A DNA stretch of 64,000 bases from Sphaerochaeta halotolerans (lineage in GTDB: Bacteria > Spirochaetota > Spirochaetia > Sphaerochaetales > Sphaerochaetaceae): assembly GCF_003429665.1 (NCBI RefSeq), contig NZ_QUWK01000003.1:1-64000 (forward strand), in the 5' to 3' direction. The notes beneath the pieces are model-generated. The model worked only from the letters and a program-made list of their open reading frames with translations. It did not search any database and was not told the DNA's origin. The translations under genes and the position numbers were made by a program. Numbering within the stretch: the first letter of the stretch is position 1; each line of letters begins with the position of its first letter. This document shows positions 1 through 64,000 of this stretch, piece by piece.

Positions 1-113
<113 letters not shown>

Positions 114-164
114 CTTTTTTTGCTTTCAACCGGTAATCCCGGTTTAAAACATAGATAGAGAAGA

Positions 165-184
165 GGACGCATTTGCGTCCTTTT
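165..184 (+). terminator. intrinsic terminator downstream of 5S rRNA
   Basis: GGACGC (165-170), a four-base loop and GCGTCC (175-180) are followed by TTTT. With the T-run at 114-120 this gives the rRNA operon a double stop. Confidence 0.7.
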
Positions 185-265
185 CTCATAGTTAGGGAGC
201 ATGAACTTCGCTGTTTATAAGCTAGTAATAGACTAGGATATATGCAGAAATCTGTGCTCTTGCTC

Positions 266-294
266 TTGTCAGTACCCTTCCTTTTTACTATGAT
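266..294 (+). promoter_or_regulatory. sigma-70-type promoter of metNIQ
   Basis: TTGTCA (266-271) and TATGAT (289-294) are separated by exactly 17 bases. The predicted transcript start is near 301, which leaves a leader of about 190 nt before metN. The fit is seen in the sequence; activity is inferred. Confidence 0.6.
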
Positions 295-310
295 GGTACC
301 AATTCATTCT

Positions 311-482
311 CCAACGGAGCGAGAGGAAAGGAATCAGCATGATGGTTCCTCTCCCGAGCGAGTGCCGGGAAAGTAAGGTGAGATGCCCCGTCCCTTGGGG
401 CGGAAAAGGAGGCAACGCCTCCTGAGTCCAGGGCTTGCCTTGGGGTATTGATACCTTTCATTTGTGAAATGAATATTGAGGG
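311..482 (+). promoter_or_regulatory. structured leader RNA of metNIQ (candidate riboswitch, class not identified)
   Basis: The untranslated leader contains several clear helices. CCAAcGGaGC (311-320) can pair with GCttgCCTTGG (433-443), closing a multibranch structure. Inside are GAGAGGAA/TTCCTCTC (321-328/346-353), GCCCC/GGGGC (385-389/397-401) and GGAGGC/GCCTCC (408-413/417-422). After the closing helix, TTCATTT-gtg-AAATGAA (457-473) forms a hairpin just before the Shine-Dalgarno GAGGG (478-482). The layout of aptamer-like junction plus platform before a methionine transporter suggests metabolite control. It does not match the SAM-I consensus. Parts recall a cobalamin riboswitch core, but the usual CCGCCACTG block is absent. 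Confidence 0.5.
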
Positions 483-489
483 TATAAGT

Positions 490-1506
490 ATGCAAATAAA
501 GTTACATAACCTAAAGCGAACGTATGGAGATTTGCATGCGGTCAATGGAATAAGCTTGGAGATACCCTCGAATACCGTCTATGGAATTATTGGGAAGAGT
601 GGGGCCGGAAAGTCGACATTGGTTCGTCTGGTCAGCTTGCTTGAACGACCTGATGAAGGGGAAATATTCTTTGATGACGTTCGAGTTGATAATCTCCAGA
701 AACAATCACTTATCCAGAGACGGAGAAGAGTTGGGATGATTTTTCAGAACTTCAATCTCTTTTCCAGTAGGAATGCAGAACAGAACATTGCTTACCCATT
801 GGAGATAACCGGTACTCCAAAAAGCGAGATTAAGAGCCGTGTTGAGACACTGCTCTCCCTTGTTGGACTGGACGGGAGGGGCAAAGCCCCGATCAGTACC
901 CTCAGCGGTGGGCAAAAACAACGAGTTGCAATTGCCCGTGCATTGGCTTGTAACCCAGATATTCTCTTCTGTGATGAAGCCACCAGCGCACTCGATCCTC
1001 AGACTACACACTCTATTCTGGCCTTGCTGAAAGAAATCCAGAGAAAAATGAGCCTTACCGTTGTCATGATCACTCACCAGATGGAAGTGGTTCGTGATGC
1101 ATGTGACCAAGTTGCTGTTTTGAACGATGGCGTGGTTGTTGAACAGGGATTTGTCACTGATATCTTTGCCAATCCCAGCAGTGAAGTTACCAAGGATTTC
1201 CTTTCCCATCTGGTGGGGGTGGACGAAGCTGCAAAGGTAGGGGATAAGATGGTCCAATGGTCCAAGAAAAGCGGTGCGTATACGTTGCGTTTCCGTGGGG
1301 GAACCACTGACCAGCCGATTCTCAGCAAGATCAGCAGGCAGCTTGGCGTGGATTTCAATATTAGGGCCGGTGGTGTTCAGAAAGTCGGTGATACAGAGAT
1401 TGGGACAATGATCGTGGACATCAGTGGTGATGAAACAACCCGCAAAAAAGCTATCGAATCTCTCTCTCAAATGGGTGTAATCGTTGAAGAGGAGGAGAGT
1501 GTATGA
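490..1506 (+). CDS. metN: methionine ABC transporter ATP-binding protein MetN
   Basis: This is the ATPase of a D/L-methionine importer, acting at the inner face of the membrane with MetI. The 338-aa product has Walker A GKSGAGKST (res. 35-43), Q-loop in FQNFN, signature LSGGQKQ (138-144), Walker B ILFCDEATS (158-166) and an H-loop in MITHQ. The C-terminal ~75 residues form the NIL domain, which in this family binds methionine and gives trans-inhibition. ATG 490 is chosen over an upstream TTG because GAGGG lies 7 bases ahead and the product then starts at the usual place. Its stop overlaps the metI start. Expression is probably governed by the structured leader. Substrate could also be a methionine derivative. 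Confidence 0.93.
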   Translation: MQIKLHNLKRTYGDLHAVNGISLEIPSNTVYGIIGKSGAGKSTLVRLVSLLERPDEGEIFFDDVRVDNLQKQSLIQRRRRVGMIFQNFNLFSSRNAEQNIAYPLEITGTPKSEIKSRVETLLSLVGLDGRGKAPISTLSGGQKQRVAIARALACNPDILFCDEATSALDPQTTHSILALLKEIQRKMSLTVVMITHQMEVVRDACDQVAVLNDGVVVEQGFVTDIFANPSSEVTKDFLSHLVGVDEAAKVGDKMVQWSKKSGAYTLRFRGGTTDQPILSKISRQLGVDFNIRAGGVQKVGDTEIGTMIVDISGDETTRKKAIESLSQMGVIVEEEESV

Positions 1507-2165
1507 GCAAACTTTGGATACTTGTATTTGGAGCAACCATGGAAACACTGAGCATGGTTTTTTTCTCCACGCTCTTTTCTCTTATTCTTGGTTTCCCTCT
1601 TGGGATTCTCCTTTCCGCGACAGCTCCTGTGGACCAAGGGGGCATTATACCTCATCCAATAGTGAATAACGTGTTGGGAAGGATTGTAAATGTGCTCCGC
1701 TCTTTCCCATTTATTATACTTATGATACTTCTGTTTCCCTTGTCGAGATTGTTGATCGGTACCAGTATTGGTACCACAGCAACCATTGTCCCGCTGTCGA
1801 TAGCAGCAGCGCCGTTCGTGGCTCGAGTAATTGAGACCGCACTGAAGGAGGTGGATCCGGGGGTCGTTCAGGCCGCCCGTGCTATGGGTTCCACCAATTT
1901 CCAGATTGTCCGTAAGGTATTGATACCAGAAGCACTTCCGTCATTGGTTAGTGGAATTACCCTGACCATCATCAATCTTATCGGTTATTCGGCCATGGCA
2001 GGAGCAATCGGTGGGGGCGGTTTGGGAGACTTGGCTATAAGGTATGGGTACCAACGGTTCCGAGGCGACATCATGGTAGTAGCGGTTGTTGTCATTCTGG
2101 TCCTCGTTGAGGTAATCCAGGTCATCGGAAACAAGATCAGCGCCAAGTTGCTAGCGCGGCGTTGA
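1503..2165 (+). CDS. metI: methionine ABC transporter permease MetI
   Basis: This is the membrane channel of the MetNIQ importer. The 220-aa product has about five hydrophobic segments, and the binding-protein-dependent permease EAA loop is visible as the ARAMGSTNFQIVRKVLIPEA region (res. ~125-144), which docks to MetN. A glycine-rich AGAIGGGGLGD motif near residue 165 is typical of MetI. Length matches the family (217-230 aa). The start ATG overlaps the metN stop (ATGA), which indicates translational coupling. MetQ follows 61 bases after the stop, so the three genes form one unit. Confidence 0.93.
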   Translation: MSKLWILVFGATMETLSMVFFSTLFSLILGFPLGILLSATAPVDQGGIIPHPIVNNVLGRIVNVLRSFPFIILMILLFPLSRLLIGTSIGTTATIVPLSIAAAPFVARVIETALKEVDPGVVQAARAMGSTNFQIVRKVLIPEALPSLVSGITLTIINLIGYSAMAGAIGGGGLGDLAIRYGYQRFRGDIMVVAVVVILVLVEVIQVIGNKISAKLLARR

Positions 2166-2226
2166 TTCCAAAGCACAGGTTATATGTACCTCTCATCCAA
2201 GAGGGCGAGAGAAGGAGATGTTGTTC

Positions 2227-3033
2227 ATGAAAAAGATTTTGAGTATTTCACTTGTGTTGTTGCTTGCACTTTCATTGTTTGCAGCAGGCACCAAAGAACA
2301 GGCCGATTCCAATACTTTGGTAGTCGGAGCCACCCCAGAACCCCATGCTGTTTTTCTCGAGTTGGTGGTTGAGGATCTTGCCCAGCAGGGAATAACCCTG
2401 AAGATTCAGGAGTTCACTGACTATGTCACTCCAAACGAGGCTCTGGAAAGCGGAGAGCTGGACGCAAACTTCTTCCAGCATATTCCGTACCTTGAGTCAT
2501 TCAACAAGGAAAGAGGATATCACCTGGTTAATGCAGGAGGCATCCATGTGGAGCCGTTTGCCCTATACTCAGAGCAGTACAACTCAATTGAGGAGCTTCC
2601 TAAGGGTGCTACGATTGCAATTCCTAACGATCCCACCAACGAGGGCAGAGCGTTGCTGCTGCTCCAGAGTGCAGGTTTGTTGACTCTTGATGCGAATGTA
2701 GGTCTTGAAGCTACACCGCTGGATATCGCATCCAACCCCAAGGGTTTCTCTTTCCGTGAGATTGAGGCAGCAAGTCTTCCTCGTGTTCTCTCTGATGTCG
2801 ATGCTGCCATCATCAATGGCAACTACGCCATTCCCGCTGGTCTGATTGCAACCCGGGATGGCCTGCTTGTAGAAGGTGCCGACAGCCCTTATGTGAATGT
2901 CGTTGCTGTCAAGCAAGGCCGAGAGAATGACAAGGCTATTGTCGCTCTGGTTGATGCCCTGCGCAGAGAGAAGATTGCTTCCTATGTTGCAGAGCGCTAT
3001 CCCAATGGTGAAGTAGTGCTTGTAACTGAGTAA
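2227..3033 (+). CDS. metQ: methionine-binding protein MetQ (NlpA family), without lipobox
   Basis: This is the solute-binding protein that delivers methionine to MetNI. The 268-aa product has a signal peptide (MKKILSISLVLLLALSLFAAG) followed by a NlpA/MetQ fold; GATPEPHAVFLE and the GELDANFFQHIPYL region are family hallmarks. ATG 2227 is preferred over ATG 2218 because the Shine-Dalgarno GAAGGAG (2211-2217) abuts 2218 but lies 9 bases before 2227. MetQ proteins are usually lipoproteins, but no cysteine follows the hydrophobic core here (LSLFAAGTKEQ), so the product may be a free or uncleaved-anchor periplasmic protein. A strong terminator follows at 3055. Confidence 0.92.
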   Translation: MKKILSISLVLLLALSLFAAGTKEQADSNTLVVGATPEPHAVFLELVVEDLAQQGITLKIQEFTDYVTPNEALESGELDANFFQHIPYLESFNKERGYHLVNAGGIHVEPFALYSEQYNSIEELPKGATIAIPNDPTNEGRALLLLQSAGLLTLDANVGLEATPLDIASNPKGFSFREIEAASLPRVLSDVDAAIINGNYAIPAGLIATRDGLLVEGADSPYVNVVAVKQGRENDKAIVALVDALRREKIASYVAERYPNGEVVLVTE

Positions 3034-3054
3034 CAGTATTGTAATTGTACTTTG

Positions 3055-3084
3055 CCTCCTTGCAGTGATGCTTGGAGGTTTTTT
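3055..3084 (+). terminator. intrinsic terminator of metNIQ
   Basis: CCTCC (3056-3060) pairs with GGAGG (3074-3078), with an inner GC/GC pair, followed by a T6 run. It ends the metNIQ transcript 22 bases after the stop codon. Confidence 0.8.
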
Positions 3085-3135
3085 CGTATAGATATACAAT
3101 AATATTCGTAAAAATGAATAATAATACGGTAAAAC

Positions 3136-3164
3136 TTGACACGTATTGTATAAATATGTACGAT
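3136..3164 (+). promoter_or_regulatory. sigma-70-type promoter of the ornithine carbamoyltransferase gene
   Basis: TTGACA (3136-3141), a 17-base spacer and TACGAT (3159-3164) lie just upstream of the gene; the predicted start is near 3171, giving a leader of about 19 nt. An imperfect palindrome TATTC-gtaaaaat-GAATA (3103-3120) sits upstream. Its half-sites are in the opposite order to the ArgR box, so its role is open. Confidence 0.7.
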
Positions 3165-3189
3165 TCCTATCATAATAATGGAGGCTGAC

Positions 3190-4200
3190 ATGATATCGAT
3201 GAAAGGACGCAGCTTTTTGACCCTCAAAGATTACTCAGGACAGGAGATTTTGGACCTTCTCCAGCTCTCAGCCGGCCTGAAGGCAAAAAAACAAGGGAAG
3301 CATTATCCCGAGAGGCTTCAGGGAAAGCTGCTTGCAGGGAAAAATATTGTTTTGATCTTTGATAAGAGCTCGACCCGTACCCGTTGTTCGTTTGAGGTAG
3401 CTGCCTTTGATGAAGGGGCCTGTGTTACCTTTCTGACCAATAGCCAAATGGGGAAAAAGGAATCCATCGAGGATACTGCAAAAGTACTGGGGAGCATGTA
3501 TGATGGCATCCAGTATCGTGGGTTCTCTCCTCAGGTAATTAGGGATATTGCCCGCTACAGCAATGTTCCAGTATGGAATGGGTTGACAGATGATGATCAT
3601 CCAACACAGGTGCTGGCGGACGTTCTCACAGCCATGGAGCATACTAAGAAAGCCCCCAAGGATCTGAAGTTCGCCTACATCGGGGATGGAAGGAACAATG
3701 TTTCCAATGCATTGATGATCGGTGCGGCAAAGCTGGGGATGGAGTACAGGATTGCTGCTCCAAAAGAACTGTTCCCTTCCCAGGAGTTGCTTGAAGAATT
3801 GGCTCCTGTGGCAAAGGAGTCTGGAGCAAAGCTGTGGGCTACCACCGACCCCCTTAAAGCCGTGCAGGGCGTGGATGTCATCTACACCGATGTATGGGTT
3901 TCCATGGGGGAGGAGGACCAGACAGCATCGCGGATCTCCCTGCTGAAGGACTATCAGGTAACAATGGATTTACTCAAGGCATCGGGAAATGAGCAGGTGT
4001 TATTCGAGCACTGTCTCCCCTCGTTCCATGATCTCAATACCAGTGTTGCACAGCAGATCCATGAACAGTTCGGCCTTACGGAACTGGAGGTAACAGACGA
4101 GGTGTTCAGAAGCAGGCACTCCGTTGTTTTTGATGAGGCGGAAAACCGAATGCACACCATCAAGGCTGTGATGGTTGCCACGCTCGCTGACCTCAACTAG
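3190..4200 (+). CDS. argF: ornithine carbamoyltransferase
   Basis: This cytosolic enzyme joins carbamoyl phosphate and ornithine to make citrulline and phosphate, or runs in reverse in arginine catabolism. The 336-aa product shows the carbamoyl-phosphate loop SSTRTR (res. 60-65), DDHPTQ near residue 140, and EHCLP near residue 275, the signature of OTCases. ATG 3190 is preceded by GGAGG at a 5-base gap, so it is chosen over ATGs at 3178 and 3199. The gene stands alone, with its own promoter and terminator. No arginine biosynthesis or deiminase gene lies nearby, so ArgF and ArcB roles cannot be told apart from context. Confidence 0.93.
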
Positions 4201-4224
4201 CTCGTATTCATGCATATGTACAGA

Positions 4225-4260
4225 GCAGTGTTTCCTTTTTGCGGGAGATACTGCTTTTCT
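4225..4260 (+). terminator. intrinsic terminator of argF
   Basis: GCAGTGTTTCC (4225-4235) pairs with GGAGATACTGC (4244-4254) through eleven pairs including two G-T wobbles, followed by TTTTCTTT. Confidence 0.75.
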
Positions 4261-4400
4261 TTGCGCTTTTCGGGCTAATCTACCCCAGTAAGTTGGGTCA
4301 TAATGGACAGATATGTGTCAAAATGAAACAAAAAGAGATAAAGTAGATGTGGAGAAAGGGACGAGTTGATTCAGAATCGCTACGTAGTAAGCTTATTTGG

Positions 4401-4424
4401 TTTCATTGCTGTTATATAATGAAA
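4401..4424 (+). promoter_or_regulatory. inverted repeat, possible activator (enhancer) site for hsp20
   Basis: TTTCATT (4401-4407) and AATGAAA (4418-4424) are perfect 7-bp arms, about 60-80 bases upstream of the sigma-54 promoter. That is the usual place for binding of a sigma-54 activator. It is AT-rich, so chance is possible. Confidence 0.35.
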
Positions 4425-4482
4425 TCGTATAAATTATTATATTAACGTAAATTAGCTATATTTCTAGATAATGGAAGATGAA

Positions 4483-4499
4483 TTGGCACGCTTTTTGCA
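4483..4499 (+). promoter_or_regulatory. sigma-54 (RpoN) promoter of hsp20
   Basis: TTGGCACGCTTTTTGCA matches the sigma-54 consensus TTGGCACG-N4-TTGCW at every fixed base, with the -24 GG and -12 GC dinucleotides 12 bases apart. The predicted start is near 4510, about 50 nt before the hsp20 ATG. No sigma-70 promoter of comparable quality was seen in the 360-base gap between argF and hsp20. Confidence 0.8.
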
Positions 4500-4560
4500 A
4501 AATTACAGATGAACCCCGAAAGGGATTGATGAAGAATATTATAGAACACGGAGGTGTACT

Positions 4561-4989
4561 ATGAAATCTTTAACAACAAGAAGGAATTATGATTTACCGG
4601 CATTGTCAGCATTTGACTCTCTGTTCAACGACATGCTTGGGGACTGGGGGGTGTATCCCTCGAGATTTCCGGCTGTAGATATTACCGAGAACGATGATGC
4701 CTACATCTTGGAAGCGGAACTTCCTGGCTATAAGCAGAGGGAAGTGAAGGTCAATATCGAGAAGCATGTCCTGAAACTGAGCTCTACAAAGGAAACCAAG
4801 AAGGAAGAGAAGGACAAGAAGCATCTTGTTTCTGAGCGCTACTATCAGAGCTTCGAGCGATCGTTCTCATTGCCTGAGGATGTGGATGAGGAGAAAATCT
4901 CTGGCGAGTTTGCCGACGGTATCCTTACATTGACCCTTCCAAAGAAGGAAGTTGCTAAACCCAAGGCAATTGAAGTTAAAATTAAATAA
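4561..4989 (+). CDS. hsp20: small heat-shock protein (Hsp20/alpha-crystallin family)
   Basis: This ATP-independent chaperone holds unfolded proteins until ClpB/DnaK can act on them. The 142-aa product has a short N-terminal arm, an alpha-crystallin domain from about residue 38 (PAVDITENDDAYILEAELPG) to the GEFADGILTLTLPK strand near residue 122, and a C-terminal IEVKIK tail resembling the I-x-I motif used in oligomer assembly. An AGGTG-type ribosome site precedes ATG 4561. It is monocistronic, flanked by a sigma-54 promoter and a strong terminator, which is unusual for this family and suggests control by a signal-specific activator rather than by a heat-shock sigma factor or HrcA. Confidence 0.93.
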   Translation: MKSLTTRRNYDLPALSAFDSLFNDMLGDWGVYPSRFPAVDITENDDAYILEAELPGYKQREVKVNIEKHVLKLSSTKETKKEEKDKKHLVSERYYQSFERSFSLPEDVDEEKISGEFADGILTLTLPKKEVAKPKAIEVKIK

Positions 4990-5013
4990 GTGATGGAACA
5001 ACCATCCTGTACA

Positions 5014-5045
5014 TGCAAGGCCCCGCAAGATGCGGGGCTTGTGCA
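5014..5045. terminator. shared convergent terminator between hsp20 and the M20 peptidase gene
   Basis: GCCCCGC (5020-5026) pairs with GCGGGGC (5032-5038), extended outward by TGCA/TGCA. It sits in the 59-base gap between two convergent genes and can serve both strands. T-runs are short on both sides. Confidence 0.65.
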
Positions 5046-5048
5046 TGT

Positions 5049-6488
5049 TTACCAGTTGGTGATTACATGAGCATAAAACTGTTGTGCCAGTGTTATGTTC
5101 TCCAGGCTGATTCGCTCATCGGGGGCATGCATACGGTCCACCTCGCTACGGTTCATCCTAGCAGGTGTAAAACGGTAGATAGCGTCACTCAAATCTTGGT
5201 ATTTCCTTGCATCAGTCGCACCCATCATGAGATATGGCGTAACAATCGACTCAGGAAACGTTCTTTTAATGGTTTCTGAGAGAAATCTGAAAGCATCTCC
5301 GTCTGCCTTGCTGATATGGGAGGGGGGAGTGCAATGCAAGGGTGTTACCATGACAGAATCAGAGGCAATGGTTCTGGTAACCCAGGAAACAATAGTTTCT
5401 TGTGTATCACCTGGGAGCAAACGGCAGTTCACAATTGCTGTTGCTTTCTTCGCGATGACATTGCTTTTGTCGCTCGCAGAGATGACTGTGGGGACTATTG
5501 TGCTTCGGATTACAGCATTGAGGGTTGCCTGTTTGGAGAATACAAGCTTCAGAAGGCCTGCTGTCAACCAGAGATTAAGAAAAAGCAGGCTGTAGGCAAA
5601 GGGGCCTTCCTTTCCCAGATTGGTAAGCATCTGCTTCACAGAAGGAGTCAACCTTGCGGGCATCTGCTTTCTTTCCAGTCTACTTACTGCCTGGGAAAGT
5701 GTTCCCAAGGCTGTGGGGAAGGTAGGAGTGGAGGAGTGGCCTGCATTTCTTTCAACCGAAAGCTCGAGATCGAGGTACCCTTTCTCTGCCACCCCCACTA
5801 CAGCTATGCTTTGTGCAAAGCCTTTGATGTACTCTTGGCTAACCACACCACCTTCGTCCAAAACGAAGCTGAAATGGAGTCCTTTGCTTTGAAAGTATTG
5901 AGCAATACGAACAGCTCCTTCTTTACTGCTGTTGCTCTCCTCGTCACATCCAAAAGCCACATACCAAGTATTCTTTACCGGTTTTTTCGTTTTCAGTATA
6001 TGTTCAAAGGTTGCGAGTATACTGATTACCTGTAGCTTACAGTCAAAACTGCCTCGTCCGTAGAGGTACCCATTTCCTATGTGTCCCTCGAACGGAGGGT
6101 ATGTCCACTCGTGCTCAGTTGCTCCCACCACATCCAGATGCGCAGTGAGCAGTGCTGGTTCCCGGTCGTTCTCTACTCCTTTGAAACAGTAGACCAGGTT
6201 ATAGGGGCCGATTGTCTCATTGATGATTCTCTGGTTGTTGCAAAGAGGGAAGGACTTCTCCAAGAGAGCAATCAGATGAGAGAACTCATCCCAATCTGTC
6301 TGATCGGGCTCTGCATGTGAGACAGTTCTGCATGCCACAGCCTTGGAGAGGATGGCCTCTGCTTCAGTGCCTGTTTGCACATGGGAAGGCATTATAGCCA
6401 TGTTGGTATGTATTCGCAGTATTGCAGTCCTACAGACTAATGCTACAAGGAACAACAGGAGAAAAATTGAGAGCAAAAGGAAAAGCAT
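5049..6488 (-). CDS. membrane-anchored M20 family zinc peptidase (PM20D1/carboxypeptidase-like)
   Basis: This is a metal-dependent amidohydrolase of the M20 family. The 479-aa product starts with a hydrophobic anchor (res. 2-19), then the metal and catalytic motifs: AHLDV (H117, D119), YGRGSFDCK (D149) and the DEE-type GCDEES (E183/E184). A lid or dimerisation region follows. The best family resemblance is to long M20s such as yeast carboxypeptidase S and PM20D1, which act on acylated amino acids or dipeptides; substrate is unknown here. ATG 6488 is chosen because GGAG lies 8 bases upstream; a GTG at 6503 is possible. It is divergent from a TetR gene and shares a putative operator with it. 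Confidence 0.85.
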   Translation of the reverse strand: MLFLLLSIFLLLFLVALVCRTAILRIHTNMAIMPSHVQTGTEAEAILSKAVACRTVSHAEPDQTDWDEFSHLIALLEKSFPLCNNQRIINETIGPYNLVYCFKGVENDREPALLTAHLDVVGATEHEWTYPPFEGHIGNGYLYGRGSFDCKLQVISILATFEHILKTKKPVKNTWYVAFGCDEESNSSKEGAVRIAQYFQSKGLHFSFVLDEGGVVSQEYIKGFAQSIAVVGVAEKGYLDLELSVERNAGHSSTPTFPTALGTLSQAVSRLERKQMPARLTPSVKQMLTNLGKEGPFAYSLLFLNLWLTAGLLKLVFSKQATLNAVIRSTIVPTVISASDKSNVIAKKATAIVNCRLLPGDTQETIVSWVTRTIASDSVMVTPLHCTPPSHISKADGDAFRFLSETIKRTFPESIVTPYLMMGATDARKYQDLSDAIYRFTPARMNRSEVDRMHAPDERISLENITLAQQFYAHVITNW

Positions 6489-6519
6489 GTTGAAACTCCA
6501 CACGAATTCTAGTGTTTTT

Positions 6520-6541
6520 TACAGTATAATGGTATATTGTA
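6520..6541. promoter_or_regulatory. putative TetR operator overlapping divergent promoters
   Basis: A 22-bp imperfect palindrome has left arm TACA-g-TATA (6520-6528) and right arm TATA-t-TGTA (6533-6541). It contains TATAAT (6525-6530), the likely -10 of the tetR gene, and on the minus strand TATACT, with TTGTTG 16 bases upstream, as a likely promoter of the peptidase gene. Binding here would block both genes. Confidence 0.5.
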
Positions 6542-6583
6542 ATGCAACAAGAAATTTCTACCAATAGTAGGAGAGCAGGGCGC

Positions 6584-7177
6584 ATGCCGAAAAAGATCGA
6601 TCATGAAGAGAGAAAGGAAAAGATTCTACAAACTGCACTGAAGGTCTTTGCAAGAGAAGGCTATCGTGATTCCAATCTCTCTCTGATAGCCACCGAATGT
6701 GGTGTTTCCCGTCCTACCATTTACCAATACTTCAAAGATAAGGAAGAGATTTACTATTATGCGGTGAAGCTGGTAACGGGAAGAATGTTCAACAAGTATG
6801 TTGCCTATGTTTGGTCGACCGACCAGGATTTGGTAAGCAGGATTACGACCATTTGTCTAGACATCATGCAAGAAGCAAACGAGCACGAAGGGGAATTGAC
6901 CAGTTTAGTAGATGTTATGCTCCAGATGAAGAAGGAGGGACGGGATTTCAATGAGATCATTCTCAGACGAACCGCCAAGCTCACCATCTTGTTCAAGCGC
7001 TTGCTTCGCATGGGGGTCAAGACAGGGGATATTGTTGACTGTGATGTGAATAAGGTCGCAGATCATCTTCTCATGTTGCTTGAATCATCCTGCTTCCAGG
7101 TTGCATTCTTGGATACGTTCGACATGCAACTCTCCAAGCAGCTGATCAGCACTTACCTCGATTTCTACAGGGCCTAG
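6584..7177 (+). CDS. TetR/AcrR family transcriptional regulator
   Basis: This is a one-component repressor with an N-terminal DNA-binding domain and a C-terminal ligand-binding domain. In the 197-aa product, the segment ILQTALKVFAREGYRDSNLS (res. ~14-33) and the helix-turn-helix GVSRPTIYQYFKDKEEIYYY (~40-59) are typical TetR features. ATG 6584 is preferred over ATG 6542 because AGGAG (6569-6573) lies 10 bases ahead. It is divergent from the M20 peptidase gene, and a palindrome overlaps both promoters. It probably represses itself and the peptidase. The ligand is unknown. Confidence 0.9.
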   Translation: MPKKIDHEERKEKILQTALKVFAREGYRDSNLSLIATECGVSRPTIYQYFKDKEEIYYYAVKLVTGRMFNKYVAYVWSTDQDLVSRITTICLDIMQEANEHEGELTSLVDVMLQMKKEGRDFNEIILRRTAKLTILFKRLLRMGVKTGDIVDCDVNKVADHLLMLLESSCFQVAFLDTFDMQLSKQLISTYLDFYRA

Positions 7178-7268
7178 CCGATACCCTGATTCGTCATTAT
7201 ATTTATCTACGTACAGGAGAAGACCCGAGAAGGGCCGGTTGCTTCATACCTGAAGGTGAGGAGTATCC

Positions 7269-9851
7269 ATGAATATAGACAAAATGACTATCAAGCTGCG
7301 TCAGGCAATCGGCGATGCCGATATGCTTGCCAATGAACATGGCAACGCAGAAATTACCACAGAACACCTTTTATTGGCTTTACTCAATCAGAAGGAAGGG
7401 TTGCTCACCCCGCTCCTTGAGCGTTTGGGGGTTCCCCCTGCCATGGTGAGTGAAAAATTGGGAAATCTGGTCAACAAACTTCCCAAGTCATATGGTGGTA
7501 ACGCACAACGGTCCCTATCTGCACAACTGGGGAACCAGCTTTATGAAGCAGACAAGATTGCTTCAGACTTCAAGGATCAATACTTGAGCGCAGAACACTT
7601 CCTGCTTGCTGTCTTGGAGGATGGCTCGGAGGCAAGCAAGGCACTCAAGTCCCTTGGTGTTACCAAGGACGCGCTTATGCAAGCATTGCAGACGATCCGA
7701 GGGAACCAGACGATCCAAAGTGAAGATCCTGAAAGCAGATATCAGGCATTGGAAAAGTACTGCAAGGATATGACCACCCTTGCCCGGCAGGGGAAGCTCG
7801 ATCCGGTCATCGGGCGTGATGAGGAAATTCGACGGGTCATGCAGGTGCTCTCCAGAAGGACCAAGAACAATCCCGTATTGATTGGAGAACCAGGAGTCGG
7901 AAAAACTGCAATTGTAGAAGGCCTTGCCTTACGTATTGCTTCCGAGGATGTCCCTGAGTCGCTGAAAAATAAGCAAATTCTCAGCTTGGACCTTGGAGCC
8001 TTAGTGGCAGGTGCCAAGTTCAGGGGAGAGTTTGAGGAACGGCTAAAAGCAGTGGTTAAGGAAGTGACTGCCAGTGAAGGCAGGATCATTCTGTTCATTG
8101 ACGAGTTGCATACCATTGTTGGGGCAGGGGCGAGTGAAGGGTCAACAGATGCCTCAAACCTGATCAAACCAGCTCTCTCCAGGGGTGAGTTGCATGCCAT
8201 CGGTGCGACTACCCTTGACGAATACCGGAAATATATTGAACCCGACAAAGCCTTGGAACGACGGTTTCAGCCGATATTCACCAAGGAGCCTTCGGTTGAA
8301 TCGACGATTGCCATTCTCAGGGGACTTAAAGAACGGTACGAAGTCCACCATGGCGTACGAATCAAGGATGAAGCCTTGGTTGCTGCAGCTACCCTGAGCA
8401 ACCGGTATATCACCAACCGGTTCCTCCCAGACAAGGCTATCGACTTGGTGGATGAGGCTGCTAGCCAGCTCAAGATGGAAATAGAGAGTCAGCCGGAAGA
8501 GTTGGATCAAATAGAGCGCAAGATCCTCCAGCTCAACATTGAGAAGCAGGCGCTTTCCAGGGAAACCGACAAGGCAAGCAAAGAGCGGTTGGAAAAACTC
8601 GAGCGTGAGCTGAGTGAGCTCCAGGGAACCCGTGATGCCATGCACTTGCAATGGGGCAATGAGCGGAACTCCATTGCCAGGCTAAGGGAGACAAAGGCAA
8701 AGCTTGAGCAGCTGAAGGCGGAAGAACAACGTGCTGAAAGAGAGGGCGATCTTGCAAAAGCTGCCCAGATTAAGCATGGGGAGATTCCCGAGCTGCTTAA
8801 ACAGATTGAAGATATGACTGAACAGCTTGCATCCGTGCAAGTTGAAGGAAAGCAGATGCTCCGAGAGGAAGTCAGTGAGGATGACATTGCTCGTATTGTC
8901 AGTAACTGGACAGGTGTGCCTGTGGCCAAAATGAAGGAGAGTGAGCTGCACAAGTATCTGAATCTTGAACAGACCCTCTCTAAGCAAGTCATAGGGCAGA
9001 AGCAGGCGATTGAGGCAGTAAGCAATGCAATCCGGCGAAACAAGGCAGGAATCGGGGATGAGAGAAAGCCCTTAGGGACCTTCCTGTTTGCAGGTCCCAC
9101 AGGAGTAGGAAAGACCTTGCTTGCCAAGGTACTTGCAGAATTTCTCTTTGATGATGAGAAAGCCCTTACCCGCATCGATATGAGTGAGTATATGGAGAAG
9201 TTCTCTGTCAGCAGATTGATTGGAGCGCCTCCAGGGTATGTGGGGTATGACCAAGGAGGGCAACTGACTGAGGTAGTTCGTAGGCGTCCCTATTCTGTAA
9301 TTCTTTTTGATGAGATTGAAAAAGCCCATCCCGATGTATTCAACGTGTTGCTACAATTGTTGGATGATGGCCGATTGACCGATGGGCAGGGAAGAGTGGT
9401 TGACTTTACCAATACCGTCATCATCATGACCAGTAATCTGGGAAGCCAGCAGTTGCTGAGTGCAGAGTCCCATGAGGAAGGTGTCCGCCTGGTTGGTGAG
9501 ATAATCCATCAATCCTTCAAACCGGAGTTTATCAATCGGCTTGATGAGATCATCATCTTCGAGCGATTGGGAGAGGAGCAGATTCGTAAGATTGTGGTTC
9601 TACAGCTTGAGCAACTTCAGGAGCGGTTGCAGAAACGTGGGTTCTTCTTGACTTGGGAAGATGAGGTACTTTCGTTGCTCTACAAGGAGGGCTATGATCC
9701 GGTCTTTGGAGCACGTCCGATTCGCCGCGCTGTGCAGCGACTTGTGGAGAACCCCTTGTCTGTGCAATTGCTGTCAGGTGATTTCGGCCCAGGCTCGAAG
9801 ATCTTGCTCACGCTTCAGGGTGATGAGGTGGTTGCCCGTAAGATTGACTAG
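7269..9851 (+). CDS. clpB: ATP-dependent disaggregase ClpB
   Basis: This Hsp100 AAA+ chaperone pulls proteins out of aggregates together with DnaK-DnaJ-GrpE and small heat-shock proteins. The 860-aa product has a Clp N-terminal double repeat (res. 1-~145), a first AAA+ module with Walker [10 protein letters not shown] (~206) and Walker [10 protein letters not shown], a long coiled M-domain (~400-530, rich in Glu/Lys) and a second AAA+ module with [10 protein letters not shown] (~609). The M-domain separates ClpB from ClpA/ClpC. A GAGGAG ribosome site precedes ATG 7269. No CIRCE element was seen upstream. The 3' end overlaps the convergent gene at 9808-10413 by 44 bases. Confidence 0.96.
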
Positions 9852-10413
9852 ACTCCACCAAGCGGTGGTATGCATCGAGTGTGTCGATGTCGGTGATATA
9901 CGCCTCATCGGCAACCTCGATTGCCTGCACAGGGTATTTCTGCAGGAGCTCCCGCATGGTGAACGAGCTTTTTTGTGACTTGATGATTGCCAGAAAACTC
10001 GGATCAAGCAATACCGGGTGTCCGAGCCTTCCGTGGTATGAGGGTCTGGCAACTGGTTCCACAGCCTGTTCCATCAAATAGAGGTAGTGTCTACTCTCGA
10101 TGAGTGGCATATCCGCAAGTGAAATAAAAAATGGCGATTCATGGCTAAGATAGGAGGCTCCACAGATTGTGGAGCTTCCTTGCCCTTTGCGGTAGTGTTC
10201 ATTGTGGACGATCTGGAGTTGGGAACATGCTAAATGCGCGACAGCCTGAGCCACCTGCTCTGCCCTAAAGCCGGTGACAAGCACTGTCTTGAGTCCTGCC
10301 ATCAGTGACTGTTCCACTGCGTGGGCGACGATGGTAGTCCCTTTGTAGGGTAGCAGGAGTTTTTTCCCTTTACTTCGCATTCCTAGGCCTGCGGCCAGAA
10401 TAAGATTCTGCAT
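9808..10413 (-). CDS. MocA/MobA-like nucleotidyltransferase (NTP transferase fold)
   Basis: This is a cytosolic protein of the MobA-like NTP-transferase family, whose best-known members add CMP or GMP to molybdopterin cofactor. The 201-aa product begins QNLILAAGLGMRSKGKKLLL, matching the LAAGxSxRMGxxKLL nucleotide-binding signature, and has ISLADMP (res. ~95-101) as the metal-binding LADMP motif. AAGGATG lies just upstream of ATG 10413. No molybdoenzyme or molybdopterin gene is in the window, so the acceptor is unknown; other members of the fold use different small molecules. It is divergent from the DUF554 gene, with overlapping -10 regions, and its tail overlaps clpB. Confidence 0.8.
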   Translation of the reverse strand: MQNLILAAGLGMRSKGKKLLLPYKGTTIVAHAVEQSLMAGLKTVLVTGFRAEQVAQAVAHLACSQLQIVHNEHYRKGQGSSTICGASYLSHESPFFISLADMPLIESRHYLYLMEQAVEPVARPSYHGRLGHPVLLDPSFLAIIKSQKSSFTMRELLQKYPVQAIEVADEAYITDIDTLDAYHRLVESSQSYGQPPHHPEA

Positions 10414-10422
10414 GGTTCATCC

Positions 10423-10451
10423 TTGAGAGAGTTTCGTAATCATATTATACT
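10423..10451 (+). promoter_or_regulatory. sigma-70-type promoter of the DUF554 gene
   Basis: TTGAGA (10423-10428), a 17-base spacer and TATACT (10446-10451). The predicted start near 10458 is only about 4 bases before the ATG at 10462, so the message may be leaderless. The complementary strand carries TATAAT over almost the same bases for the divergent gene. Confidence 0.55.
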
Positions 10452-10461
10452 CCAAGCCATT

Positions 10462-11190
10462 ATGATTGCCACCTACTTCAATGCCTTGATGGTTGTTCTC
10501 GGCTCCTTTATTGGATTATTTCTGAAACATAGGCTGAAAGCTTCCTATCAGGAGGTTGTTTTTACCTCTTCCGGTCTGATTACGTTGGTCATCGGGTTTT
10601 CCATGGCAATGCAGACTGGTTCTTATTTGATCCTGCTTTTTTCTGTGGTTATCGGTGGCTTTATAGGATATGCCTTAAAAATTGAGGATGGGGTGATGTC
10701 CTTCGGGTCATGGATGGAAAGACGACTCAGCAGGGGCCAGGGAAGTGCAGAGAGTGCACGCAACTTTGCTTTGGGATTTCTTAACGCATCCCTGCTGTTC
10801 TGCAGTGGGGCCATGACGGTGGTAGGTGCAATTCAAGCAGGAACTGTCGGAGATTATCAGCTGATTATGGTAAAATCCATCATGGATGGCTGTATGGCGA
10901 TCATATTCAGTGCTGCCTATGGGGCAGGGGTTATGGCTAGTGCTCTATTCATCCTGCTCTATCAAGGGTTTTTTACCTTGGCGGGTGGTTGGCTGGCCCC
11001 CATTCTTGGTGAGGCAGGCATCAATGAGCTTGCATCTGTGGGTGGTGTCCTCTTGCTGATGATTGGGTTCGGCCTCTTGGATATTAGAAAAACAAAGACC
11101 GGCAACTTCCTTCCAGCAATGATTATTGCTCCGATTCTGGCGCTGATTTCCCCGGCGGTCAAGAATCTTTTTCCAGTGTTTGGTTTGTAG
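10462..11190 (+). CDS. DUF554 family membrane protein (YqgA-like)
   Basis: This is an integral membrane protein of unknown function in the DUF554/YqgA family. The 242-aa product has about seven hydrophobic segments. Its N-terminus (MIATYFNALMVVLGSFIGL) fits the family start, which supports ATG 10462 over a TTG at 10423 that would add 13 polar residues. Family landmarks include the GLITLVIGFSMAMQTG segment (res. ~38-53) and an SGAMTVVGAIQAG segment near residue 115. No Shine-Dalgarno is visible before the start, and a promoter ends only 10 bases upstream. Its 3' end overlaps the convergent HTH gene by 32 bases. Transport has been suggested for such families, but nothing here proves it. Confidence 0.82.
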   Translation: MIATYFNALMVVLGSFIGLFLKHRLKASYQEVVFTSSGLITLVIGFSMAMQTGSYLILLFSVVIGGFIGYALKIEDGVMSFGSWMERRLSRGQGSAESARNFALGFLNASLLFCSGAMTVVGAIQAGTVGDYQLIMVKSIMDGCMAIIFSAAYGAGVMASALFILLYQGFFTLAGGWLAPILGEAGINELASVGGVLLLMIGFGLLDIRKTKTGNFLPAMIIAPILALISPAVKNLFPVFGL

Positions 11191-11524
11191 CGCTATGGTT
11201 CTTGAAGTAGTATAAAAGAGCTTGGATGACTTCCAGCTGTTGTTGGTCAAGTTCTTCTATCTGGGCCATGATAAGCTTTTTGTATTGGGAAATGTTTTCA
11301 GCAGCTTCTTCACTTGCCATGGATTCCCAATTGTTTCCATGCTCCAGCCATTCAAGACTTACTCCGGTGAGTTCCATTATTTTCATTGCAACATGCAATG
11401 GGGGGCGTCTGTCAGTATGAATCCAACTGGAGAGTGTGCTGCGTTTGACATCAAGCATGGTAGATAGTTCCACCACCGTAGGTGAATTAAGAAGAAGTAT
11501 GACTCTGTCCCAGAATGTTTGCAT
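11159..11524 (-). CDS. small helix-turn-helix protein (phage CI repressor-like domain)
   Basis: This is a 121-aa protein with an N-terminal DNA-binding domain: LSTMLDVKRSTLSSWIHTDR (res. ~18-37) reads as a helix-turn-helix of the type found in phage CI/Bacteriophage_CI_repr proteins, and HVAMKIMELTGVSLEWLEHG continues that fold. The C-terminal ~50 residues are acidic and glutamine-rich and may form a helix for dimerisation. The start is placed at ATG 11524 because upstream codons encode an unrelated hydrophobic stretch from AT-rich DNA. No Shine-Dalgarno is present; an extended -10, TGCTATATT, lies 7 bases upstream, so the message may be leaderless. The target is unknown. Confidence 0.7.
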   Translation of the reverse strand: MQTFWDRVILLLNSPTVVELSTMLDVKRSTLSSWIHTDRRPPLHVAMKIMELTGVSLEWLEHGNNWESMASEEAAENISQYKKLIMAQIEELDQQQLEVIQALLYYFKNHSATNQTLEKDS

Positions 11525-11640
11525 GCTATGAATATAGCAAGAAAATCGATGCAATGACGATATTATGTCATATATTTGTAGAAATAAATAATACAAAATT
11601 ATAATTACATATAAAGTAACCAGTAAAAATATCAAAAGCA

Positions 11641-11687
11641 TGACAAATAATCATCATCCATGAAGAATAGATGATGATTCATTGTCA
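11641..11687 (-). terminator. hairpin downstream of glycogen phosphorylase, probable terminator
   Basis: AATCATCATC (11649-11658) and GATGATGATT (11670-11679) are perfect 10-bp arms, extended by TGACA/TGTCA outside. It lies 20 bases beyond the glgP stop on the minus strand and is followed there by a T-rich stretch. The rest of the 174-base gap to the HTH start is AT-rich and holds the HTH promoter. Confidence 0.55.
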
Positions 11688-11698
11688 GTTTGGTTGTG

Positions 11699-14212
11699 TT
11701 ACGGTCGTTTTACTGCATCCTGCAGTGCGGTATCCTCGCTAAGGTCCTTTTCAACCGGACACGCCTCAATATTCCAGATTTCCTTGGCATATTGAGCAAT
11801 GGTCCGGTCACTGGAGAATTTTCCACTTGAGGCAATATTTATTACTGCAATCCGATTCCAGGCATCTCTGTCTTCCTTGTAGAGTTCCCTTGCTTTGCGA
11901 TGTGCATCGCTGTACATCCGGAGGTCTGCAAAGTGGTAGTATCTGTCCCCTTCCTCGAATAAGCTCCTGCGTAGCGGTTCAAAGATGTTTGGTTCATTGA
12001 TATTGAAGTAGCCGCTGAAGAGCAAGTCGATCGCATCCTTGATCTCTTTGTCTGCCATCACGAATGTGAAGGGGTCGTAGGACAAGCTTAGTTTCTGGAT
12101 TTCTTCTTCAGTATTACCGAAGATGAACATATTCTCTTCTCCAACCTCTTGGGCGATTTCAATGTTTGCACCATCCATGGTGCCTATGGTCAAGGCACCA
12201 TTGCACATGAACTTCATGTTACCAGTGCCTGATGCCTCAGTCCCTGCAGTTGAAATCTGCTCAGAGAGATTGGTTGCCGGGATAATTGCTTCTGCCATCG
12301 AGACACGGTAGTTCGGCATGAAATGAATGGCAAGGCGGTCCTTGGTTGCAGGGTCTGCATTGATCACCTTTGCAATATTGTTTATCAGCTTGATAATCAG
12401 TTTTGCATTGACATACCCAGGGGCTGCTTTACCTCCGAAGAGGAAGGAGATTGGTTCCATATCCTTTGTAGCAGTCCCTCCTTGTTTCAAGTCATTGTAG
12501 ATGAGCAGTATGTTCAATGCATTGAGCAGTTGTCGCTTGTACTCATGGATTCTTTTTACCTGGACATCGAAGAAGGTATTTGGATTGATGAGCATGTTAC
12601 TGTCTTTTTGCAGGAAAGAAGAAGCGCGAATCTTGTTCTCCTGCTTGATTGCTGCAAAATCAGAGATGAAGTTCTTGTCTTCAGCAAACGGCTTGAGTTT
12701 TTCAATCTGGTTATAGTCAGTGATCCAGCCATCTCCGATGGCACTGTTTATCAATTTCGCAAGTTTGGGGTTGGCAGCAAGCAACCATCTTCGTTGTGTA
12801 ATACCATTTGTCTTGTTGTTGAAACGATCCTTGAAGATAAGATTGAACTGCGGGAACATGGATTTCTTCAGCAACTGGGAATGCAATTCTGCAACACCGT
12901 TGGTACTATGGCTTCCAATAATGGCGAGATGCGCCATGCGGACCTGCTTGGGGTTTGTCTCTTCAATTATGCTCACCTTGCTGAGCATTTGTGGTTGGAG
13001 AGGGAAGTAGGAAACTGCCTGTTGCAGAAACCGGTGATTGATTTCAAAAATGATTTGCATATGCCGGGGAAGGATTTTCTGCAACATTGGGAGGGACCAC
13101 TTCTCAAGGGCTTCGGGCATGAGCGTGTGGTTGGTGTAGCCCATGGTTTTTACAGTAATCTCCCATGCCTTGTCCCATTCGAGGTTCTCTTCATCGATAA
13201 GAAGACGCATCAATTCGGGGACGGCTAGGGAGGGGTGTGTGTCGTTGAGTTGGATTGCTGCATAATCTGGCAGAACTTCCCAATTGCTCTCTTTTCTCTT
13301 GAAGCGGTTGATGATGTCTGCAAGGGAGCAGGCGACGAAGAAGTACTGTTGTTTCAGTCTCAGTTCCTTGCCCATATAGAGGGTATCATTGGGGTAGAGT
13401 ACTTGGCTTAAATTTTCTGCGCTGATCTTGGAGCGAACTGCTTCGGTGTAATCTCCATCATTGAATTCATGGAAGTTGAACTCTTCCGGGCTTTTTGCAG
13501 ACCAGAGGCGCAGGGTGTTCACCGTCTTGCATCCATATCCGATAATTGGTGTATCATATGCTACACCGTTGACAATTTCTGAACCGCTCCACTTGAAACG
13601 ATCGCGTCCATGTTCCCTGATGACTTGGACATCTCCTCCAAACTGGACAGGATAGACAACGTCCGGTCTATGGATTTCCCACGGATTGCCATCACGCAAC
13701 CAGTTGTCTGGTTGTTCTGTTTGCCATCCGTTTTTGATTTGTTGACGGAAGATTCCGTAGTTGTAACGAATCCCATATCCATAGGCTGGAATCTCAAGGG
13801 TAGCCAGCGAGTCGAGGAAACAGGATGCAAGTCTTCCAAGGCCACCATTCCCCAATCCGGCATCTGGTTCGACTTCACTAAGTTCTTCATAGGTATACCC
13901 TAGTGATGTAAGGGCATCTCTAACCTCATTCTCGATTCCAAGGTTGATGATGTTGTTCGTCATTGCTCTTCCCATGAGAAATTCAAGGGATAGGTAATAG
14001 ACCCGTTTTGTTCCGTTTGCTCGCTGGGTCTTGCGGCTTTGATTCCACTGATGAATTATTCTGTCCCGAACGGAGAGGGCTAGGGCTGTATAACGACCTT
14101 CTTGTGTGGTATGATAAATATCTGCATCTTGACTGTACTTTAGGTGTTCAGCGAAGTCTTGGGCAATATCTTTTGCACGGTGACCATACTTGGTTTTCTG
14201 TTGATCCTGCAT
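11699..14212 (-). CDS. glgP: glycogen/maltodextrin phosphorylase
   Basis: This enzyme releases glucose-1-phosphate from the ends of glycogen or maltodextrin by phosphorolysis, in the cytosol. The 837-aa product is of normal family length. GLGNGGLGRLASCFLDSLAT near residue 110-130 and the pyridoxal-phosphate site EASGTGNMKFMCNGALTIGT (K667) are diagnostic. ATG 14212 has AGGAG just upstream; an open stretch extends 73 codons further but lacks family residues. It has its own promoter (14250-14278) and a hairpin after the stop. No other glycogen gene is in the window. It could also be named malP; the substrate chain cannot be told from sequence alone. Confidence 0.95.
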   Translation of the reverse strand: MQDQQKTKYGHRAKDIAQDFAEHLKYSQDADIYHTTQEGRYTALALSVRDRIIHQWNQSRKTQRANGTKRVYYLSLEFLMGRAMTNNIINLGIENEVRDALTSLGYTYEELSEVEPDAGLGNGGLGRLASCFLDSLATLEIPAYGYGIRYNYGIFRQQIKNGWQTEQPDNWLRDGNPWEIHRPDVVYPVQFGGDVQVIREHGRDRFKWSGSEIVNGVAYDTPIIGYGCKTVNTLRLWSAKSPEEFNFHEFNDGDYTEAVRSKISAENLSQVLYPNDTLYMGKELRLKQQYFFVACSLADIINRFKRKESNWEVLPDYAAIQLNDTHPSLAVPELMRLLIDEENLEWDKAWEITVKTMGYTNHTLMPEALEKWSLPMLQKILPRHMQIIFEINHRFLQQAVSYFPLQPQMLSKVSIIEETNPKQVRMAHLAIIGSHSTNGVAELHSQLLKKSMFPQFNLIFKDRFNNKTNGITQRRWLLAANPKLAKLINSAIGDGWITDYNQIEKLKPFAEDKNFISDFAAIKQENKIRASSFLQKDSNMLINPNTFFDVQVKRIHEYKRQLLNALNILLIYNDLKQGGTATKDMEPISFLFGGKAAPGYVNAKLIIKLINNIAKVINADPATKDRLAIHFMPNYRVSMAEAIIPATNLSEQISTAGTEASGTGNMKFMCNGALTIGTMDGANIEIAQEVGEENMFIFGNTEEEIQKLSLSYDPFTFVMADKEIKDAIDLLFSGYFNINEPNIFEPLRRSLFEEGDRYYHFADLRMYSDAHRKARELYKEDRDAWNRIAVINIASSGKFSSDRTIAQYAKEIWNIEACPVEKDLSEDTALQDAVKRP

Positions 14213-14249
14213 AGGAACTCCTTGTGTTTTGTACAAATAGCACACCTCC

Positions 14250-14278
14250 ACTATATAAGATTGGAGTTTTCTGGGCAA
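14250..14278 (-). promoter_or_regulatory. sigma-70-type promoter of glgP
   Basis: On the minus strand TTGCCC (14278-14273), a 17-base spacer and TATAGT (14255-14250), about 40 bases before the start codon. Confidence 0.5.
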
Positions 14279-14314
14279 CTGGTTCAACTTTTTCTTCTTT
14301 CTTGAATAGGTATA

Positions 14315-14392
14315 TTGACAAAAACCCTTCTCTTTGATAAGTTTGCTTCTGCATGTTGCAGGTTGACTATCTCGTGGATTTGCCTGTATATG
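14315..14392 (+). promoter_or_regulatory. probable promoters of the tRNA-Thr-rpmG-tRNA-Trp-secE-nusG transcript
   Basis: Two candidates are visible. TTGACA (14315-14320) with TAAGTT at 14338 has a perfect -35 and a weak -10. TTGACT (14363-14368) with TATATG (14387-14392) has an 18-base spacer and would start transcription at about the first base of tRNA-Thr. Confidence 0.45.
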
Positions 14393-14398
14393 ACCGAC

Positions 14399-14471
14399 GC
14401 CCTTGTAGCTCAGTCGGTAGAGCACCACCATGGTAAGGTGGGGGTCAACGGTTCAAATCCGTTCGAGGGCT
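14399..14471 (+). tRNA. tRNA-Thr (anticodon GGT)
   Basis: A 73-base cloverleaf. The acceptor GCCCTTG (14399-14405) pairs with CGAGGGC (14464-14470). The D-arm AGCTCAGTCGGTAGAGC, the anticodon arm CCACC-atGGTaa-GGTGG and the T-arm with GGTTCAAATCC are all clear. Anticodon GGT reads ACC/ACU threonine codons. The discriminator is T and CCA is not encoded. Confidence 0.95.
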
Positions 14472-14532
14472 CTTTTTTTATCCCCTTCCAAGGGGAGTGG
14501 AATTGAGGTGAAAACTCACCGAGGAGCACGTA

Positions 14533-14712
14533 ATGGCTGATTCGAAGAAAAAAGGTCCTGTTGAGAAAATTGCTCTTCAGTGCACCGAATGTAAGCAGAA
14601 AAATTATACTACCGAGAAAAATCGGAGAAACACTCAGGGTAAGCTTGAGTTGATGAAGTATTGTCCGTTCGAGCGCAAGCACACCTTGCACCGCGAGGCA
14701 AAAATTAAATAA
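14533..14712 (+). CDS. rpmG: 50S ribosomal protein L33, partly degenerate zinc ribbon
   Basis: This is a small protein of the large subunit near the E site. The 59-aa product begins MADSKKKG and has the L33 pattern: CTEC at 17-20, then [12 protein letters not shown] near the C-terminus. Zinc-binding L33 has two CxxC pairs. Here the second pair is reduced to C44 with glutamate at 47, so only three of four cysteines remain and zinc binding is doubtful. The gene sits between two tRNA genes and before secE-nusG, an order common in bacteria. GAGGAGC lies 9 bases before the ATG. Confidence 0.93.
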
Positions 14713-14736
14713 GGTTGTTTCGATCGAGAAGCAAAT

Positions 14737-14810
14737 AGGCCAATAGCTCCAACTGGTAGAGCGCTGGTCTCCAAAACCGGATGTTGAGGGTTCGAATCCT
14801 TCTTGGCCTG
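14737..14810 (+). tRNA. tRNA-Trp (anticodon CCA)
   Basis: A 74-base cloverleaf with acceptor AGGCCAA (14737-14743) paired to TTGGCCT (14803-14809) and discriminator G. The anticodon loop ctCCAaa gives CCA, reading UGG. The T-arm GGGTTCGAATCC is standard. It lies between rpmG and secE and is probably cut from the common transcript. Confidence 0.95.
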
Positions 14811-14847
14811 TTAGCTTCTCGATCTTTATCCCTCAAGGAGCCCTTCA

Positions 14848-15027
14848 ATGAAGAAGCTATTTAGGTATTTCAAGGAGTCTTCCCAGGAACTGAAGAAGGT
14901 TGTCTGGCCCTCCCGTGAAGCTGTTATTTCTTCCACAAAGGTCGTACTTGTATCTACAGCCATCGTTGCAATATTCCTTGGGTTGGTGGACTTCCTCCTG
15001 CTTAAAGGTGTATTGTTTATACTGTAA
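14848..15027 (+). CDS. secE: preprotein translocase subunit SecE
   Basis: This essential small subunit clamps the SecY channel in the cytoplasmic membrane. The 59-aa product has the short single-helix form: an amphipathic start (MKKLFRYFKESSQELKKVVW), the conserved VVWPSREA motif (res. 18-25) and one membrane helix (~28-52). CAAGGAG lies 7 bases before ATG 14848. nusG starts 10 bases after the stop, the usual secE-nusG pair. Its partner secY is encoded at 37518-38840 in the spc region. Confidence 0.95.
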   Translation: MKKLFRYFKESSQELKKVVWPSREAVISSTKVVLVSTAIVAIFLGLVDFLLLKGVLFIL

Positions 15028-15036
15028 GGCGGAGTC

Positions 15037-15597
15037 ATGGCTAAAGGCTGGTACGTAGTACACACATATTCTGGGTACGAACAGAAGATTGAGCGAATCA
15101 TCAACAAGATGCGCGAGACCGATATGGACTTCGCGCTTGTTTGTACAGATGTCAAAGTTCCTTTCGAAACCGTTGTAGAGGTGAAGGAAGGGGTAAGACG
15201 TGAGGTGAAGCGTAAGATTCTTCCTGGCTATATCCTGGTTGAGCTTGACCTGCCTGATACAAGTTGGAAGACTTGGTGTTCACACATCAAGCGTATACAA
15301 GGTGTTACCGGGTTTGTCAGCCCGAGTGATAGCGTTAAGCCACAACCCTTGACAGCAGCAGAAGTAAAGAATCTTTTTCAAAAGACAGGTGATCTTCCTG
15401 CTGAGAAAGTATTCAAACCTAAGCAGACCTTCTCTGTTGGTGAGCAGGTACGCATCATTGACGGTCCTTTCGATTCCTTTACAGGAGTCATTGAGGAAGT
15501 CAATCTGGAAAAGGCTCGTATGCGGGTCAGCGTCGGAATTTTTGGACGCTCCACTCCGGTTGAGGTGGATTTCCTCCAAGTAGAAAAGATTCTGTAG
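15037..15597 (+). CDS. nusG: transcription termination/antitermination factor NusG
   Basis: NusG binds RNA polymerase, affects pausing and links transcription to Rho or to the ribosome through S10. The 186-aa product has the NGN domain (res. 1-~120; GWYVVHTYSGYEQKIE, then KRKILPGYILVELDL) and a C-terminal KOW domain (~133-186; FSVGEQVRIIDGPFDSFTG). Length is normal. It is in one unit with secE. A 174-base leader for the ribosomal genes follows. Confidence 0.97.
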   Translation: MAKGWYVVHTYSGYEQKIERIINKMRETDMDFALVCTDVKVPFETVVEVKEGVRREVKRKILPGYILVELDLPDTSWKTWCSHIKRIQGVTGFVSPSDSVKPQPLTAAEVKNLFQKTGDLPAEKVFKPKQTFSVGEQVRIIDGPFDSFTGVIEEVNLEKARMRVSVGIFGRSTPVEVDFLQVEKIL

Positions 15598-15771
15598 TAG
15601 TCTTTGGACTGGATTACTACACGAGATTTTTCTGTTCTTTTACAACCGAGTCCATTTGTTTGTGATTACTCCCTCATTGTGAAATGAGGTGGGAGCCTGA
15701 TCGTATGACAGGCGTTAATACCAGCGCATAATCCAATCCATAGGTTGGATTTATTGCGTAAGGAGAGAAAC
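15598..15771 (+). promoter_or_regulatory. rplK-rplA leader with hairpins; candidate L1 autoregulatory site
   Basis: The gap before rplK has CCTCATT-gtga-AATGAGG (15672-15689), directly followed by GTGGGAGCCTG (15689-15699) and TATGACAGGC (15704-15713), where GCCTG pairs with CAGGC. ATCCAA/TTGGAT (15731-15736/15745-15750) forms a third hairpin before the Shine-Dalgarno AAGGAGAG. GGTGGGAG resembles the L1-binding region of 23S rRNA, and L1 represses its own L11-L1 message in bacteria, so this is a plausible operator. No strong promoter was recognised here. Confidence 0.4.
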
Positions 15772-16203
15772 ATGGCAAAGAAAAAGGTGTCTGCAATTAT
15801 TAAGTTGCAGTGCCCTGCCCAGAAGGCTACGCCGGCACCCCCAATCGGGCCTGCGCTAGGTCCCCATGGAGTCAGTGCCCCAAAGTTTGTCCAGGAGTTC
15901 AATGACAAGACAAAGAACTATGAACCTGGGCTCATTCTTCCCGTTATCATCACGGTGTATGCCGACAAGAGCTTCACGTTCATCCTGAAGACTCCCCCTG
16001 CTGCAGTACTTATCAAGAAGGCTCTTGGCCTAAGTAGTGGTAGTGGCAGTCCCAATAAGGTGAAGGTTGGTAAACTCTCGCAGGACCAGCTGACTGAAAT
16101 CGCAACAACTAAAATGAAGGACCTCAATGCAAATGACATCGAGGCCGCCAAGAGAATTGTTGCTGGAACAGCACGCAGTATGGGTGTAGAGGTGGAGCAG
16201 TAG
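15772..16203 (+). CDS. rplK: 50S ribosomal protein L11
   Basis: L11 binds 23S rRNA at the GTPase-associated centre and supports factor binding at the stalk base. The 143-aa product starts [20 protein letters not shown]; the proline-rich [15 protein letters not shown] (res. ~24-38) is the hallmark of the N-terminal domain, and the C-terminal rRNA-binding region includes [13 protein letters not shown] 15772 follows AAGGAGAG; upstream codons are not family-like. rplA starts two bases after the stop, and the unit continues to rplJ and rplL. Confidence 0.97.
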
Positions 16204-16204
16204 T

Positions 16205-16894
16205 ATGAAACACGGAAAGAAGTATCGAGAAGCAATTAAGAACGTTGACCGTGAGAGGCTCTATACATTCGACGAAGCGGCAGCTTTGGTGAAAGAGCTA
16301 GCTTTCGCTTCATTTGATGAGACTGTTGAGGTTGCTGTTAAACTGACCCTCAAGAAAAGTCAGAGTGTTCGTGACACGGTTGTCCTCCCCAATCAGTTTT
16401 CTGCTCAGAAGCGTATCCTCGTATTCGCAAAGGGAGAGAAGGCAGAAGAAGCTCGTGAAGCTGGTGCGGCCTATGTAGGTGATACCGACTTGATCGAGAA
16501 AATTCGTGGCGGTTGGATGGATTTCGATGTGGCAGTCGCCACTCCCGACATGATGAAGGACGTAGGTCGTCTTGGTCCTATTCTTGGCCGCAGAGGCTTG
16601 ATGCCGAACCCCAAGACTCAAACGGTAACTTTCGACATCAAGGGTGCTCTTGCAGAGTTGTCCCAGGGCCGTGTTGAGTTCCGTTCTGATAAGACCAACG
16701 TTGTTCATCTTCCTATCGGTAAGGTCTCCATGGATCCAGCTTTGGTAAGTGAAAACGCTAAATCTGTTGTCAAGGAAATCGTCCGAAAGAAGCCATCTGA
16801 CGCAAAGGCTGACTTCGTGGTCAGCGTCGCACTTTCCTCCACCATGGGTCCCGGAGTCCGGGTCAATGTGAAGGATATGTCGGCCACGGTGTAA
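16205..16894 (+). CDS. rplA: 50S ribosomal protein L1
   Basis: L1 forms the mobile stalk at the E site and in many bacteria also represses translation of its own rplK-rplA message. The 229-aa product starts [20 protein letters not shown] and has the family signature around [19 protein letters not shown] (res. ~121-139). Its start codon lies one base after the rplK stop, indicating coupled translation. The hairpins ahead of rplK are a candidate feedback site. Confidence 0.97.
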
Positions 16895-16909
16895 GAGGAG
16901 AAACATAGT

Positions 16910-17437
16910 ATGGATCATAAAACTCGTATTACCCCTGCGAAGGAAGAGGCCGTCAAGGCTCTCAAGGATGAGTTCAGCCAGTACACCGGGTATATCTTTA
17001 CCGATTATCGAGGCATGACTGTTGAACAGATTACTAGGCTTCGTAGAACTCTTATGGAAAAGGATGCAGCATTCCGTGTGGTAAAGAACAGGTTTGCAAA
17101 GATTGCACTTACTGATTTGGATAGAACTGCTGATGATCAGCTGATTGGACCCACCGCCATCGCTTTGGTGAAAGGTGACGAGGCCAATGTGGTTGCCAAG
17201 GATTTGTTTGCAATCAAGAAAGAGGGTGCTTCCATTGAAGTGAAAGGTGCTCTCCTTGATGGTGAATTCTACAATGCAGAACAGATTGAGGCTTTCAGCA
17301 AGCTCCCCTCCAGATTGGAGCTGATTGCATCCTTGATGGGAACCATGAAGGCTCCTGTGCAGAAGCTGGCAGCAACCTTGCTTGCCTATGTCGAGAAAAA
17401 TGGTGGCTCAGTGGAGTCTGCCAGCGAAGAGAACTAG
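16910..17437 (+). CDS. rplJ: 50S ribosomal protein L10
   Basis: L10 anchors the L7/L12 dimers to the ribosome. The 175-aa product has the conserved YTGYIFTDYRGMTVEQITRLR region (res. ~24-44; read as FTDYRGMTVEQ) and a C-terminal helix (~145-170) for L12 binding. AGAGGAGAAA precedes the ATG. It is followed by a hairpin-bearing gap and rplL. The L10-L12 leader known from other bacteria was not recognised in the 15 bases before this gene. Confidence 0.96.
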   Translation: MDHKTRITPAKEEAVKALKDEFSQYTGYIFTDYRGMTVEQITRLRRTLMEKDAAFRVVKNRFAKIALTDLDRTADDQLIGPTAIALVKGDEANVVAKDLFAIKKEGASIEVKGALLDGEFYNAEQIEAFSKLPSRLELIASLMGTMKAPVQKLAATLLAYVEKNGGSVESASEEN

Positions 17438-17478
17438 ACACAGTCTTAGTCTTCACAGGTAACCTGCTATGACTGTGT
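17438..17478 (+). promoter_or_regulatory. hairpin in the rplJ-rplL gap
   Basis: ACACAGTC (17438-17445) pairs with GACTGTGT (17471-17478), enclosing a small CAGG/CCTG hairpin (17456-17466). There is no T-run, so processing or message stability is more likely than termination. It may help give L12 its higher dosage. Confidence 0.5.
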
Positions 17479-17508
17479 AGAGAGAAAACTGTATAAGGAG
17501 AAGATAAT

Positions 17509-17889
17509 ATGGCTACTAAAGAAGAGATTTTGGAATCAATCGCGAGTATGTCCGTCATGGAGGTCGCTGACCTCATCAAGATGATGGAAGAGAAATTCGG
17601 TGTTCAGGCTGCAGCCGCTGCTGTTGCTGCCGGTCCTGCTGCTGCTGTTGAAGCAGTTGAAGAGCCGACCGAATTCAACGTCATCCTCAAGGCCGCAGAT
17701 CCTTCCAAGAAGATTGCTGCCATCAAGGAAGTCCGTGCTATCACCGGCCTCGGCCTGAAGGAAGCAAAGGAACTTGTTGAGGCTGGCGATAAGGTTGTCA
17801 AGGAAAGTGTCAGCAAGGCAGACGCAGATGCACTCAAGGAGAAACTTGAGGCTACCGGCTGTACTGTTGAGATCAAGCCCGTTGACTAA
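17509..17889 (+). CDS. rplL: 50S ribosomal protein L7/L12
   Basis: L7/L12 makes the flexible stalk that recruits translation GTPases, with several copies per ribosome. The 126-aa product has an N-terminal dimer domain ([20 protein letters not shown]), an alanine-rich hinge (res. ~37-52) and a C-terminal domain with [20 protein letters not shown] (~68-87), the factor-binding face. AAGGAGAAG precedes the ATG. A 169-base leader with strong hairpins separates it from rpoB. Confidence 0.97.
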
Positions 17890-18058
17890 TCTGAGTCTGG
17901 GGAGCCAGGCAATCCCTGGTTCCCTGCTCTTGTTCTTTGTAAGAGGGCGATAGCCCGGTTCACCAAGCCACCGGATAGACACCGGTGGCCAACTGTGTCT
18001 TTGTTTTCCTTGTTATGCAAGGGATTATGTCTGTTTTTCTTTTGACTTTGGAGGGTAC
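17890..18058 (+). promoter_or_regulatory. rplL-rpoB intergenic attenuator region
   Basis: Three hairpins stand in a row: GGGGAGCCAGG with CCTGGTTCCC (17899-17924), GGGC-gata-GCCC (17945-17956) and GCCACCGG with CCGGTGGC (17967-17989), the last followed by a T-rich stretch. In many bacteria this gap holds a partial terminator that lowers rpoBC relative to the ribosomal proteins, and the same is likely here. GGAGGG (18050-18055) is the rpoB ribosome site. Confidence 0.6.
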
Positions 18059-21000
18059 ATGATGGTTGCCAACGGCAAATCCATAACACGCACGTACATC
18101 GGTTCTGAATTACATGAAGTCTGTGAACTTCCCAACTTGATTGGAGTCCAGCTCGATTCCTATGAGAGGTTCCTACAGCTGGATCGCTGCTTGAAAGGGA
18201 TGGCGCCAGATCCGTCGTACGGGCTGGAGGAAGTGTTCCAGTCAACATTTCCCATTGATAGTCCCAATGGCGAGATGCGTCTCGCTTACAAAGGGTATAC
18301 AATCGACTATGACAACATCAAGTTCTCAGAGATGGAGTGCAAGAAGAAGGGTCGATCCTACAGCGTACCCATCAAAGTCACGATCAGCCTCGAGTTCTCC
18401 AATGGAGAGATGAGGGAGAAGGAAATCTTCTTTGGGGATATCCCGCTGATGACCGATCGTGGCACATTTATTATCAATGGAGCAGAACGCGTAGTGGTCA
18501 GCCAGATCCACCGTTCTCCCGGTGTCATTTTTTCCAACGAAAAAGATGTCTACTCCTCCAGGATCATCCCATACAGGGGTTCTTGGTTGGAGTTTGAGAT
18601 TGATGATAAGAAGCATCTCATCTATACCAAGATTGACCGTAAGAAGCGTATCCTCGGTACGCTCTTCTTGCGTGCAATTGGGTTGGATACTCGAGAGAAA
18701 ATTCTTGAGCATTTCTACACAAGTGAAATGGTCGACCTGGTAGATGATGCTGATTTCAAGTCAAGTTTGGAGAATCGATATCTCTACAAGGATGTGTACG
18801 CAACGGTTGAAGGAGCATCAAAGAAAGTGCTCCGTGCCGGTGATATGCTGCATGCCCATGAGATTGATGAACTCCTGGAGTTGAAAGTAACTACAGTAGA
18901 GTTGGTCAATCTTCGTGGAGAGGGCACGCTGCACAGCGATATTATTCTCAACTGTTTTGAGATCGAGGATGCCAAGTACACCCGTGAGGGATACGACGAA
19001 CCTACCAAGGAAGACGTCCTTTCTCCCATTTTCTCCGTTTTGATGCCTGGGGAGATGATAGCCATCGAGCGGGCTGAGCGTGATCTTCCTGACATGTTCT
19101 TCTCGAGCCGTCGCTATGACCTTGGTTCTGTGGGTCGTTATAAGTTCAACAAGAAGTTTGGAACCGGTAGTGAAGAGGAAGAAAAAATGGCTTCCACCGA
19201 TCTAACGGTCCTTACTCCACAAGATATTGTTAACACCATGGGATTCTTGATTAAGGTGTTTATCCGCGAGGAAAATGTCGATGACATTGACCATCTTGGT
19301 AACCGCCGTGTTCGCTCTGTTGGAGAGCTATTGCAGAATGCCCTCAAGAGTGCGTTTGCCCGTATGGAGCGTATTGCAAAGGAACGCATGAATCTTGAGT
19401 CTGGTTCTGTAAAGCCACAGGACCTGATCTCCATCAAACCAATCATTGCGGCCATTAAGGAGTTCTTTGGCAGTAGCCAGCTCTCCCAATTCATGGACCA
19501 GGTAAACCCTCTTGCTGAGTTGACCCACAAGCGAAGGCTCAATGCATTAGGACCTGGCGGTCTCAGTCGTGATCGTGCGGGTTTTGAAGTTCGTGATGTT
19601 CACTACACACACTATGGAAGAATTTGTCCTATTGAGACTCCTGAAGGACCAAATATCGGTCTTATCGTCTCATTGGCAAACTATACTCGCATCAATCAGC
19701 ACGGTTTCTTGGAGTCCCCGTACCGCAAGGTAGTGAATGGGGTGGTATCCAAGCAGTATCGCTACCTTGATGCGAATGATGAGGAGAAGTTCTTCATCGC
19801 CCAGGCAAATGCCAAGGTTGATGATGACGGCAACTTCCTCGACAAGGAAATTCCAGTTCGACGCAGTGGAGATTATTCCACGAAGCCGGCAAACGAGATT
19901 AAATACATTGACGTTTCTCCTAAGCAGGTACTCAGTGTTGCAGCGTCCTTGATTCCCTTCCTTGAGCACGATGACGCAAACCGTGCATTGATGGGATCAA
20001 ACATGCAGCGCCAAGCAGTCCCCCTTGTCTTCCCCGAAACACCAAGAGTTGGAACCGGTATGGAAGGAAAGGCTGCTTACGATAGCGGTGTCTTGGTCAA
20101 GGCAAAGCGTGCAGGAACTATTGCCTATGTCAGTGCAGAGAAAGTAGTAATTAGTGTTGATGATGCTGAGATTGAGGGTGAGATGGATGTCTACCCAATC
20201 CAGAAGTTCCAGAGGACCAACCAGGATACCTGTTTCAACCAGAAGCCGATTGTTACCTTTGGCCAGCACGTGGAAGCTGGAGCAGTGCTTGCTGACGGTC
20301 CTGCAACACAGGAAGGTGAGTTAGCACTTGGAAGAAATATACTCGTTGGCTTCGTGCCCTGGCATGGATATAACTATGAGGATGCGGTCTTGATCAGTGA
20401 ACGTGTCATCAAGGATGATATTTTCACCAGTGTACATATCAAGGAATTCACAACCGATATTCGTGAGACCAAGCTTGGTCCCGAGAAGTTGACCCGTGAC
20501 ATTCCAAATACCAGCGAGAAGATGCTGGAGCAACTTGATGAGGATGGTATCGTCCGCATTGGTACCATGGTCCGCCCAGGATCGATTCTGGTAGGCAAGG
20601 TAACTCCGAAGAGTGAGAGTGACACTACCCCTGAGTTTAAGTTGCTCAACTCCATCTTTGGTGAAAAGGCAAAAGAAGTTCGTGATACTTCCCTGAAGGT
20701 TCCTCATGGGACAGAGGGAACTGTCATTGACATTCAACGCTTGAAGCGCAGCAACAATGATGAGCTACCCCCAGGTGTTGAGGAAACCGTCAAGGTCCTT
20801 ATCGCTACCAAGCGAAAACTCCGGCAGGGAGACAAAATGGCAGGACGACACGGTAACAAGGGTGTTGTCAGCCGGATTCTTGCTGAAGAGGACATGCCCT
20901 TCATGGAGGATGGCACCCCACTTGATGTTTGCTTGAATCCGCTCGGTGTCCCATCCCGAATGAATATCGGTCAGTTGATGGAGACACAGCTTGGCTGGGC

Positions 21001-21580
21001 AGCTGTCAAACTGGGTGAATGGTATTCCACTCCGGTTTTCCAGAGTGCTACTATGAATCAGATTGAGGAAAAAATGCGCTCGGCCGGCCTTCCTGAGAAT
21101 TCCAAGGTTAGACTCTACGATGGGCAGACCGGTGTTCCGTTCATCAATCCGGTATTCTGCGGTTATATTTATTACCTGAAATTGCACCACTTGGTCGATG
21201 ATAAGATGCACGCTCGTTCCACAGGACCTTACTCGCTGGTAACCCAGCAGCCGCTTGGTGGTAAGGCTCAGTTTGGTGGTCAGCGACTTGGAGAAATGGA
21301 AGTCTGGGCGCTTGAAGCGTACGGAGCTGCGAATACCCTCCAGGAACTCTTGACGATCAAGAGCGATGACATGAACGGTCGTGTCAAGATTTATGAGAGT
21401 ATTGTCAAGGGTGAACCAGCCTCCACTGCGGGAATGCCTGAGGCATTCAATGTATTGGTTCAGGAGATCCGTGGCTTGGCTTTGGATATGTCGGTGTATG
21501 ACTCCAAGGGTCAGCAGGTGCCCCTTACCGAACGTGATGAAGAGTTGATCGCCAAGCAGTCGAAAGGCTCCCTCAACTAA
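18059..21580 (+). CDS. rpoB: DNA-directed RNA polymerase subunit beta
   Basis: This is one of the two catalytic subunits of RNA polymerase. The 1173-aa product carries the rifampicin region ([20 protein letters not shown], then [13 protein letters not shown]) and the [10 protein letters not shown] motif near residue 930. The residue equivalent to E. coli S531 is asparagine (codon 19541-19543, residue 495), a known spirochaete feature linked to natural rifampicin resistance. Two adjacent ATGs (18059, 18062) are possible starts; the GGAGG spacing slightly favours 18062. rpoC follows 15 bases after the stop. Confidence 0.98.
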
Positions 21581-21595
21581 CCAGGAGAAATACAG

Positions 21596-24500
21596 ATGAA
21601 GGAAATTCAAGATTTCGATAGCATCATGATAAAACTAGCTTCACCAGAACAGATCAGAGATTGGTCTTATGGTGAAGTGAAGAAGCCGGAGACAATCAAT
21701 TACCGGACATTGCGCCCAGAGCGCGATGGCCTGTTCTGTGAGAAAATCTTCGGTACCACAAAGGAGTGGGAGTGCTACTGCGGAAAGTTCAAATCGATTC
21801 GATACAAGGGTGTCATTTGTGACCGTTGTGGTGTTGAAGTAACCAACACCAAGGTTCGCCGTGAGCGTATGGGACACATCTCCTTGGCTGCTCCGGTATC
21901 ACACATTTGGTATTATCGCTCGGTTCCTAGCCGTATGAGCATGTTGCTTGACATCTCTCGTAACGCTCTGCAGAGTGTTCTCTATTATGAGAAGTATGTG
22001 GTCATCAATGCTGGGGACACCAGCTTGAAGCCCAAGCAGCTGCTCAGCGAGGAGGAGTTCTGGCAAGCTCGTGAGCAGTATGGAGACTCTTTTGAGGCAG
22101 GTATGGGGGCAGAGGCGGTTCGCAAATTGCTCGTGAATCTCGACCTTGAAGAACTCAGCCGTGAACTGCGTGAACAGATGCGCCAGAAAGCCGACAAGGC
22201 TGACAAGCGCCTGCTCAAGCGCATTGAGGTATGTGAGAACTTCCGAGACAGTGGCAATCGCCCTGAATGGATGATTCTTACGGTTATTCCTGTTATTCCA
22301 CCAGACCTGAGACCTATGGTCCAGCTCGATGGAGGAAGGTTTGCTACCAGTGACCTCAATGATCTCTACCGCAGGGTAATCAATAGAAACAATCGTCTTG
22401 ACCGTTTGGTCAAGCTTAATGCCCCTGATATCATCATTCGCAATGAGAAGCGGATGTTGCAGGAGGCTGTAGATGCATTGTTTGACAACTCCAAGAGAAA
22501 GCGGGTAGTCAAAGGTGCAAGCAATAGGCCACTCAAGAGCCTTTCAGACATGCTCAAGGGAAAGCAGGGACGTTTCAGACAGAACCTGCTCGGAAAGCGT
22601 GTCGACTACTCAGGTCGTTCTGTTATCGTTGTCGGCCCAGAGTTGAGGATGCATCAGTGTGGTCTTCCTTCCAAGATGGCTCTCGAACTGTACAAGCCTT
22701 TCATTATGAAAAAGTTGGTACAGGATGGTGTTGTCTACAATATCAAGAAGGCGAAGAGTCTGGTCGAGGAAGAGACGGATGCCGTCTGGTCAATTCTTGA
22801 CGATGTCGTCAAGGATCACCCGGTGCTGCTCAACCGTGCACCTACGCTACACCGCCTTGGTATCCAGGCCTTTGAACCGGTATTGGTTGACGGAAAAGCC
22901 ATTAAGCTACACCCCTTGGTGTGTCATGCATATAATGCTGACTTCGATGGTGACCAGATGGCTGTACACGTACCCCTGACGCATGCTGCCCAGTTGGAAT
23001 GCTGGACCTTGATGCTTTCGGTTACCAATCTTCTGGACCCTGCAAACGGTAAGCCAATCGTGTATCCTTCCCAGGATATGGTCATGGGTATCAACTATCT
23101 GACCCGTGAGATGGACGGCGCACCTGGTGAAGGCAAGTATTATACCAACATTGGTGAGTTGGAGCAGGCCATCGACAGTGGGTTGCTCTCCCACAATGCA
23201 AAGATCCGCTATAGATTCGAGGATGGTACTCGTTTGGAAACAACTCCAGGAAGAGTGTTGTTCAACGCAGCTCTGCCAGAAGGGATTCCTTTCCAGAATA
23301 CAACAATGGGTGATAAGGAGTTGAAGGCTCTCATTGGTGATACACTGAAAGCAAATAACAACTCAATCGCTGTAGAGATGCTTGATTCCATCAAGGATCT
23401 CGGATACCACTATGCAACATTCTTCGGTGCCACCATCGGCCTTTCTGACATGATTGTTCCAGCTGGCAAGGAAGCGCTCATGGCAAAGGCCAATCTTGAG
23501 CAACAGAAGATTCTTGATCAGTATCGTCAGGGCCACATCACCCAGGAAGAACGGTACAACAGGGTTATTGAGGTTTGGACTCAGACCAATGATCTTCTGA
23601 CCGATGAGTTGATGAAGGAACTGAAGATTAGCCAGAATGGCTTCAACCCGCTCTTTCTTATGGCAGACTCAGGTGCTCGTGGTTCGAAGACCCAGATCAG
23701 GCAGCTCGGTGGTATGCGTGGCTTGATGGCAAAGCCCAGTGGTGATGTCATTGAGTTCCCCATCAAATCGAACTTCAAGGAAGGGTTGTCAATCATCGAG
23801 TTCTTTATCTCCACCAATGGTGCTCGTAAGGGTCTCTCCGATACTGCATTGAAGACTGCTGAAGCAGGGTATCTCACCCGTCGTCTGGTTGATATCAGTC
23901 AGGACGTTGTGGTCAATGAGGATGACTGTCACACCATCAACGGTATTTGGCGTGGAGCACTCAAGGATGGTGATGAAATCGTGGAGAATCTTGCGGACCG
24001 CATTGTTGGGCGTTGTCCGGTAGAGGATATTCTTCATCCCTTTACTCGTGAAGTCCTTGCCCCTGCAAATGAGGAGATTGATGAGATTACTGCTCGAAAG
24101 ATTGAGGAAGCTGGCATTGAACAGGTCCTCCTGAGGACAGTACTCACCTGTGAGGCTAAGCATGGTGTTTGCCGTAAGTGTTATGGCCGAAACTTGGCCA
24201 CAAACCGGCCAGTAGTAATTGGTGAGGCTGTAGGTATCATTGCCGCCCAGTCAATTGGCCAGCCGGGTACTCAGCTTACCATGCGTACGTTCCACGTTGG
24301 TGGTACAGCTTCTACCAGTTCCGAGGAAAGTAAGCTCACCTTCAACTATCCGATTATCATTGGGACCATCACTGGTTCAAGGGTGATTCGTGAGAGTGAC
24401 AAGATGGAAGTTTTTACCCGTAAGGGCCATATTGAGTACTTCCGCGTGAACACCATCATAGATGATACATTCTATGACAAACTCCTTGTTGAGGATGGAA

Positions 24501-25876
24501 AAATTGTTGCCAAGGGTACTCCGTTCTATGAAAAAGACGGGGAAGTGATTACTAGTGAGGAGAACGGAACTGTCAGGATTCACGAATCCAAGGTGTATTT
24601 GATCGGTCACTCCACCAGTCAGGTGGTGAAGGCTGGTTCAGAGCTCTTGGTCAAGAAGGGGGACTATCTGGAACCAAAGACTCCACTTGTAACCTTCGAC
24701 CCGTTCAGTGAGCCGGTAATTGCTGAAGAGGGAGGTTTCTCCCACTTCGTTGATATCAAGCTGGGTACAACCTTGGCTGAAGAGGTCAATGAGGAAACCG
24801 GTAATATCGAAAAGAAGATTACCGAACACAGCCTCGAGTCCTTGCAGCCTCGCATTGAGATTGCCAGTCAGGAACATGGCAAAGGTGAGGTGCTCGCAGT
24901 CTACTTGTTGCCTGGAGGATCCTACATCCAGACCCAGGACAATGTGAGGATTGAAAAGGGCATGATTCTTGCCAAGTTGCTCAAGGAAAGTACAAAAACC
25001 AAAGATATCACCGGTGGTCTTCCTCGTGTCGGAGAGTTGTTTGAGGCTCGTCGGCCGAAGAATGCTGCAGTTCTTGCACAAGTTGCCGGCTTAATCAGTT
25101 TTGGCAATATTGTGAAGGGCAAACGTACTATACTGGTAACCGATCCGTTCGGTACCGAATACAAGCATATGGTGCCGATGGGGAAGAATCTGTTGGTACG
25201 AGATGGTGATTCGGTTGAGGCTGCAGAGCCTCTCTGTGACGGTGCTGTGGACCCACATGATATCCTAGATATCCTTGGGGAAAATGCATTGCAGTCCTTC
25301 CTTGTGGATGAAGTCCAGGAAGTCTACAGAATGCAGGGTGTGCAGATCAACGATAAGCACTTGGGAGTTATAGTTAGGCAGATGCTGCGTAAGGTCGAGG
25401 TGGTTCATGTTGGTGATACCAACCTGATACACGGCCAGCAGGTGGATAAGTACCGGTTCTTCGAGGAGAACGACCGGGTGATTACTGAAGGTGGTGAGCC
25501 TGCTGTTGCACAACCACTGCTTCTTGGCATCACTCGAGCGTCCCTGAGTATCGATTCTTTCATTAGTGCAGCTTCCTTCCAGGAAACAACCAAGGTCTTG
25601 ACAAATGCAGCAATAGCTGGTAGTAAAGATGAGTTGCGTGGTTTGAAAGAGAACGTCATCATCGGTCATTTGATTCCTGCGGGAACAGGTATGCGCATCT
25701 ATCGCGATATTAAGCTCAAGGATGAAGAGTTGCTGAGACTGCAGCAGAGAGTTGATGCAGTAAAAGCTTCAAGACATCAGGAGATGATTGCAGATGATGA
25801 GTTCGATGTTGAAGATTTGGCAGACATGAAATCCGTGGGTGATACCGTGGATGTGGACGATTCCTACGAGGATTGA
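21596..25876 (+). CDS. rpoC: DNA-directed RNA polymerase subunit beta'
   Basis: This subunit holds the catalytic magnesium. The 1426-aa product has the N-terminal zinc ribbon ([20 protein letters not shown]), the active-site motif NADFDGDQM (res. 447-455) and the second zinc site with [14 protein letters not shown] (~850), followed by the trigger-loop/bridge region [15 protein letters not shown]. The C-terminus is acidic (last ~30 residues). CAGGAG precedes the ATG. The layout is that of non-enterobacterial beta' without the very large E. coli-type insertions. It forms one unit with rpoB. Confidence 0.98.
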
Positions 25877-26048
25877 TTGATGCGCCTGTTGGCGCATTGG
25901 TAGCCTTGCCGGATCGTGTAAAACCACACCACTGTGTCCATGCTGGGTACGGATTTTACATATGACGTGTTGCCCGTAGGGGTGGCGCAGATCCCTGTTT
26001 TTGTGAGAAGCAGTGGGTCAAAGAAAGAAAAGGGAGTGTGTCTATAAG
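25877..26048 (+). promoter_or_regulatory. rpoC-rpsL intergenic region with two hairpins
   Basis: TGCGCC-tgtt-GGCGCA (25881-25896) is a tight hairpin five bases past the rpoC stop, without a T-run. TGTAAAA (25917-25923) pairs with TTTTACA (25954-25960) to close a longer one. Neither is a clear terminator, so read-through from rpoBC into rpsL-rpsG is likely. No convincing promoter was seen. Confidence 0.4.
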
Positions 26049-26423
26049 ATGCCTACTATTAATCAGCTGATCAGAAAGGGAAGGAAGACCATTGTCCAGA
26101 AGACAAAGTCTCCAGCCCTCGAAGGTTGTCCCCAGAAGCGTGGTGTATGCACCAGGGTCATGACCGTAACCCCGAAGAAGCCGAACTCTGCTTTGAGAAA
26201 GGTCGCACGTGTGCGTCTTTCCAATGGAATTGAAGTTACCGCCTATATCCCCGGTATCGGACATAACCTGCAGGAGCACTCGGTAGTACTCCTTCGTGGT
26301 GGAAGGGTCAAAGACCTTCCTGGTGTTCGCTATCACATTGTTCGTGGTGCCAAGGATACTCTTGGTGTTGCAGATCGTAAGAGAAGCCGCTCCAAATACG
26401 GCGCCAAGAAACCCAAGGCTTGA
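26049..26423 (+). CDS. rpsL: 30S ribosomal protein S12
   Basis: S12 sits at the decoding centre. The 124-aa product begins [20 protein letters not shown] and carries [17 protein letters not shown] (res. ~40-56) and the [11 protein letters not shown] loop (~85-95), the two streptomycin-determining segments, in the wild-type (sensitive) form with lysine at both key sites. ATG 26049 is taken from the family start. The nearest Shine-Dalgarno, GGGAG (26031-26035), is 13 bases away, longer than normal. rpsG follows; fusA does not. Confidence 0.96.
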
Positions 26424-26426
26424 TAA

Positions 26427-26912
<486 letters not shown>

Positions 26913-26927
26913 AAAAACCGAAAAAGT

Positions 26928-26960
26928 CCGGCTTTTCCATTGTGAAGAGCCGGTTTTTCT
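26928..26960 (+). terminator. intrinsic terminator after rpsG
   Basis: CCGGCTTTTC (26928-26937) pairs with GAAGAGCCGG (26944-26953), followed by TTTTTCTTT. It closes the transcript that runs through rpoBC-rpsL-rpsG. Confidence 0.8.
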
Positions 26961-26988
26961 TTATCTTAATAGAATTATACCTAATCGC

Positions 26989-27017
26989 TTGACATAAAAA
27001 CTGCTTTCCCGTATATT
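26989..27017 (+). promoter_or_regulatory. strong sigma-70-type promoter of the tuf-S10-spc-alpha run
   Basis: TTGACA (26989-26994), exactly 17 bases and TATATT (27012-27017). The predicted start is near 27024, about 277 bases before tuf. It is one of the best-fitting promoters in the window and probably drives a long ribosomal-protein transcript. Confidence 0.8.
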
Positions 27018-27023
27018 GCTAAA

Positions 27024-27300
27024 GGTGTCCGCATAGGTACGTCTATGTGGCAGTATGTAGAGCCAAACCGATTATTGCTGGAGCAATGATAAGGTGGTTT
27101 CAGGCAGTACAAAGTTTTTTATAAACTTATACTATGTCGTCAGGATGGGTCCTCCAGACCTGCCGACCTCTGGAATCCTCTTATGTTTTTGTTTCCCTAT
27201 AATTAGTTTGTCTCAATCGAAATGGTAAAGGCTTTGCGCCTTTATGAGCACATATTAATTATTTTTTGTGACTAACATTGGATGTCACAAGGAGGAAATG
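27024..27300 (+). promoter_or_regulatory. long structured leader of tuf
   Basis: About 277 untranslated bases contain several stems: CCGCATAG/CTATGTGG (27029-27036/27043-27050), AAACC...GGTTT closing 27065-27100 with inner pairing of TTATTGCT to AGCAATgATAA, TAAAGGC-tttgc-GCCTTTA (27226-27244) and TGTGAC/GTCACA (27267-27272/27284-27289), the last directly ahead of the Shine-Dalgarno AGGAGG. No protein-coding frame or tRNA fits. A role in feedback control of the downstream ribosomal run is an inference; no known leader class is recognised. Confidence 0.5.
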
Positions 27301-28491
27301 ATGGCAAAAGAGAAATTTCAGAGGACGAAGCCACACGTAAACGTAGGTACCATCGGTCACGTTGACCATGGTAAGACTACCCTTACCGCAGCAATTACCA
27401 TGCACTGTGCTAAGTTGTTTGGCGATAAGGCACTTGCTTACGATTCAATCGACAACGCCCCTGAGGAAAAAGAGCGTGGTATTACCATTAACACCAGACA
27501 CGTTGAGTATCAGTCTACAAATAGACACTATGCACACGTTGACTGTCCGGGACACGCTGACTACATCAAGAACATGATCACCGGTGCTGCGCAGATGGAC
27601 GGCGCCATCATCGTCGTTGCAGCAACTGACGGTGCTATGGCACAGACCAAAGAGCACATCCTGCTCGCACGCCAGGTTGGTGTACCTTGCTTGATCGTGT
27701 TCATCAACAAGACTGACCAGGTTGATGATCCTGAATTGATTGACCTCGTTGAAGAAGAGATGCGCGACCTGCTCCGCGAGTATGGTTTCGACGGTGACAA
27801 TGCTCCTGTCATTCGCGGCTCTGCATTCGATGCAATGACCAACCCTGATGATCCTGAAAAAACCAAGTGCATCGACGAACTGCTTGATGCTATGGATAAC
27901 TTCATTCCGCTTCCGGAGCGCGCTATCGATCAGCCCTTCCTGATGCCGATTGAGGACATCTTCTCCATTTCCGGCCGTGGTACTGTTGTGACCGGTCGTA
28001 TCGAGCGTGGTATCGTCAAGGTTAACGATCCTGCTTCAATCGTTGGTATTCGCGATACCCGTGACACTGTTGTCACTGGTGTTGAGATGTTCAACAAGTT
28101 GCTCGACGAAGGTCAAGCTGGTGATAATATCGGTGCATTGCTTCGTGGTGTTGACAAGAAGGACGTTGTTCGAGGCCAAGTTCTGGCAAAGCCCAAGTCC
28201 ATCCATCCACATGCCAAGTTCTCCGGTACTGTATACGTACTGAGCAAGGACGAGGGTGGTCGTCACTCCCCATTCTTTAGCGGCTATCGCCCGCAGTTCT
28301 ATTTCCGCACCACTGATATCACTGGTACGGTAACTCTGCCTGAAGACAAGCAGATGGTTCTGCCTGGGGATCATACCGACATCAATGTTGAGCTCATTCA
28401 CCCTGTTGCTATGGACAAGGGACTCCGCTTCGCTATCCGCGAGGGTGGTAGAACCGTTGCTTCCGGCCAGGTTACCGAGATCATTGAATAA
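27301..28491 (+). CDS. tuf: elongation factor Tu
   Basis: EF-Tu carries aminoacyl-tRNA to the ribosome as a GTP complex. The 396-aa product has the G1 motif GHVDHGKTT (res. ~19-27), the switch region [20 protein letters not shown] (G3) and NKTD (G4), followed by the two beta-barrel domains. ATG 27301 is 5 bases after AGGAGG (27290-27295); ATG 27298 is too close. The gene leads the S10 cluster directly, without fusA, and has its own promoter and long leader. A hairpin follows before rpsJ. Confidence 0.98.
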
Positions 28492-28510
28492 CTGTACCGA
28501 CGAATGTCTT

Positions 28511-28546
28511 GCCATCATCATATGATGGTGGCAGGGCCCGTTTTTT
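28511..28546 (+). terminator. tuf-rpsJ intergenic hairpin, possible attenuator
   Basis: GCCATCATCATATGATGGTGGC (28511-28532) folds into a near-perfect stem around CCATCAT/ATGATGG, followed after eight bases by T6 (28541-28546). A partial terminator would give more EF-Tu than ribosomal protein. The T-run overlaps the approach to the rpsJ ribosome site. Confidence 0.55.
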
Positions 28547-28555
28547 GGAGGAATA

Positions 28556-28864
28556 ATGGCTAAAGAGAGAATTCGAGTTAGGTTGAGAGGTTTTGATATT
28601 GAGCTGGTTGAACAGAGCTCAAAAGCTATCGTAGATACCGTTGTCAGGGCTGGAGCCACTGTGTCAGGTCCTGTTCCTCTCCCGACTCGTATCAACAAGT
28701 ACACTGTCCTGAGATCGCCCTTTGTCAACAAAAAGTCTCGTGAACAATTTGAGATGAGAACCCACAAAAGGTTGATTGACATTTTGGATCCTACATCAAA
28801 AGTCATGGATGCCCTCATGAAGCTTGAGCTCCCTGCCGGTGTGGATGTAGAGATTAAACAGTAA
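28556..28864 (+). CDS. rpsJ: 30S ribosomal protein S10
   Basis: S10 belongs to the 30S head and is also the NusE partner of NusG. The 102-aa product starts [20 protein letters not shown] and has the family signature [20 protein letters not shown] (res. ~36-55). TGGAGG lies upstream of ATG 28556. It opens the classical S10 order rpsJ-rplC-rplD-rplW-rplB-rpsS-rplV-rpsC-rplP-rpmC-rpsQ. Confidence 0.97.
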
Positions 28865-28881
28865 GAGAGTTGAGGTAAGAG

Positions 28882-29502
28882 ATGTTAGGGCTTATCGGCA
28901 AAAAAGTTGGAATGACACAGGTGTTTGATGCGCAAGGCAGGCTCACACCCGTGACTGTAATAAAAATAGAGGGCAACGTTGTTGTCTCGGACCGCAATGA
29001 GGAGAAGAATGGATATTCTGCTGCTGTATTGGGTTCGATTGACAAAAAGAAAAGCACTGTCACCAAACCGTATGCTGGCCAGTTCAAGGAAGTATGTGAA
29101 CCGAAGCAGCATGTTGTGGAATTCCGTGACTATGACCGAGAGGTTGCAGTCGGCGAGGTGCTGGGCGTGGATATATTTAAGGACATCTCATTTGTGGATG
29201 TCACTGGGACTTCTAAGGGAAAGGGTTTTGCCGGCGGTATGAAACGACATGGCTTTAAAGGCGGTCGTGCTACCCACGGTTCCAAATTCCATCGCGATAT
29301 CGGCGGTACGTCTATGTCTTCGACCCCTTCCCGTACGTTCAAAGGTACTCGGATGGCTGGCCATATGGGTAATGAGAGGACGACGGTCCAGAACCTGAAG
29401 GTAGTCCGTGTCGATGAAGAGATGCAGGTCCTTATGGTTAAGGGTGCTATCCCTGGCCCCGCCCAGAGTGTCGTCATCGTCAAGAAAGCGATCAAGAAGT
29501 AG
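28882..29502 (+). CDS. rplC: 50S ribosomal protein L3
   Basis: L3 binds early to 23S rRNA and reaches the peptidyl transferase centre. The 206-aa product starts [20 protein letters not shown] and has the central [20 protein letters not shown] signature (res. ~116-135). Length matches the bacterial family. GAGGTAAGAG precedes ATG 28882. It is the second gene of the S10 run, 17 bases after rpsJ. Confidence 0.97.
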
Positions 29503-29513
29503 GGGCGAGATAT

Positions 29514-30143
29514 ATGGAAACGAAAGTCTTTTCAATCGACGGCAAAGAGGTCCGAACCCTCGTGTTGAATGATGAAGTGTTCAACAGAGAGATCAGTGAT
29601 GGTACCATTTATTATGCCGTGAACAGCGAGCTTGCAAACCACCGCGTTGGTACTGCAAGTACGAAGACCCGCGCAGAGGTCAGATACAGCAATAATAAAC
29701 CATACAAGCAGAAGGGTACTGGTAACGCACGTGCCGGTGATAAAAAAAGCCCTATCAGAGTTGGTGGTGGAACGATTTTTGGACCCAAGCCGCGTGATTA
29801 TAGTATTACCCTCCCCAAGAAGATGAAGAGGCTTGCTATGAAGAGCCTGTTGTCTATGGGAGTCAAGGAGGATCGTCTCGTTGTTGTAGAGGATTTCTCC
29901 ATCGAAAGTGGCAAAACCAGGGATCTGAATAAGATCCTCAAGAATTTCGTCGAGGATGAGAGCAGAACCATTCTGATCCTCAAGGATGACGATGCTATGG
30001 TGCGCCGTGCTGCAAGGAACATTCCGTACCTGCGTGTTCTTTCTTACAACAGGCTTTCTGCAAAGGAATTGTTGTATGGGAGAAAGCTCCTGGTTCTGGA
30101 AGGGGCTGCTAAGAATTTGAATGAATTCTACGGCGACAAATAA
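29514..30143 (+). CDS. rplD: 50S ribosomal protein L4
   Basis: L4 has a globular body and a loop lining the exit tunnel; in E. coli it also represses the S10 operon. The 209-aa product contains the loop region [20 protein letters not shown] (res. ~53-72, read as [12 protein letters not shown]) and [14 protein letters not shown] (~82-95). Start ATG 29514 follows GGGGCGAG. Whether it performs autogenous control in this organism is not known. Confidence 0.96.
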
Positions 30144-30154
30144 GGGGACCGGAG

Positions 30155-30457
30155 ATGAGAGCTGACCAAGTAATTATTGAACCCGTCCTGAGTGAGAAAA
30201 CCAATCTTGCTCGTGAGGGCGAAACAAAGAAGTATTCGTTCAAGGTCCGTATGGATAGCAACAAGTATCAGATCATGGAAGCTGTTAAAGAGCTCTTTGG
30301 TGTTGAGGTTGCAGCTTGTAACGTAATGATTGTGAAGGGCAAGCCAAAGTATTCCCGTGGTAAGGGTGGTTCCATCCTTGGTAACACCGGTAACTGGAAG
30401 AAGGCTGTCGTAACCCTGGCCAAGGGTGATACCATCCAGGCCATCGAAGGCGTATAA
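30155..30457 (+). CDS. rplW: 50S ribosomal protein L23
   Basis: L23 lies at the tunnel exit and is the docking site for trigger factor and SRP. The 100-aa product starts [20 protein letters not shown] and shows [20 protein letters not shown] (res. ~27-46) with the [16 protein letters not shown] loop. GGGGACCGGAG precedes ATG 30155. It is 11 bases after rplD. Confidence 0.96.
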
Positions 30458-30471
30458 GGAGAAGTTGGATT

Positions 30472-31296
30472 ATGGCACTTAAATCATACAAGCCCAATAC
30501 TCCCGGCCTTCGCCAGAAGACCACTCTGGTCTTCAGCGAGCTGACTGCCAGCAAGCCTGAGAAGTCGTTGACCAGTGGTCTTAGCAAAAAGGCAGGTCGG
30601 GATACCTTCGGGCGCATCAGTGTTCGCCGTAGAGGCGGTGGCCATAAGCGTGCATATCGTGTAATCGATTTTAAACGCGACAAATACGGGATTCCCGGCG
30701 TTGTGAAGACAATCGAATACGATCCGAACCGCAGTGCAAACATTGCATTGGTATTTTATGCCGATGGTGAGAAGCGCTACATGATTGCTCCCCGGGGAAT
30801 CAAGGTGGGAACCACAGTGCTGAGTGGACCGGATGCTCCGGTTCAAGTAGGGAATGCTCTTCCTTTGAAGAAAGTACCCCTCGGTTTGGTGGTGCATAAT
30901 GTGGAGTTGACCCTCGGTCGCGGTGGACAACTCGTCCGCAGTGCTGGTTTGGGAGCTACCCTGGTTGCAAAGGAAGGGGACTATGTCACCCTCCGCCTGC
31001 CTTCAGGTGAAATGCGCATGGTGTTTGGTGAGTGCTATGCTACCCTCGGGCAGCTTGGCAACGAAGATCATATGAACGTCTCGCTCGGAAAGGCTGGTGC
31101 AAGTCGCCACCTTGGAAGACGGCCGAAGGTTCGTGGTGTAGCAATGAACCCGATCGATCACCCGCATGGTGGTGGTGAAGGTAAGACTGCTGCAGGTAGA
31201 AACCCTGTATCCCCATGGGGGAAGCCGGCAAAGGGTGGAAAAACCCGTTCCAAGAAAAAACCTTCCGGTGCATTCATCGTTAAGAAGCGGAAGTAG
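30472..31296 (+). CDS. rplB: 50S ribosomal protein L2
   Basis: L2 is a primary 23S rRNA binder needed for subunit joining and peptidyl transfer. The 274-aa product starts [17 protein letters not shown] and contains [20 protein letters not shown] (res. ~47-66) and the highly conserved [18 protein letters not shown] (~222-239) with its histidine-rich loop. AAGGAGAAG precedes the ATG. Length is normal. Confidence 0.98.
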
Positions 31297-31305
31297 GAGT
31301 AGAAA

Positions 31306-31578
31306 GTGGCTAGATCAATCAAAAAAGGTCCTTTTATTGAAAAGAAACTGTATAAGAGGATTCAGGAGTCTCTTAAGACAAATCAGAAGCAGATGATTAA
31401 GACTTATTCCCGCTCTTCCACGATCATCCCTGAAATGGTGGGGTTCACGATTTCTGTGTACAATGGAAAAACCTGGATTCCAGTATATATAACGGAAAAC
31501 TTGGTAGGACACAAACTCGGTGAGTTTTCTCCCACCAGAATTTTCCGCGGTCATGCTTCCGACAAGAAGGTTGGGTAA
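31306..31578 (+). CDS. rpsS: 30S ribosomal protein S19 (GTG start)
   Basis: S19 binds 16S rRNA in the 30S head beside S13. The 90-aa product starts (M)[19 protein letters not shown] and has [22 protein letters not shown]-type sequence (res. ~54-75; core [14 protein letters not shown]). The start codon is GTG, 5 bases after AGGAGTAG. rplV follows 5 bases after the stop. Confidence 0.97.
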
Positions 31579-31583
31579 GCGGT

Positions 31584-31958
31584 ATGGGTAGTAAAATGGA
31601 AGATAAGAAAGGGTATTCAGCAACTGCCAAATTTTTGATGGTATCTCCTTCCAAGGTTCGCCCGGTTGCCAATCTTGTTCGGAATAAGTCGTATGTGGAA
31701 GCAGTAGCAATTCTTGAGGCTATGCCTCAGAAAGGATCTAATCTGATCCTGAAAGTTTTGCAATCCGCTTGTGCAAATGCGCTTGATCAGAACAAGAAGA
31801 TCGATGAAGAGAATCTTGTGATCAAGGAGTTGCAGGTTAACGAGGGGCCAAGGCTCAAGAGAGTCTGGCCGAGATCCCATGGAAGACGGGATATTCTGCT
31901 TAAGAGGATGTCACACATTACCGTCGTCGTTGACGAAAAAGCAAGCGTGAGGAAGTAA
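31584..31958 (+). CDS. rplV: 50S ribosomal protein L22
   Basis: L22 has a long hairpin lining the exit tunnel. The 124-aa product shows SATAKFLMVSPSKVRPVANL (res. ~12-31) and the tunnel-loop/C-terminal sequence RLKRVWPRSHGRRDILLKRM (~91-110). Start ATG 31584 has only a weak ribosome site (AAGCGG), so translation probably depends on coupling from rpsS; ATG 31596 is an alternative. Confidence 0.95.
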   Translation: MGSKMEDKKGYSATAKFLMVSPSKVRPVANLVRNKSYVEAVAILEAMPQKGSNLILKVLQSACANALDQNKKIDEENLVIKELQVNEGPRLKRVWPRSHGRRDILLKRMSHITVVVDEKASVRK

Positions 31959-32666
31959 ATGGGTCAGAAAGTCAATCCTATTGGGCTCCGTCTTGGAGTC
32001 AACAAGACCTGGAAGTCCAAATGGTATGTGGACCCCAGGGAGTATGCGGACACTCTGCATGAAGATCTGAAGCTGAGAAAGGCTTTGGTTGAATGCCCTG
32101 AAGTCCAGGGTGCTGAGATTTCGGATGTTGAAATCATTCGTAAGCCCCAGCGCATCACGATCGTGATCACCACCAGCCGCCCTGGTATCATCATTGGTAG
32201 CAAGGGTGCAAATGTTGAGAAGCTTGGAGTACGTCTCCAGAAGCTTTCCGACAAGAAAGTGCAGATTAAGATCAAGGAAATCAAGAAGCCAGAGGCTGAT
32301 GCCCAGCTGATCGCCTTAAACGTTGCTAGACAGCTTGTGAGTCGCGGTTCATTCCGCCGTTCAATGAAAATGGCTGTTTCCAAGGCAATGCAGAATGGTG
32401 CTCAGGGTGTTAAGATCCGGCTCTCCGGTCGTATCGGTGGTGCAGAAATTGCACGCTCGGAGTGGATGAAGGAAGGAAGAATTCCCCTTCACACGCTGCG
32501 CAGCGACATCGACTATGGATTCACTACAGCTAATACCTCCTTCGGTGTCATTGGCGTCAAGGTGTGGGTGTACAATGGTGAAATCTACGATCGTGCAGTC
32601 AAGAACGACGCTGGTGGTTTGGTGAAAAAGCCAACCAAGAGCGATGGTGTTGAGGCAAGGAGTTAG
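31959..32666 (+). CDS. rpsC: 30S ribosomal protein S3
   Basis: S3 is at the mRNA entry site. The 235-aa product starts MGQKVNPIGLRLGVNKTWKS, contains a KH domain with SRPGIIIGSKGANVEKL (res. ~68-84) and a C-terminal domain with SGRIGGAEIARSEWMKEGRI (~153-172). Its ATG begins directly after the rplV stop codon (zero gap), a sign of coupled translation. GTGAGGAAG within the rplV end supplies a ribosome site. Confidence 0.97.
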   Translation: MGQKVNPIGLRLGVNKTWKSKWYVDPREYADTLHEDLKLRKALVECPEVQGAEISDVEIIRKPQRITIVITTSRPGIIIGSKGANVEKLGVRLQKLSDKKVQIKIKEIKKPEADAQLIALNVARQLVSRGSFRRSMKMAVSKAMQNGAQGVKIRLSGRIGGAEIARSEWMKEGRIPLHTLRSDIDYGFTTANTSFGVIGVKVWVYNGEIYDRAVKNDAGGLVKKPTKSDGVEARS

Positions 32667-32672
32667 TAGGCC

Positions 32673-33089
32673 ATGCTTAGTCCAAAGAGAATTAAACACA
32701 GAAAGAAACAGCGTGGCACCACTGATGGTGTTGCACATCGCGGGACTACTATTGCTTTCGGTGAATTCGGTTTGCTCGCACTTGAGCCGAAGTGGATCAC
32801 CAATCGCCAGATTGAGGCAGCCCGTATCGCCATGACCCGTCACATTAAGCGTGGTGGTAAGGTATGGATTAGGATTTTCCCTGACATGCCCTATACCAAG
32901 AAGCCCGCTGAAACCAGACAGGGTAACGGTAAGGGGAACCCTGAAGGTTGGGTCGCTGTCGTGAAGACAGGCGCTGTGATGTTTGAAATGGGTGGCGTTC
33001 CTGAAGAGCTCGCTCGTGAGGCTTTGGAGCTTGCAGCTTCCAAGCTTCCGATCAAGACGAAGTTTGTCGCCAGAAGGGAAGTGGAGTAA
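32673..33089 (+). CDS. rplP: 50S ribosomal protein L16
   Basis: L16 organises the A-site region of the large subunit. The 138-aa product starts [20 protein letters not shown] and has [20 protein letters not shown] (res. ~49-68) and [20 protein letters not shown] (~76-95), the family's tRNA-contact loop. ATG 32673 follows the rpsC stop by six bases. rpmC starts four bases after its own stop. Confidence 0.97.
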
Positions 33090-33093
33090 GAGT

Positions 33094-33300
33094 ATGAAAA
33101 ATTCATATAAAGATTTAACCCTTGACGAGCTGGTAGCCAAGAAGGAGCAACTTCACAAGGAGTACTTCGACCTTCGTATGGGAAGAGTGCTCGGACATGT
33201 GGAGAATCCACTTGCTGTTCGTACCGTCAGGAGGAACATCGCTCGTGTGAATACCCGTATTCGTGAGTATGAACTCGGAATTCGGAACGTGGCAAAGTAA
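33094..33300 (+). CDS. rpmC: 50S ribosomal protein L29
   Basis: L29 is a small helical protein next to L23 at the tunnel exit. The 68-aa product starts MKNSYKDLTLDELVAKKEQL and has the typical second helix TVRRNIARVNTRIREYELGI (res. ~43-62). GGAGTAAGAG overlaps the rplP end and serves as ribosome site for ATG 33094. Upstream in-frame codons belong to the overlapping rplP region and are not family-like. Confidence 0.95.
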   Translation: MKNSYKDLTLDELVAKKEQLHKEYFDLRMGRVLGHVENPLAVRTVRRNIARVNTRIREYELGIRNVAK

Positions 33301-33315
33301 GGGAGAGCGATTCAG

Positions 33316-33567
33316 ATGGAAGCTAATAAAAAAAGTTTTACCGGCCGGGTGGTCAGTGACAAGATGGATAAGACGATTGTCGTTGCTGTTTCCTCAAGAA
33401 GACTGCATCCCCTGTATAAGAAGTATGTGACTACCACCAAAAAGGTGAAGGCACATGATGAGAGGAACGAGGCAAAAATCGGCGACACCGTACGTGTTTT
33501 GGAATGCCGCCACATCAGCAAGGATAAGTGCTGGCGTCTCGTGCAGATCGTCGAGCGCGCTCGCTAA
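33316..33567 (+). CDS. rpsQ: 30S ribosomal protein S17
   Basis: S17 is an early 16S rRNA binder with an OB fold. The 83-aa product has [20 protein letters not shown] (res. ~8-27), the [19 protein letters not shown] loop and [29 protein letters not shown] precedes ATG 33316. Last gene of the S10 set before the spc-type genes begin at rplN; there is no gap in the run. Confidence 0.96.
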
Positions 33568-33582
33568 TAGGAGAGAGACGAT

Positions 33583-33948
33583 ATGGTACAGATGCAGACC
33601 TATTTGAATGTAGCGGATAACAGTGGTGCTAAGCGTGTGCAGTGCATCAAGGTTCTTGGCGGAAGCCATCGCTATGTTGCCGGTGTTGGTGACATTATTG
33701 TTGTGGCTGTAAAGGCCGCATTGCCAAATGGCGCCATCAAGAAGGGTGACGTTATGAAGGCAGTCATTGTTCGAACGAAGAAGGAATACCGCAGACCTGA
33801 CGGTACCTATATCAGGTTCGATGACAACGCTTGCGTTATCATTGATGCCAACAATAACCCGCGCGGTAAGCGTATCTTTGGACCCGTAGCTAGAGAGCTG
33901 CGTAATGGGTACATGAAGATTGTTTCTCTCGCGCCGGAAGTGTTGTAG
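33583..33948 (+). CDS. rplN: 50S ribosomal protein L14
   Basis: L14 contacts 16S rRNA in an intersubunit bridge. The 121-aa product starts [20 protein letters not shown], followed by [19 protein letters not shown] and the family signature [18 protein letters not shown] (res. ~70-87). GGAGAGAGACG precedes ATG 33583. The stop is 10 bases before the rplX start. Confidence 0.97.
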
Positions 33949-33958
33949 GAGTATACAC

Positions 33959-34264
33959 ATGAAGCTTAAGAAGAACGACACCGTAATGATCATTGCTGGT
34001 AAAGACAAAGGAAAGTCCGGCAAGATTGTGAAGGTAGACCGTGAGAAAGAGAGGGTCGTTGTCCAGGGTGCCAACATGGTGAAAAAGTCCATGCGTAAGA
34101 AGAACCAACAGGATAAAGGCGGCATCGTGGAAATTGAGGCACCAATCCATGTTTCAAATGTAGCTTACGTCACCGGAAAAGGTGAAACTACAAGGATTGG
34201 ATACAAGTTTGATGAAAGCGGCAAAAAAGTCCGCTATGCCAAGAAAACCGGGGAAGTAATCTAA
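33959..34264 (+). CDS. rplX: 50S ribosomal protein L24
   Basis: L24 is an assembly initiator on 23S rRNA. The 101-aa product starts [20 protein letters not shown], the KOW motif, followed by [23 protein letters not shown] 33959 follows AGGAG in the rplN stop region; further upstream codons overlap rplN and are not family-like. The final base of its stop codon is the first base of the rplE ATG. Confidence 0.96.
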
Positions 34265-34815
34265 TGGAAAAGTTTATACCAAACCTTAAGAAAAAATACC
34301 TGGAAACAGTAGCTCCTGCTCTGTCCGAAGAATTTGGCTATAGCTCCAAAATGCAGATCCCCGCTCTCGAGAAGGTTGTCGTCAGTGTCGGTGTCGGCGA
34401 AGCCATTACCAATAAGAAACTCCTCGATGCTGCTGTCAAGGAGCTTGAGCAGATTACCGGTCAGCATGTATTGAAAACCAAGGCCAAAAAGTCCATCGCA
34501 AACTTCAAGGTTCGTGAAGGTTATGAGATTGGTGCCATGGTGACACTGCGTGGTGAAAACATGTGGTTCTTCCTGGAGAGGCTGATCAGCATCGCTCTTC
34601 CCCGCGTTAAGGACTTTAGAGGTGTCAAACCCAACGCTTTTGATGGGCACGGGAACTATTCACTCGGTATCACCGAGCAAATTATTTTCCCTGAGATTGA
34701 CTTCGATAAGATCGAACGCGTCAGCGGTTTAAATGTCGCCATTGTAACGACCGCAAAGACCGATGAAGAAGGCTACGCCCTGCTTGCAAAGCTTGGCATG
34801 CCCTTCAGTAAATAA
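34264..34815 (+). CDS. rplE: 50S ribosomal protein L5
   Basis: L5 binds 5S rRNA and contacts P-site tRNA and S13. The 183-aa product has the family segments [20 protein letters not shown] (res. ~28-47), [20 protein letters not shown] and [20 protein letters not shown] (~113-132). The start overlaps the rplX stop (TAATG). Length is normal. Confidence 0.97.
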
Positions 34816-34829
34816 GGGGTAAGAGACAT

Positions 34830-35015
34830 ATGGCAAAGAAATCAATGATCGTAAAGGCCAAGAGAGAGCCTAAGTTCAGCACCAGACACGTCAATCGCTG
34901 TAGAATTTGCGGGAGACCCCGTGGCTATATGCGCCAGTTCGACATGTGCAGGATCTGTTTCCGTAAATTGGCTAGTGAAGGCCAGATTCCTGGTGTTACC
35001 AAATCCAGTTGGTAG
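34830..35015 (+). CDS. rpsZ: 30S ribosomal protein S14, zinc-binding (type Z)
   Basis: S14 completes the 30S head near the P site. This is the short 61-aa zinc form: cysteines at 24, 27, 40 and 43 (CRIC...CRIC) with the linker [11 protein letters not shown], and the C-terminal [14 protein letters not shown] 34830 follows GGGGTAAGAG. With zinc-type S4 and L36 in the same run, this organism keeps zinc-dependent ribosomal proteins here; zinc-free paralogues elsewhere cannot be excluded. Confidence 0.97.
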
Positions 35016-35024
35016 GAGAGAAAA

Positions 35025-35423
35025 ATGGCTGTAAGTGATCCAGTAGCTGATATGCTGACTAAGGTTAGAAATGCTAACATGGCCAAGCATGAGAAAGTAG
35101 ATGTTTCTACTTCCAAGATGAAGCTTCAGATAGTGAAGATTCTAAAGAATGAAGGATATATCAAGAACTTCAAGAAGGTGACCAAGGATGGGATTTCCTA
35201 TATCCGAGTTTTCCTGAAGTATGATGATAATCAGAGTCCAGTGCTCCATGGGATTCAACGCATCAGCACTCCCGGCCGTCGTGTGTACACCGGCTATCGT
35301 GGGATGCCCCGTGTGTACAATGGGCATGGCGTCGTTGTAGTATCTACTTCTTCGGGTGTCATCACCGGGAAGAAGGCTACAGAGAACAAGGTCGGTGGCG
35401 AGCTGATCTGCTCTATTTGGTAA
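35025..35423 (+). CDS. rpsH: 30S ribosomal protein S8
   Basis: S8 binds the central domain of 16S rRNA and in E. coli represses the spc operon. The 132-aa product starts [20 protein letters not shown] and ends with [20 protein letters not shown] followed by LICSIW, the family C-terminus. AGGAGAG precedes ATG 35025. Autogenous control through the rplX-rplE region is possible but no mimic of its 16S site was identified. Confidence 0.97.
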
Positions 35424-35434
35424 GGTGGTAAAGA

Positions 35435-35980
35435 ATGTCCAGAGTTGGAAAATTGCCAATCACAGTACCGCAAGGGGTCAAAGTTGCCATCAACGGTGGT
35501 TTGATTAATGTTGAAGGTCCGAAAGGAAAGCTCAGTTGCCCAACCCGCCCTGAGGTTGTAATCAACATGGAGGAGTCCACAATCAAGGTGCTTCCCAGGG
35601 ATGAGTCCAAGGAAAGTAATAGTTTCCAGGGGCTCTACCGCCAGTTGGTCAACAACATGGTTATTGGAGTATCCAAGGGATTCTCCAAGACCCTCATAAT
35701 TAATGGTGTTGGTTTTCGTGCAGACCTGAAGGCTAACATCTTGACCCTCAACCTCGGGTACTCTGAATTGATTGAAGTTGTACTTCCCCAGGGAATCACT
35801 GCTACCGTGGAAAACCCCAATAGGGTTACCATCAGCGGTATCGACAAGCAGCTCGTTGGGCAGACTTGTGCAGAGATTCGTTCCCTCCGAGAACCTGAGC
35901 CATATAAGGGCAAGGGGATCCGGTATGAGGACGAGGTAATTAGGCGCAAGGCTGGTAAGACAGCTTCTGCTAAGAAATAG
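35435..35980 (+). CDS. rplF: 50S ribosomal protein L6
   Basis: L6 lies near the factor-binding site of the large subunit. The 181-aa product starts MSRVGKLPITVPQGVKVAIN, has two related domains and carries the C-terminal signature REPEPYKGKGIRYEDEVIRR (res. ~150-169). AAGGTGG precedes ATG 35435. Length is normal. Confidence 0.97.
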   Translation: MSRVGKLPITVPQGVKVAINGGLINVEGPKGKLSCPTRPEVVINMEESTIKVLPRDESKESNSFQGLYRQLVNNMVIGVSKGFSKTLIINGVGFRADLKANILTLNLGYSELIEVVLPQGITATVENPNRVTISGIDKQLVGQTCAEIRSLREPEPYKGKGIRYEDEVIRRKAGKTASAKK

Positions 35981-35996
35981 TGGGTAGGTAGATAAG

Positions 35997-36356
35997 ATGA
36001 ATAGAGTTATCGATAAAAGAAGGAAACTTGCTCGTCGTAAGTATCATATTCGTAAGCACATCTCCGGTACCGCAAGTAAGCCGAGAATGAGCGTATTCCG
36101 CAGCAATTCCCACATGTATGTACAGGTCATCGACGATGTAGCTGGTAACACCCTTGTTGCTGCAAGCACCATGGAAAAAGAGCTCAAGGGCTTGAAGAAC
36201 ACGGTTGCAGATGCAGCAAAACTCGGGGAAACCATTGGTAAGAGAATGCTCGAGAAGCAGATCGACACTTGTGTGTTTGATCGCAATGGCTATCTGTTCC
36301 ATGGAGTTGTCAAGAGCATCGCAGATGGCGCACGCAAAGTTGGCGTAAAGTTCTAG
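35997..36356 (+). CDS. rplR: 50S ribosomal protein L18
   Basis: L18 binds 5S rRNA together with L5. The 119-aa product has a basic start ([20 protein letters not shown]), then [25 protein letters not shown]-type sequence (core [16 protein letters not shown], res. ~31-46) and ends with [28 protein letters not shown] precedes ATG 35997. rpsE follows 9 bases after the stop. Confidence 0.97.
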
Positions 36357-36365
36357 GGGGATACT

Positions 36366-36878
36366 GTGGATAGATCGAGAGATAGAGATAGAGATAAGAA
36401 CGACGGGTATGTCGAGAAGCTGGTCAAGCTGAACCGTGTTGCCAAGGTTGTCAAGGGTGGTAGAAGGTTCTCCTTCTCCGCACTGGTGGTCGTTGGTGAC
36501 CAGAATGGTAAGGTTGGATATGGTTTCGGTAAGGCCAATGACGTCACTGAGGCGATCAGAAAGGCTGTTGATCGTGCTAAGTCAAACATGATTGTGGTAC
36601 CGATGAAGAAGACAACCATTCCTCACGAGATCTTGGGTAACTACAAGAGTGCAAGTGTGCTCCTGAAGCCTGCAAGGCCTGGTACGGGTGTTATTGCCGG
36701 TGGTGCAGTGCGCGCCATTTGTGACGTCTGTGGTATTTCTGATATCCAGGGTAAGTCACTTGGCTCCAAGAATGCAATCAATACTGTAAAGGCTGCCTTT
36801 AACGGGTTCGAGAATCTTTTCGATGCCAAAGTGGTTGCAAAGAATCGGGGTAAATCCCTGAATGAGATGTGGGGGTAA
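36366..36878 (+). CDS. rpsE: 30S ribosomal protein S5 (GTG start)
   Basis: S5 affects decoding fidelity and helps form the mRNA entry site. The 170-aa product has a short Arg/Asp-rich head ([14 protein letters not shown]), the S5 domain with [20 protein letters not shown] (res. ~29-48) and the second domain with [20 protein letters not shown]. Start codon GTG 36366 is 5 bases after GGGGGA. The alternating RD head is compositionally odd but short. Confidence 0.96.
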
Positions 36879-36881
36879 GAG

Positions 36882-37070
36882 ATGGCTGATGCAAAGAAAA
36901 TCAAGGTTACCCTTGTCAGAGGACTTGCCGGGTCGTTGCCTAAGCAGCGAAGAACGGTGAAGGCTCTCGGACTTGGCAAGATTTCCAGCTCGGTTGTACA
37001 CGATGCTACTCCCGCAACGCTTGGGATGGTCCGTGTAGTAGCACACCTTGTGAAAGTCGAGGAGATGTAA
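36882..37070 (+). CDS. rpmD: 50S ribosomal protein L30
   Basis: L30 is a small 23S-binding protein. The 62-aa product has KIKVTLVRGLAGSLPKQRRT (res. ~6-25) and KALGLGKISSSVVHDATPAT (~27-46), the family core. It begins four bases after rpsE, whose stop region provides GGGGGTAAGAG as a ribosome site. rplO starts two bases after the stop. Confidence 0.96.
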   Translation: MADAKKIKVTLVRGLAGSLPKQRRTVKALGLGKISSSVVHDATPATLGMVRVVAHLVKVEEM

Positions 37071-37071
37071 G

Positions 37072-37503
37072 ATGGGACAAATTCATGCACCGAAAGGTGC
37101 CAATAAGAAGAAGACAATCGTAGGACGTGGCGCTTCCTCGAAGGGTCGCTCCTGCGGTAGGGGTCATGACGGACAGAATTCCCGCTCCGGTGGTGGTGTT
37201 CGTCTTGGCTTTGAAGGCGGGCAGATGCCTTTGTACCGCCGTGTCGCTCGTAGAGGTTTTTCCAACAGCGTATTTAAGAAAGAGTATGCCGTTGTCTCCC
37301 TTGATGTTATTTCTGCTAACTTCGAAGATGGAGATGTTGTTACCCTCGACGCCTTGAAGGACGTTGGGTTGGTCAAGGGCTACAATACACAGGCGAAAGT
37401 TCTCTGTAACGGGGAACTTACCAAGAAGGTAGTCATTGACGGTTTGAAGGTTTCCGCTACTGCAATCGAAAAGATTACAGCTGCGGGTGGCGAGATTAAA
37501 TAA
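37072..37503 (+). CDS. rplO: 50S ribosomal protein L15
   Basis: L15 is a 23S-binding protein with a glycine/arginine-rich extension. The 143-aa product has GRGASSKGRSCGRGHDGQNS (res. ~22-41) and GFEGGQMPLYRRVARRGFSN (~50-69), then a globular C-terminal domain ending AIEKITAAGGEIK. GAGGAG of the rpmD end gives the ribosome site. secY follows 15 bases on. Confidence 0.97.
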   Translation: MGQIHAPKGANKKKTIVGRGASSKGRSCGRGHDGQNSRSGGGVRLGFEGGQMPLYRRVARRGFSNSVFKKEYAVVSLDVISANFEDGDVVTLDALKDVGLVKGYNTQAKVLCNGELTKKVVIDGLKVSATAIEKITAAGGEIK

Positions 37504-37517
37504 CAAAGAAGGGCTTT

Positions 37518-38840
37518 ATGGCAAACTCCTTAGTTGAGATGTATAGAATTAAGGATCTCCGGAAGAAGATTTTCATTACCCTGGGCCTGCTGGTTGTCAG
37601 CAGGATTGGGGCTGTGATTCCTATCCCTGGGATTGATCCGGAAGTTCTGAAACTGTTTTTTTTATCCCAGAGTTCAAATTCAAATATTGGTCTTACCGAA
37701 TATTTGAACTTCTTTTCGGGTGGTGCGTTCTCCAACTTCTCCCTGTTTATGTTGGGTGTCATGCCGTACATCAGTACACAGATTATTGTGCAGCTGTTGA
37801 TGTTGGTTGTCCCTTCACTGAAGAAGCTGTCTCAGGACCCCTCCGGGCATAAGAAGATACAGCAGTACACCAGATATGGTACGATTGTAGTTTGTCTGAT
37901 TCAGTCGTATGTAGTTACCATCTACGCCAATTCCATTCCCGGCGTGATGACAATGAACATCGTTCCGTTCACGTTGATAGCAATGCTTACTGTGACAGCC
38001 GGTTCGATGCTGTTGATATGGATTGGTAACAAGATCACCCATTGGGGTATCGGAAACGGTATCAGCCTGTTGATCTTCGCCGGTATTGTTGCAAGATTCC
38101 CTCAGGCTGTTTCGGTTTTGTTCCAGAATATCTCCGCGGGTGTTCTGAACCCAATCGTCGTCTTGGTGGTCTTGGTGATGTTCTTGGTGGTTGTTGCTCT
38201 CGTGGTGTATGAAGAGCAGGGCGTAAGAAAGATTCCCGTGAACTATGCCAAGCGTGTGGTAGGCCGTAAGATGTATGGTGCCCAAAGTACGTACATCCCC
38301 ATCAAGGTCAACCCATCAGGTGTTATCCCGGTTATCTTTGCAAGTGCTTTGCTTTCCTTCCCGTTGCAGATTGCAACTACATTGGGACAAGAGGTGAGGT
38401 GGCTTGCTACCTTCGCTAATTGGTTGAATCCACAGGGTGCCCCCTATCTGATTATCTACGCCCTGTTGATCGTAGGGTTTGCCTTCTTCTATACCCAGGT
38501 TTCAATGAACCCGGTGGAGATGGCCAAACAGATTCGTGAGAATGGTGGTTCAGTTCCCGGCGTACGTTCCGAGAAACTAGAAGAGTACCTAACCAAGGTA
38601 CTGAACCGCATTGTTCTCCCTGGCTCCCTGTTCTTGGCTTTTATCGCCTTGATTCCTACGCTGGTGCAGATGTTTTTCAACTTTCCTTCATCTGTTGCAA
38701 TGCTTTTCGGTGGAACGTCACTGCTGATTCTTGTCGGTGTTGACTTGGATACCATGCGACAAATTGAAGGTGTTATGAAGATGCACCACTACGATGGTTT
38801 CAATGTCGACGGCAAGAAGAGGAAGTCGAAACACATTTAG
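37518..38840 (+). CDS. secY: preprotein translocase subunit SecY
   Basis: SecY is the protein-conducting channel of the general secretion system. The 440-aa product has ten predicted membrane helices and the family signatures AVIPIPGIDPE (res. ~34-44), GVMPYISTQIIVQLL (the plug-near helix 2) and NPVEMAKQIRENGGSVPGVR (~331-350). ACAAAGAAGGGC before ATG 37518 is a weak ribosome site. Its SecE partner is at 14848-15027; secG is not in the window. Confidence 0.97.
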   Translation: MANSLVEMYRIKDLRKKIFITLGLLVVSRIGAVIPIPGIDPEVLKLFFLSQSSNSNIGLTEYLNFFSGGAFSNFSLFMLGVMPYISTQIIVQLLMLVVPSLKKLSQDPSGHKKIQQYTRYGTIVVCLIQSYVVTIYANSIPGVMTMNIVPFTLIAMLTVTAGSMLLIWIGNKITHWGIGNGISLLIFAGIVARFPQAVSVLFQNISAGVLNPIVVLVVLVMFLVVVALVVYEEQGVRKIPVNYAKRVVGRKMYGAQSTYIPIKVNPSGVIPVIFASALLSFPLQIATTLGQEVRWLATFANWLNPQGAPYLIIYALLIVGFAFFYTQVSMNPVEMAKQIRENGGSVPGVRSEKLEEYLTKVLNRIVLPGSLFLAFIALIPTLVQMFFNFPSSVAMLFGGTSLLILVGVDLDTMRQIEGVMKMHHYDGFNVDGKKRKSKHI

Positions 38841-38855
38841 GCTAGGAGCTAGAAC

Positions 38856-38969
38856 ATGAAAGTAAGAGCAAGTGTCAAACCGATTTGTGACAAGTGCAAA
38901 GTAGTCAGACGGAATGGGGTGGTCCGCATTATTTGTGAGAACCCCAAGCACAAGCAGAGACAGAAATAA
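38856..38969 (+). CDS. rpmJ: 50S ribosomal protein L36, zinc-binding
   Basis: L36 is the smallest ribosomal protein. The 37-aa product starts [20 protein letters not shown] and has the zinc ligands C11, C14, C27 and H32. TAGGAG lies 7 bases before ATG 38856. The gene was located by its order between secY and rpsM and its typical sequence. Confidence 0.96.
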
Positions 38970-39022
38970 ACAGGGTCCGGCGCAAGCCTTCCACTCTATT
39001 AGAGAAATTCAGGAGGCCATGA

Positions 39023-39388
39023 ATGGCGAGAATTGCAGGTGTAGATTTGCCGAACAAGGCAGTAAAAATAGCCTTGACCTATATTTATGGGATTGGTAGG
39101 TGTTCGGCGGTTGAGATTTGTGAAAAAACAAAAATTGATCCCGATACAAGTATTAACACCCTTTCCAGTGATGACCTCGCAGTATTGCGTAAGGTTATTG
39201 AGGAAGAGTACAAAGTAGAGGGACGTCTGAGAACAGAGGTCGCTCTGAACATTAAGCGCCTTATGGACATTGGTTGCTATCGTGGCCTTCGTCATCGTAA
39301 GGGTCTTCCCGTTAACGGACAGAGGACGAAAACCAATGCCCGTACTCGCAAGGGTAAGAAGAAGACCGTTGCGTCCAAGAAGAAATAA
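39023..39388 (+). CDS. rpsM: 30S ribosomal protein S13
   Basis: S13 forms intersubunit bridges and touches P-site tRNA. The 121-aa product starts [20 protein letters not shown], has the HTH-like [16 protein letters not shown] and the C-terminal [20 protein letters not shown] (res. ~91-110) tail ending in a Lys-rich tip. AGGAGG lies 6 bases before ATG 39023. The 53-base gap after rpmJ shows no promoter or hairpin that stands out. Confidence 0.97.
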
Positions 39389-39402
39389 GGAGCAGATAGC
39401 AC

Positions 39403-39780
39403 ATGGCTACTATTAAACGTAAAGTCAAGAAAACGGTATATGAAGGCAATGTCTATATCCAGGCGACCTTCAACAATACCATTGTTACCGTTACCGACCT
39501 AAACGGGAATGCGGTATCCTGGGCGAGCGCCGGTGGACTTGGTTTCCGTGGTGCTAAGAAGTCCACTCCCTATGCAGCCCAGGTTACTGCCGAGAAGGCT
39601 GCCAAGGCTGCCATGGACAGTGGATTGCAGGAAGTGAACGTATTTGTGAAGGGACCCGGTGTTGGACGTGAAAGCGCCATCAGGACGTTGGGTGTGCTCG
39701 GGCTAAAGGTCCGATCCATTCGTGATGTCACCCCTATCCCACACAATGGATGCAGACCTCGCAAGAGTAGAAGAGTCTGA
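39403..39780 (+). CDS. rpsK: 30S ribosomal protein S11
   Basis: S11 lies on the 30S platform. The 125-aa product has [20 protein letters not shown] (res. ~17-36), [21 protein letters not shown]-type sequence (core [16 protein letters not shown]) and ends [17 protein letters not shown], the family C-terminus. AAGGAGCAG precedes ATG 39403. Confidence 0.97.
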
Positions 39781-39798
39781 TGAGGAGAGAGCAGATAC

Positions 39799-40440
39799 AT
39801 GGCTAGATATACTGGACCTAAGTGCAGATATTGTAGAGCAGAGAGGACCAAGTTGTTCCTCAAGGGTGATCGATGCCACGGCGGTAAATGCCCGCTTAAT
39901 GACATCAAGTCCACTGGGCTTCCTGGTAAGGATCCCCGTGCGCGTTCCAAGAAGCCGACCGACTACGGTCTGCAGTTGCGCGAGAAACAGAAACTGAAAA
40001 GAACCTATTGTATGCTTGAAAAGCAGTTCAAGCTTACATTTAATGAAGCAACTAGAATTCCCGGCAAAACTGGTGAAAACTTGATTATGCTTCTTGAACA
40101 GAGGCTTGATAATGTGGTGTTTAGACTCCACTTTGCTTCAAGCCGCAGCCAGGCTGCACAGCTGGTTAATCACGGACATGTTTTCGTGAATGGCAAGCGT
40201 GTTTCCATTCCTTCTTACCGCCTTCGCCCAGGTGATGAGGTTTCCCTAGGCAAGAGTGGTCAGAAGATGTTGATTATTAAAGAAAACCTCAAGGAATACA
40301 CCAAGAGTGGCGTATGCCAGTGGCTGAACCTAGATGTAGATGCCATGAAAGGCACTTTCATCGCAGTTCCGAGAAGAAGTGAAGTCACCGAGCTCGAAAA
40401 GATAAACGAGCAGCTGGTTGTCGAGTTGTATTCCAGATAA
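39799..40440 (+). CDS. rpsD: 30S ribosomal protein S4, zinc-binding form
   Basis: S4 nucleates 16S assembly and in E. coli represses the alpha operon. The 213-aa product starts MARYTGPKCRYCRAERTKLF with four cysteines (9, 12, 26, 31) that mark the zinc-binding type. The S4 RNA-binding domain contains RLDNVVFRLHFASSRSQAAQ (res. ~99-118) and VNHGHVFVNGKRVSIPSYRL. TGAGGAGAG precedes ATG 39799. Full length. Confidence 0.97.
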   Translation: MARYTGPKCRYCRAERTKLFLKGDRCHGGKCPLNDIKSTGLPGKDPRARSKKPTDYGLQLREKQKLKRTYCMLEKQFKLTFNEATRIPGKTGENLIMLLEQRLDNVVFRLHFASSRSQAAQLVNHGHVFVNGKRVSIPSYRLRPGDEVSLGKSGQKMLIIKENLKEYTKSGVCQWLNLDVDAMKGTFIAVPRRSEVTELEKINEQLVVELYSR

Positions 40441-40449
40441 GGAGTAACC

Positions 40450-41502
40450 ATGGCACGCAAAAACCTTCTGAAGGGCTTTAAGAAGCCCAAGGGGATAACC
40501 TTCGAACATAGCGCAGTTGAGCCGAACTATGGGAAATTCATCGCTTATCCATTTGAGAGAGGCTTTGGCACCACTATCGGTAACACGCTTAGGAGGGTGC
40601 TCCTCTCATCGATCCAGGGGTATGCCGTCACTGCCGTAAAGTTCACCAGCTTCAATGAAGATGGTGTTCCCCACTTGATCTCCAGTGAGTATGAGCAACT
40701 TCCTGGTGTTCGCGAAGATATCGCGGATATCATAGCTGCACTGAAAAAACTGCAGATCAAGATGCCTGATGATTCGGAGGGAACAAACCTCCTTATCGAG
40801 TGCAAGGGTCCCGGCATTGTCACCGGCGCAAACTTCGAGCGTGACCAGGTTGAGATCACCAACAAGGATCTGATAATCTTCACGATGATGGATGATGCCA
40901 ACATCGAGATGGAAGTCCAGATAGACCTTGGTAGGGGCTATGTCCCGTCTGAAATCAACGAGAAGTATGTGGAAGAGATTGGGACTATCCCCATTGATGC
41001 CAGCTTCTCACCGGTTACCCGCGTAAAGTATTCGATTGAACCCACCCGTGTCGGCTATCGTAGTGATTACGACAAACTCACACTGGAAATCTACACTGAT
41101 GGTACGATTGTTCCTCAGAATGCACTGGCAGAGGCCGCTAAGATTGCGAAGGATTACTTCCAGATCTTCATTAACTTCGATGAAACGTTGATCAACAACA
41201 ATGACGAAGTAGATGAGGAAGAGGAACGCGTCCGCAAGATTCTCAACACTTCCGTTGAGGAGCTTGAACTGACGGTGCGCTCCAGCAACTGTCTGAAGAA
41301 CGCAAATATCCGCACCATCGGCGATCTTACCAAGAAGACTGAGGAAGAGATTGCAAAGACGAGGAACTTTGGCAAGAAGAGCCTCCAAGAAATTAAGGAA
41401 AAACTGAAGGAATGGAATCTCAGCCTTGGGATGACCGACTACAGTGTCCTGAAAACTGCAATCAAAGTACCTGGGAACAAGGAAGAAGAGAATGAAGCAT
41501 AA
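40450..41502 (+). CDS. rpoA: DNA-directed RNA polymerase subunit alpha
   Basis: Alpha dimerises to start polymerase assembly, and its C-terminal domain contacts DNA and activators. The 350-aa product has the N-terminal domain with [20 protein letters not shown] (res. ~40-59) and a C-terminal domain with [20 protein letters not shown] and [15 protein letters not shown], matching the UP-element-binding helix-hairpin-helix region (arginine at the 265-like site). TAAGGAG precedes ATG 40450. The end overlaps the rplQ start by 11 bases. Confidence 0.98.
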
Positions 41503-41941
41503 GATTGGATTCAATGCGCTTAGTAGAAGCTCTGCTCACCGCAAGGCTTTGAAGCGCAACATGGTGACCAGTCTGTTCAGATATGAGCGGATTGAGACCA
41601 CCAAGGCAAAGGCTCTGGAAGTACGCAGAATGGCAGAGAAAATGATTACCCGTGCAAAAGTCGACAGTGTGGCCAATCGCCGCCAGATCGCACGGGATAT
41701 CTATGATGAAGCTATTGTTGCAAAGCTCTTCACAGAGATCGCTCCCTTGTTTGTCGAGCGAAAGGGCGGGTATACCCGTATCCTGAAGACCGGCAATCGT
41801 CTCGGAGACGCTGCCGAGATGGTTATCCTCGAGCTGGTGGAGAAAACTTCAAAACCCGCGAAGAAGGCCGATAAGAAGACTGAAAAAAAGGCCTCAAAAC
41901 CAGCCAAGAAGGCTGAGAAGAAGGACAAAGAGGAGAAATAA
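41492..41941 (+). CDS. rplQ: 50S ribosomal protein L17 with Lys/Ala-rich C-terminal extension
   Basis: L17 lies at the tunnel exit rim. The 149-aa product starts [20 protein letters not shown] and the core ends near residue 118 ([16 protein letters not shown]). The last ~30 residues are a repetitive low-complexity tail made of [16 protein letters not shown] and KKDKEEK units. Bacterial L17 is usually 115-130 aa, so this is an extension, probably rRNA- or membrane-near. The start overlaps rpoA; GGAAGAAGAG gives the ribosome site. It is the last gene of the long ribosomal run. Confidence 0.96.
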
Positions 41942-41972
41942 GCCTCTATTGGGTCTCTTCACCTGTTTTATA

Positions 41973-41986
41973 TACCCATATGGGTA
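41973..41986. repeat. perfect 14-bp palindrome after rplQ
   Basis: TACCCATATGGGTA reads the same on both strands and lies three bases before the rplQ terminator stem. It could extend the terminator structure or bind a protein. Confidence 0.5.
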
Positions 41987-41988
41987 AG

Positions 41989-42020
41989 ACCGCTGTTTCA
42001 ACGACAGCGGTTTTGTTTTG
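41989..42020 (+). terminator. intrinsic terminator of the S10-spc-alpha run
   Basis: ACCGCTGT (41989-41996) pairs with ACAGCGGT (42004-42011), followed by TTTGTTTTG. Confidence 0.88.
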
Positions 42021-42039
42021 CTTCAGGAAACAGTATTTC

Positions 42040-42124
42040 TTGACGAACTGTTGTATAACTTGTACTGTAAGACAAGATAACAGATAGGTTTAGCCTTGAC
42101 AATTCTGATGGTCATACGTATTAT
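42040..42124 (+). promoter_or_regulatory. tandem sigma-70-type promoters of rny
   Basis: TTGACG (42040-42045), 17 bases and TACTGT (42063-42068); then TTGACA (42096-42101), 17 bases and TATTAT (42119-42124). The second fits better and would start near 42131, about 20 bases ahead of the rny ATG. Confidence 0.65.
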
Positions 42125-42150
42125 TGTACCATTATAATAGGGGGTGGTAT

Positions 42151-43683
42151 ATGAACAATATACTTTTGATCCTCCTAAGTTGTTTTATTGGTATCATCTT
42201 TGGTTGGTTAGGCCGTTGGCTGTATGCGAAATTTAAGCTTACCTCCGTTGAACAGAAAGCTATTAGGTTGAATGAGGAAGCTATAAAGGAAGCGGAAGCG
42301 AAAAGCAAAGAGCTTTTGCTTGAGACTCGGGATCAGTTGTTGAAAGAACAACAACAGCAGGAACGAGAGGCTAGAGAAAGACGGATTGAACTGCAACGTT
42401 CTGAGAGACGACTCACGCAAAAAGAGGAGAATCTTGAGCATAAGCAGGCAGAATTGGATGCTATCAAAAAGCAATTGGGAGATTGGGAAGGAAACCTTTC
42501 CAAGAAAGAACAAGAGATTGCCGAGAAAGAAGGCAGCTTGATTACTGAACTTGAACGTATCGCTGGGCTCTCCGCTGATGAGGCTAAGAACATCATTATG
42601 GAGACCATGTACAACGATGCGAGGAGAGATGCACAGCTCATGATCAATAAGATTGAGCAAGAGGCTCAGCTCTCCGCTGACAAAAAAGCAAGGGATATCG
42701 TCGTTACCTCGATTCAAAGGTTGGCAACTGAGGTAGTCAGTGATGCGACGGTCAGTTCGGTGAATCTTCCCAGTGATGAGATGAAAGGAAGGATAATTGG
42801 TCGTGAAGGCAGGAATATCCGTACTCTGGAGACACTCACTGGTGTAGACGTAATCATCGACGATACACCTGAGGCTGTAGTCATATCCTGTTTTGACCCA
42901 GTTCGGAAGGAGATTGCCCGTGTTGCCCTTGAGAGGCTGGTCCAGGATGGAAGAATCCACCCCGCTCGAATCGAAGAAGTCGTGAACAAGGTATCGAAGG
43001 AAGTAGGAAGAATCATTGCAGATGAAGGGGAGAAAGTCATCTTCGATCTAGGGGTACACAATGTAAGTCCCGAGATGATTCGTGCGCTTGGCCGGCTGTA
43101 CTTTAGGACCAGTTATGGTCAGAACGTGTTGAATCACTCCAAAGAAGTGGCCATTCTCTCTGGTATGATCGCCAGTGAGGTCGGTGCAAACAGTGAGATG
43201 GCGATCCGTGCCGGACTCCTGCATGACATTGGAAAGGGTACTGAGACGGAGAGTGATGCAAACCACGCTGAGATGGGTGCAGAAATGGCAAAACGGCTTG
43301 GAGAAGACCCCAAGATTGTGAATGCCATCCTTGCCCACCACAACGATACGGAACCGCAGACCTTGGAAGCGGTAATTGTACAGATAGCGGATGCCATCAG
43401 TGCAGCGCGGCCAGGAGCAAGACGGGAAACACTTGATAATTACATCAAGCGTCTTGAATCGCTGGAACACATTGCTGAGAGCTTTGAAGGGGTGGATAAG
43501 GCATATGCCATCCAAGCCGGTAGAGAGCTCAGAATTCTGGTAAATAACGACCAGGTGAACGATGATGGGGCCAAGGAGATTGCAAAAGGCATCGCCAGCC
43601 GCATCGAAGCTGAACTGAGGTATCCGGGCAGAATCAAGGTGACCATCATCCGAGAGATGCGGGTCGTCGAGTACGCTAGGTAG
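42151..43683 (+). CDS. rny: ribonuclease Y
   Basis: RNase Y is a membrane-anchored endonuclease that starts mRNA decay in bacteria lacking RNase E. The 510-aa product has an N-terminal membrane helix (res. 3-22), a long Glu/Lys/Gln-rich coiled coil (~25-190), a KH domain with GRIIGREGRNIRTLETLTGV (~210-229) and an HD domain with LLHDIGKGTETESD (~355-368) holding the HD metal pair. ATG 42151 follows GGGGGTGG; upstream codons would put polar residues ahead of the anchor. ymdB follows, the same order as in Bacillus. Confidence 0.97.
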   Translation: MNNILLILLSCFIGIIFGWLGRWLYAKFKLTSVEQKAIRLNEEAIKEAEAKSKELLLETRDQLLKEQQQQEREARERRIELQRSERRLTQKEENLEHKQAELDAIKKQLGDWEGNLSKKEQEIAEKEGSLITELERIAGLSADEAKNIIMETMYNDARRDAQLMINKIEQEAQLSADKKARDIVVTSIQRLATEVVSDATVSSVNLPSDEMKGRIIGREGRNIRTLETLTGVDVIIDDTPEAVVISCFDPVRKEIARVALERLVQDGRIHPARIEEVVNKVSKEVGRIIADEGEKVIFDLGVHNVSPEMIRALGRLYFRTSYGQNVLNHSKEVAILSGMIASEVGANSEMAIRAGLLHDIGKGTETESDANHAEMGAEMAKRLGEDPKIVNAILAHHNDTEPQTLEAVIVQIADAISAARPGARRETLDNYIKRLESLEHIAESFEGVDKAYAIQAGRELRILVNNDQVNDDGAKEIAKGIASRIEAELRYPGRIKVTIIREMRVVEYAR

Positions 43684-43690
43684 GTTGTTT

Positions 43691-44491
43691 GTGTCTGATA
43701 CAAAAACAATGGTAGTCCTGCTTTTGGGCGATATCTGTGGACAGCCCGGGAGCAGGGCTCTCTTTCTTGGATTGCATACGTTGGTCAAGGATTATCGATC
43801 TGACATGGTCATTGTGAACGGCGAGAATGCAGCCGGTGGGTTTGGCCTGAATGCAGAATTGATGAACCAATTCTTCTCGCTTGGTGTAGATGTTATAACC
43901 AGTGGGAACCATATCTGGCAACAGGATGACTTAAGGCCGTTGCTGGATAGTGAGAAACGCTTGCTTCGTCCCGCCAATTATCCACCTGCAGCGCCTGGCC
44001 ATGGTTCTGTAATTGTTGAAATCAAGGGCCATAAGGTAGGAGTGCTCAATCTACAGGGGAGGCAGTCCCTGCCCTCTATCGATTGTCCTTTTCGTGTTGG
44101 TTCTGAGCAAGTGGCAAAATTGCGAAAGCAGACTCCTTTGATTTTGGTGGATTTCCATGCAGAGAACCCTGAGGAAAAGGAAGCACTGGCTCTCCATTTT
44201 GATGGTAAGGTTAGTGCGGTAGTTGGTACGCATACCCACGTACAGACTGCGGATGAGAAAATTCTCCCCCATAAGACTGCGTATATCACTGATTTGGGTC
44301 TTTGTGGCCCTTCGGAGAGTGTCATTGGCTCGAAACCTGATATATCAATTGCCAGGCAACTTACGCAAATGCCTCTTCGTAGTGAGATTGCCGATACTGC
44401 ACCACTCATCCAAGGGGTCTGTGTTACCCTGGATACCGCGAGCGGACAGGCGCTCAGTATTGAACGATTTACGAGGTTGTACGATATCTGA
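43691..44491 (+). CDS. ymdB: YmdB-type metallophosphoesterase (TIGR00282 family)
   Basis: This binuclear metal phosphoesterase belongs to the YmdB family; the Bacillus protein hydrolyses cyclic nucleotides and affects biofilm and motility decisions. The 266-aa product shows the metal ligands in GDICGQPG, VNGENAAGG, SGNHIW, DFHAE and GTHTHVQT, in the usual order. GTG 43691 is chosen because AGGTAGGT lies about 6 bases ahead; TTG 43685 and ATG 43709 are alternatives. It sits directly after rny and overlaps tlyA (TGATG). The link to RNase Y is conserved in other phyla. Confidence 0.9.
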   Translation: MSDTKTMVVLLLGDICGQPGSRALFLGLHTLVKDYRSDMVIVNGENAAGGFGLNAELMNQFFSLGVDVITSGNHIWQQDDLRPLLDSEKRLLRPANYPPAAPGHGSVIVEIKGHKVGVLNLQGRQSLPSIDCPFRVGSEQVAKLRKQTPLILVDFHAENPEEKEALALHFDGKVSAVVGTHTHVQTADEKILPHKTAYITDLGLCGPSESVIGSKPDISIARQLTQMPLRSEIADTAPLIQGVCVTLDTASGQALSIERFTRLYDI

Positions 44492-45267
44492 TGAAAGAGA
44501 GGAAGGTAACGCTACTGCAGGCACTAAGCCAGCAGTACGATGAGTACACCAAGGACCAACTCACTGCATACATCGTCTGCCGTAATGTATTGGTGGATGG
44601 GGTGTTGACCACCGATCCCAAACAATTGGTCCCCTCTACAGCGACCTTTTCTTTTACCTTCGACACCTATGTATCGCGTGGAGGATACAAGCTTGAACAT
44701 GCATTGCATGAGTTCTCCTTGGATGTGCACGGATTGGTTATGCTCGATGCTGGCTCTTCCACAGGAGGCTTCACTGATTGCCTGCTCAAGCGCGGAGCAA
44801 CATTGGTGCATAGTGTAGACGTAGGGTACAACCAGCTCGATTGGAGGCTCCGTACCCATGCCCAGGTGCTGGTACATGAACGGCAGAATATCATGACGCT
44901 CGAGGTATTGGACCCTCCCTGTGATGCTGCTGTGTGTGATCTTTCATTTCGTTCAATTGCTGGAGCTGCCAGCCACATCCTTTCACTCTGCAACAACAAT
45001 TGGTTGGTGTCTCTGATCAAGCCACAGTTTGAAGTTCCGAAGGGTTTGGAGAATTTCAACGGTGTTGTGGAGGATTCCCAGGTTCTTATGGAAGTGATGC
45101 AGAGGGTGTATGATTTGCTCGCTGAAGACGGAGTGGGAATCCATGCACTTGCAAAAAGCCCGATCAAGGGGCACAAAGGTAACGTTGAATTCCTAGCACT
45201 CTTGAAACGGGAAGTCGGAATGGATAAGGATTTGTTTGCTTTTCGGGTACATTCGCTATTGGATTAA
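44491..45267 (+). CDS. tlyA: TlyA family rRNA 2'-O-methyltransferase (S4 + FtsJ domains)
   Basis: TlyA-type enzymes methylate 2'-hydroxyls of 16S and/or 23S rRNA cytidines and make ribosomes sensitive to capreomycin; an older label is haemolysin. The 258-aa product has an N-terminal S4-like RNA-binding region (res. 1-~60, ending YVSRGGYKLEHAL) and an FtsJ methyltransferase with the SAM site LDAGSSTGGFTDCLL (~84-98), DVGYNQLDWRLR, VCDLSFRSI and LIKPQFE. The start overlaps the ymdB stop. Its 3' end overlaps the convergent GerMN gene by 12 bases. Confidence 0.92.
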   Translation: MKERKVTLLQALSQQYDEYTKDQLTAYIVCRNVLVDGVLTTDPKQLVPSTATFSFTFDTYVSRGGYKLEHALHEFSLDVHGLVMLDAGSSTGGFTDCLLKRGATLVHSVDVGYNQLDWRLRTHAQVLVHERQNIMTLEVLDPPCDAAVCDLSFRSIAGAASHILSLCNNNWLVSLIKPQFEVPKGLENFNGVVEDSQVLMEVMQRVYDLLAEDGVGIHALAKSPIKGHKGNVEFLALLKREVGMDKDLFAFRVHSLLD

Positions 45268-45798
45268 CGGCTTATTCTCCACCAATACCACCAAGTCCTT
45301 GACTTGGTCGAATGCGAGAGCCGTGGCCTTAAGTTGTTCTGTAGCTTTTTCAAGATCCATGCTTTGCAAGAATTCCTTGCTCACGCTGACAAACAGAATC
45401 TTGTTCGAGAGGGTTATCCCAATGAGGGAAGTTTTTGGGTGAATATAACTAACCATTCCCAAGTTGAGTGCATCTCTCGTTGGTCCCTTGAGGAGAGCTT
45501 CAAAACTGTCATGGTATCGACTTCCACCCATGCGTTGCGTTTGGAGGGATATAAGTTGGCTTTCTCCGCTCGCTGTGATGAATGCAACTTGCACAGACCT
45601 AACCTGATCGGGTAGCAAGGTACTGTTTTTCCCCTGGTTTGCGTATTGTAAGACACCACTGGAAATGACTGCCTGGCGGACCCTGGGATACCCAAGGGCG
45701 AAAATTACTAGGGAGAAAAGTATCCATGCTAGCAGTATGAGTAGGGGGCGTACAGAGCGTCTTGGTTTGGGGGCTTCATCCATTTCCATGCAAGCCAT
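45256..45798 (-). CDS. GerMN-domain membrane-anchored protein
   Basis: This 180-aa protein has a short cytoplasmic head rich in charged residues, one membrane helix (res. ~19-36, LLILLAWILFSLVIFALGYP) and an outer domain resembling GerMN (VSYIHPKTSLIGITLSNKILFVSVSKEFL, read in two parts, with ALLKGPTRDALN before it). GerMN domains occur in sporulation and peptidoglycan-related proteins; non-sporulating spirochaetes also carry them, with unknown role. Several ATGs (45798, 45789, 45783) are possible starts and none has a strong ribosome site. It is convergent with tlyA and divergent from ptsI. Confidence 0.75.
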   Translation of the reverse strand: MACMEMDEAPKPRRSVRPLLILLAWILFSLVIFALGYPRVRQAVISSGVLQYANQGKNSTLLPDQVRSVQVAFITASGESQLISLQTQRMGGSRYHDSFEALLKGPTRDALNLGMVSYIHPKTSLIGITLSNKILFVSVSKEFLQSMDLEKATEQLKATALAFDQVKDLVVLVENKPLIQ

Positions 45799-45827
45799 TC
45801 TACCAGAACTGTAGGAGGGTTTCCAGC

Positions 45828-45856
45828 TTTACATCTGACCATAAAGTCCGTATAGT
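45828..45856 (+). promoter_or_regulatory. sigma-70-type promoter of ptsI
   Basis: TTTACA, 17 bases and TATAGT (45851-45856). The predicted start near 45863 is about 3 bases before the ptsI ATG (45866), and there is no Shine-Dalgarno, so a leaderless message is likely. Confidence 0.55.
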
Positions 45857-45865
45857 ACATTACAT

Positions 45866-47599
45866 ATGAGGATATTCAAGGGTATAGCGGCCTCAGAGGG
45901 GCTGGCAAAGGGTAGGGCGTTGGTGCATCGCAACGCCGCAAGTGTTGCGGAAAAACGGCATATCCTTGCAGATGGAGTGGCATCTGAACTTGATACGTTC
46001 AAGGAAGCTGTTCATTCAGCGAAAACTCATCTGCAAGAACACAACACCAGCAAAATTTCCAAAGAGTCAAAGGATATCCTGGAGACCCACCTGATGATGC
46101 TCGATGATCCCGAATACATCGGACAGATTGAGGCATACATCACAACCAATCTGGTCTGTAGCCAATGGGCCATAGATTCAGTGACAAATGAAATGGTACG
46201 TCTGTTGGAACAATCCAAGGATGAACTCCTGCGAGAGCGGGCTCTTGATTTCAAGGATGTCTCCCTTCATTTGATTGATGCAGTCAAGGGAGATGGACAG
46301 CGACCGCTGGAATCGCTTGATGAGGATGTCGTCCTGATTGCCGATTCTCTCATGCCCTCTGAATTGTTCAGCATGGACAAGACCCATATCTTGGGAATCA
46401 GTCTGGATGGGGGTGGAAGGGCTAGCCATGTGGCAATCCTGGTGCGCGCTTTTAATATCCCGACGGTCCTGGCGACTGGAACCGCCTCGAGGAATGTGAA
46501 GGATGGCGATGAGATTATTCTCGATGGATCATATGGGGAAGTCTATGTCCGTCCTGACCTGATTGTTGCTCAGATGCTCGATGAGCGTTTTGCGCTCTGG
46601 CAGGAGCATGAAGCCGAACTGAAGAAGATGATTGATCTTCCCACCGAGATGACCGATGGGCATACCATGTTGCTGAAGGCAAATATCCAAACCAGTATCG
46701 AGGTGGATGCAGCCAAGAAGAGTGGTGCGAGTGGAGTTGGTTTGTTCCGCTCGGAATTTCTTTTCATGGAATCCGTGGAACTCCCTTCCGAACAAAGGCA
46801 GTTTGAGGCTTACAAGCAAGTCCTGGAAGCCGTTTCACCCAAGCCGGTCACCATTCGTACCATTGATATTGGTGGTGACAAAATTGTGAAAGGGTTGGGA
46901 ATTGATGAGAAAAATCCTGTACTTGGGTGGAGGGCTGTACGTTTCTGCCTCTCCCGGAAGGATATCTTTATCGTACAGCTGAGAGCATTGCTCCGTGCCA
47001 GCGTATATGGTAAGTTGCAGATCATGTTTCCTATGATCAGCGGCATCGAGGAGTTGAATGCGGTCTTGCATCTCCTTGCACATGTCAAGGAGGATTGCCG
47101 CAATGAGCAGATCCCCTTCGACCCTGATATCAAAATAGGAACCATGATTGAGGTACCGTCTGCAGCCTTGTGTGCAGATATATTGGCAAAAAAGGTAGAC
47201 TTCTTCTCTATCGGAACCAATGACCTGATCCAGTACACAATTGCTGTCGATCGGGGTAATGAGAAGATAGCCTACCTATATCAGCCATTTCACCCCGGGG
47301 TGCTGCGATTGATCCAAATGATCGTGGAGAAAGCCCACCAGAATAATATACCGGTAAGCCTCTGCGGGGAGATGGCTTCTGATCCTCTCTGTTCCGTGCT
47401 GTTGGCCGGTATAGGGTTGGATGAACTGAGCATGGGGTCCCAAAGCCTCCTGCAAGTGCGAAAAATCTTGCGATCGGTCTCCTTTGAAGAGGCGAGAGCA
47501 CTGGCACAGCAGGCTCTGGAAATGGACTCTTATCTCACGATTAATACGTTTATAAGGGAGTGGATGCATGACCGATTCGATCATTTCACCACCATTTGA
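45866..47599 (+). CDS. ptsI: phosphoenolpyruvate-protein phosphotransferase (PTS enzyme I)
   Basis: Enzyme I takes phosphate from PEP and passes it to HPr, the entry step of PTS sugar uptake and signalling. The 577-aa product has an N-terminal HPr/His domain with active histidine H188 in GGRASHVAIL, and a C-terminal TIM-barrel with DGHTMLLKANI, RTIDIGGDKIVKGL and catalytic cysteine C500 in SLCGEMASD. Length is normal. No ptsH or EII gene lies here, so it may serve sugar uptake elsewhere or a regulatory PTS. The start is directly behind a promoter. Its 3' end overlaps der by 32 bases. Confidence 0.96.
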   Translation: MRIFKGIAASEGLAKGRALVHRNAASVAEKRHILADGVASELDTFKEAVHSAKTHLQEHNTSKISKESKDILETHLMMLDDPEYIGQIEAYITTNLVCSQWAIDSVTNEMVRLLEQSKDELLRERALDFKDVSLHLIDAVKGDGQRPLESLDEDVVLIADSLMPSELFSMDKTHILGISLDGGGRASHVAILVRAFNIPTVLATGTASRNVKDGDEIILDGSYGEVYVRPDLIVAQMLDERFALWQEHEAELKKMIDLPTEMTDGHTMLLKANIQTSIEVDAAKKSGASGVGLFRSEFLFMESVELPSEQRQFEAYKQVLEAVSPKPVTIRTIDIGGDKIVKGLGIDEKNPVLGWRAVRFCLSRKDIFIVQLRALLRASVYGKLQIMFPMISGIEELNAVLHLLAHVKEDCRNEQIPFDPDIKIGTMIEVPSAALCADILAKKVDFFSIGTNDLIQYTIAVDRGNEKIAYLYQPFHPGVLRLIQMIVEKAHQNNIPVSLCGEMASDPLCSVLLAGIGLDELSMGSQSLLQVRKILRSVSFEEARALAQQALEMDSYLTINTFIREWMHDRFDHFTTI

Positions 47600-49124
47600 C
47601 ACACAAGATTCACCGGCTAAGATTCCGGTTATTTCTATTGTAGGCCGTCCCAATGTGGGTAAGTCCACGCTGTTCAATCGCTTGATTGGCAAGAGACGAG
47701 CAATTACCGATCCAACCCCAGGGGTTACCCGTGACTTGATTCCTGAGCGCTGGTATTTGGGGAACCACCCTGTTACGCTTGTCGACAGTGGCGGTGTAAA
47801 GGTCGAGCGAGAAGGATTTGATGACTTGGTTGCCAACAAGAGTTTGAGCCTCCTTTCACAGAGTGATGCCATCCTTTTCATGATGGAATGTACTGCTGTC
47901 ACCGCTGAGGATGAAGAGTTGCTTACAGCCTTGCGTCCCTATAGCGAAAAGGTGTTGCTCGTCGTAAACAAGGTAGATGGTCCCAAGCGTGATGATCTGG
48001 TCTGGGAATATTACCAGTATGGATTCCAGCGCGTGGTGGGTATCTCTGCAACACATGGGCTGGGTATCGAGGACCTTGAGGATACCCTGCTTGGTATGCT
48101 CAATATGGTAAGCCTTGATGAGGCGCCAGAAGAGACCGAGCGCGTCAAGTTGGCCATCATGGGGAAACCCAATACAGGCAAGTCCACACTTACCAACCTT
48201 CTCGTTGGTTCGGATGTCTCAATAGTCAGTGAAATTGCGGGAACCACCCGCGATGTTGTCATGGGTACTTTCTCCTACAAGGGAAGTGATTTCACTGTAC
48301 TCGATACTGCAGGAATCAGGCGTAAGAGCAAGGTTGAGGAGGATGTGGAATATTACTCCGTCAATCGTGCCATCAAGACCATTGATGAGGCAGATGTTGT
48401 GTTGTTGATGGTGGATGCAATCGAAGGACTTTCGGACCAGGATAAAAAGATTGCTAATCTTATTGTCCGAAGGGGTAAGGGAATCATCCTGGTACTGAAC
48501 AAGATTGATTTGCTCACCGGAATTGGTAATGAGTTGCAGGCGATCAAGGACAGAATAAGATTCCTCTTTCCCATTCTTGGTTTTGCACCCATCACTTCAA
48601 TCAGTGCACTCAAGGGGCAGGATATTGGGAAATTGCTCGATACAGTATGGGGGGTATGGAGGCAACTCAACAAGCGTGTCGATACTTCCCAGCTGAACGA
48701 AGCAATCAAGGAGTGGGGAGAAGCATATCAGCCACCTCGTGGAAGCATGGGCCATTACAAGGTCTATTATGGTACCCAGTTTAGTGCCAACCCGGTGAAA
48801 TTCCTAATGTTCGTCAATCGAATCAAGGATTTTCCGCCGATTTACATCCAGTATTTGAAGAACTGTATTCGAAGAGACCTCGGGTTTACCCAGATTCCCA
48901 TCGAGGTAGATCTCCGAGAGCGTCGGCGTAATCCTTCCTTACATGAGAGAGGTCCAAAGAAACCATTGGTTCAAGGTCCGAAGCCCGAGCAGAAGCGAAA
49001 TGTCGGAGGAAGGGCGTTTGCAAAGCCCATGGCAAACAAACCGGGCAATGTAGCTTCAGTTGATAAATCTCGTAAGCGTATTGAAAAGCAGGCAAAGCGC
49101 ACCACCGGCAAGAAACGAGGTTGA
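47568..49124 (+). CDS. der: ribosome biogenesis GTPase Der (EngA)
   Basis: Der has two tandem GTPase domains and a KH-like domain and matures the 50S subunit. The 518-aa product shows G1 motifs GRPNVGKST (res. ~26-34) and GKPNTGKST (~201-209), with DSGG and DTAG G3 sites and NKVD and NKID G4 sites. The KH-like domain ends near residue 450 and a basic tail of ~60 residues follows (KRIEKQAKRTTGKKRG). Start ATG 47568 lies inside the 3' end of ptsI, with GGGAG about 9 bases upstream. A 32-base overlap is unusually long and suggests coupling. Confidence 0.95.
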   Translation: MTDSIISPPFDTQDSPAKIPVISIVGRPNVGKSTLFNRLIGKRRAITDPTPGVTRDLIPERWYLGNHPVTLVDSGGVKVEREGFDDLVANKSLSLLSQSDAILFMMECTAVTAEDEELLTALRPYSEKVLLVVNKVDGPKRDDLVWEYYQYGFQRVVGISATHGLGIEDLEDTLLGMLNMVSLDEAPEETERVKLAIMGKPNTGKSTLTNLLVGSDVSIVSEIAGTTRDVVMGTFSYKGSDFTVLDTAGIRRKSKVEEDVEYYSVNRAIKTIDEADVVLLMVDAIEGLSDQDKKIANLIVRRGKGIILVLNKIDLLTGIGNELQAIKDRIRFLFPILGFAPITSISALKGQDIGKLLDTVWGVWRQLNKRVDTSQLNEAIKEWGEAYQPPRGSMGHYKVYYGTQFSANPVKFLMFVNRIKDFPPIYIQYLKNCIRRDLGFTQIPIEVDLRERRRNPSLHERGPKKPLVQGPKPEQKRNVGGRAFAKPMANKPGNVASVDKSRKRIEKQAKRTTGKKRG

Positions 49125-49126
49125 GA

Positions 49127-49825
49127 ATGGGGTATCTTGGAGAGAAAGGTATCAAGGTTCTCGCACTCGATATTGATGGGACGCTGTATCCTAAAAGGAT
49201 GCTCAATGCAAGAATGGTTCGTTCCATGGTTCCCTCCCTTTCTCTTGCCAAGGCTTTCAACTGGGCAAGAAAGGAGTATCGTAGGGTGCAGGAGATGTAC
49301 CCTACTACTCCTGAAAATCGAGAGGGATTTCTGGATCGTCAGGCTCAGCTTGTAGCTTCCCGTCTCAAGGGGAATAAAACAACTGACCAGGTTAAGGCTG
49401 CTGTTGACAAGCAGTTTTATCAGGCTTGGGAACGTTCTTTCATGAGTATCAAGGCGTATCCGGAAATGGTTGAGACACTTGAGCAAGTGCTTTCCCAAGG
49501 GGTGAGGATAGCTGTTTTCAGTGATTTTCCCGTTGCTGGTAAGTTGCAGGCACTTGGCATTGATGGTCTGGTAGACTGTGCCTACAGTGCAGAGGCGAGT
49601 GGATACTTGAAACCGAGTGCAAAGGCATTCAATTTCTTGCTTGATCGCTTACTGGTGGATCCTGACCAGGTACTCTACATGGGTGATAGTTACTCCAAGG
49701 ATTGCAAGGGAGCAAAGCGAGCAGGGATGCATTCCTGTCTGATTACCAAGGCTACATACAAAAGCTTCCCTGAGGCTGACCTAGTGGTAAGCTCTTGGAA
49801 GGAGTTTGCTTCTCTGGTACTCTGA
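49127..49825 (+). CDS. HAD superfamily hydrolase
   Basis: This is a cytosolic haloacid dehalogenase-type phosphatase of unknown substrate. The 232-aa product has motif I DIDGTLYP (res. 15-22, nucleophile D15), motif II FSDFP (~130), lysine in GYLKPSAKAF and motif IV YMGDSYSKDCKGAKRAG (~186-202), the usual set for phosphatases with a helical cap. ATG 49127 follows GAGG. It starts two bases after der and its 3' end lies 26 bases before the coiled-coil gene start, so it may share that transcript. Confidence 0.88.
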   Translation: MGYLGEKGIKVLALDIDGTLYPKRMLNARMVRSMVPSLSLAKAFNWARKEYRRVQEMYPTTPENREGFLDRQAQLVASRLKGNKTTDQVKAAVDKQFYQAWERSFMSIKAYPEMVETLEQVLSQGVRIAVFSDFPVAGKLQALGIDGLVDCAYSAEASGYLKPSAKAFNFLLDRLLVDPDQVLYMGDSYSKDCKGAKRAGMHSCLITKATYKSFPEADLVVSSWKEFASLVL

Positions 49826-49850
49826 GGATGTTCTGGTAGGAGGTTTCTCT

Positions 49851-51338
49851 ATGGGACTTGAGCTTTTGCTTCCGGTAATCCTGTTTATCATCACGTTAAT
49901 CATTATCTATATGCTCCGTGTCGAGGATAAGCGTGATAGACGTCTGGATCTCATGAAACAGAAGGTAGGGCAGTTTTCTCGGGAACTGGAAGCATCGCGT
50001 AATCAGTTCAAGGATACCTCCCAGCAAGTGGAAGAGCGGATCAACCACCGAATCGATGCTGCCAACCAGATGATGCTTAGAATAGAAGACCAGATGACGG
50101 AACTTGAAGTGAGGAGTGATGATCTTGCAAAATTGCAGGATGTTCTCAATACATATCGCGATTCACTCACCAAATTGGGAACAACCACCACACAGATTGA
50201 AGCTCGTATAGCGCATACAAAGAATGAAATTCAGCGTATCGAGGCCGTTGATACAACAATCAAACAATTTGATGAACGTATAGAAGCCTTCAAGCGGATG
50301 CTCCAGGATGCAGTTGAAGAGAGTACCAATTCCATCAGCCAACAACAGCTGAAGGTGAAGCAACTTCTTGATGCATCCTATGCTACGTTACAGGAATATG
50401 AAGCAGAGGTGCAAGAAGTCGAACGGCAAAACCAGAATCGAGTAGCTTCCCATGCAGAGACACTGAAGAGCAATGAAGCAGACTCGCTCTCTGTATTGAC
50501 CACACAATTGGCAAAAATCAGGCAAATCGGGGATGATGCAGAGCAGATCATCACCAACAGCAAACGTGAGTTGGAAGCTGTAAGAGAGCAGTCCTTCCAG
50601 GATGTACAGGAACAAAAGAGCCAGTACGAGGCTATAAAGACAGAGAGCCGGGAGTTCTTCATGACAGAGAAAGAAAGTCTCTTATCTTTGATTGAGGAAG
50701 TCAAGAACCGTGTTACTGAGTCTCTAACCCAATTCAGCCAGCAATGCGATCACGATATGGAAGCTGTATTCACGCATACCATAACCAAGACTGACCAAGC
50801 GTTCCAAACCATGGTTCATACGATTTCTTCCTATCTTGAGGAACTGCAAAAGCGGATGGATCAGGCTCAAACAATAAGCAAGAAGCTGGAACAACAGGAA
50901 TATGACAGCTTGCATAGTTTCAGTGATGAAATCCAAAAACTATGTGAGCAACATGATCGCGCAACAGAAAACTTGCGGAAAAGTGGGCGCAAGCAAGAGG
51001 AACTTCAGCAAATCATTCTTTATCTGAGGGAAGAGGCTAGTGCGTTGCAGGGTGAGCTGGGTGTAATGAAGCAAAAGCACGAGGCATTAGCCTCTGAGCA
51101 TGCTGAAGGGCTTCAAGCAGCTTCTTTTGAGGCCCTAGCCCTACACCTAACAGAAGAACAAGAAGCCTTGCACAGTATTGAACAAACATTGCAATCAAAA
51201 CAGGAAGAACTTGCTTCCCTGGAACAGGACCAGGTAGTCGCTGAGGTGGAGGATGAACGTACCCCTTGGGTCGAATACGTTCCTGAGGGAGATGAGGAAG
51301 AAATCTCTTTAGAGGATGAAGACGATAAAACTACTTGA
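49851..51338 (+). CDS. SpiroCoCo-type coiled-coil membrane protein
   Basis: This 495-aa protein resembles the spirochaete-specific SpiroCoCo family. It has one N-terminal membrane helix (MGLELLLPVILFIITLIIIY, res. 1-20), then almost continuous coiled coil (~25-440) rich in Glu, Gln, Lys and Thr with few Pro or Gly, and an acidic C-terminus (EGDEEEISLEDEDD). The layout suggests a fibre or spacer anchored in the inner membrane. Its function is unknown. AGGAGG lies 8 bases before ATG 49851, which places the helix at the very start. It lies between a HAD gene and the grpE promoter, which overlaps its stop codon. Confidence 0.8.
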   Translation: MGLELLLPVILFIITLIIIYMLRVEDKRDRRLDLMKQKVGQFSRELEASRNQFKDTSQQVEERINHRIDAANQMMLRIEDQMTELEVRSDDLAKLQDVLNTYRDSLTKLGTTTTQIEARIAHTKNEIQRIEAVDTTIKQFDERIEAFKRMLQDAVEESTNSISQQQLKVKQLLDASYATLQEYEAEVQEVERQNQNRVASHAETLKSNEADSLSVLTTQLAKIRQIGDDAEQIITNSKRELEAVREQSFQDVQEQKSQYEAIKTESREFFMTEKESLLSLIEEVKNRVTESLTQFSQQCDHDMEAVFTHTITKTDQAFQTMVHTISSYLEELQKRMDQAQTISKKLEQQEYDSLHSFSDEIQKLCEQHDRATENLRKSGRKQEELQQIILYLREEASALQGELGVMKQKHEALASEHAEGLQAASFEALALHLTEEQEALHSIEQTLQSKQEELASLEQDQVVAEVEDERTPWVEYVPEGDEEEISLEDEDDKTT

Positions 51339-51364
51339 CGCTTACACATCGGTGTGAGTATGTT
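51335..51364 (+). promoter_or_regulatory. grpE promoter with an inverted repeat in its spacer
   Basis: TTGACG (51335-51340), 18 bases and TATGTT (51359-51364). The spacer is filled by CTTACAC-atcg-GTGTGAG (51341-51358), a 7-bp inverted repeat with one mismatch, an operator-like place for a repressor. The -35 overlaps the stop codon of the coiled-coil gene. No CIRCE (TTAGCACTC-N9-GAGTGCTAA) was seen. Confidence 0.5.
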
Positions 51365-51509
51365 ATCGGCAAGCCCAGGGGTGGGCTACTCTTTACGCTA
51401 TACACTATTAAGACCTTTGGCCTGACATATTGCAAGTAATTGCAGGTTGGGCTTGTGAATAGACATGTGCCTGCGCCTTTCGTGGGTATATGGGAAATTG
51501 AGGAATGGA
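51365..51509 (+). promoter_or_regulatory. grpE leader region
   Basis: AGCCC-aggggt-GGGCT (51372-51387) forms a small hairpin, followed by an AT-rich stretch with the repeat TTGCAagtaaTTGCA. GAGGAATGG supplies the grpE ribosome site. Nothing else was recognised. Confidence 0.35.
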
Positions 51510-52142
51510 ATGGAAAAGAAACAGAAAGAAAAAAGCAAGTCCAAAAGCGCACAACCTGATGTTGAACCAGAAGTGAAAGAAGAACTTCACCCACAGGAGA
51601 GTGAAAATCAGCCTGCACAAGAACAAGAAGTACAGGAAATGTCTGAACTGGAACAGAAGGAGTTGGAAATCGTGCGATTAAAAGAACAGCTTGCTACTGC
51701 ACAGGAGGAAGCTGCCTCTTTGAAGGAGCAAATGCTTCGGGATCGTGCAGATCTAGAGAATTATAGGAAACGTCTCATCCGTGACAAGGAAGAGACGGTA
51801 AAGTTTGCAAATGAAAACCTGATTAGGGATCTTCTGCAACCACTGGATGATCTGGGTAGGGCCATTCAGATTGCAGAGTCCACTAAAGACTATGAAAAAG
51901 TGCATGATGGGGTGGTGATGGTTAATAAGCAGCTTTATTCCACTCTGGAAAAAAACTGGGGTCTACAGAAAATTGATTCTGTAGGCAAGGAATTTGACCC
52001 ACTGGAACATGAAGCATACCAAGTGGCAGTTGATGACTCCCTGGAACATGAAGTAGTACTTGAAGAGTACGCCGTTGGGTATAAATTGCATGGCCGGGTG
52101 CTCAGACCTGCTAAAGTAAAGGTTGGTAAGCCAAACATTTGA
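51510..52142 (+). CDS. grpE: nucleotide exchange factor GrpE
   Basis: GrpE removes ADP from DnaK. The 210-aa product has a low-complexity Lys/Glu/Gln-rich head (res. 1-~70), the long dimerisation helix (~75-130) with RDRADLENYRKRLIRDKEET, and a beta domain with GLQKIDSVGKEFDPLEHEAY (~150-169). ATG 51510 follows GAGGAATG and places the start at the usual type of basic head; in-frame codons further upstream are not family-like. It precedes dnaK by 90 bases. Confidence 0.94.
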   Translation: MEKKQKEKSKSKSAQPDVEPEVKEELHPQESENQPAQEQEVQEMSELEQKELEIVRLKEQLATAQEEAASLKEQMLRDRADLENYRKRLIRDKEETVKFANENLIRDLLQPLDDLGRAIQIAESTKDYEKVHDGVVMVNKQLYSTLEKNWGLQKIDSVGKEFDPLEHEAYQVAVDDSLEHEVVLEEYAVGYKLHGRVLRPAKVKVGKPNI

Positions 52143-52232
52143 CGATTGGTGATGGTATGAGTACCTTTGGTTTACGGGCTAGATACCCGAAATTAAATAT
52201 TTGATAGTTAATTTGGAGAGGAGAAATATAAC

Positions 52233-54164
52233 ATGGGAAGAATTATTGGAATTGACTTGGGGACTACCAATAGCTGCGTAGCAGTAATGGAAGGAAATGA
52301 TCCCGTGGTCATCGCGAACAGCGAAGGTCAGCGGACTACCCCCAGTGTTGTTGGATTTACCGCCAAGGGAGACCGCCTGGTTGGGCAGCCTGCCAAGAAC
52401 CAGATTGTTACCAATGCTGAGAATACCGTGTATTCCATCAAGCGTTTCATGGGAAGAAAATACCGTGAAGTTCCTTCTGAACTCCAGAAGGTTTCCTATA
52501 AGGTAACCGCTGGAAGTGGCGATGAAATAAAAGTTGAAATCCGTGGAGAGTCGTTCTCTCCTCAGGAAATTTCAGCAGCAATCTTGCAGAAGATGAAGAA
52601 GACAGCTGAGGACTACCTTGGGGAACCGGTCACTGAGGCCGTTATCACCGTCCCTGCATACTTTAATGATGCCCAGAGACAGGCTACCAAGGATGCTGGT
52701 AAGATTGCTGGTCTTGATGTTAAGCGTATCGTCAATGAGCCGACTGCAGCTGCATTGGCTTATGGTTTGGGCAAGGACGCTACTCGTGAAGAGAAAATTG
52801 CCGTCTATGACCTAGGTGGTGGTACATTTGATATCTCTATCCTTGAGCTTGGTGATGGCGTATTCGAAGTAAAATCTACGAATGGTGATACACACCTTGG
52901 TGGTGACGACTTTGACCAGCGAATTATCGAGTGGATGGTGAGTGAGTTCAAGAAATCCAATGGAATCGACTTGGCTGCTGACAAGATGGCCTTGCAGAGG
53001 TTGAGAGAAGCAGCAGAAAAAGCAAAGATTGAGCTCTCCAACTCAACAAGTACTGATATTAACCTGCCGTTCATCACCGCTGACAGCAGCGGCCCGAAGC
53101 ACTTGCAGATGAGCTTGACCCGCTCGAAGTTTGAGCAACTGGTTGCCGACCTGATTGAACGCTCCAAACTTCCTGTACAGAATGCACTTCGTGATGCAGG
53201 GCTGAGTGCTGCTGATGTTGATGAGGTCATTCTGGTTGGAGGTTCCACAAGAATTCCAGCAGTACAGACAATGGTTCGAGAGCTATTCAAGAAAGAACCT
53301 CATAAGGGAGTTAACCCCGATGAAGTAGTGGCTATGGGAGCTGCTATCCAGGGTGGTATCCTTGGTGGTTCTGTCAAAGATGTCCTTCTGTTGGATGTTA
53401 CTCCGCTCTCTTTGGGTATTGAGACGCTTGGTGGTGTCTGCACCCGTTTGATCGAGCGTAATACGACAATCCCAACCCGTAAGAGCCAGATTTTCAGCAC
53501 AGCCGCTGATGGTCAGACTGCAGTAAGTATTCATGTCCTGCAGGGTGAGCGTGAGATGGCCAGCCAGAACAGGACACTCGGAAAGTTCGATTTGGTCGGT
53601 ATTCCTGCTGCCCCACGTGGTGTACCTCAGATTGAGGTTACCTTCGACATTGATGCTAACGGCATTGTGCACGTTTCTGCAAAGGATCTGGGTACCGGTA
53701 AGGAACAGAAGATTCGTATTGAATCCTCCAGCGGACTAAGCGAAGATGAGATCAACAAGATGGTCAAAGAAGCAGAGGCCCACGCTGAAGAGGACAAGAG
53801 AGAACGTGCCCGTATTGATGCCCGCAATGAAGCTGACAGCTTGATCTACTCCACTGAGAAATCCCTCAAGGATTATGGTGACAAGATCAGTAGTGAGGAT
53901 AAGGCTACTATCGAACGTGCTGTAGCAGACCTCAGGGGCGTCATGGACAACCAAGGCGCAACTGCAGAAGAGATTAAGGCCAAAGTCGAGACTTTGCAGC
54001 AAGCTTCCTACAAGCTGGCTGAGGAAGTCTACAAGCAGAGTGCTGCTTCCGGTGCTGAAGGCGCGGAAGGGCAGGCACAGGATTCTTCCTCCCAGGAGTC
54101 AACCGGGGAGACCAAGAAGCCTAAGGATGGCGTCGAAGATGCTGACTTTGAAGTCGTAGACTAA
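52233..54164 (+). CDS. dnaK: molecular chaperone DnaK (Hsp70)
   Basis: DnaK binds exposed hydrophobic segments in an ATP-driven cycle with DnaJ and GrpE. The 643-aa product starts [20 protein letters not shown] (phosphate-binding loop [10 protein letters not shown]), has [40 protein letters not shown] and [15 protein letters not shown], then a substrate domain and an acidic tail ending [18 protein letters not shown] precedes ATG 52233. The gap ahead (52143-52232) shows no CIRCE element. A strong hairpin separates it from dnaJ. Confidence 0.98.
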
Positions 54165-54200
54165 GGAGTCGATTACAAGGTACTATAGTGAACGGCTTAC

Positions 54201-54228
54201 CATCATGTCGGCTTCGGCCGACATGATG
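54201..54228 (+). terminator. perfect 12-bp hairpin with TTCG loop between dnaK and dnaJ
   Basis: CATCATGTCGGC (54201-54212), TTCG and GCCGACATGATG (54217-54228) form an unusually stable stem-loop. Only a short T-rich stretch follows, so partial termination or protection of the dnaK 3' end is more likely than full stop. Confidence 0.65.
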
Positions 54229-54263
54229 TTTCTAAAGCCAATCTGTTCTAAGGAAGTCGCACC

Positions 54264-55403
54264 GTGGCGAAACGTGATTATTATGAAGTGCTTGGAGTTG
54301 GAAAGACTGCAACACTAGACGAAATTAAAAAGGCCTATCGCAAATTGGCAATTGCCAACCACCCAGACCGTAATCCGGGAGACAAGGCAGCCGAGGACCG
54401 CTTCAAGGAAGCAACTGAAGCATATGATGTCCTTGGTGATGAAAAGAAACGCAAGATGTACGATCAATACGGTTTTGCAGGAGTTGATGGAGCCAATGGT
54501 GGTGGTCACGACTACTCCAACGTGTACCGTGATTTCAGCGACATCTTTGGTGGTGGTTTTGGTGGTGGTGGCTTTGAGGATATCTTCAGCTCCTTCTTTG
54601 GAGGTGGTGGTGGCAGAGCTCAAGGCAGGAGTGGCCAGCGAGGTCCGGAAGCAGGATCCTCTCTTAGGTATGATGTGGACGTCGATTTCAAGGATGCTGT
54701 TTTCGGCACGAAAATTGAAGTAGCATATTCCCACCAAGTAGCATGTGATGTTTGTCATGGAAGTGGAAGCGAGGGAGGCTCTGGAACCAAAGTCTGTCCT
54801 ACCTGTAATGGTTCAGGACAAGTCAGACGGAACAGTGGATTCTTTGCAATTGCTAGTACATGTCCGACCTGTGGAGGCTCCGGTCATGTCATTGAGAATC
54901 CTTGTTCATCCTGTCATGGCACTGGCTTGAAACGAAAGCAGCAGAAGGTGAAAGTGGCCATCCCTGCTGGTGTGGATACCGGTAGCAGAGTTGTACTGAG
55001 AGGAATGGGTGATGCAGGTCCCAATGGGGGACCTTCCGGGGATTTGTATGTATATATCACTGTCAAACCCCATAAGTATTTCGTTCGTCAAGACTATGAT
55101 CTTTTCTGCCAGATACCTATATCAATAACACAGGCCTCACTAGGCGGGGAGATAAAGGTTCCTACCATTGATGGGAATTCCATCAAGGTGAACATTCCTT
55201 CTGGAATCCAGAGCGGCAAAATGCTACGAGTGAAGGGTCGGGGAGTTACCAAACTCAATACAAATGACCGGGGTGATATGTACATCAAGCTACAGGTCCA
55301 GATTCCCAAGCGATTGGGAATGAAGGCAAAGAAGCTGATGCAGGAATTAAGTGCTGCATTGGGTGAGGACGAATCCCCCAATCCAGTTCCTTTCGAAGCG
55401 TAG
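54264..55403 (+). CDS. dnaJ: chaperone protein DnaJ (GTG start)
   Basis: DnaJ delivers substrates to DnaK and stimulates its ATPase. The 379-aa product has the J-domain (res. 1-~70, with NHPDRNPGD as the HPD motif), a Gly/Phe region (~80-125), four CxxCxGxG zinc repeats (CDVCHGSG, CPTCNGSG, CPTCGGSG, CSSCHGTG) and a C-terminal substrate domain. The start codon is GTG 54264, about 10 bases after AAGGA. It is a type I DnaJ of full length. A terminator follows. Confidence 0.97.
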   Translation: MAKRDYYEVLGVGKTATLDEIKKAYRKLAIANHPDRNPGDKAAEDRFKEATEAYDVLGDEKKRKMYDQYGFAGVDGANGGGHDYSNVYRDFSDIFGGGFGGGGFEDIFSSFFGGGGGRAQGRSGQRGPEAGSSLRYDVDVDFKDAVFGTKIEVAYSHQVACDVCHGSGSEGGSGTKVCPTCNGSGQVRRNSGFFAIASTCPTCGGSGHVIENPCSSCHGTGLKRKQQKVKVAIPAGVDTGSRVVLRGMGDAGPNGGPSGDLYVYITVKPHKYFVRQDYDLFCQIPISITQASLGGEIKVPTIDGNSIKVNIPSGIQSGKMLRVKGRGVTKLNTNDRGDMYIKLQVQIPKRLGMKAKKLMQELSAALGEDESPNPVPFEA

Positions 55404-55409
55404 TGAATT

Positions 55410-55435
55410 GGGCTGCCATGGTTGGTAGCCCTTTT
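55410..55435 (+). terminator. intrinsic terminator of dnaJ
   Basis: GGGCTGCC (55410-55417) pairs with GGTAGCCC (55424-55431) with one mismatch, followed by TTTT. rlmB starts 26 bases later and may be read through. Confidence 0.6.
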
Positions 55436-55460
55436 ATAGCGTAATGCATAGGAGCATTGC

Positions 55461-56216
55461 ATGGGTGAAAAAATCATTGGTTTTCATGCTATAGAAGAGG
55501 GGCTGAAGAAGGCTTCCTCAGGGTCGGTGCTCTACATCGCCAGGGGAATGGGTGGGCATACCCAAGATTTGGAACGGCAAGCTCTACTGAGTTCGAAAGT
55601 TGTGGTTAAGAAGATTGCAAAGGTTGAGATGGACCGTATGGTAAGTCAAGCGGACCACCGTGGTGCTGTTCTGGATCTTGTGAGTTCTGCACAAGAGCTG
55701 GGTGGAAAGGTTCAGAATCTTTCTGTAAAGGATTTTTGTAAGAATCTTCACGATGATGACAGTGCACTGATTCTGGTGCTTGATGAAATTACCGACCCGC
55801 AAAACCTTGGAGCAATCCTCCGCTCGGCAGACCAATTCTCTGTATCCTTGGTGGTGGTTCCTGATAGACGGAGTGCCCATGCAAACAGCACGGTGATCAA
55901 GGTCTCCTCTGGGGCTGCCCATTATGTTCCGATGGCACAGGTGACTAACATCAACCGTGAGATTGAGTACCTGAAGAGTCAGGGCTTCTGGGTCTATGGG
56001 GCAGCCATGAATGGTCAGGCAGTCTATAAAACTACATTCCCTAATCGAACTGTGTTGGTCATGGGTAATGAAGGGAAGGGAATTGGTCAGCTGACCCAGC
56101 GCCTTTGCGACCATATGGTCTCAATTCCTATGACTGGTCATATCGATTCTTTGAACGTTTCCGTTGCTACAGGCATACTCCTCTATGAAGTGAGAAGGCA
56201 GCAAGCAACAAAATAG
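55461..56216 (+). CDS. rlmB: 23S rRNA (guanosine-2'-O-)-methyltransferase RlmB/TrmH family
   Basis: This SPOUT methyltransferase of the TrmH/RlmB family modifies a 2'-hydroxyl in 23S rRNA or tRNA. The 251-aa product starts MGEKIIGFHAIEEGLKK, has an N-terminal substrate-binding domain (to ~res. 85) and the knot motifs LDEITDPQNLGAILRSADQF (~109-128), MGNEGKGIGQL (~198-208) and IPMTGHIDSLNVSVATGILL (~221-240). The motifs support RlmB, but another TrmH-type target cannot be ruled out. GGAGCATTGC precedes ATG 55461. Confidence 0.9.
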   Translation: MGEKIIGFHAIEEGLKKASSGSVLYIARGMGGHTQDLERQALLSSKVVVKKIAKVEMDRMVSQADHRGAVLDLVSSAQELGGKVQNLSVKDFCKNLHDDDSALILVLDEITDPQNLGAILRSADQFSVSLVVVPDRRSAHANSTVIKVSSGAAHYVPMAQVTNINREIEYLKSQGFWVYGAAMNGQAVYKTTFPNRTVLVMGNEGKGIGQLTQRLCDHMVSIPMTGHIDSLNVSVATGILLYEVRRQQATK

Positions 56217-56322
56217 GTGTAGACACATTGGATATATCGACCTAAGATACCCCCTAAAAAGTGTATTTTTTCATATCTATGCAGTAAATTTACAGAAACT
56301 TGTATAAATAAACAATCTTTTC

Positions 56323-56351
56323 TTGCGCTAGGCCCATCTTCTCCGTATTAT
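56323..56351 (+). promoter_or_regulatory. sigma-70-type promoter of the DUF3798 transporter operon
   Basis: TTGCGC (56323-56328), 17 bases and TATTAT (56346-56351), predicted start near 56358. The ribosome site AAGGAGAG lies 9-16 bases ahead of the ATG. Confidence 0.55.
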
Positions 56352-56390
56352 AAGGATTAGGAAAAATCCCGATTAAGGAGAGAAGTAGAA

Positions 56391-57608
56391 ATGAAAAAGT
56401 CTTTAGCGCTTGTTCTCTGTGTTCTGTTGGTTTCAGGGGTCCTGTTTGCTCAGGGTGCACAGGAAGCTCCTGCAGCAGCTCCTGCTGCCGGCGACTTCCA
56501 CATTGGAATCGTAACCGGAACCGTATCCCAGTCAGAAGATGATCTGCGTGGTGCAGAACGTCTTATGGAAGAATATGGTTCAGTGAATGACGGTGGAAAA
56601 ATCCAGCACGTGACCTATCCTGACAACTTCATGGATGAAGCTGAGACCACTATCAGTGTTATCAGTGGTCTTGCTGATGACCCGAAGATGAAAGCCATCA
56701 TCGTAAACCAGGCAATTCCTGGAACCACTGAGGCTTTCCGCCGAATCAAGGAAAGAAGACCTGACATCCTCACCATTGCTGGTGAAGCACATGAGGATCC
56801 AGGTGTCATCCAGAGTGCAGCAGATCTTGCAGTCAACAACGACTTTGTTGCTCGTGGCTACTTGATCATCCGCACTGCTCACGAACTTGGTTGTGACACC
56901 TTCGTGCACATCTCTTTCCCAAGACATCTCAGTTATGAGACCATGAGCCGCCGTGTTGCAATCATGCGTGCTACTTGTGAAGAATTTGGTATGAAGTTTG
57001 TCATGGAGACCGCTCCCGACCCGACTTCCGACGTAGGTGTTGCTGGTGCTCAGCAGTACATTCTTGAGAAAGTTCCCGCCTGGATTGAAACCTATGGCCA
57101 GAATGCAGCGTTCTTCTGCACTAACGATGCCCATACCGAGCCGTTGCTCAAGCAACTGATGACCTATGGTGGTTACTTCATTGAAGCTGACCTGCCAAGT
57201 CCTCTCATGGGATATCCTGGAGCATTGGGCATTGACCTTTCCTCCGAAGCTGGTGATTTCAAAGCCATTCTTGCAAAGGTTGAAGCTTCTGTTGTTGCAA
57301 AGGGCGGTGCAGGACGTTTTGGTACCTGGGCATACTCCTATGGTTATACCACTACCGCTGGTCTTGGACAGCATGCGATCAACGTTCTCAATGGTGAAAG
57401 CGAACTGCTTAAGCTTTCCGACCTGATGAAGGCCTATGGTAAGTACACTCCTGGTGCTAAGTGGAATGGTTCTTTCTATACCGACGTCAACACTGGCGTT
57501 CGTGCAAGAAACCATGTCCTCATCTACCAAGATACCTACATGATGGGTAAGGGCTACATGGGTAACGCAGATTTGATCGTTCCCGAGAAGTATTTTGCCA
57601 TTAAATAA
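56391..57608 (+). CDS. DUF3798 periplasmic binding protein of an ABC importer
   Basis: This 405-aa exported protein belongs to the DUF3798 family, placed with type-I periplasmic binding proteins by its fold-like pattern (GDFHIGIVTGTVSQSEDD, later IIVNQAIPGTTEAFRRIKER). The signal peptide MKKSLALVLCVLLVSGVLFA ends in QGAQ without a following cysteine, so it is not a lipoprotein. The mature head is Ala/Pro-rich. It is the first gene of an operon with an ATPase, two permeases and a DUF6672 protein, which makes it the substrate receptor. The substrate is unknown; sugar, nucleoside or autoinducer-like molecules are possible for this transporter class. Confidence 0.87.
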   Translation: MKKSLALVLCVLLVSGVLFAQGAQEAPAAAPAAGDFHIGIVTGTVSQSEDDLRGAERLMEEYGSVNDGGKIQHVTYPDNFMDEAETTISVISGLADDPKMKAIIVNQAIPGTTEAFRRIKERRPDILTIAGEAHEDPGVIQSAADLAVNNDFVARGYLIIRTAHELGCDTFVHISFPRHLSYETMSRRVAIMRATCEEFGMKFVMETAPDPTSDVGVAGAQQYILEKVPAWIETYGQNAAFFCTNDAHTEPLLKQLMTYGGYFIEADLPSPLMGYPGALGIDLSSEAGDFKAILAKVEASVVAKGGAGRFGTWAYSYGYTTTAGLGQHAINVLNGESELLKLSDLMKAYGKYTPGAKWNGSFYTDVNTGVRARNHVLIYQDTYMMGKGYMGNADLIVPEKYFAIK

Positions 57609-57628
57609 GGTACGGTAATCGTAACATA

Positions 57629-57651
57629 GGGGGAGAGTGACACTCTCCCCC
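57629..57651 (+). terminator. strong hairpin after the binding-protein gene, probable attenuator
   Basis: GGGGGAGAG (57629-57637) and CTCTCCCCC (57643-57651) are perfect arms around a five-base loop, followed by TTTAT. Such hairpins between a binding-protein gene and its transporter genes raise the ratio of receptor to membrane components. Confidence 0.75.
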
Positions 57652-57746
57652 TTTATAGCGATATATTTTAACTCAACAGCAACGTGGGTATGACTGTTGT
57701 TTGGGCAGACAAGAGTCATAACCAAGTTTTGAAGGATATAAAAGAG

Positions 57747-59381
57747 ATGCATGAGAACGAAGTACCTTTGCTGGAGATGAAGCACATCAGCAAGGATTTT
57801 TTCGGAAACAAAGTACTCACTGACATCAATTTCTCTCTCAACAAGGGAGAGATTTTGGGGTTGGTAGGAGAAAATGGTGCTGGAAAATCCACGTTGATGA
57901 AGATTCTCTTTGGAATGGATGAGATTCATCAGACTGGTGGCTATGGTGGGGATATCATAATCAATGGGGAAAAAGTGCAATTTTCTTCTCCCATCGACGC
58001 CCTTGCGAAAGGAATTGGGATGGTACACCAAGAGTTTTCACTCTTGCCTGATTTTACCGCTACCGAAAACATTCTATTGAATCGAGAACCACTGAAATAT
58101 ACTGTTTTCTCCGAACTGTTTGGAGAACGCTTGAATATTCTCGACCGCGAAAAGATGGACCAGATTGCTGAGCGGGCCATAGGCAGGCTCAAGGTTCCCC
58201 TGGACAAAGACATGATGGTTTCCCAGATGCCGGTTGGGCATAAACAATTCACTGAGATTGCACGTGAGTTGAGCAAGGAAGCAACCGATGTTGTTGAAGG
58301 CATAAAATTGTTGGTGCTAGATGAACCGACGGCAGTACTTTCAGAACAGGAAGCTGACAGCTTGCTCAAGGCTATGCGTTTGTTGAGCGAAAGTGGCATT
58401 TCTATCATATTTATCAGCCACCGTTTGCAGGAAATTATTGACGTGTGTAATACCATCATGGTTATGCGCGATGGTCAGATTATCAAGACAGTCCCTTCTC
58501 AAGGTGTTGTGATTGCTGACATTGCTCGTTGGATGGTTGGTCGCGATGTCGGGAGCTCAAAAAGAGAAGCACGGGGATTTGACTATGAAAATACCCCAGT
58601 GCTGCTTTCTCTGCAGAATCTCTGGGTGGATATGCCCGGCGAGGTTGTCCGCGATGTCTCCTTGGATGTCCATAAGGGAGAGATCCTGGGGATTGGAGGA
58701 ATGGCTGGGCAAGGAAAACTTGGAATTCCCAACGGAGCCATGGGCCTCTTTCCTGCTGGAGGGAAAGTCATCTTTGAAGGGAAGGAGATTGCCTTGAACA
58801 ATCCCAGACACTTCTTGGATGCCGGGATGGCCTTTGTCAGTGAAGACAGACGTGGGGTAGGCTTGCTACTCGATGAGAGCTTGGAGTGGAACATCTCCTT
58901 CACTGCAATGCAGATTCAGGAAAAGTACCTGAAGCGATATCTTGGAGGGTTGCTTAAATGGCGTGATCAAGCTGCAATCGAGGAAGAGACAGAGTCCTAT
59001 GTCAAGCAACTTGAAATCCGTTGTACCAGCACCAAGCAAAAGGCAAAGGAACTTTCTGGGGGAAACCAGCAGAAAGTCTGTCTTGCCAAAGCTTTTGCAG
59101 TAGGTCCAAAACTGCTCTTTGTATCTGAACCTACAAGAGGTATCGATATCGGGGCTAAATCCTTGGTATTGAAGGCGCTTAGAAAATATAATGAGGAAAA
59201 TGGGACAACTATTGTGATGATATCCAGTGAATTGGAAGAATTGAGAGCAATCTGCGACCGTGTTGCCATCATTAGTGATGGGAAAGTCTTTGGTATCTTG
59301 CCCGCCACCACCGATAGCGCGGAATTTGGTCTCTTGATGATAGGGCAGAAGAGCCAGGTACTGGAAGGAGGGAGCGTATGA
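57747..59381 (+). CDS. sugar-type ABC transporter ATPase with two nucleotide-binding domains
   Basis: This 544-aa protein resembles RbsA/MglA-type twin ATPases. The first domain has Walker A GENGAGKST, Q-loop MVHQEFS and Walker B LLVLDEPTA, but a changed signature (MPVGHKQ). The second domain has a degenerate Walker A (GMAGQGKLG), signature LSGGNQQK and VSEPTRGID where the Walker B aspartate is serine. Only the first site has intact catalytic motifs. ATG 57747 follows GAAGGA at 57731; GTG 57684 and ATG 57690 lack a ribosome site. The stop overlaps the first permease gene (ATGA). Confidence 0.9.
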   Translation: MHENEVPLLEMKHISKDFFGNKVLTDINFSLNKGEILGLVGENGAGKSTLMKILFGMDEIHQTGGYGGDIIINGEKVQFSSPIDALAKGIGMVHQEFSLLPDFTATENILLNREPLKYTVFSELFGERLNILDREKMDQIAERAIGRLKVPLDKDMMVSQMPVGHKQFTEIARELSKEATDVVEGIKLLVLDEPTAVLSEQEADSLLKAMRLLSESGISIIFISHRLQEIIDVCNTIMVMRDGQIIKTVPSQGVVIADIARWMVGRDVGSSKREARGFDYENTPVLLSLQNLWVDMPGEVVRDVSLDVHKGEILGIGGMAGQGKLGIPNGAMGLFPAGGKVIFEGKEIALNNPRHFLDAGMAFVSEDRRGVGLLLDESLEWNISFTAMQIQEKYLKRYLGGLLKWRDQAAIEEETESYVKQLEIRCTSTKQKAKELSGGNQQKVCLAKAFAVGPKLLFVSEPTRGIDIGAKSLVLKALRKYNEENGTTIVMISSELEELRAICDRVAIISDGKVFGILPATTDSAEFGLLMIGQKSQVLEGGSV

Positions 59382-60439
59382 ATCTGCAGCAACTGACTTC
59401 TTCGGCCAAGGGGCTTGTTAAATCATTTGGATTACCCCGTATCATTATCGGGTTATTCCTCTTGTCGCTTTTTATCACAGCTCCCTTTGTAGGAGTAAAT
59501 ATTGGAACCAGTCTCTCGGATACCTTCAACCGTTTTGGAATGAATGCGGTAATGGTACTTGCGATGGTTCCCATGATTCACAGTGGCTGTGGATTGAACT
59601 TTGGACTTCCCTTGGGAATCATTGCAGGGCTGTTGGGAGCAACCATCTCACTGCAAGTAAATATCCCAGGACCAACCTCATTTCTGTTGGCTATTCTGTT
59701 CGCAACGCCCTTTGCCGTTATTCTTGGCTGGGGGTATGGGCAACTGCTCAATAGAGTGAAGGGTGGGGAGATGATGATTGCAACCTATGTTGGATTTTCC
59801 AGTGTTGCATTCATGTGCATCATGTGGCTGCTGCTTCCTTTCAGTAATCCCACCATGGTTTGGGGGTATAGCGGAACAGGTCTTCGTACTACCATATCCA
59901 CCGAAGGGTATTACCGGCATGTACTCAACGATTTCCTATCGATTCAGCTGACCGATCACCTAACGATTCCTACCGGAATGTTGTTGTTCTTCGCGCTTCT
60001 AGCATGTATCATCTGGGCATTCTTACATACCAAGACAGGTACTGCTATGACAGCAGTTGGCTCCAACTCAGTATTTGCTCGTGCAAGTGGCATCAATGTG
60101 GATAAAATCAGGACGTTAAGTGTTATCATGTCCACATGGCTGGGTGCTATCGGCATTCTTGTATACCAACAGAGTTTTGGGTTCATCCAGCTCTATATGG
60201 GACCGTTCTACATGGCGTTGCCGGCTGTATCTGCAATCTTGATTGGAGGTGCTTCGGTAAATAAGGCTTCCATTCTGAACGTGGTAATCGGTACATTCCT
60301 CTTCCAAGGCATCGTTACCATGACGCCTTCTGTCATGAATTCCATGATTCATACAGACATGAGTGAGGTTATCAGAATTGTTGTTTCCAATGGTATGATT
60401 CTGTACGCTCTGACAAGAAAAGCGGAGGTGACACGATGA
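59378..60439 (+). CDS. ABC transporter permease 1 (BPD_transp_2 type)
   Basis: This is one of two membrane subunits of the importer. The 353-aa product has about nine hydrophobic segments and a ribose/branched-chain-type permease pattern: CGLNFGLPLGIIAGLLGATI (res. ~68-87) and the loop TAVGSNSVFARASGINVDKI (~225-244), the cytoplasmic coupling region. AGGAGGGAG lies ahead of ATG 59378, inside the ATPase end. The start overlaps the ATPase stop, and its own stop overlaps permease 2, both as ATGA. Confidence 0.9.
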   Translation: MNLQQLTSSAKGLVKSFGLPRIIIGLFLLSLFITAPFVGVNIGTSLSDTFNRFGMNAVMVLAMVPMIHSGCGLNFGLPLGIIAGLLGATISLQVNIPGPTSFLLAILFATPFAVILGWGYGQLLNRVKGGEMMIATYVGFSSVAFMCIMWLLLPFSNPTMVWGYSGTGLRTTISTEGYYRHVLNDFLSIQLTDHLTIPTGMLLFFALLACIIWAFLHTKTGTAMTAVGSNSVFARASGINVDKIRTLSVIMSTWLGAIGILVYQQSFGFIQLYMGPFYMALPAVSAILIGGASVNKASILNVVIGTFLFQGIVTMTPSVMNSMIHTDMSEVIRIVVSNGMILYALTRKAEVTR

Positions 60440-61551
60440 CACTCCATATGACAAAAACACAGAAACTCCTCCGTATTATGGGAAACAATATGGTTCCTAT
60501 ACTGTTTTTGGTGATATGTGCATTCGGTATTCCGCTCAGTGGGTATTCTGCAAACTTTCTTGCAAGTGAGATTGTGATCAGAATCTCAAGAAACTCGTTC
60601 TTGATTGTCAGTCTCCTAATTCCTATCCTCGCTGGCATGGGATTGAATTTTGGAATGACCCTTGGTGCTATGGCAGGCCAGATTGGGCTTATTCTGATCA
60701 GTGACTGGGGCATTGTAGGGATTCCCGGTATCATTCTGGCGATGATTATCTCCACCCCGATTTCCGTTTTACTAGGATGGTGGTGTGGAAAAATCTTGAA
60801 CATGGCTAGAGGTCGAGAGATGGTGACAAGTTATATCATCGGCTTCTTCATGAATGGTATCTATCAGTTGGTTGTACTCTATGGGATGGGTGCAGTCATA
60901 CCGGTGAGAAGCAATGCACTGTTGCTGCCACGTGGGTATGGCATCCGCAATACCGTCAACCTGATTGGTATCAGAAGGGCGCTTGATGATCTTCTTCTGA
61001 TCCGTCTCTTTGGAATTCCCATTCCTTTGGCGACCTTGCTGGTTATCACTGTTCTCTGCTTGTTCATCCTCTGGTTCAAGAAGACCAAGCTTGGCCAGGA
61101 CATGCGTGCCGTTGGTCAGGATATGGAAGTGGCGAGAGCTGCAGGTATCAAGGTGGAGCACACCCGTATCATTTCTATTGTCATCTCCACGGTCTTTGCC
61201 GGTTATGGTATGATTCTCTACCTCCAGAATATTGGGACCTTGAATACCTACAACAGTCATATGCAGATAGGTATGTTCAGTGTTGCCGCACTGCTTGTTG
61301 GTGGTGCATCGGTCAGCAAGGCAAATATCCGTAATGTATTCTTGGGAGTTATTCTGTTCCACTTGATGTTTATTATCAGCCCCATGGCTGGGAAAAACTT
61401 GATTGGACAGGCACAGCTTGGAGAGTACTTCCGTGTATTCGTTTCCTACGGTGTTATTACTATCTCCTTGGTGCTCTACGAGGTACGCAAGAAACGAGAC
61501 CAACACTACGTTGGCTTGCAGCTTGCAGCTGATCAGGAGGCCCTGCAATGA
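60436..61551 (+). CDS. ABC transporter permease 2 (BPD_transp_2 type)
   Basis: The second membrane subunit is 371 aa with about nine hydrophobic segments. It is related to but clearly distinct from permease 1: GMGLNFGMTLGAMAGQIGLI (res. ~67-86) and the coupling loop AVGQDMEVARAAGIKVEHTR (~222-241) align to it, so the two probably form a heterodimer from an old duplication. GGAGGTG precedes ATG 60436. It overlaps the DUF6672 gene (ATGA). Confidence 0.9.
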   Translation: MTLHMTKTQKLLRIMGNNMVPILFLVICAFGIPLSGYSANFLASEIVIRISRNSFLIVSLLIPILAGMGLNFGMTLGAMAGQIGLILISDWGIVGIPGIILAMIISTPISVLLGWWCGKILNMARGREMVTSYIIGFFMNGIYQLVVLYGMGAVIPVRSNALLLPRGYGIRNTVNLIGIRRALDDLLLIRLFGIPIPLATLLVITVLCLFILWFKKTKLGQDMRAVGQDMEVARAAGIKVEHTRIISIVISTVFAGYGMILYLQNIGTLNTYNSHMQIGMFSVAALLVGGASVSKANIRNVFLGVILFHLMFIISPMAGKNLIGQAQLGEYFRVFVSYGVITISLVLYEVRKKRDQHYVGLQLAADQEALQ

Positions 61552-62033
61552 AACTAGCCCTCACAAGAACCTTTTGGTTTCGTTTCGTAGCTATTCTCAT
61601 CATTCTTGTATTCGCCGTAGTTTTGTTCTTCATCGGTAAACAGCATACTGTTTTGATCGACAACAAAACCGTCACGGTTGGAGGCCAAGAAATCAGGGCA
61701 TTGCAGTTGGTGGAGATCCAGATAGACAACAAGGATTCCATGGAGCTTGCTGCTCGTGACCGTGATAAGGAAGATGTGACTGGGCAGAAGCATTCTGTAA
61801 CCGTTATCTATACAGACTCCAATTGGGAAGAGTATACGATTGAGAGGACTTTCGAAGTTCCCTTGATGCAGGAGATGGTTCTGCTCTCCATCCCTACGCT
61901 GGTAGCCAATCCTGAAGCAGACCAATCACTGTGGTTGGAGAACTATGAACCCCCAACATATGCAGTCACAGCAGCTGATCGAGAGGAGGAGGTTATTATC
62001 GATGATCTCTCGGTGTTGCTGACAGATATTTAG
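61548..62033 (+). CDS. DUF6672 family protein, membrane-anchored, transporter-linked
   Basis: This 161-aa protein matches the DUF6672 pattern as I recall it: one membrane helix near the N-terminus (res. ~12-31, FRFVAILIILVFAVVLFFIG) and an exported or extracytoplasmic domain with KTVTVGGQEIRALQLVEIQI. The C-terminal part is acidic. It is translationally coupled to permease 2 by ATGA, so it is produced with the transporter and probably acts on or in it. No enzymatic motif was seen. Function unknown. Confidence 0.78.
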   Translation: MKLALTRTFWFRFVAILIILVFAVVLFFIGKQHTVLIDNKTVTVGGQEIRALQLVEIQIDNKDSMELAARDRDKEDVTGQKHSVTVIYTDSNWEEYTIERTFEVPLMQEMVLLSIPTLVANPEADQSLWLENYEPPTYAVTAADREEEVIIDDLSVLLTDI

Positions 62034-62065
62034 CTAACTACAAGTGCAGTAAGGAGTACAATTAG

Positions 62066-62093
62066 GAGGGGTGCCATTCTGGCACCTCTTTGG
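62066..62093 (+). terminator. intrinsic terminator of the DUF3798 transporter operon
   Basis: GAGGGGTGCC (62065-62074) pairs with GGCACCTC (62081-62088) apart from bulged G residues, followed by TTT. It closes the operon 32 bases after the last stop. Confidence 0.6.
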
Positions 62094-62141
62094 TATACTT
62101 GAAGGTGTTTCGAAAATACAAATAAAACAGGAGCCTCTGTA

Positions 62142-63293
62142 ATGCGAATAACTCGTGCACTGGTGTGTTGTCTTGTAGGGTGTCTCATGTCAGCCTCAAT
62201 TTTTGGGGCAGTCAATCAACAAGAGGTCTACAGCTTGGATAGTGATGTCTATGATGCTATTGAAGCACTCTATATTCACCAAGGATTGTCTCTTCCCTCA
62301 ACCACTGGTCCATACAGCCAAGCTGAACTTTCCCTGATGGTGGATAGAAGATTAGGGCCTCAGCTGGGGCTTTGATACCACCTTTGGAGACCTACACCCT
62401 TACTTCACTGGCACTGGAAGAGAGTCATGGAACTATGACGCAATCCATCATAAGCCACTTCTGGCAGTGAGCTTGGAAACCTGGCCGGGGGGTGCTTTCT
62501 ATGGATACTCTGAGTTGAGTGTGGGGAACACCTATACTTTGGAAAATGGGTTTGGTACTACACCATTTGGTACTAATGTCCCGATGATTCCTCCATCTCT
62601 TATACCTGACCTAGACTTCAATATGCCTTACAGAGCCTTTGTTGCAACTGGGGGGGAGCATTGGAGTTTTCAGATAGGTCGAGATAGGTTGAGTTGGGGG
62701 GCAGGCCAGACTGGCAACCTGATGGTTAGTGATTCGTTCAAGTACCATACCATGGCCCGTGTGACGACCTTCAGCGATTGGTTTAAATATACCTTTGTGA
62801 CATCGTTCTTCCCTCATCCTAGCCAATATATATGATCCAGGGGCTGCAAAGGAGCGAGTACCCCCAATGAAGGAGATGGTCAGTCAGATGTTCTGAAAAG
62901 GACATTTGTCCAACGATGCTCTAGGCTTAACACTGGCCGAGGAAGGCTTGGATACTCCTCTCAGATACAAATTATCATGTTCCCCGCTTTGGTACGATAC
63001 ATCTATCCATTACAGTTGCCTTGAAAGGCGAGATAGATATGTACACACCAAGTAGCGGAGGTACAACAGATTACGGAGCTATCTTGTTTTCTCAGGATTT
63101 GATTTCCACATCTTTTTGTGCAACCATTGGAGGAGAGAAAGCTCTAGAATTGAGGTCATCAGTAATTGAGAGCTGGGAGGTCTATTCCAGCATTTCTTAC
63201 ATTTCTTTTGGAGAGTATCTGCAGTCCAGTAATACGATTACTAAACGGTCGTGGGATATTCAGGTTGTCATGGGAACCACATTTACTTTCTAA
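62142..63293 (+). pseudogene. decayed outer-membrane beta-barrel gene (Wzi/capsule-assembly-like)
   Basis: This is a broken gene. It opens with a signal peptide (MRITRALVCCLVGCLMSASIFGA) and ~50 more residues in one frame; near 62355-62365 the reading moves by +1, and coding resumes as SWGFDTTFGDLHPYFTG up to a stop near 62835, with FQIGRDRLSWGAGQTGNLMV typical of Wzi-like barrel proteins. After ~185 non-coding bases, a C-terminal piece (63021-63293) ends in TFTF, the aromatic ending of barrel proteins. A frameshift, a premature stop and probably a deletion are visible. The intact family member would be about 450-550 aa. It may be a recent decay, since codon use still looks normal. Confidence 0.72.
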
Positions 63294-63382
63294 TGGCAAA
63301 TGTACATTGAAAAAATTATGTCACAGGTTATGTCGGTATTCATTGACGGCATGGGTAAACTGAGAGTAGGATAAAAGTAGAG

Positions 63383-63544
63383 ATGGATCTTGTTTATGTG
63401 TTTCCTTCTAACAACGGTCTTTCTCTGGGAGTTCTGAGACGATTTCTTCTAACCGTTCCCTTTGCGTGGGGGGAATCGAAAAGTTGGCGGCTGCCTGGGG
63501 AGGTGGCCGTCAGTCTTGATGGACTTTGGAACGGTTGGGCATGA
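63383..63544 (+). CDS. short open frame of 53 codons, status uncertain
   Basis: An ATG at 63383 opens a 53-aa frame (starts MDLVYVFPSNNGLSLGVLRR) with the weak ribosome site AGGAT about 10 bases before. It is rich in Trp, Gly and Leu and ends inside the terminator stem at 63540. No family is recognised. It may be a remnant of a decayed gene. The rest of 63294-63601 shows nothing else apart from the terminator. Confidence 0.25.
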   Translation: MDLVYVFPSNNGLSLGVLRRFLLTVPFAWGESKSWRLPGEVAVSLDGLWNGWA

Positions 63545-63578
63545 GACTTCACTGTGGGGTGTGAGGTCTCATTGCTTT
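63540..63578 (+). terminator. intrinsic terminator upstream of purD end
   Basis: ATGAGAC (63541-63547) pairs with GTCTCAT, with an inner TCAC/GTGA stem, followed by a T6 run. On the plus strand it fits as the end of the decayed-gene region; the minus strand lacks a T-run after the stem. Confidence 0.7.
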
Positions 63579-63601
63579 TTTCTTTCCCAAAGCTTTATTG
63601 T

Positions 63602-64000
63602 TTAGTTCTCGAAAAACCGATTTCCAATATCTTGTCGATACCAAGCACCTTCAAAATTCACTAGTTTGACACCTTTGTATGCATTCTTGTTTGCATTCAT
63701 GATATTGTAACCGACTCCTACTACAGTGACACAGCGCCCACCAGTGGTAACCAATTTGCCTTCATACTCTTGCACCCCTCCAAAGAAGTAACGTGGAGCG
63801 CCTTCGAAGCTATTGTAAAGCAGGGGAGCGGGCATTGATTCGAGTTTCTTTCCAATGATGGGTTTCTCGGGATAGCCCTCAGAAGCAACTACCAAGGCAA
63901 CTGCCGATTGGTTGGAAACCTCAAGATTGAGGGAAGAAAGTGTATCATGCTTCATTGCATCAAGAATATCGACAATATCCGTGTTTATAAGCGGGACGAA
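63602..64000 (-). CDS. purD: phosphoribosylamine-glycine ligase, C-terminal part (runs off the window)
   Basis: PurD joins glycine to phosphoribosylamine in purine synthesis. Only the last 132 residues are in the window; the frame stays open to base 64000 and begins FVPLINTDIVDILDAMKHDT. The C-terminal domain segments SAVALVVASEGYPEKP (the conserved VVASxGYP motif) and TTGGRCVTVVGVGYNIMNAN are diagnostic of the ATP-grasp enzyme's final domain. The start lies beyond the window. Confidence 0.88.
   Translation of the reverse strand, partial: FVPLINTDIVDILDAMKHDTLSSLNLEVSNQSAVALVVASEGYPEKPIIGKKLESMPAPLLYNSFEGAPRYFFGGVQEYEGKLVTTGGRCVTVVGVGYNIMNANKNAYKGVKLVNFEGAWYRQDIGNRFFEN

Follow-up and report, generated by a model that had tools for sequence, protein, structure and literature searches.

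The small heat-shock gene hsp20 of Sphaerochaeta halotolerans is very probably transcribed by sigma-54 RNA polymerase and activated by an Rrp2-type regulator acting on upstream dyads, and the same regulator would co-control a second hsp20 gene and an RpoS-like sigma gene. The promoter, the dyads, their pairing at 40-43 bp and their near-exclusive link to two gene types are established by sequence comparison. The same holds for the regulator, with its class-wide presence and its synteny, and for the absence of the dyads from Borreliaceae through loss. The whole stretch of DNA that was analysed, 64,000 nucleotides in length, is referred to below as the window.

The hsp20 gene and its sigma-54 promoter

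The open reading frame at 4561-4989 encodes a protein of the HSP20 family, with an alpha-crystallin domain (PF00011) at an E value of 1.6e-25 and 89.6 bits, against a cut-off of 20.8. The gene and its flanking signals are arranged as follows.

4561-4989, + strand: hsp20, encoding a 142-residue small heat-shock protein (alpha-crystallin family; Pfam PF00011)
4484-4499, + strand: sigma-54 (RpoN) -24/-12 promoter TGGCACGCTTTTTGCA, an exact consensus match, kept class-wide in position and sequence
4510, + strand: predicted transcription start, 12 nt past the -12 GC, placed by sigma-54 geometry
4550-4554, + strand: Shine-Dalgarno sequence GGAGG in the leader, read directly, placed by the predicted fold in a small hairpin loop
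5020-5038, + strand: GC-rich hairpin GCCCCGC/GCGGGGC after hsp20, read directly, a possible terminator with only a short T run

The promoter TGGCACGCTTTTTGCA is a perfect match to TGGCACN5TTGCW and the sole one in the window. Its GG is located at 4485-4486 and its GC at 4497-4498, in agreement with the fixed spacing of the -24 and -12 elements. The predicted leader is 51 nt long, from about 4510 to the ATG at 4561. The original prediction, of an RpoN consensus about 50 nt ahead of the coding start of a small heat-shock gene, is thus borne out by the exact match, the Hsp20 reading frame downstream of it and the length of the predicted leader. The hairpin at 5020-5038 received no call in the terminator scan. 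Close downstream of hsp20, a TetR-family regulator gene and clpB are found (6542-9851), with a reverse-strand M20 peptidase gene between.

In the whole genome, the pattern TGGCAYN5TTGCW has 15 matches, compared to 2 for the reversed control. The second hsp20 gene also carries a perfect RpoN site. The genome holds one rpoN gene and five true sigma-54 enhancer-binding proteins (AAA+), the machinery to which the original prediction had pointed.

Two tandem RpoN sites elsewhere in the genome (G000:C2:75813 and 76054; L040:7814-7945 and 8055-8185) are each followed by a short non-coding stretch. Both stretches have AGAACAGAGCAACAnTTTTTT and CCTCC in common, ahead of a strong hairpin whose tail is rich in T, and they are possibly a pair of sigma-54-dependent small RNAs. 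They gave no match in Rfam and have no hsp20-type dyad upstream, and their promoter pattern found no match in IMG/VR.

Conservation of the promoter across Spirochaetia

An RpoN site with at most one mismatch is present at 86 of the 90 hsp20 loci of Spirochaetia, compared to 1.4% of dinucleotide shuffles. This recurrence in homologous upstream regions excludes chance as the source of the promoter, and by the same comparison the promoter is real and selected. The motif expected before hsp20 in related species is therefore present class-wide. Outside the genus, the site is found at 37 of 41 hsp20 loci. Within the genus, hsp20 orthologues share 65-92% identity.

Among 60 genomes ranging from the genus to the class, 56 have at least one Hsp20 homologue, and nearly every first hsp20 is preceded by an RpoN site (0-1 mismatches), in most cases 50-110 nt ahead of the ATG. 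The hsp20 genes without a site are mostly second members of tandem pairs. For named Sphaerochaetaceae and Spirochaetales records, scanned with a narrower Hsp20 alignment as the broad one was too diverse, the RpoN site is present in 48/48 and the dyad (see below) in 44/48. RpoN control of hsp20 is strongly supported by these patterns of conservation, together with the rpoN gene, the five AAA+ activators and the perfect site at the second hsp20.

Conventional heat-shock control, by CIRCE/HrcA or a sigma-32 promoter with the RpoN site secondary, is the usual pattern in other bacteria and is very improbable here: CIRCE (TTAGCACTC-N9-GAGTGCTAA) is absent from the window even with up to 3 mismatches allowed, the + strand ahead of hsp20 has no promoter of the sigma-70 type, and conservation of the RpoN site extends across the class.

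Control of hsp20 mainly after transcription, by an RNA thermometer in the 5′ leader, has some support in the window itself. The predicted fold of the leader and gene start (4510-4580) is unusually stable, at -19.3 kcal/mol (z -5.3), and in it a hairpin holds the ribosome site and the start codon is base-paired. However, the median z across 86 hsp20 leaders is only -0.5, the long helix is lost in orthologues of 92% identity, and there is no match to an Rfam thermometer. With the strong fold confined to the window, the thermometer was rejected as a general mechanism, and it is an unlikely candidate for the main control of hsp20.

The upstream dyad

A dyad with the class-wide form TGTGTCAnnnTGACACA, composed of half-sites TGTGTCA/TGACACA in a 17-bp layout, is located upstream of the RpoN site. 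The elements in the window are listed here, together with the inverted repeat that had been proposed earlier.

4314-4330, + strand: candidate enhancer dyad TGTGTCAAAATGAAACA, one mismatch to TGKGTCANNNTGACMCA; the class-wide dyad
4294-4310, + strand: weaker possible dyad copy TGGGTCATAATGGACAG, 20 bp from the main copy, read directly; weak alone
4357-4373, + strand: degenerate possible dyad partner AGGGACGAGTTGATTCA at 43 bp spacing, read directly; 5 mismatches
4401-4424, no strand assigned: 7-bp inverted repeat, present, not conserved and probably incidental

The dyad is found with at most two mismatches at 76 of 90 hsp20 loci, compared to 0.3% of shuffles. By sequence and conservation, its distance to the RpoN site across these loci is 92-204 nt, with a median of 153; in the window it lies about 150-170 nt upstream of the promoter. 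Pairs of dyads at 40-43 bp spacing, or about four helical turns, were observed 73 times, with about 0.05 expected. The dyad at 4314-4330 is the likely enhancer of hsp20.

The second copy in the window is degenerate, which counts against the Rrp2-type reading. The stretch at 4357-4373 is kept among close relatives, and because of its 5 mismatches its assignment as the partner dyad is tentative. Spacings of 19-20 bp, as between the main copy and 4294-4310, recur among relatives.

The original prediction had placed the enhancer at the 7-bp repeat TTTCATT/AATGAAA (4401-4407/4418-4424). The repeat does exist, as one among 23 inverted repeats in 361 nt. It is absent even from orthologues of 92% identity, so an enhancer role is unsupported and was rejected. 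The conserved enhancer-like element at 4314-4330 sits about 90 nt upstream of it.

Many one-component regulators bind palindromes of similar size, and the dyad could in principle be the site of a dimeric repressor or activator of the ordinary kind, with no connection to sigma-54. Its position speaks against this, as 92-204 nt upstream of the RpoN site is typical for a sigma-54 enhancer and ill suited to a classical activator or repressor. Moreover, the dyad recurs together with RpoN sites at two unrelated types of genes, hsp20 and rpoS-like, and in its 17-bp layout it is similar to NtrC-type sites. Such an ordinary regulator is very improbable.

A predicted regulon of hsp20 and an RpoS-like sigma gene

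In this genome, the dyad and a perfect RpoN site occur together at both hsp20 genes and at one other gene, which encodes an RpoS-like sigma factor and where the dyad has 2 mismatches. At 30 orthologous RpoS-like loci, an RpoN site with at most one mismatch is always present and dyads are found at 29, usually near -164 and -124 from the RpoN site.

A scan for dyad pairs that ignored gene identity found 47 loci in 258 Spirochaetia genomes and 0 in the reversed control; the scan is strict and recovers a fraction of the real sites, which makes it a test of specificity rather than completeness. An hsp20 gene follows at 11 of these loci and an RpoS-like gene at 32, for a total of 43; among these 43, an RpoN site with no more than one mismatch is present at 40. 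The remaining four are L300, L313 (contig edge, RpoN site present), L326 and L327. The dyad pairs at the last two (G194:C32 and C150) are near-identical, lack an RpoN site, hsp20 or sigma gene in their vicinity, and are perhaps part of a repeated element.

The sigma gene scores 289 bits, below the NCBIfam cut-off of 378.7 for the proteobacterial RpoS equivalog. It is called RpoS-like because RpoS is its best family by E value, and it is tied to borrelial rpoS by position. At L259, L260, L261, L289 and other loci, groES is divergent from the RpoS-like gene, and the dyads therefore sit in the interval that separates the sigma gene from a chaperonin gene.

The probable activator

The Rrp2-type regulator gene of this genome is located at G000:C8:34609-35970 (L043:3610-4968), with a PAS histidine kinase gene just upstream. 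The protein consists of a receiver domain, a sigma-54 AAA+ domain and a Fis-type HTH, as in NtrC. It shares 56% identity over its whole length with Rrp2 of Borreliaceae, and a common gene order (murG-cvpA-holB-HK-RR, with the sigma gene a few kb off) is found in Sphaerochaeta, other families and Borreliaceae. By identity and synteny, it is an orthologue of Rrp2. The loop contacting sigma-54 reads GSFTGA in the Sphaerochaeta regulator and GAFTGA in Borreliaceae and in G045; the divergent Sphaerochaeta loop counts against the Rrp2-type reading.

The regulator would bind the dyads, an assignment made by elimination and linkage. It is strongly matched in 246 of 258 class genomes. RpoN could instead drive hsp20 with another of the five enhancer-binding proteins in the genome on the dyads (the NtrC-like C47 protein, PspF or the divergent C11 protein), and regulators of the PspF type are also active on envelope and stress genes. 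Several observations make another activator improbable. The HTH region of the Rrp2-type regulator matches at an E value of 1e-28 or better, dropping to 1e-20 at the next protein. The dyad-bearing sigma gene is linked to the Rrp2-type gene. The elimination of other activators rests on one assembly, G045, whose single true enhancer-binding protein is the Rrp2-type regulator and in which hsp20 and the sigma gene still carry both dyads and RpoN sites; the rpoN frame is broken near its end in this assembly.

PspF was rejected as the activator, as the dyad is absent from its own pspA promoters in G000. Its gene is flanked by a pspA gene on either side; both of these have an RpoN-like site, and neither has a dyad of the hsp20 type (L039:1079-3988; G000:C2). 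On the same contig, a PrpR-type activator gene adjoins a pdxA-like gene with a perfect RpoN site (L041:1924-5066; G000:C2:92992).

Proposed mechanism

In the preferred reading, that of an Rrp2-type regulator acting on the dyads, sigma-54 RNA polymerase would transcribe hsp20 from the promoter at 4484-4499. The NtrC-type response regulator orthologous to Borrelia Rrp2, most likely in its phosphorylated form, would bind the dyad at 4314-4330 and open the promoter through ATP hydrolysis, presumably with looping of the DNA. The same regulator would act likewise on the second hsp20 and the RpoS-like sigma gene, and one signal, probably a proteostasis or internal stress signal, would therefore raise the small chaperones and a general-stress sigma factor together. 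The original prediction that RpoN ties this chaperone to a specific activator is supported by the conserved upstream dyad and the one class-wide response regulator.

Comparison with the Borrelia Rrp2-RpoN-RpoS pathway

The closest known system is the HK2-Rrp2-RpoN-RpoS pathway of Borrelia burgdorferi (PMC1976401, PMC12472547). Both systems have the orthologous regulator in a syntenic position, an adjoining cytoplasmic PAS-type kinase and a sigma-54 promoter on a nearby rpoS gene. The signal for HK2 is reported to be unknown (PMC12472547). In Borreliaceae, rpoS has no dyads and Rrp2 acts independently of an enhancer, whereas in Sphaerochaeta and most of the class both types of targets have dyads, often paired.

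The Borreliaceae genomes compared here were assigned to that family by chromosomes of 0.90-0.96 Mb, 26-30% GC and gene order. The RpoN site of rpoS has 0-1 mismatches in five of the six genes located; the start of the sixth (L273) was wrongly set and its site is unscored. A dyad was found at none of the located rpoS genes. For hsp20, four of five genes have neither RpoN site nor dyad, and the fifth keeps TGGTATGGTTTTTGCA, with one mismatch, and no dyad. The rpoN gene of one Borreliaceae genome (L256; G053:C1:472400) reads as a pseudogene with several in-frame stops, while its rpoS has a perfect RpoN site. A broken rpoN was dropped as the reason for the loss of the hsp20 site in G053, as this loss is seen across Borreliaceae.

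Rrp2 activates Borrelia rpoS independently of an enhancer, with no high-affinity site within 238 bp, and it bound no DNA near rpoS in assays (PMC1976401). This counts against binding of the dyads by the regulator. The absence of a dyad from Borreliaceae rpoS qualifies this counter-evidence, and loss of the enhancers would explain how Rrp2 acts there without one.

The Borreliaceae kept the rpoS promoter and lost the dyads, and at hsp20 mostly both, which suggests that the Lyme RpoN-RpoS switch was pared down from an older circuit joining chaperone and sigma genes. On balance, we favor the view that an ancient proteostasis circuit, once common to the class, has been cut back to the Rrp2-RpoN-RpoS pathway in the Lyme and relapsing-fever spirochaetes. 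In that circuit, Rrp2 on paired dyads about 40 bp apart would have raised small heat-shock proteins and the RpoS-like sigma factor together, and Borreliaceae would have lost the enhancers and most hsp20 targets.

Relation to other systems and implications

Sigma-54 promoters, NtrC-type enhancers and Rrp2 are already known. The system shares with the general NtrC/ZraR class a regulator with receiver, AAA+ and Fis-type HTH domains and 17-bp palindromes, often paired, 90-200 nt upstream of a -24/-12 promoter. It differs in its half-site, TGTGTCA/TGACACA, and in its targets: the genes for a small chaperone and an RpoS-like sigma factor take the place of the nitrogen or zinc/envelope genes of that class. 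The sigma-54-associated genes described in the available text of a survey include IbpA (COG0071) and other chaperones (PMC12316311); in that text, unlike here, the chaperone cluster is enriched in Planctomycetota and Bacteroidota, and no activator or enhancer is named. The EbpA/EbpB-RpoN regulons of Leptospira likewise combine RpoN with enhancer-binding proteins in a spirochaete, but Leptospira belongs to a different class, the named targets are lipoproteins and amtB, and RpoS is reported to be absent (PMC5243855, PMC12655853). The literature searched, with most subscription journals outside it, contained no earlier report of RpoN with Hsp20 in spirochaetes, or of hsp20 and an RpoS-like sigma gene forming an Rrp2-type regulon with dyads throughout the class.

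Placement of a small heat-shock gene under sigma-54 is the rule across a whole bacterial class. The analysis also names a regulon and a candidate enhancer for a regulator whose Borrelia version is known for lacking one. If this assignment is correct, the ancestral job of Rrp2 would have been tied to protein quality control, with specific binding sites, and the signal and DNA binding of Rrp2 would be open to study in Sphaerochaeta, which is harmless and free-living.
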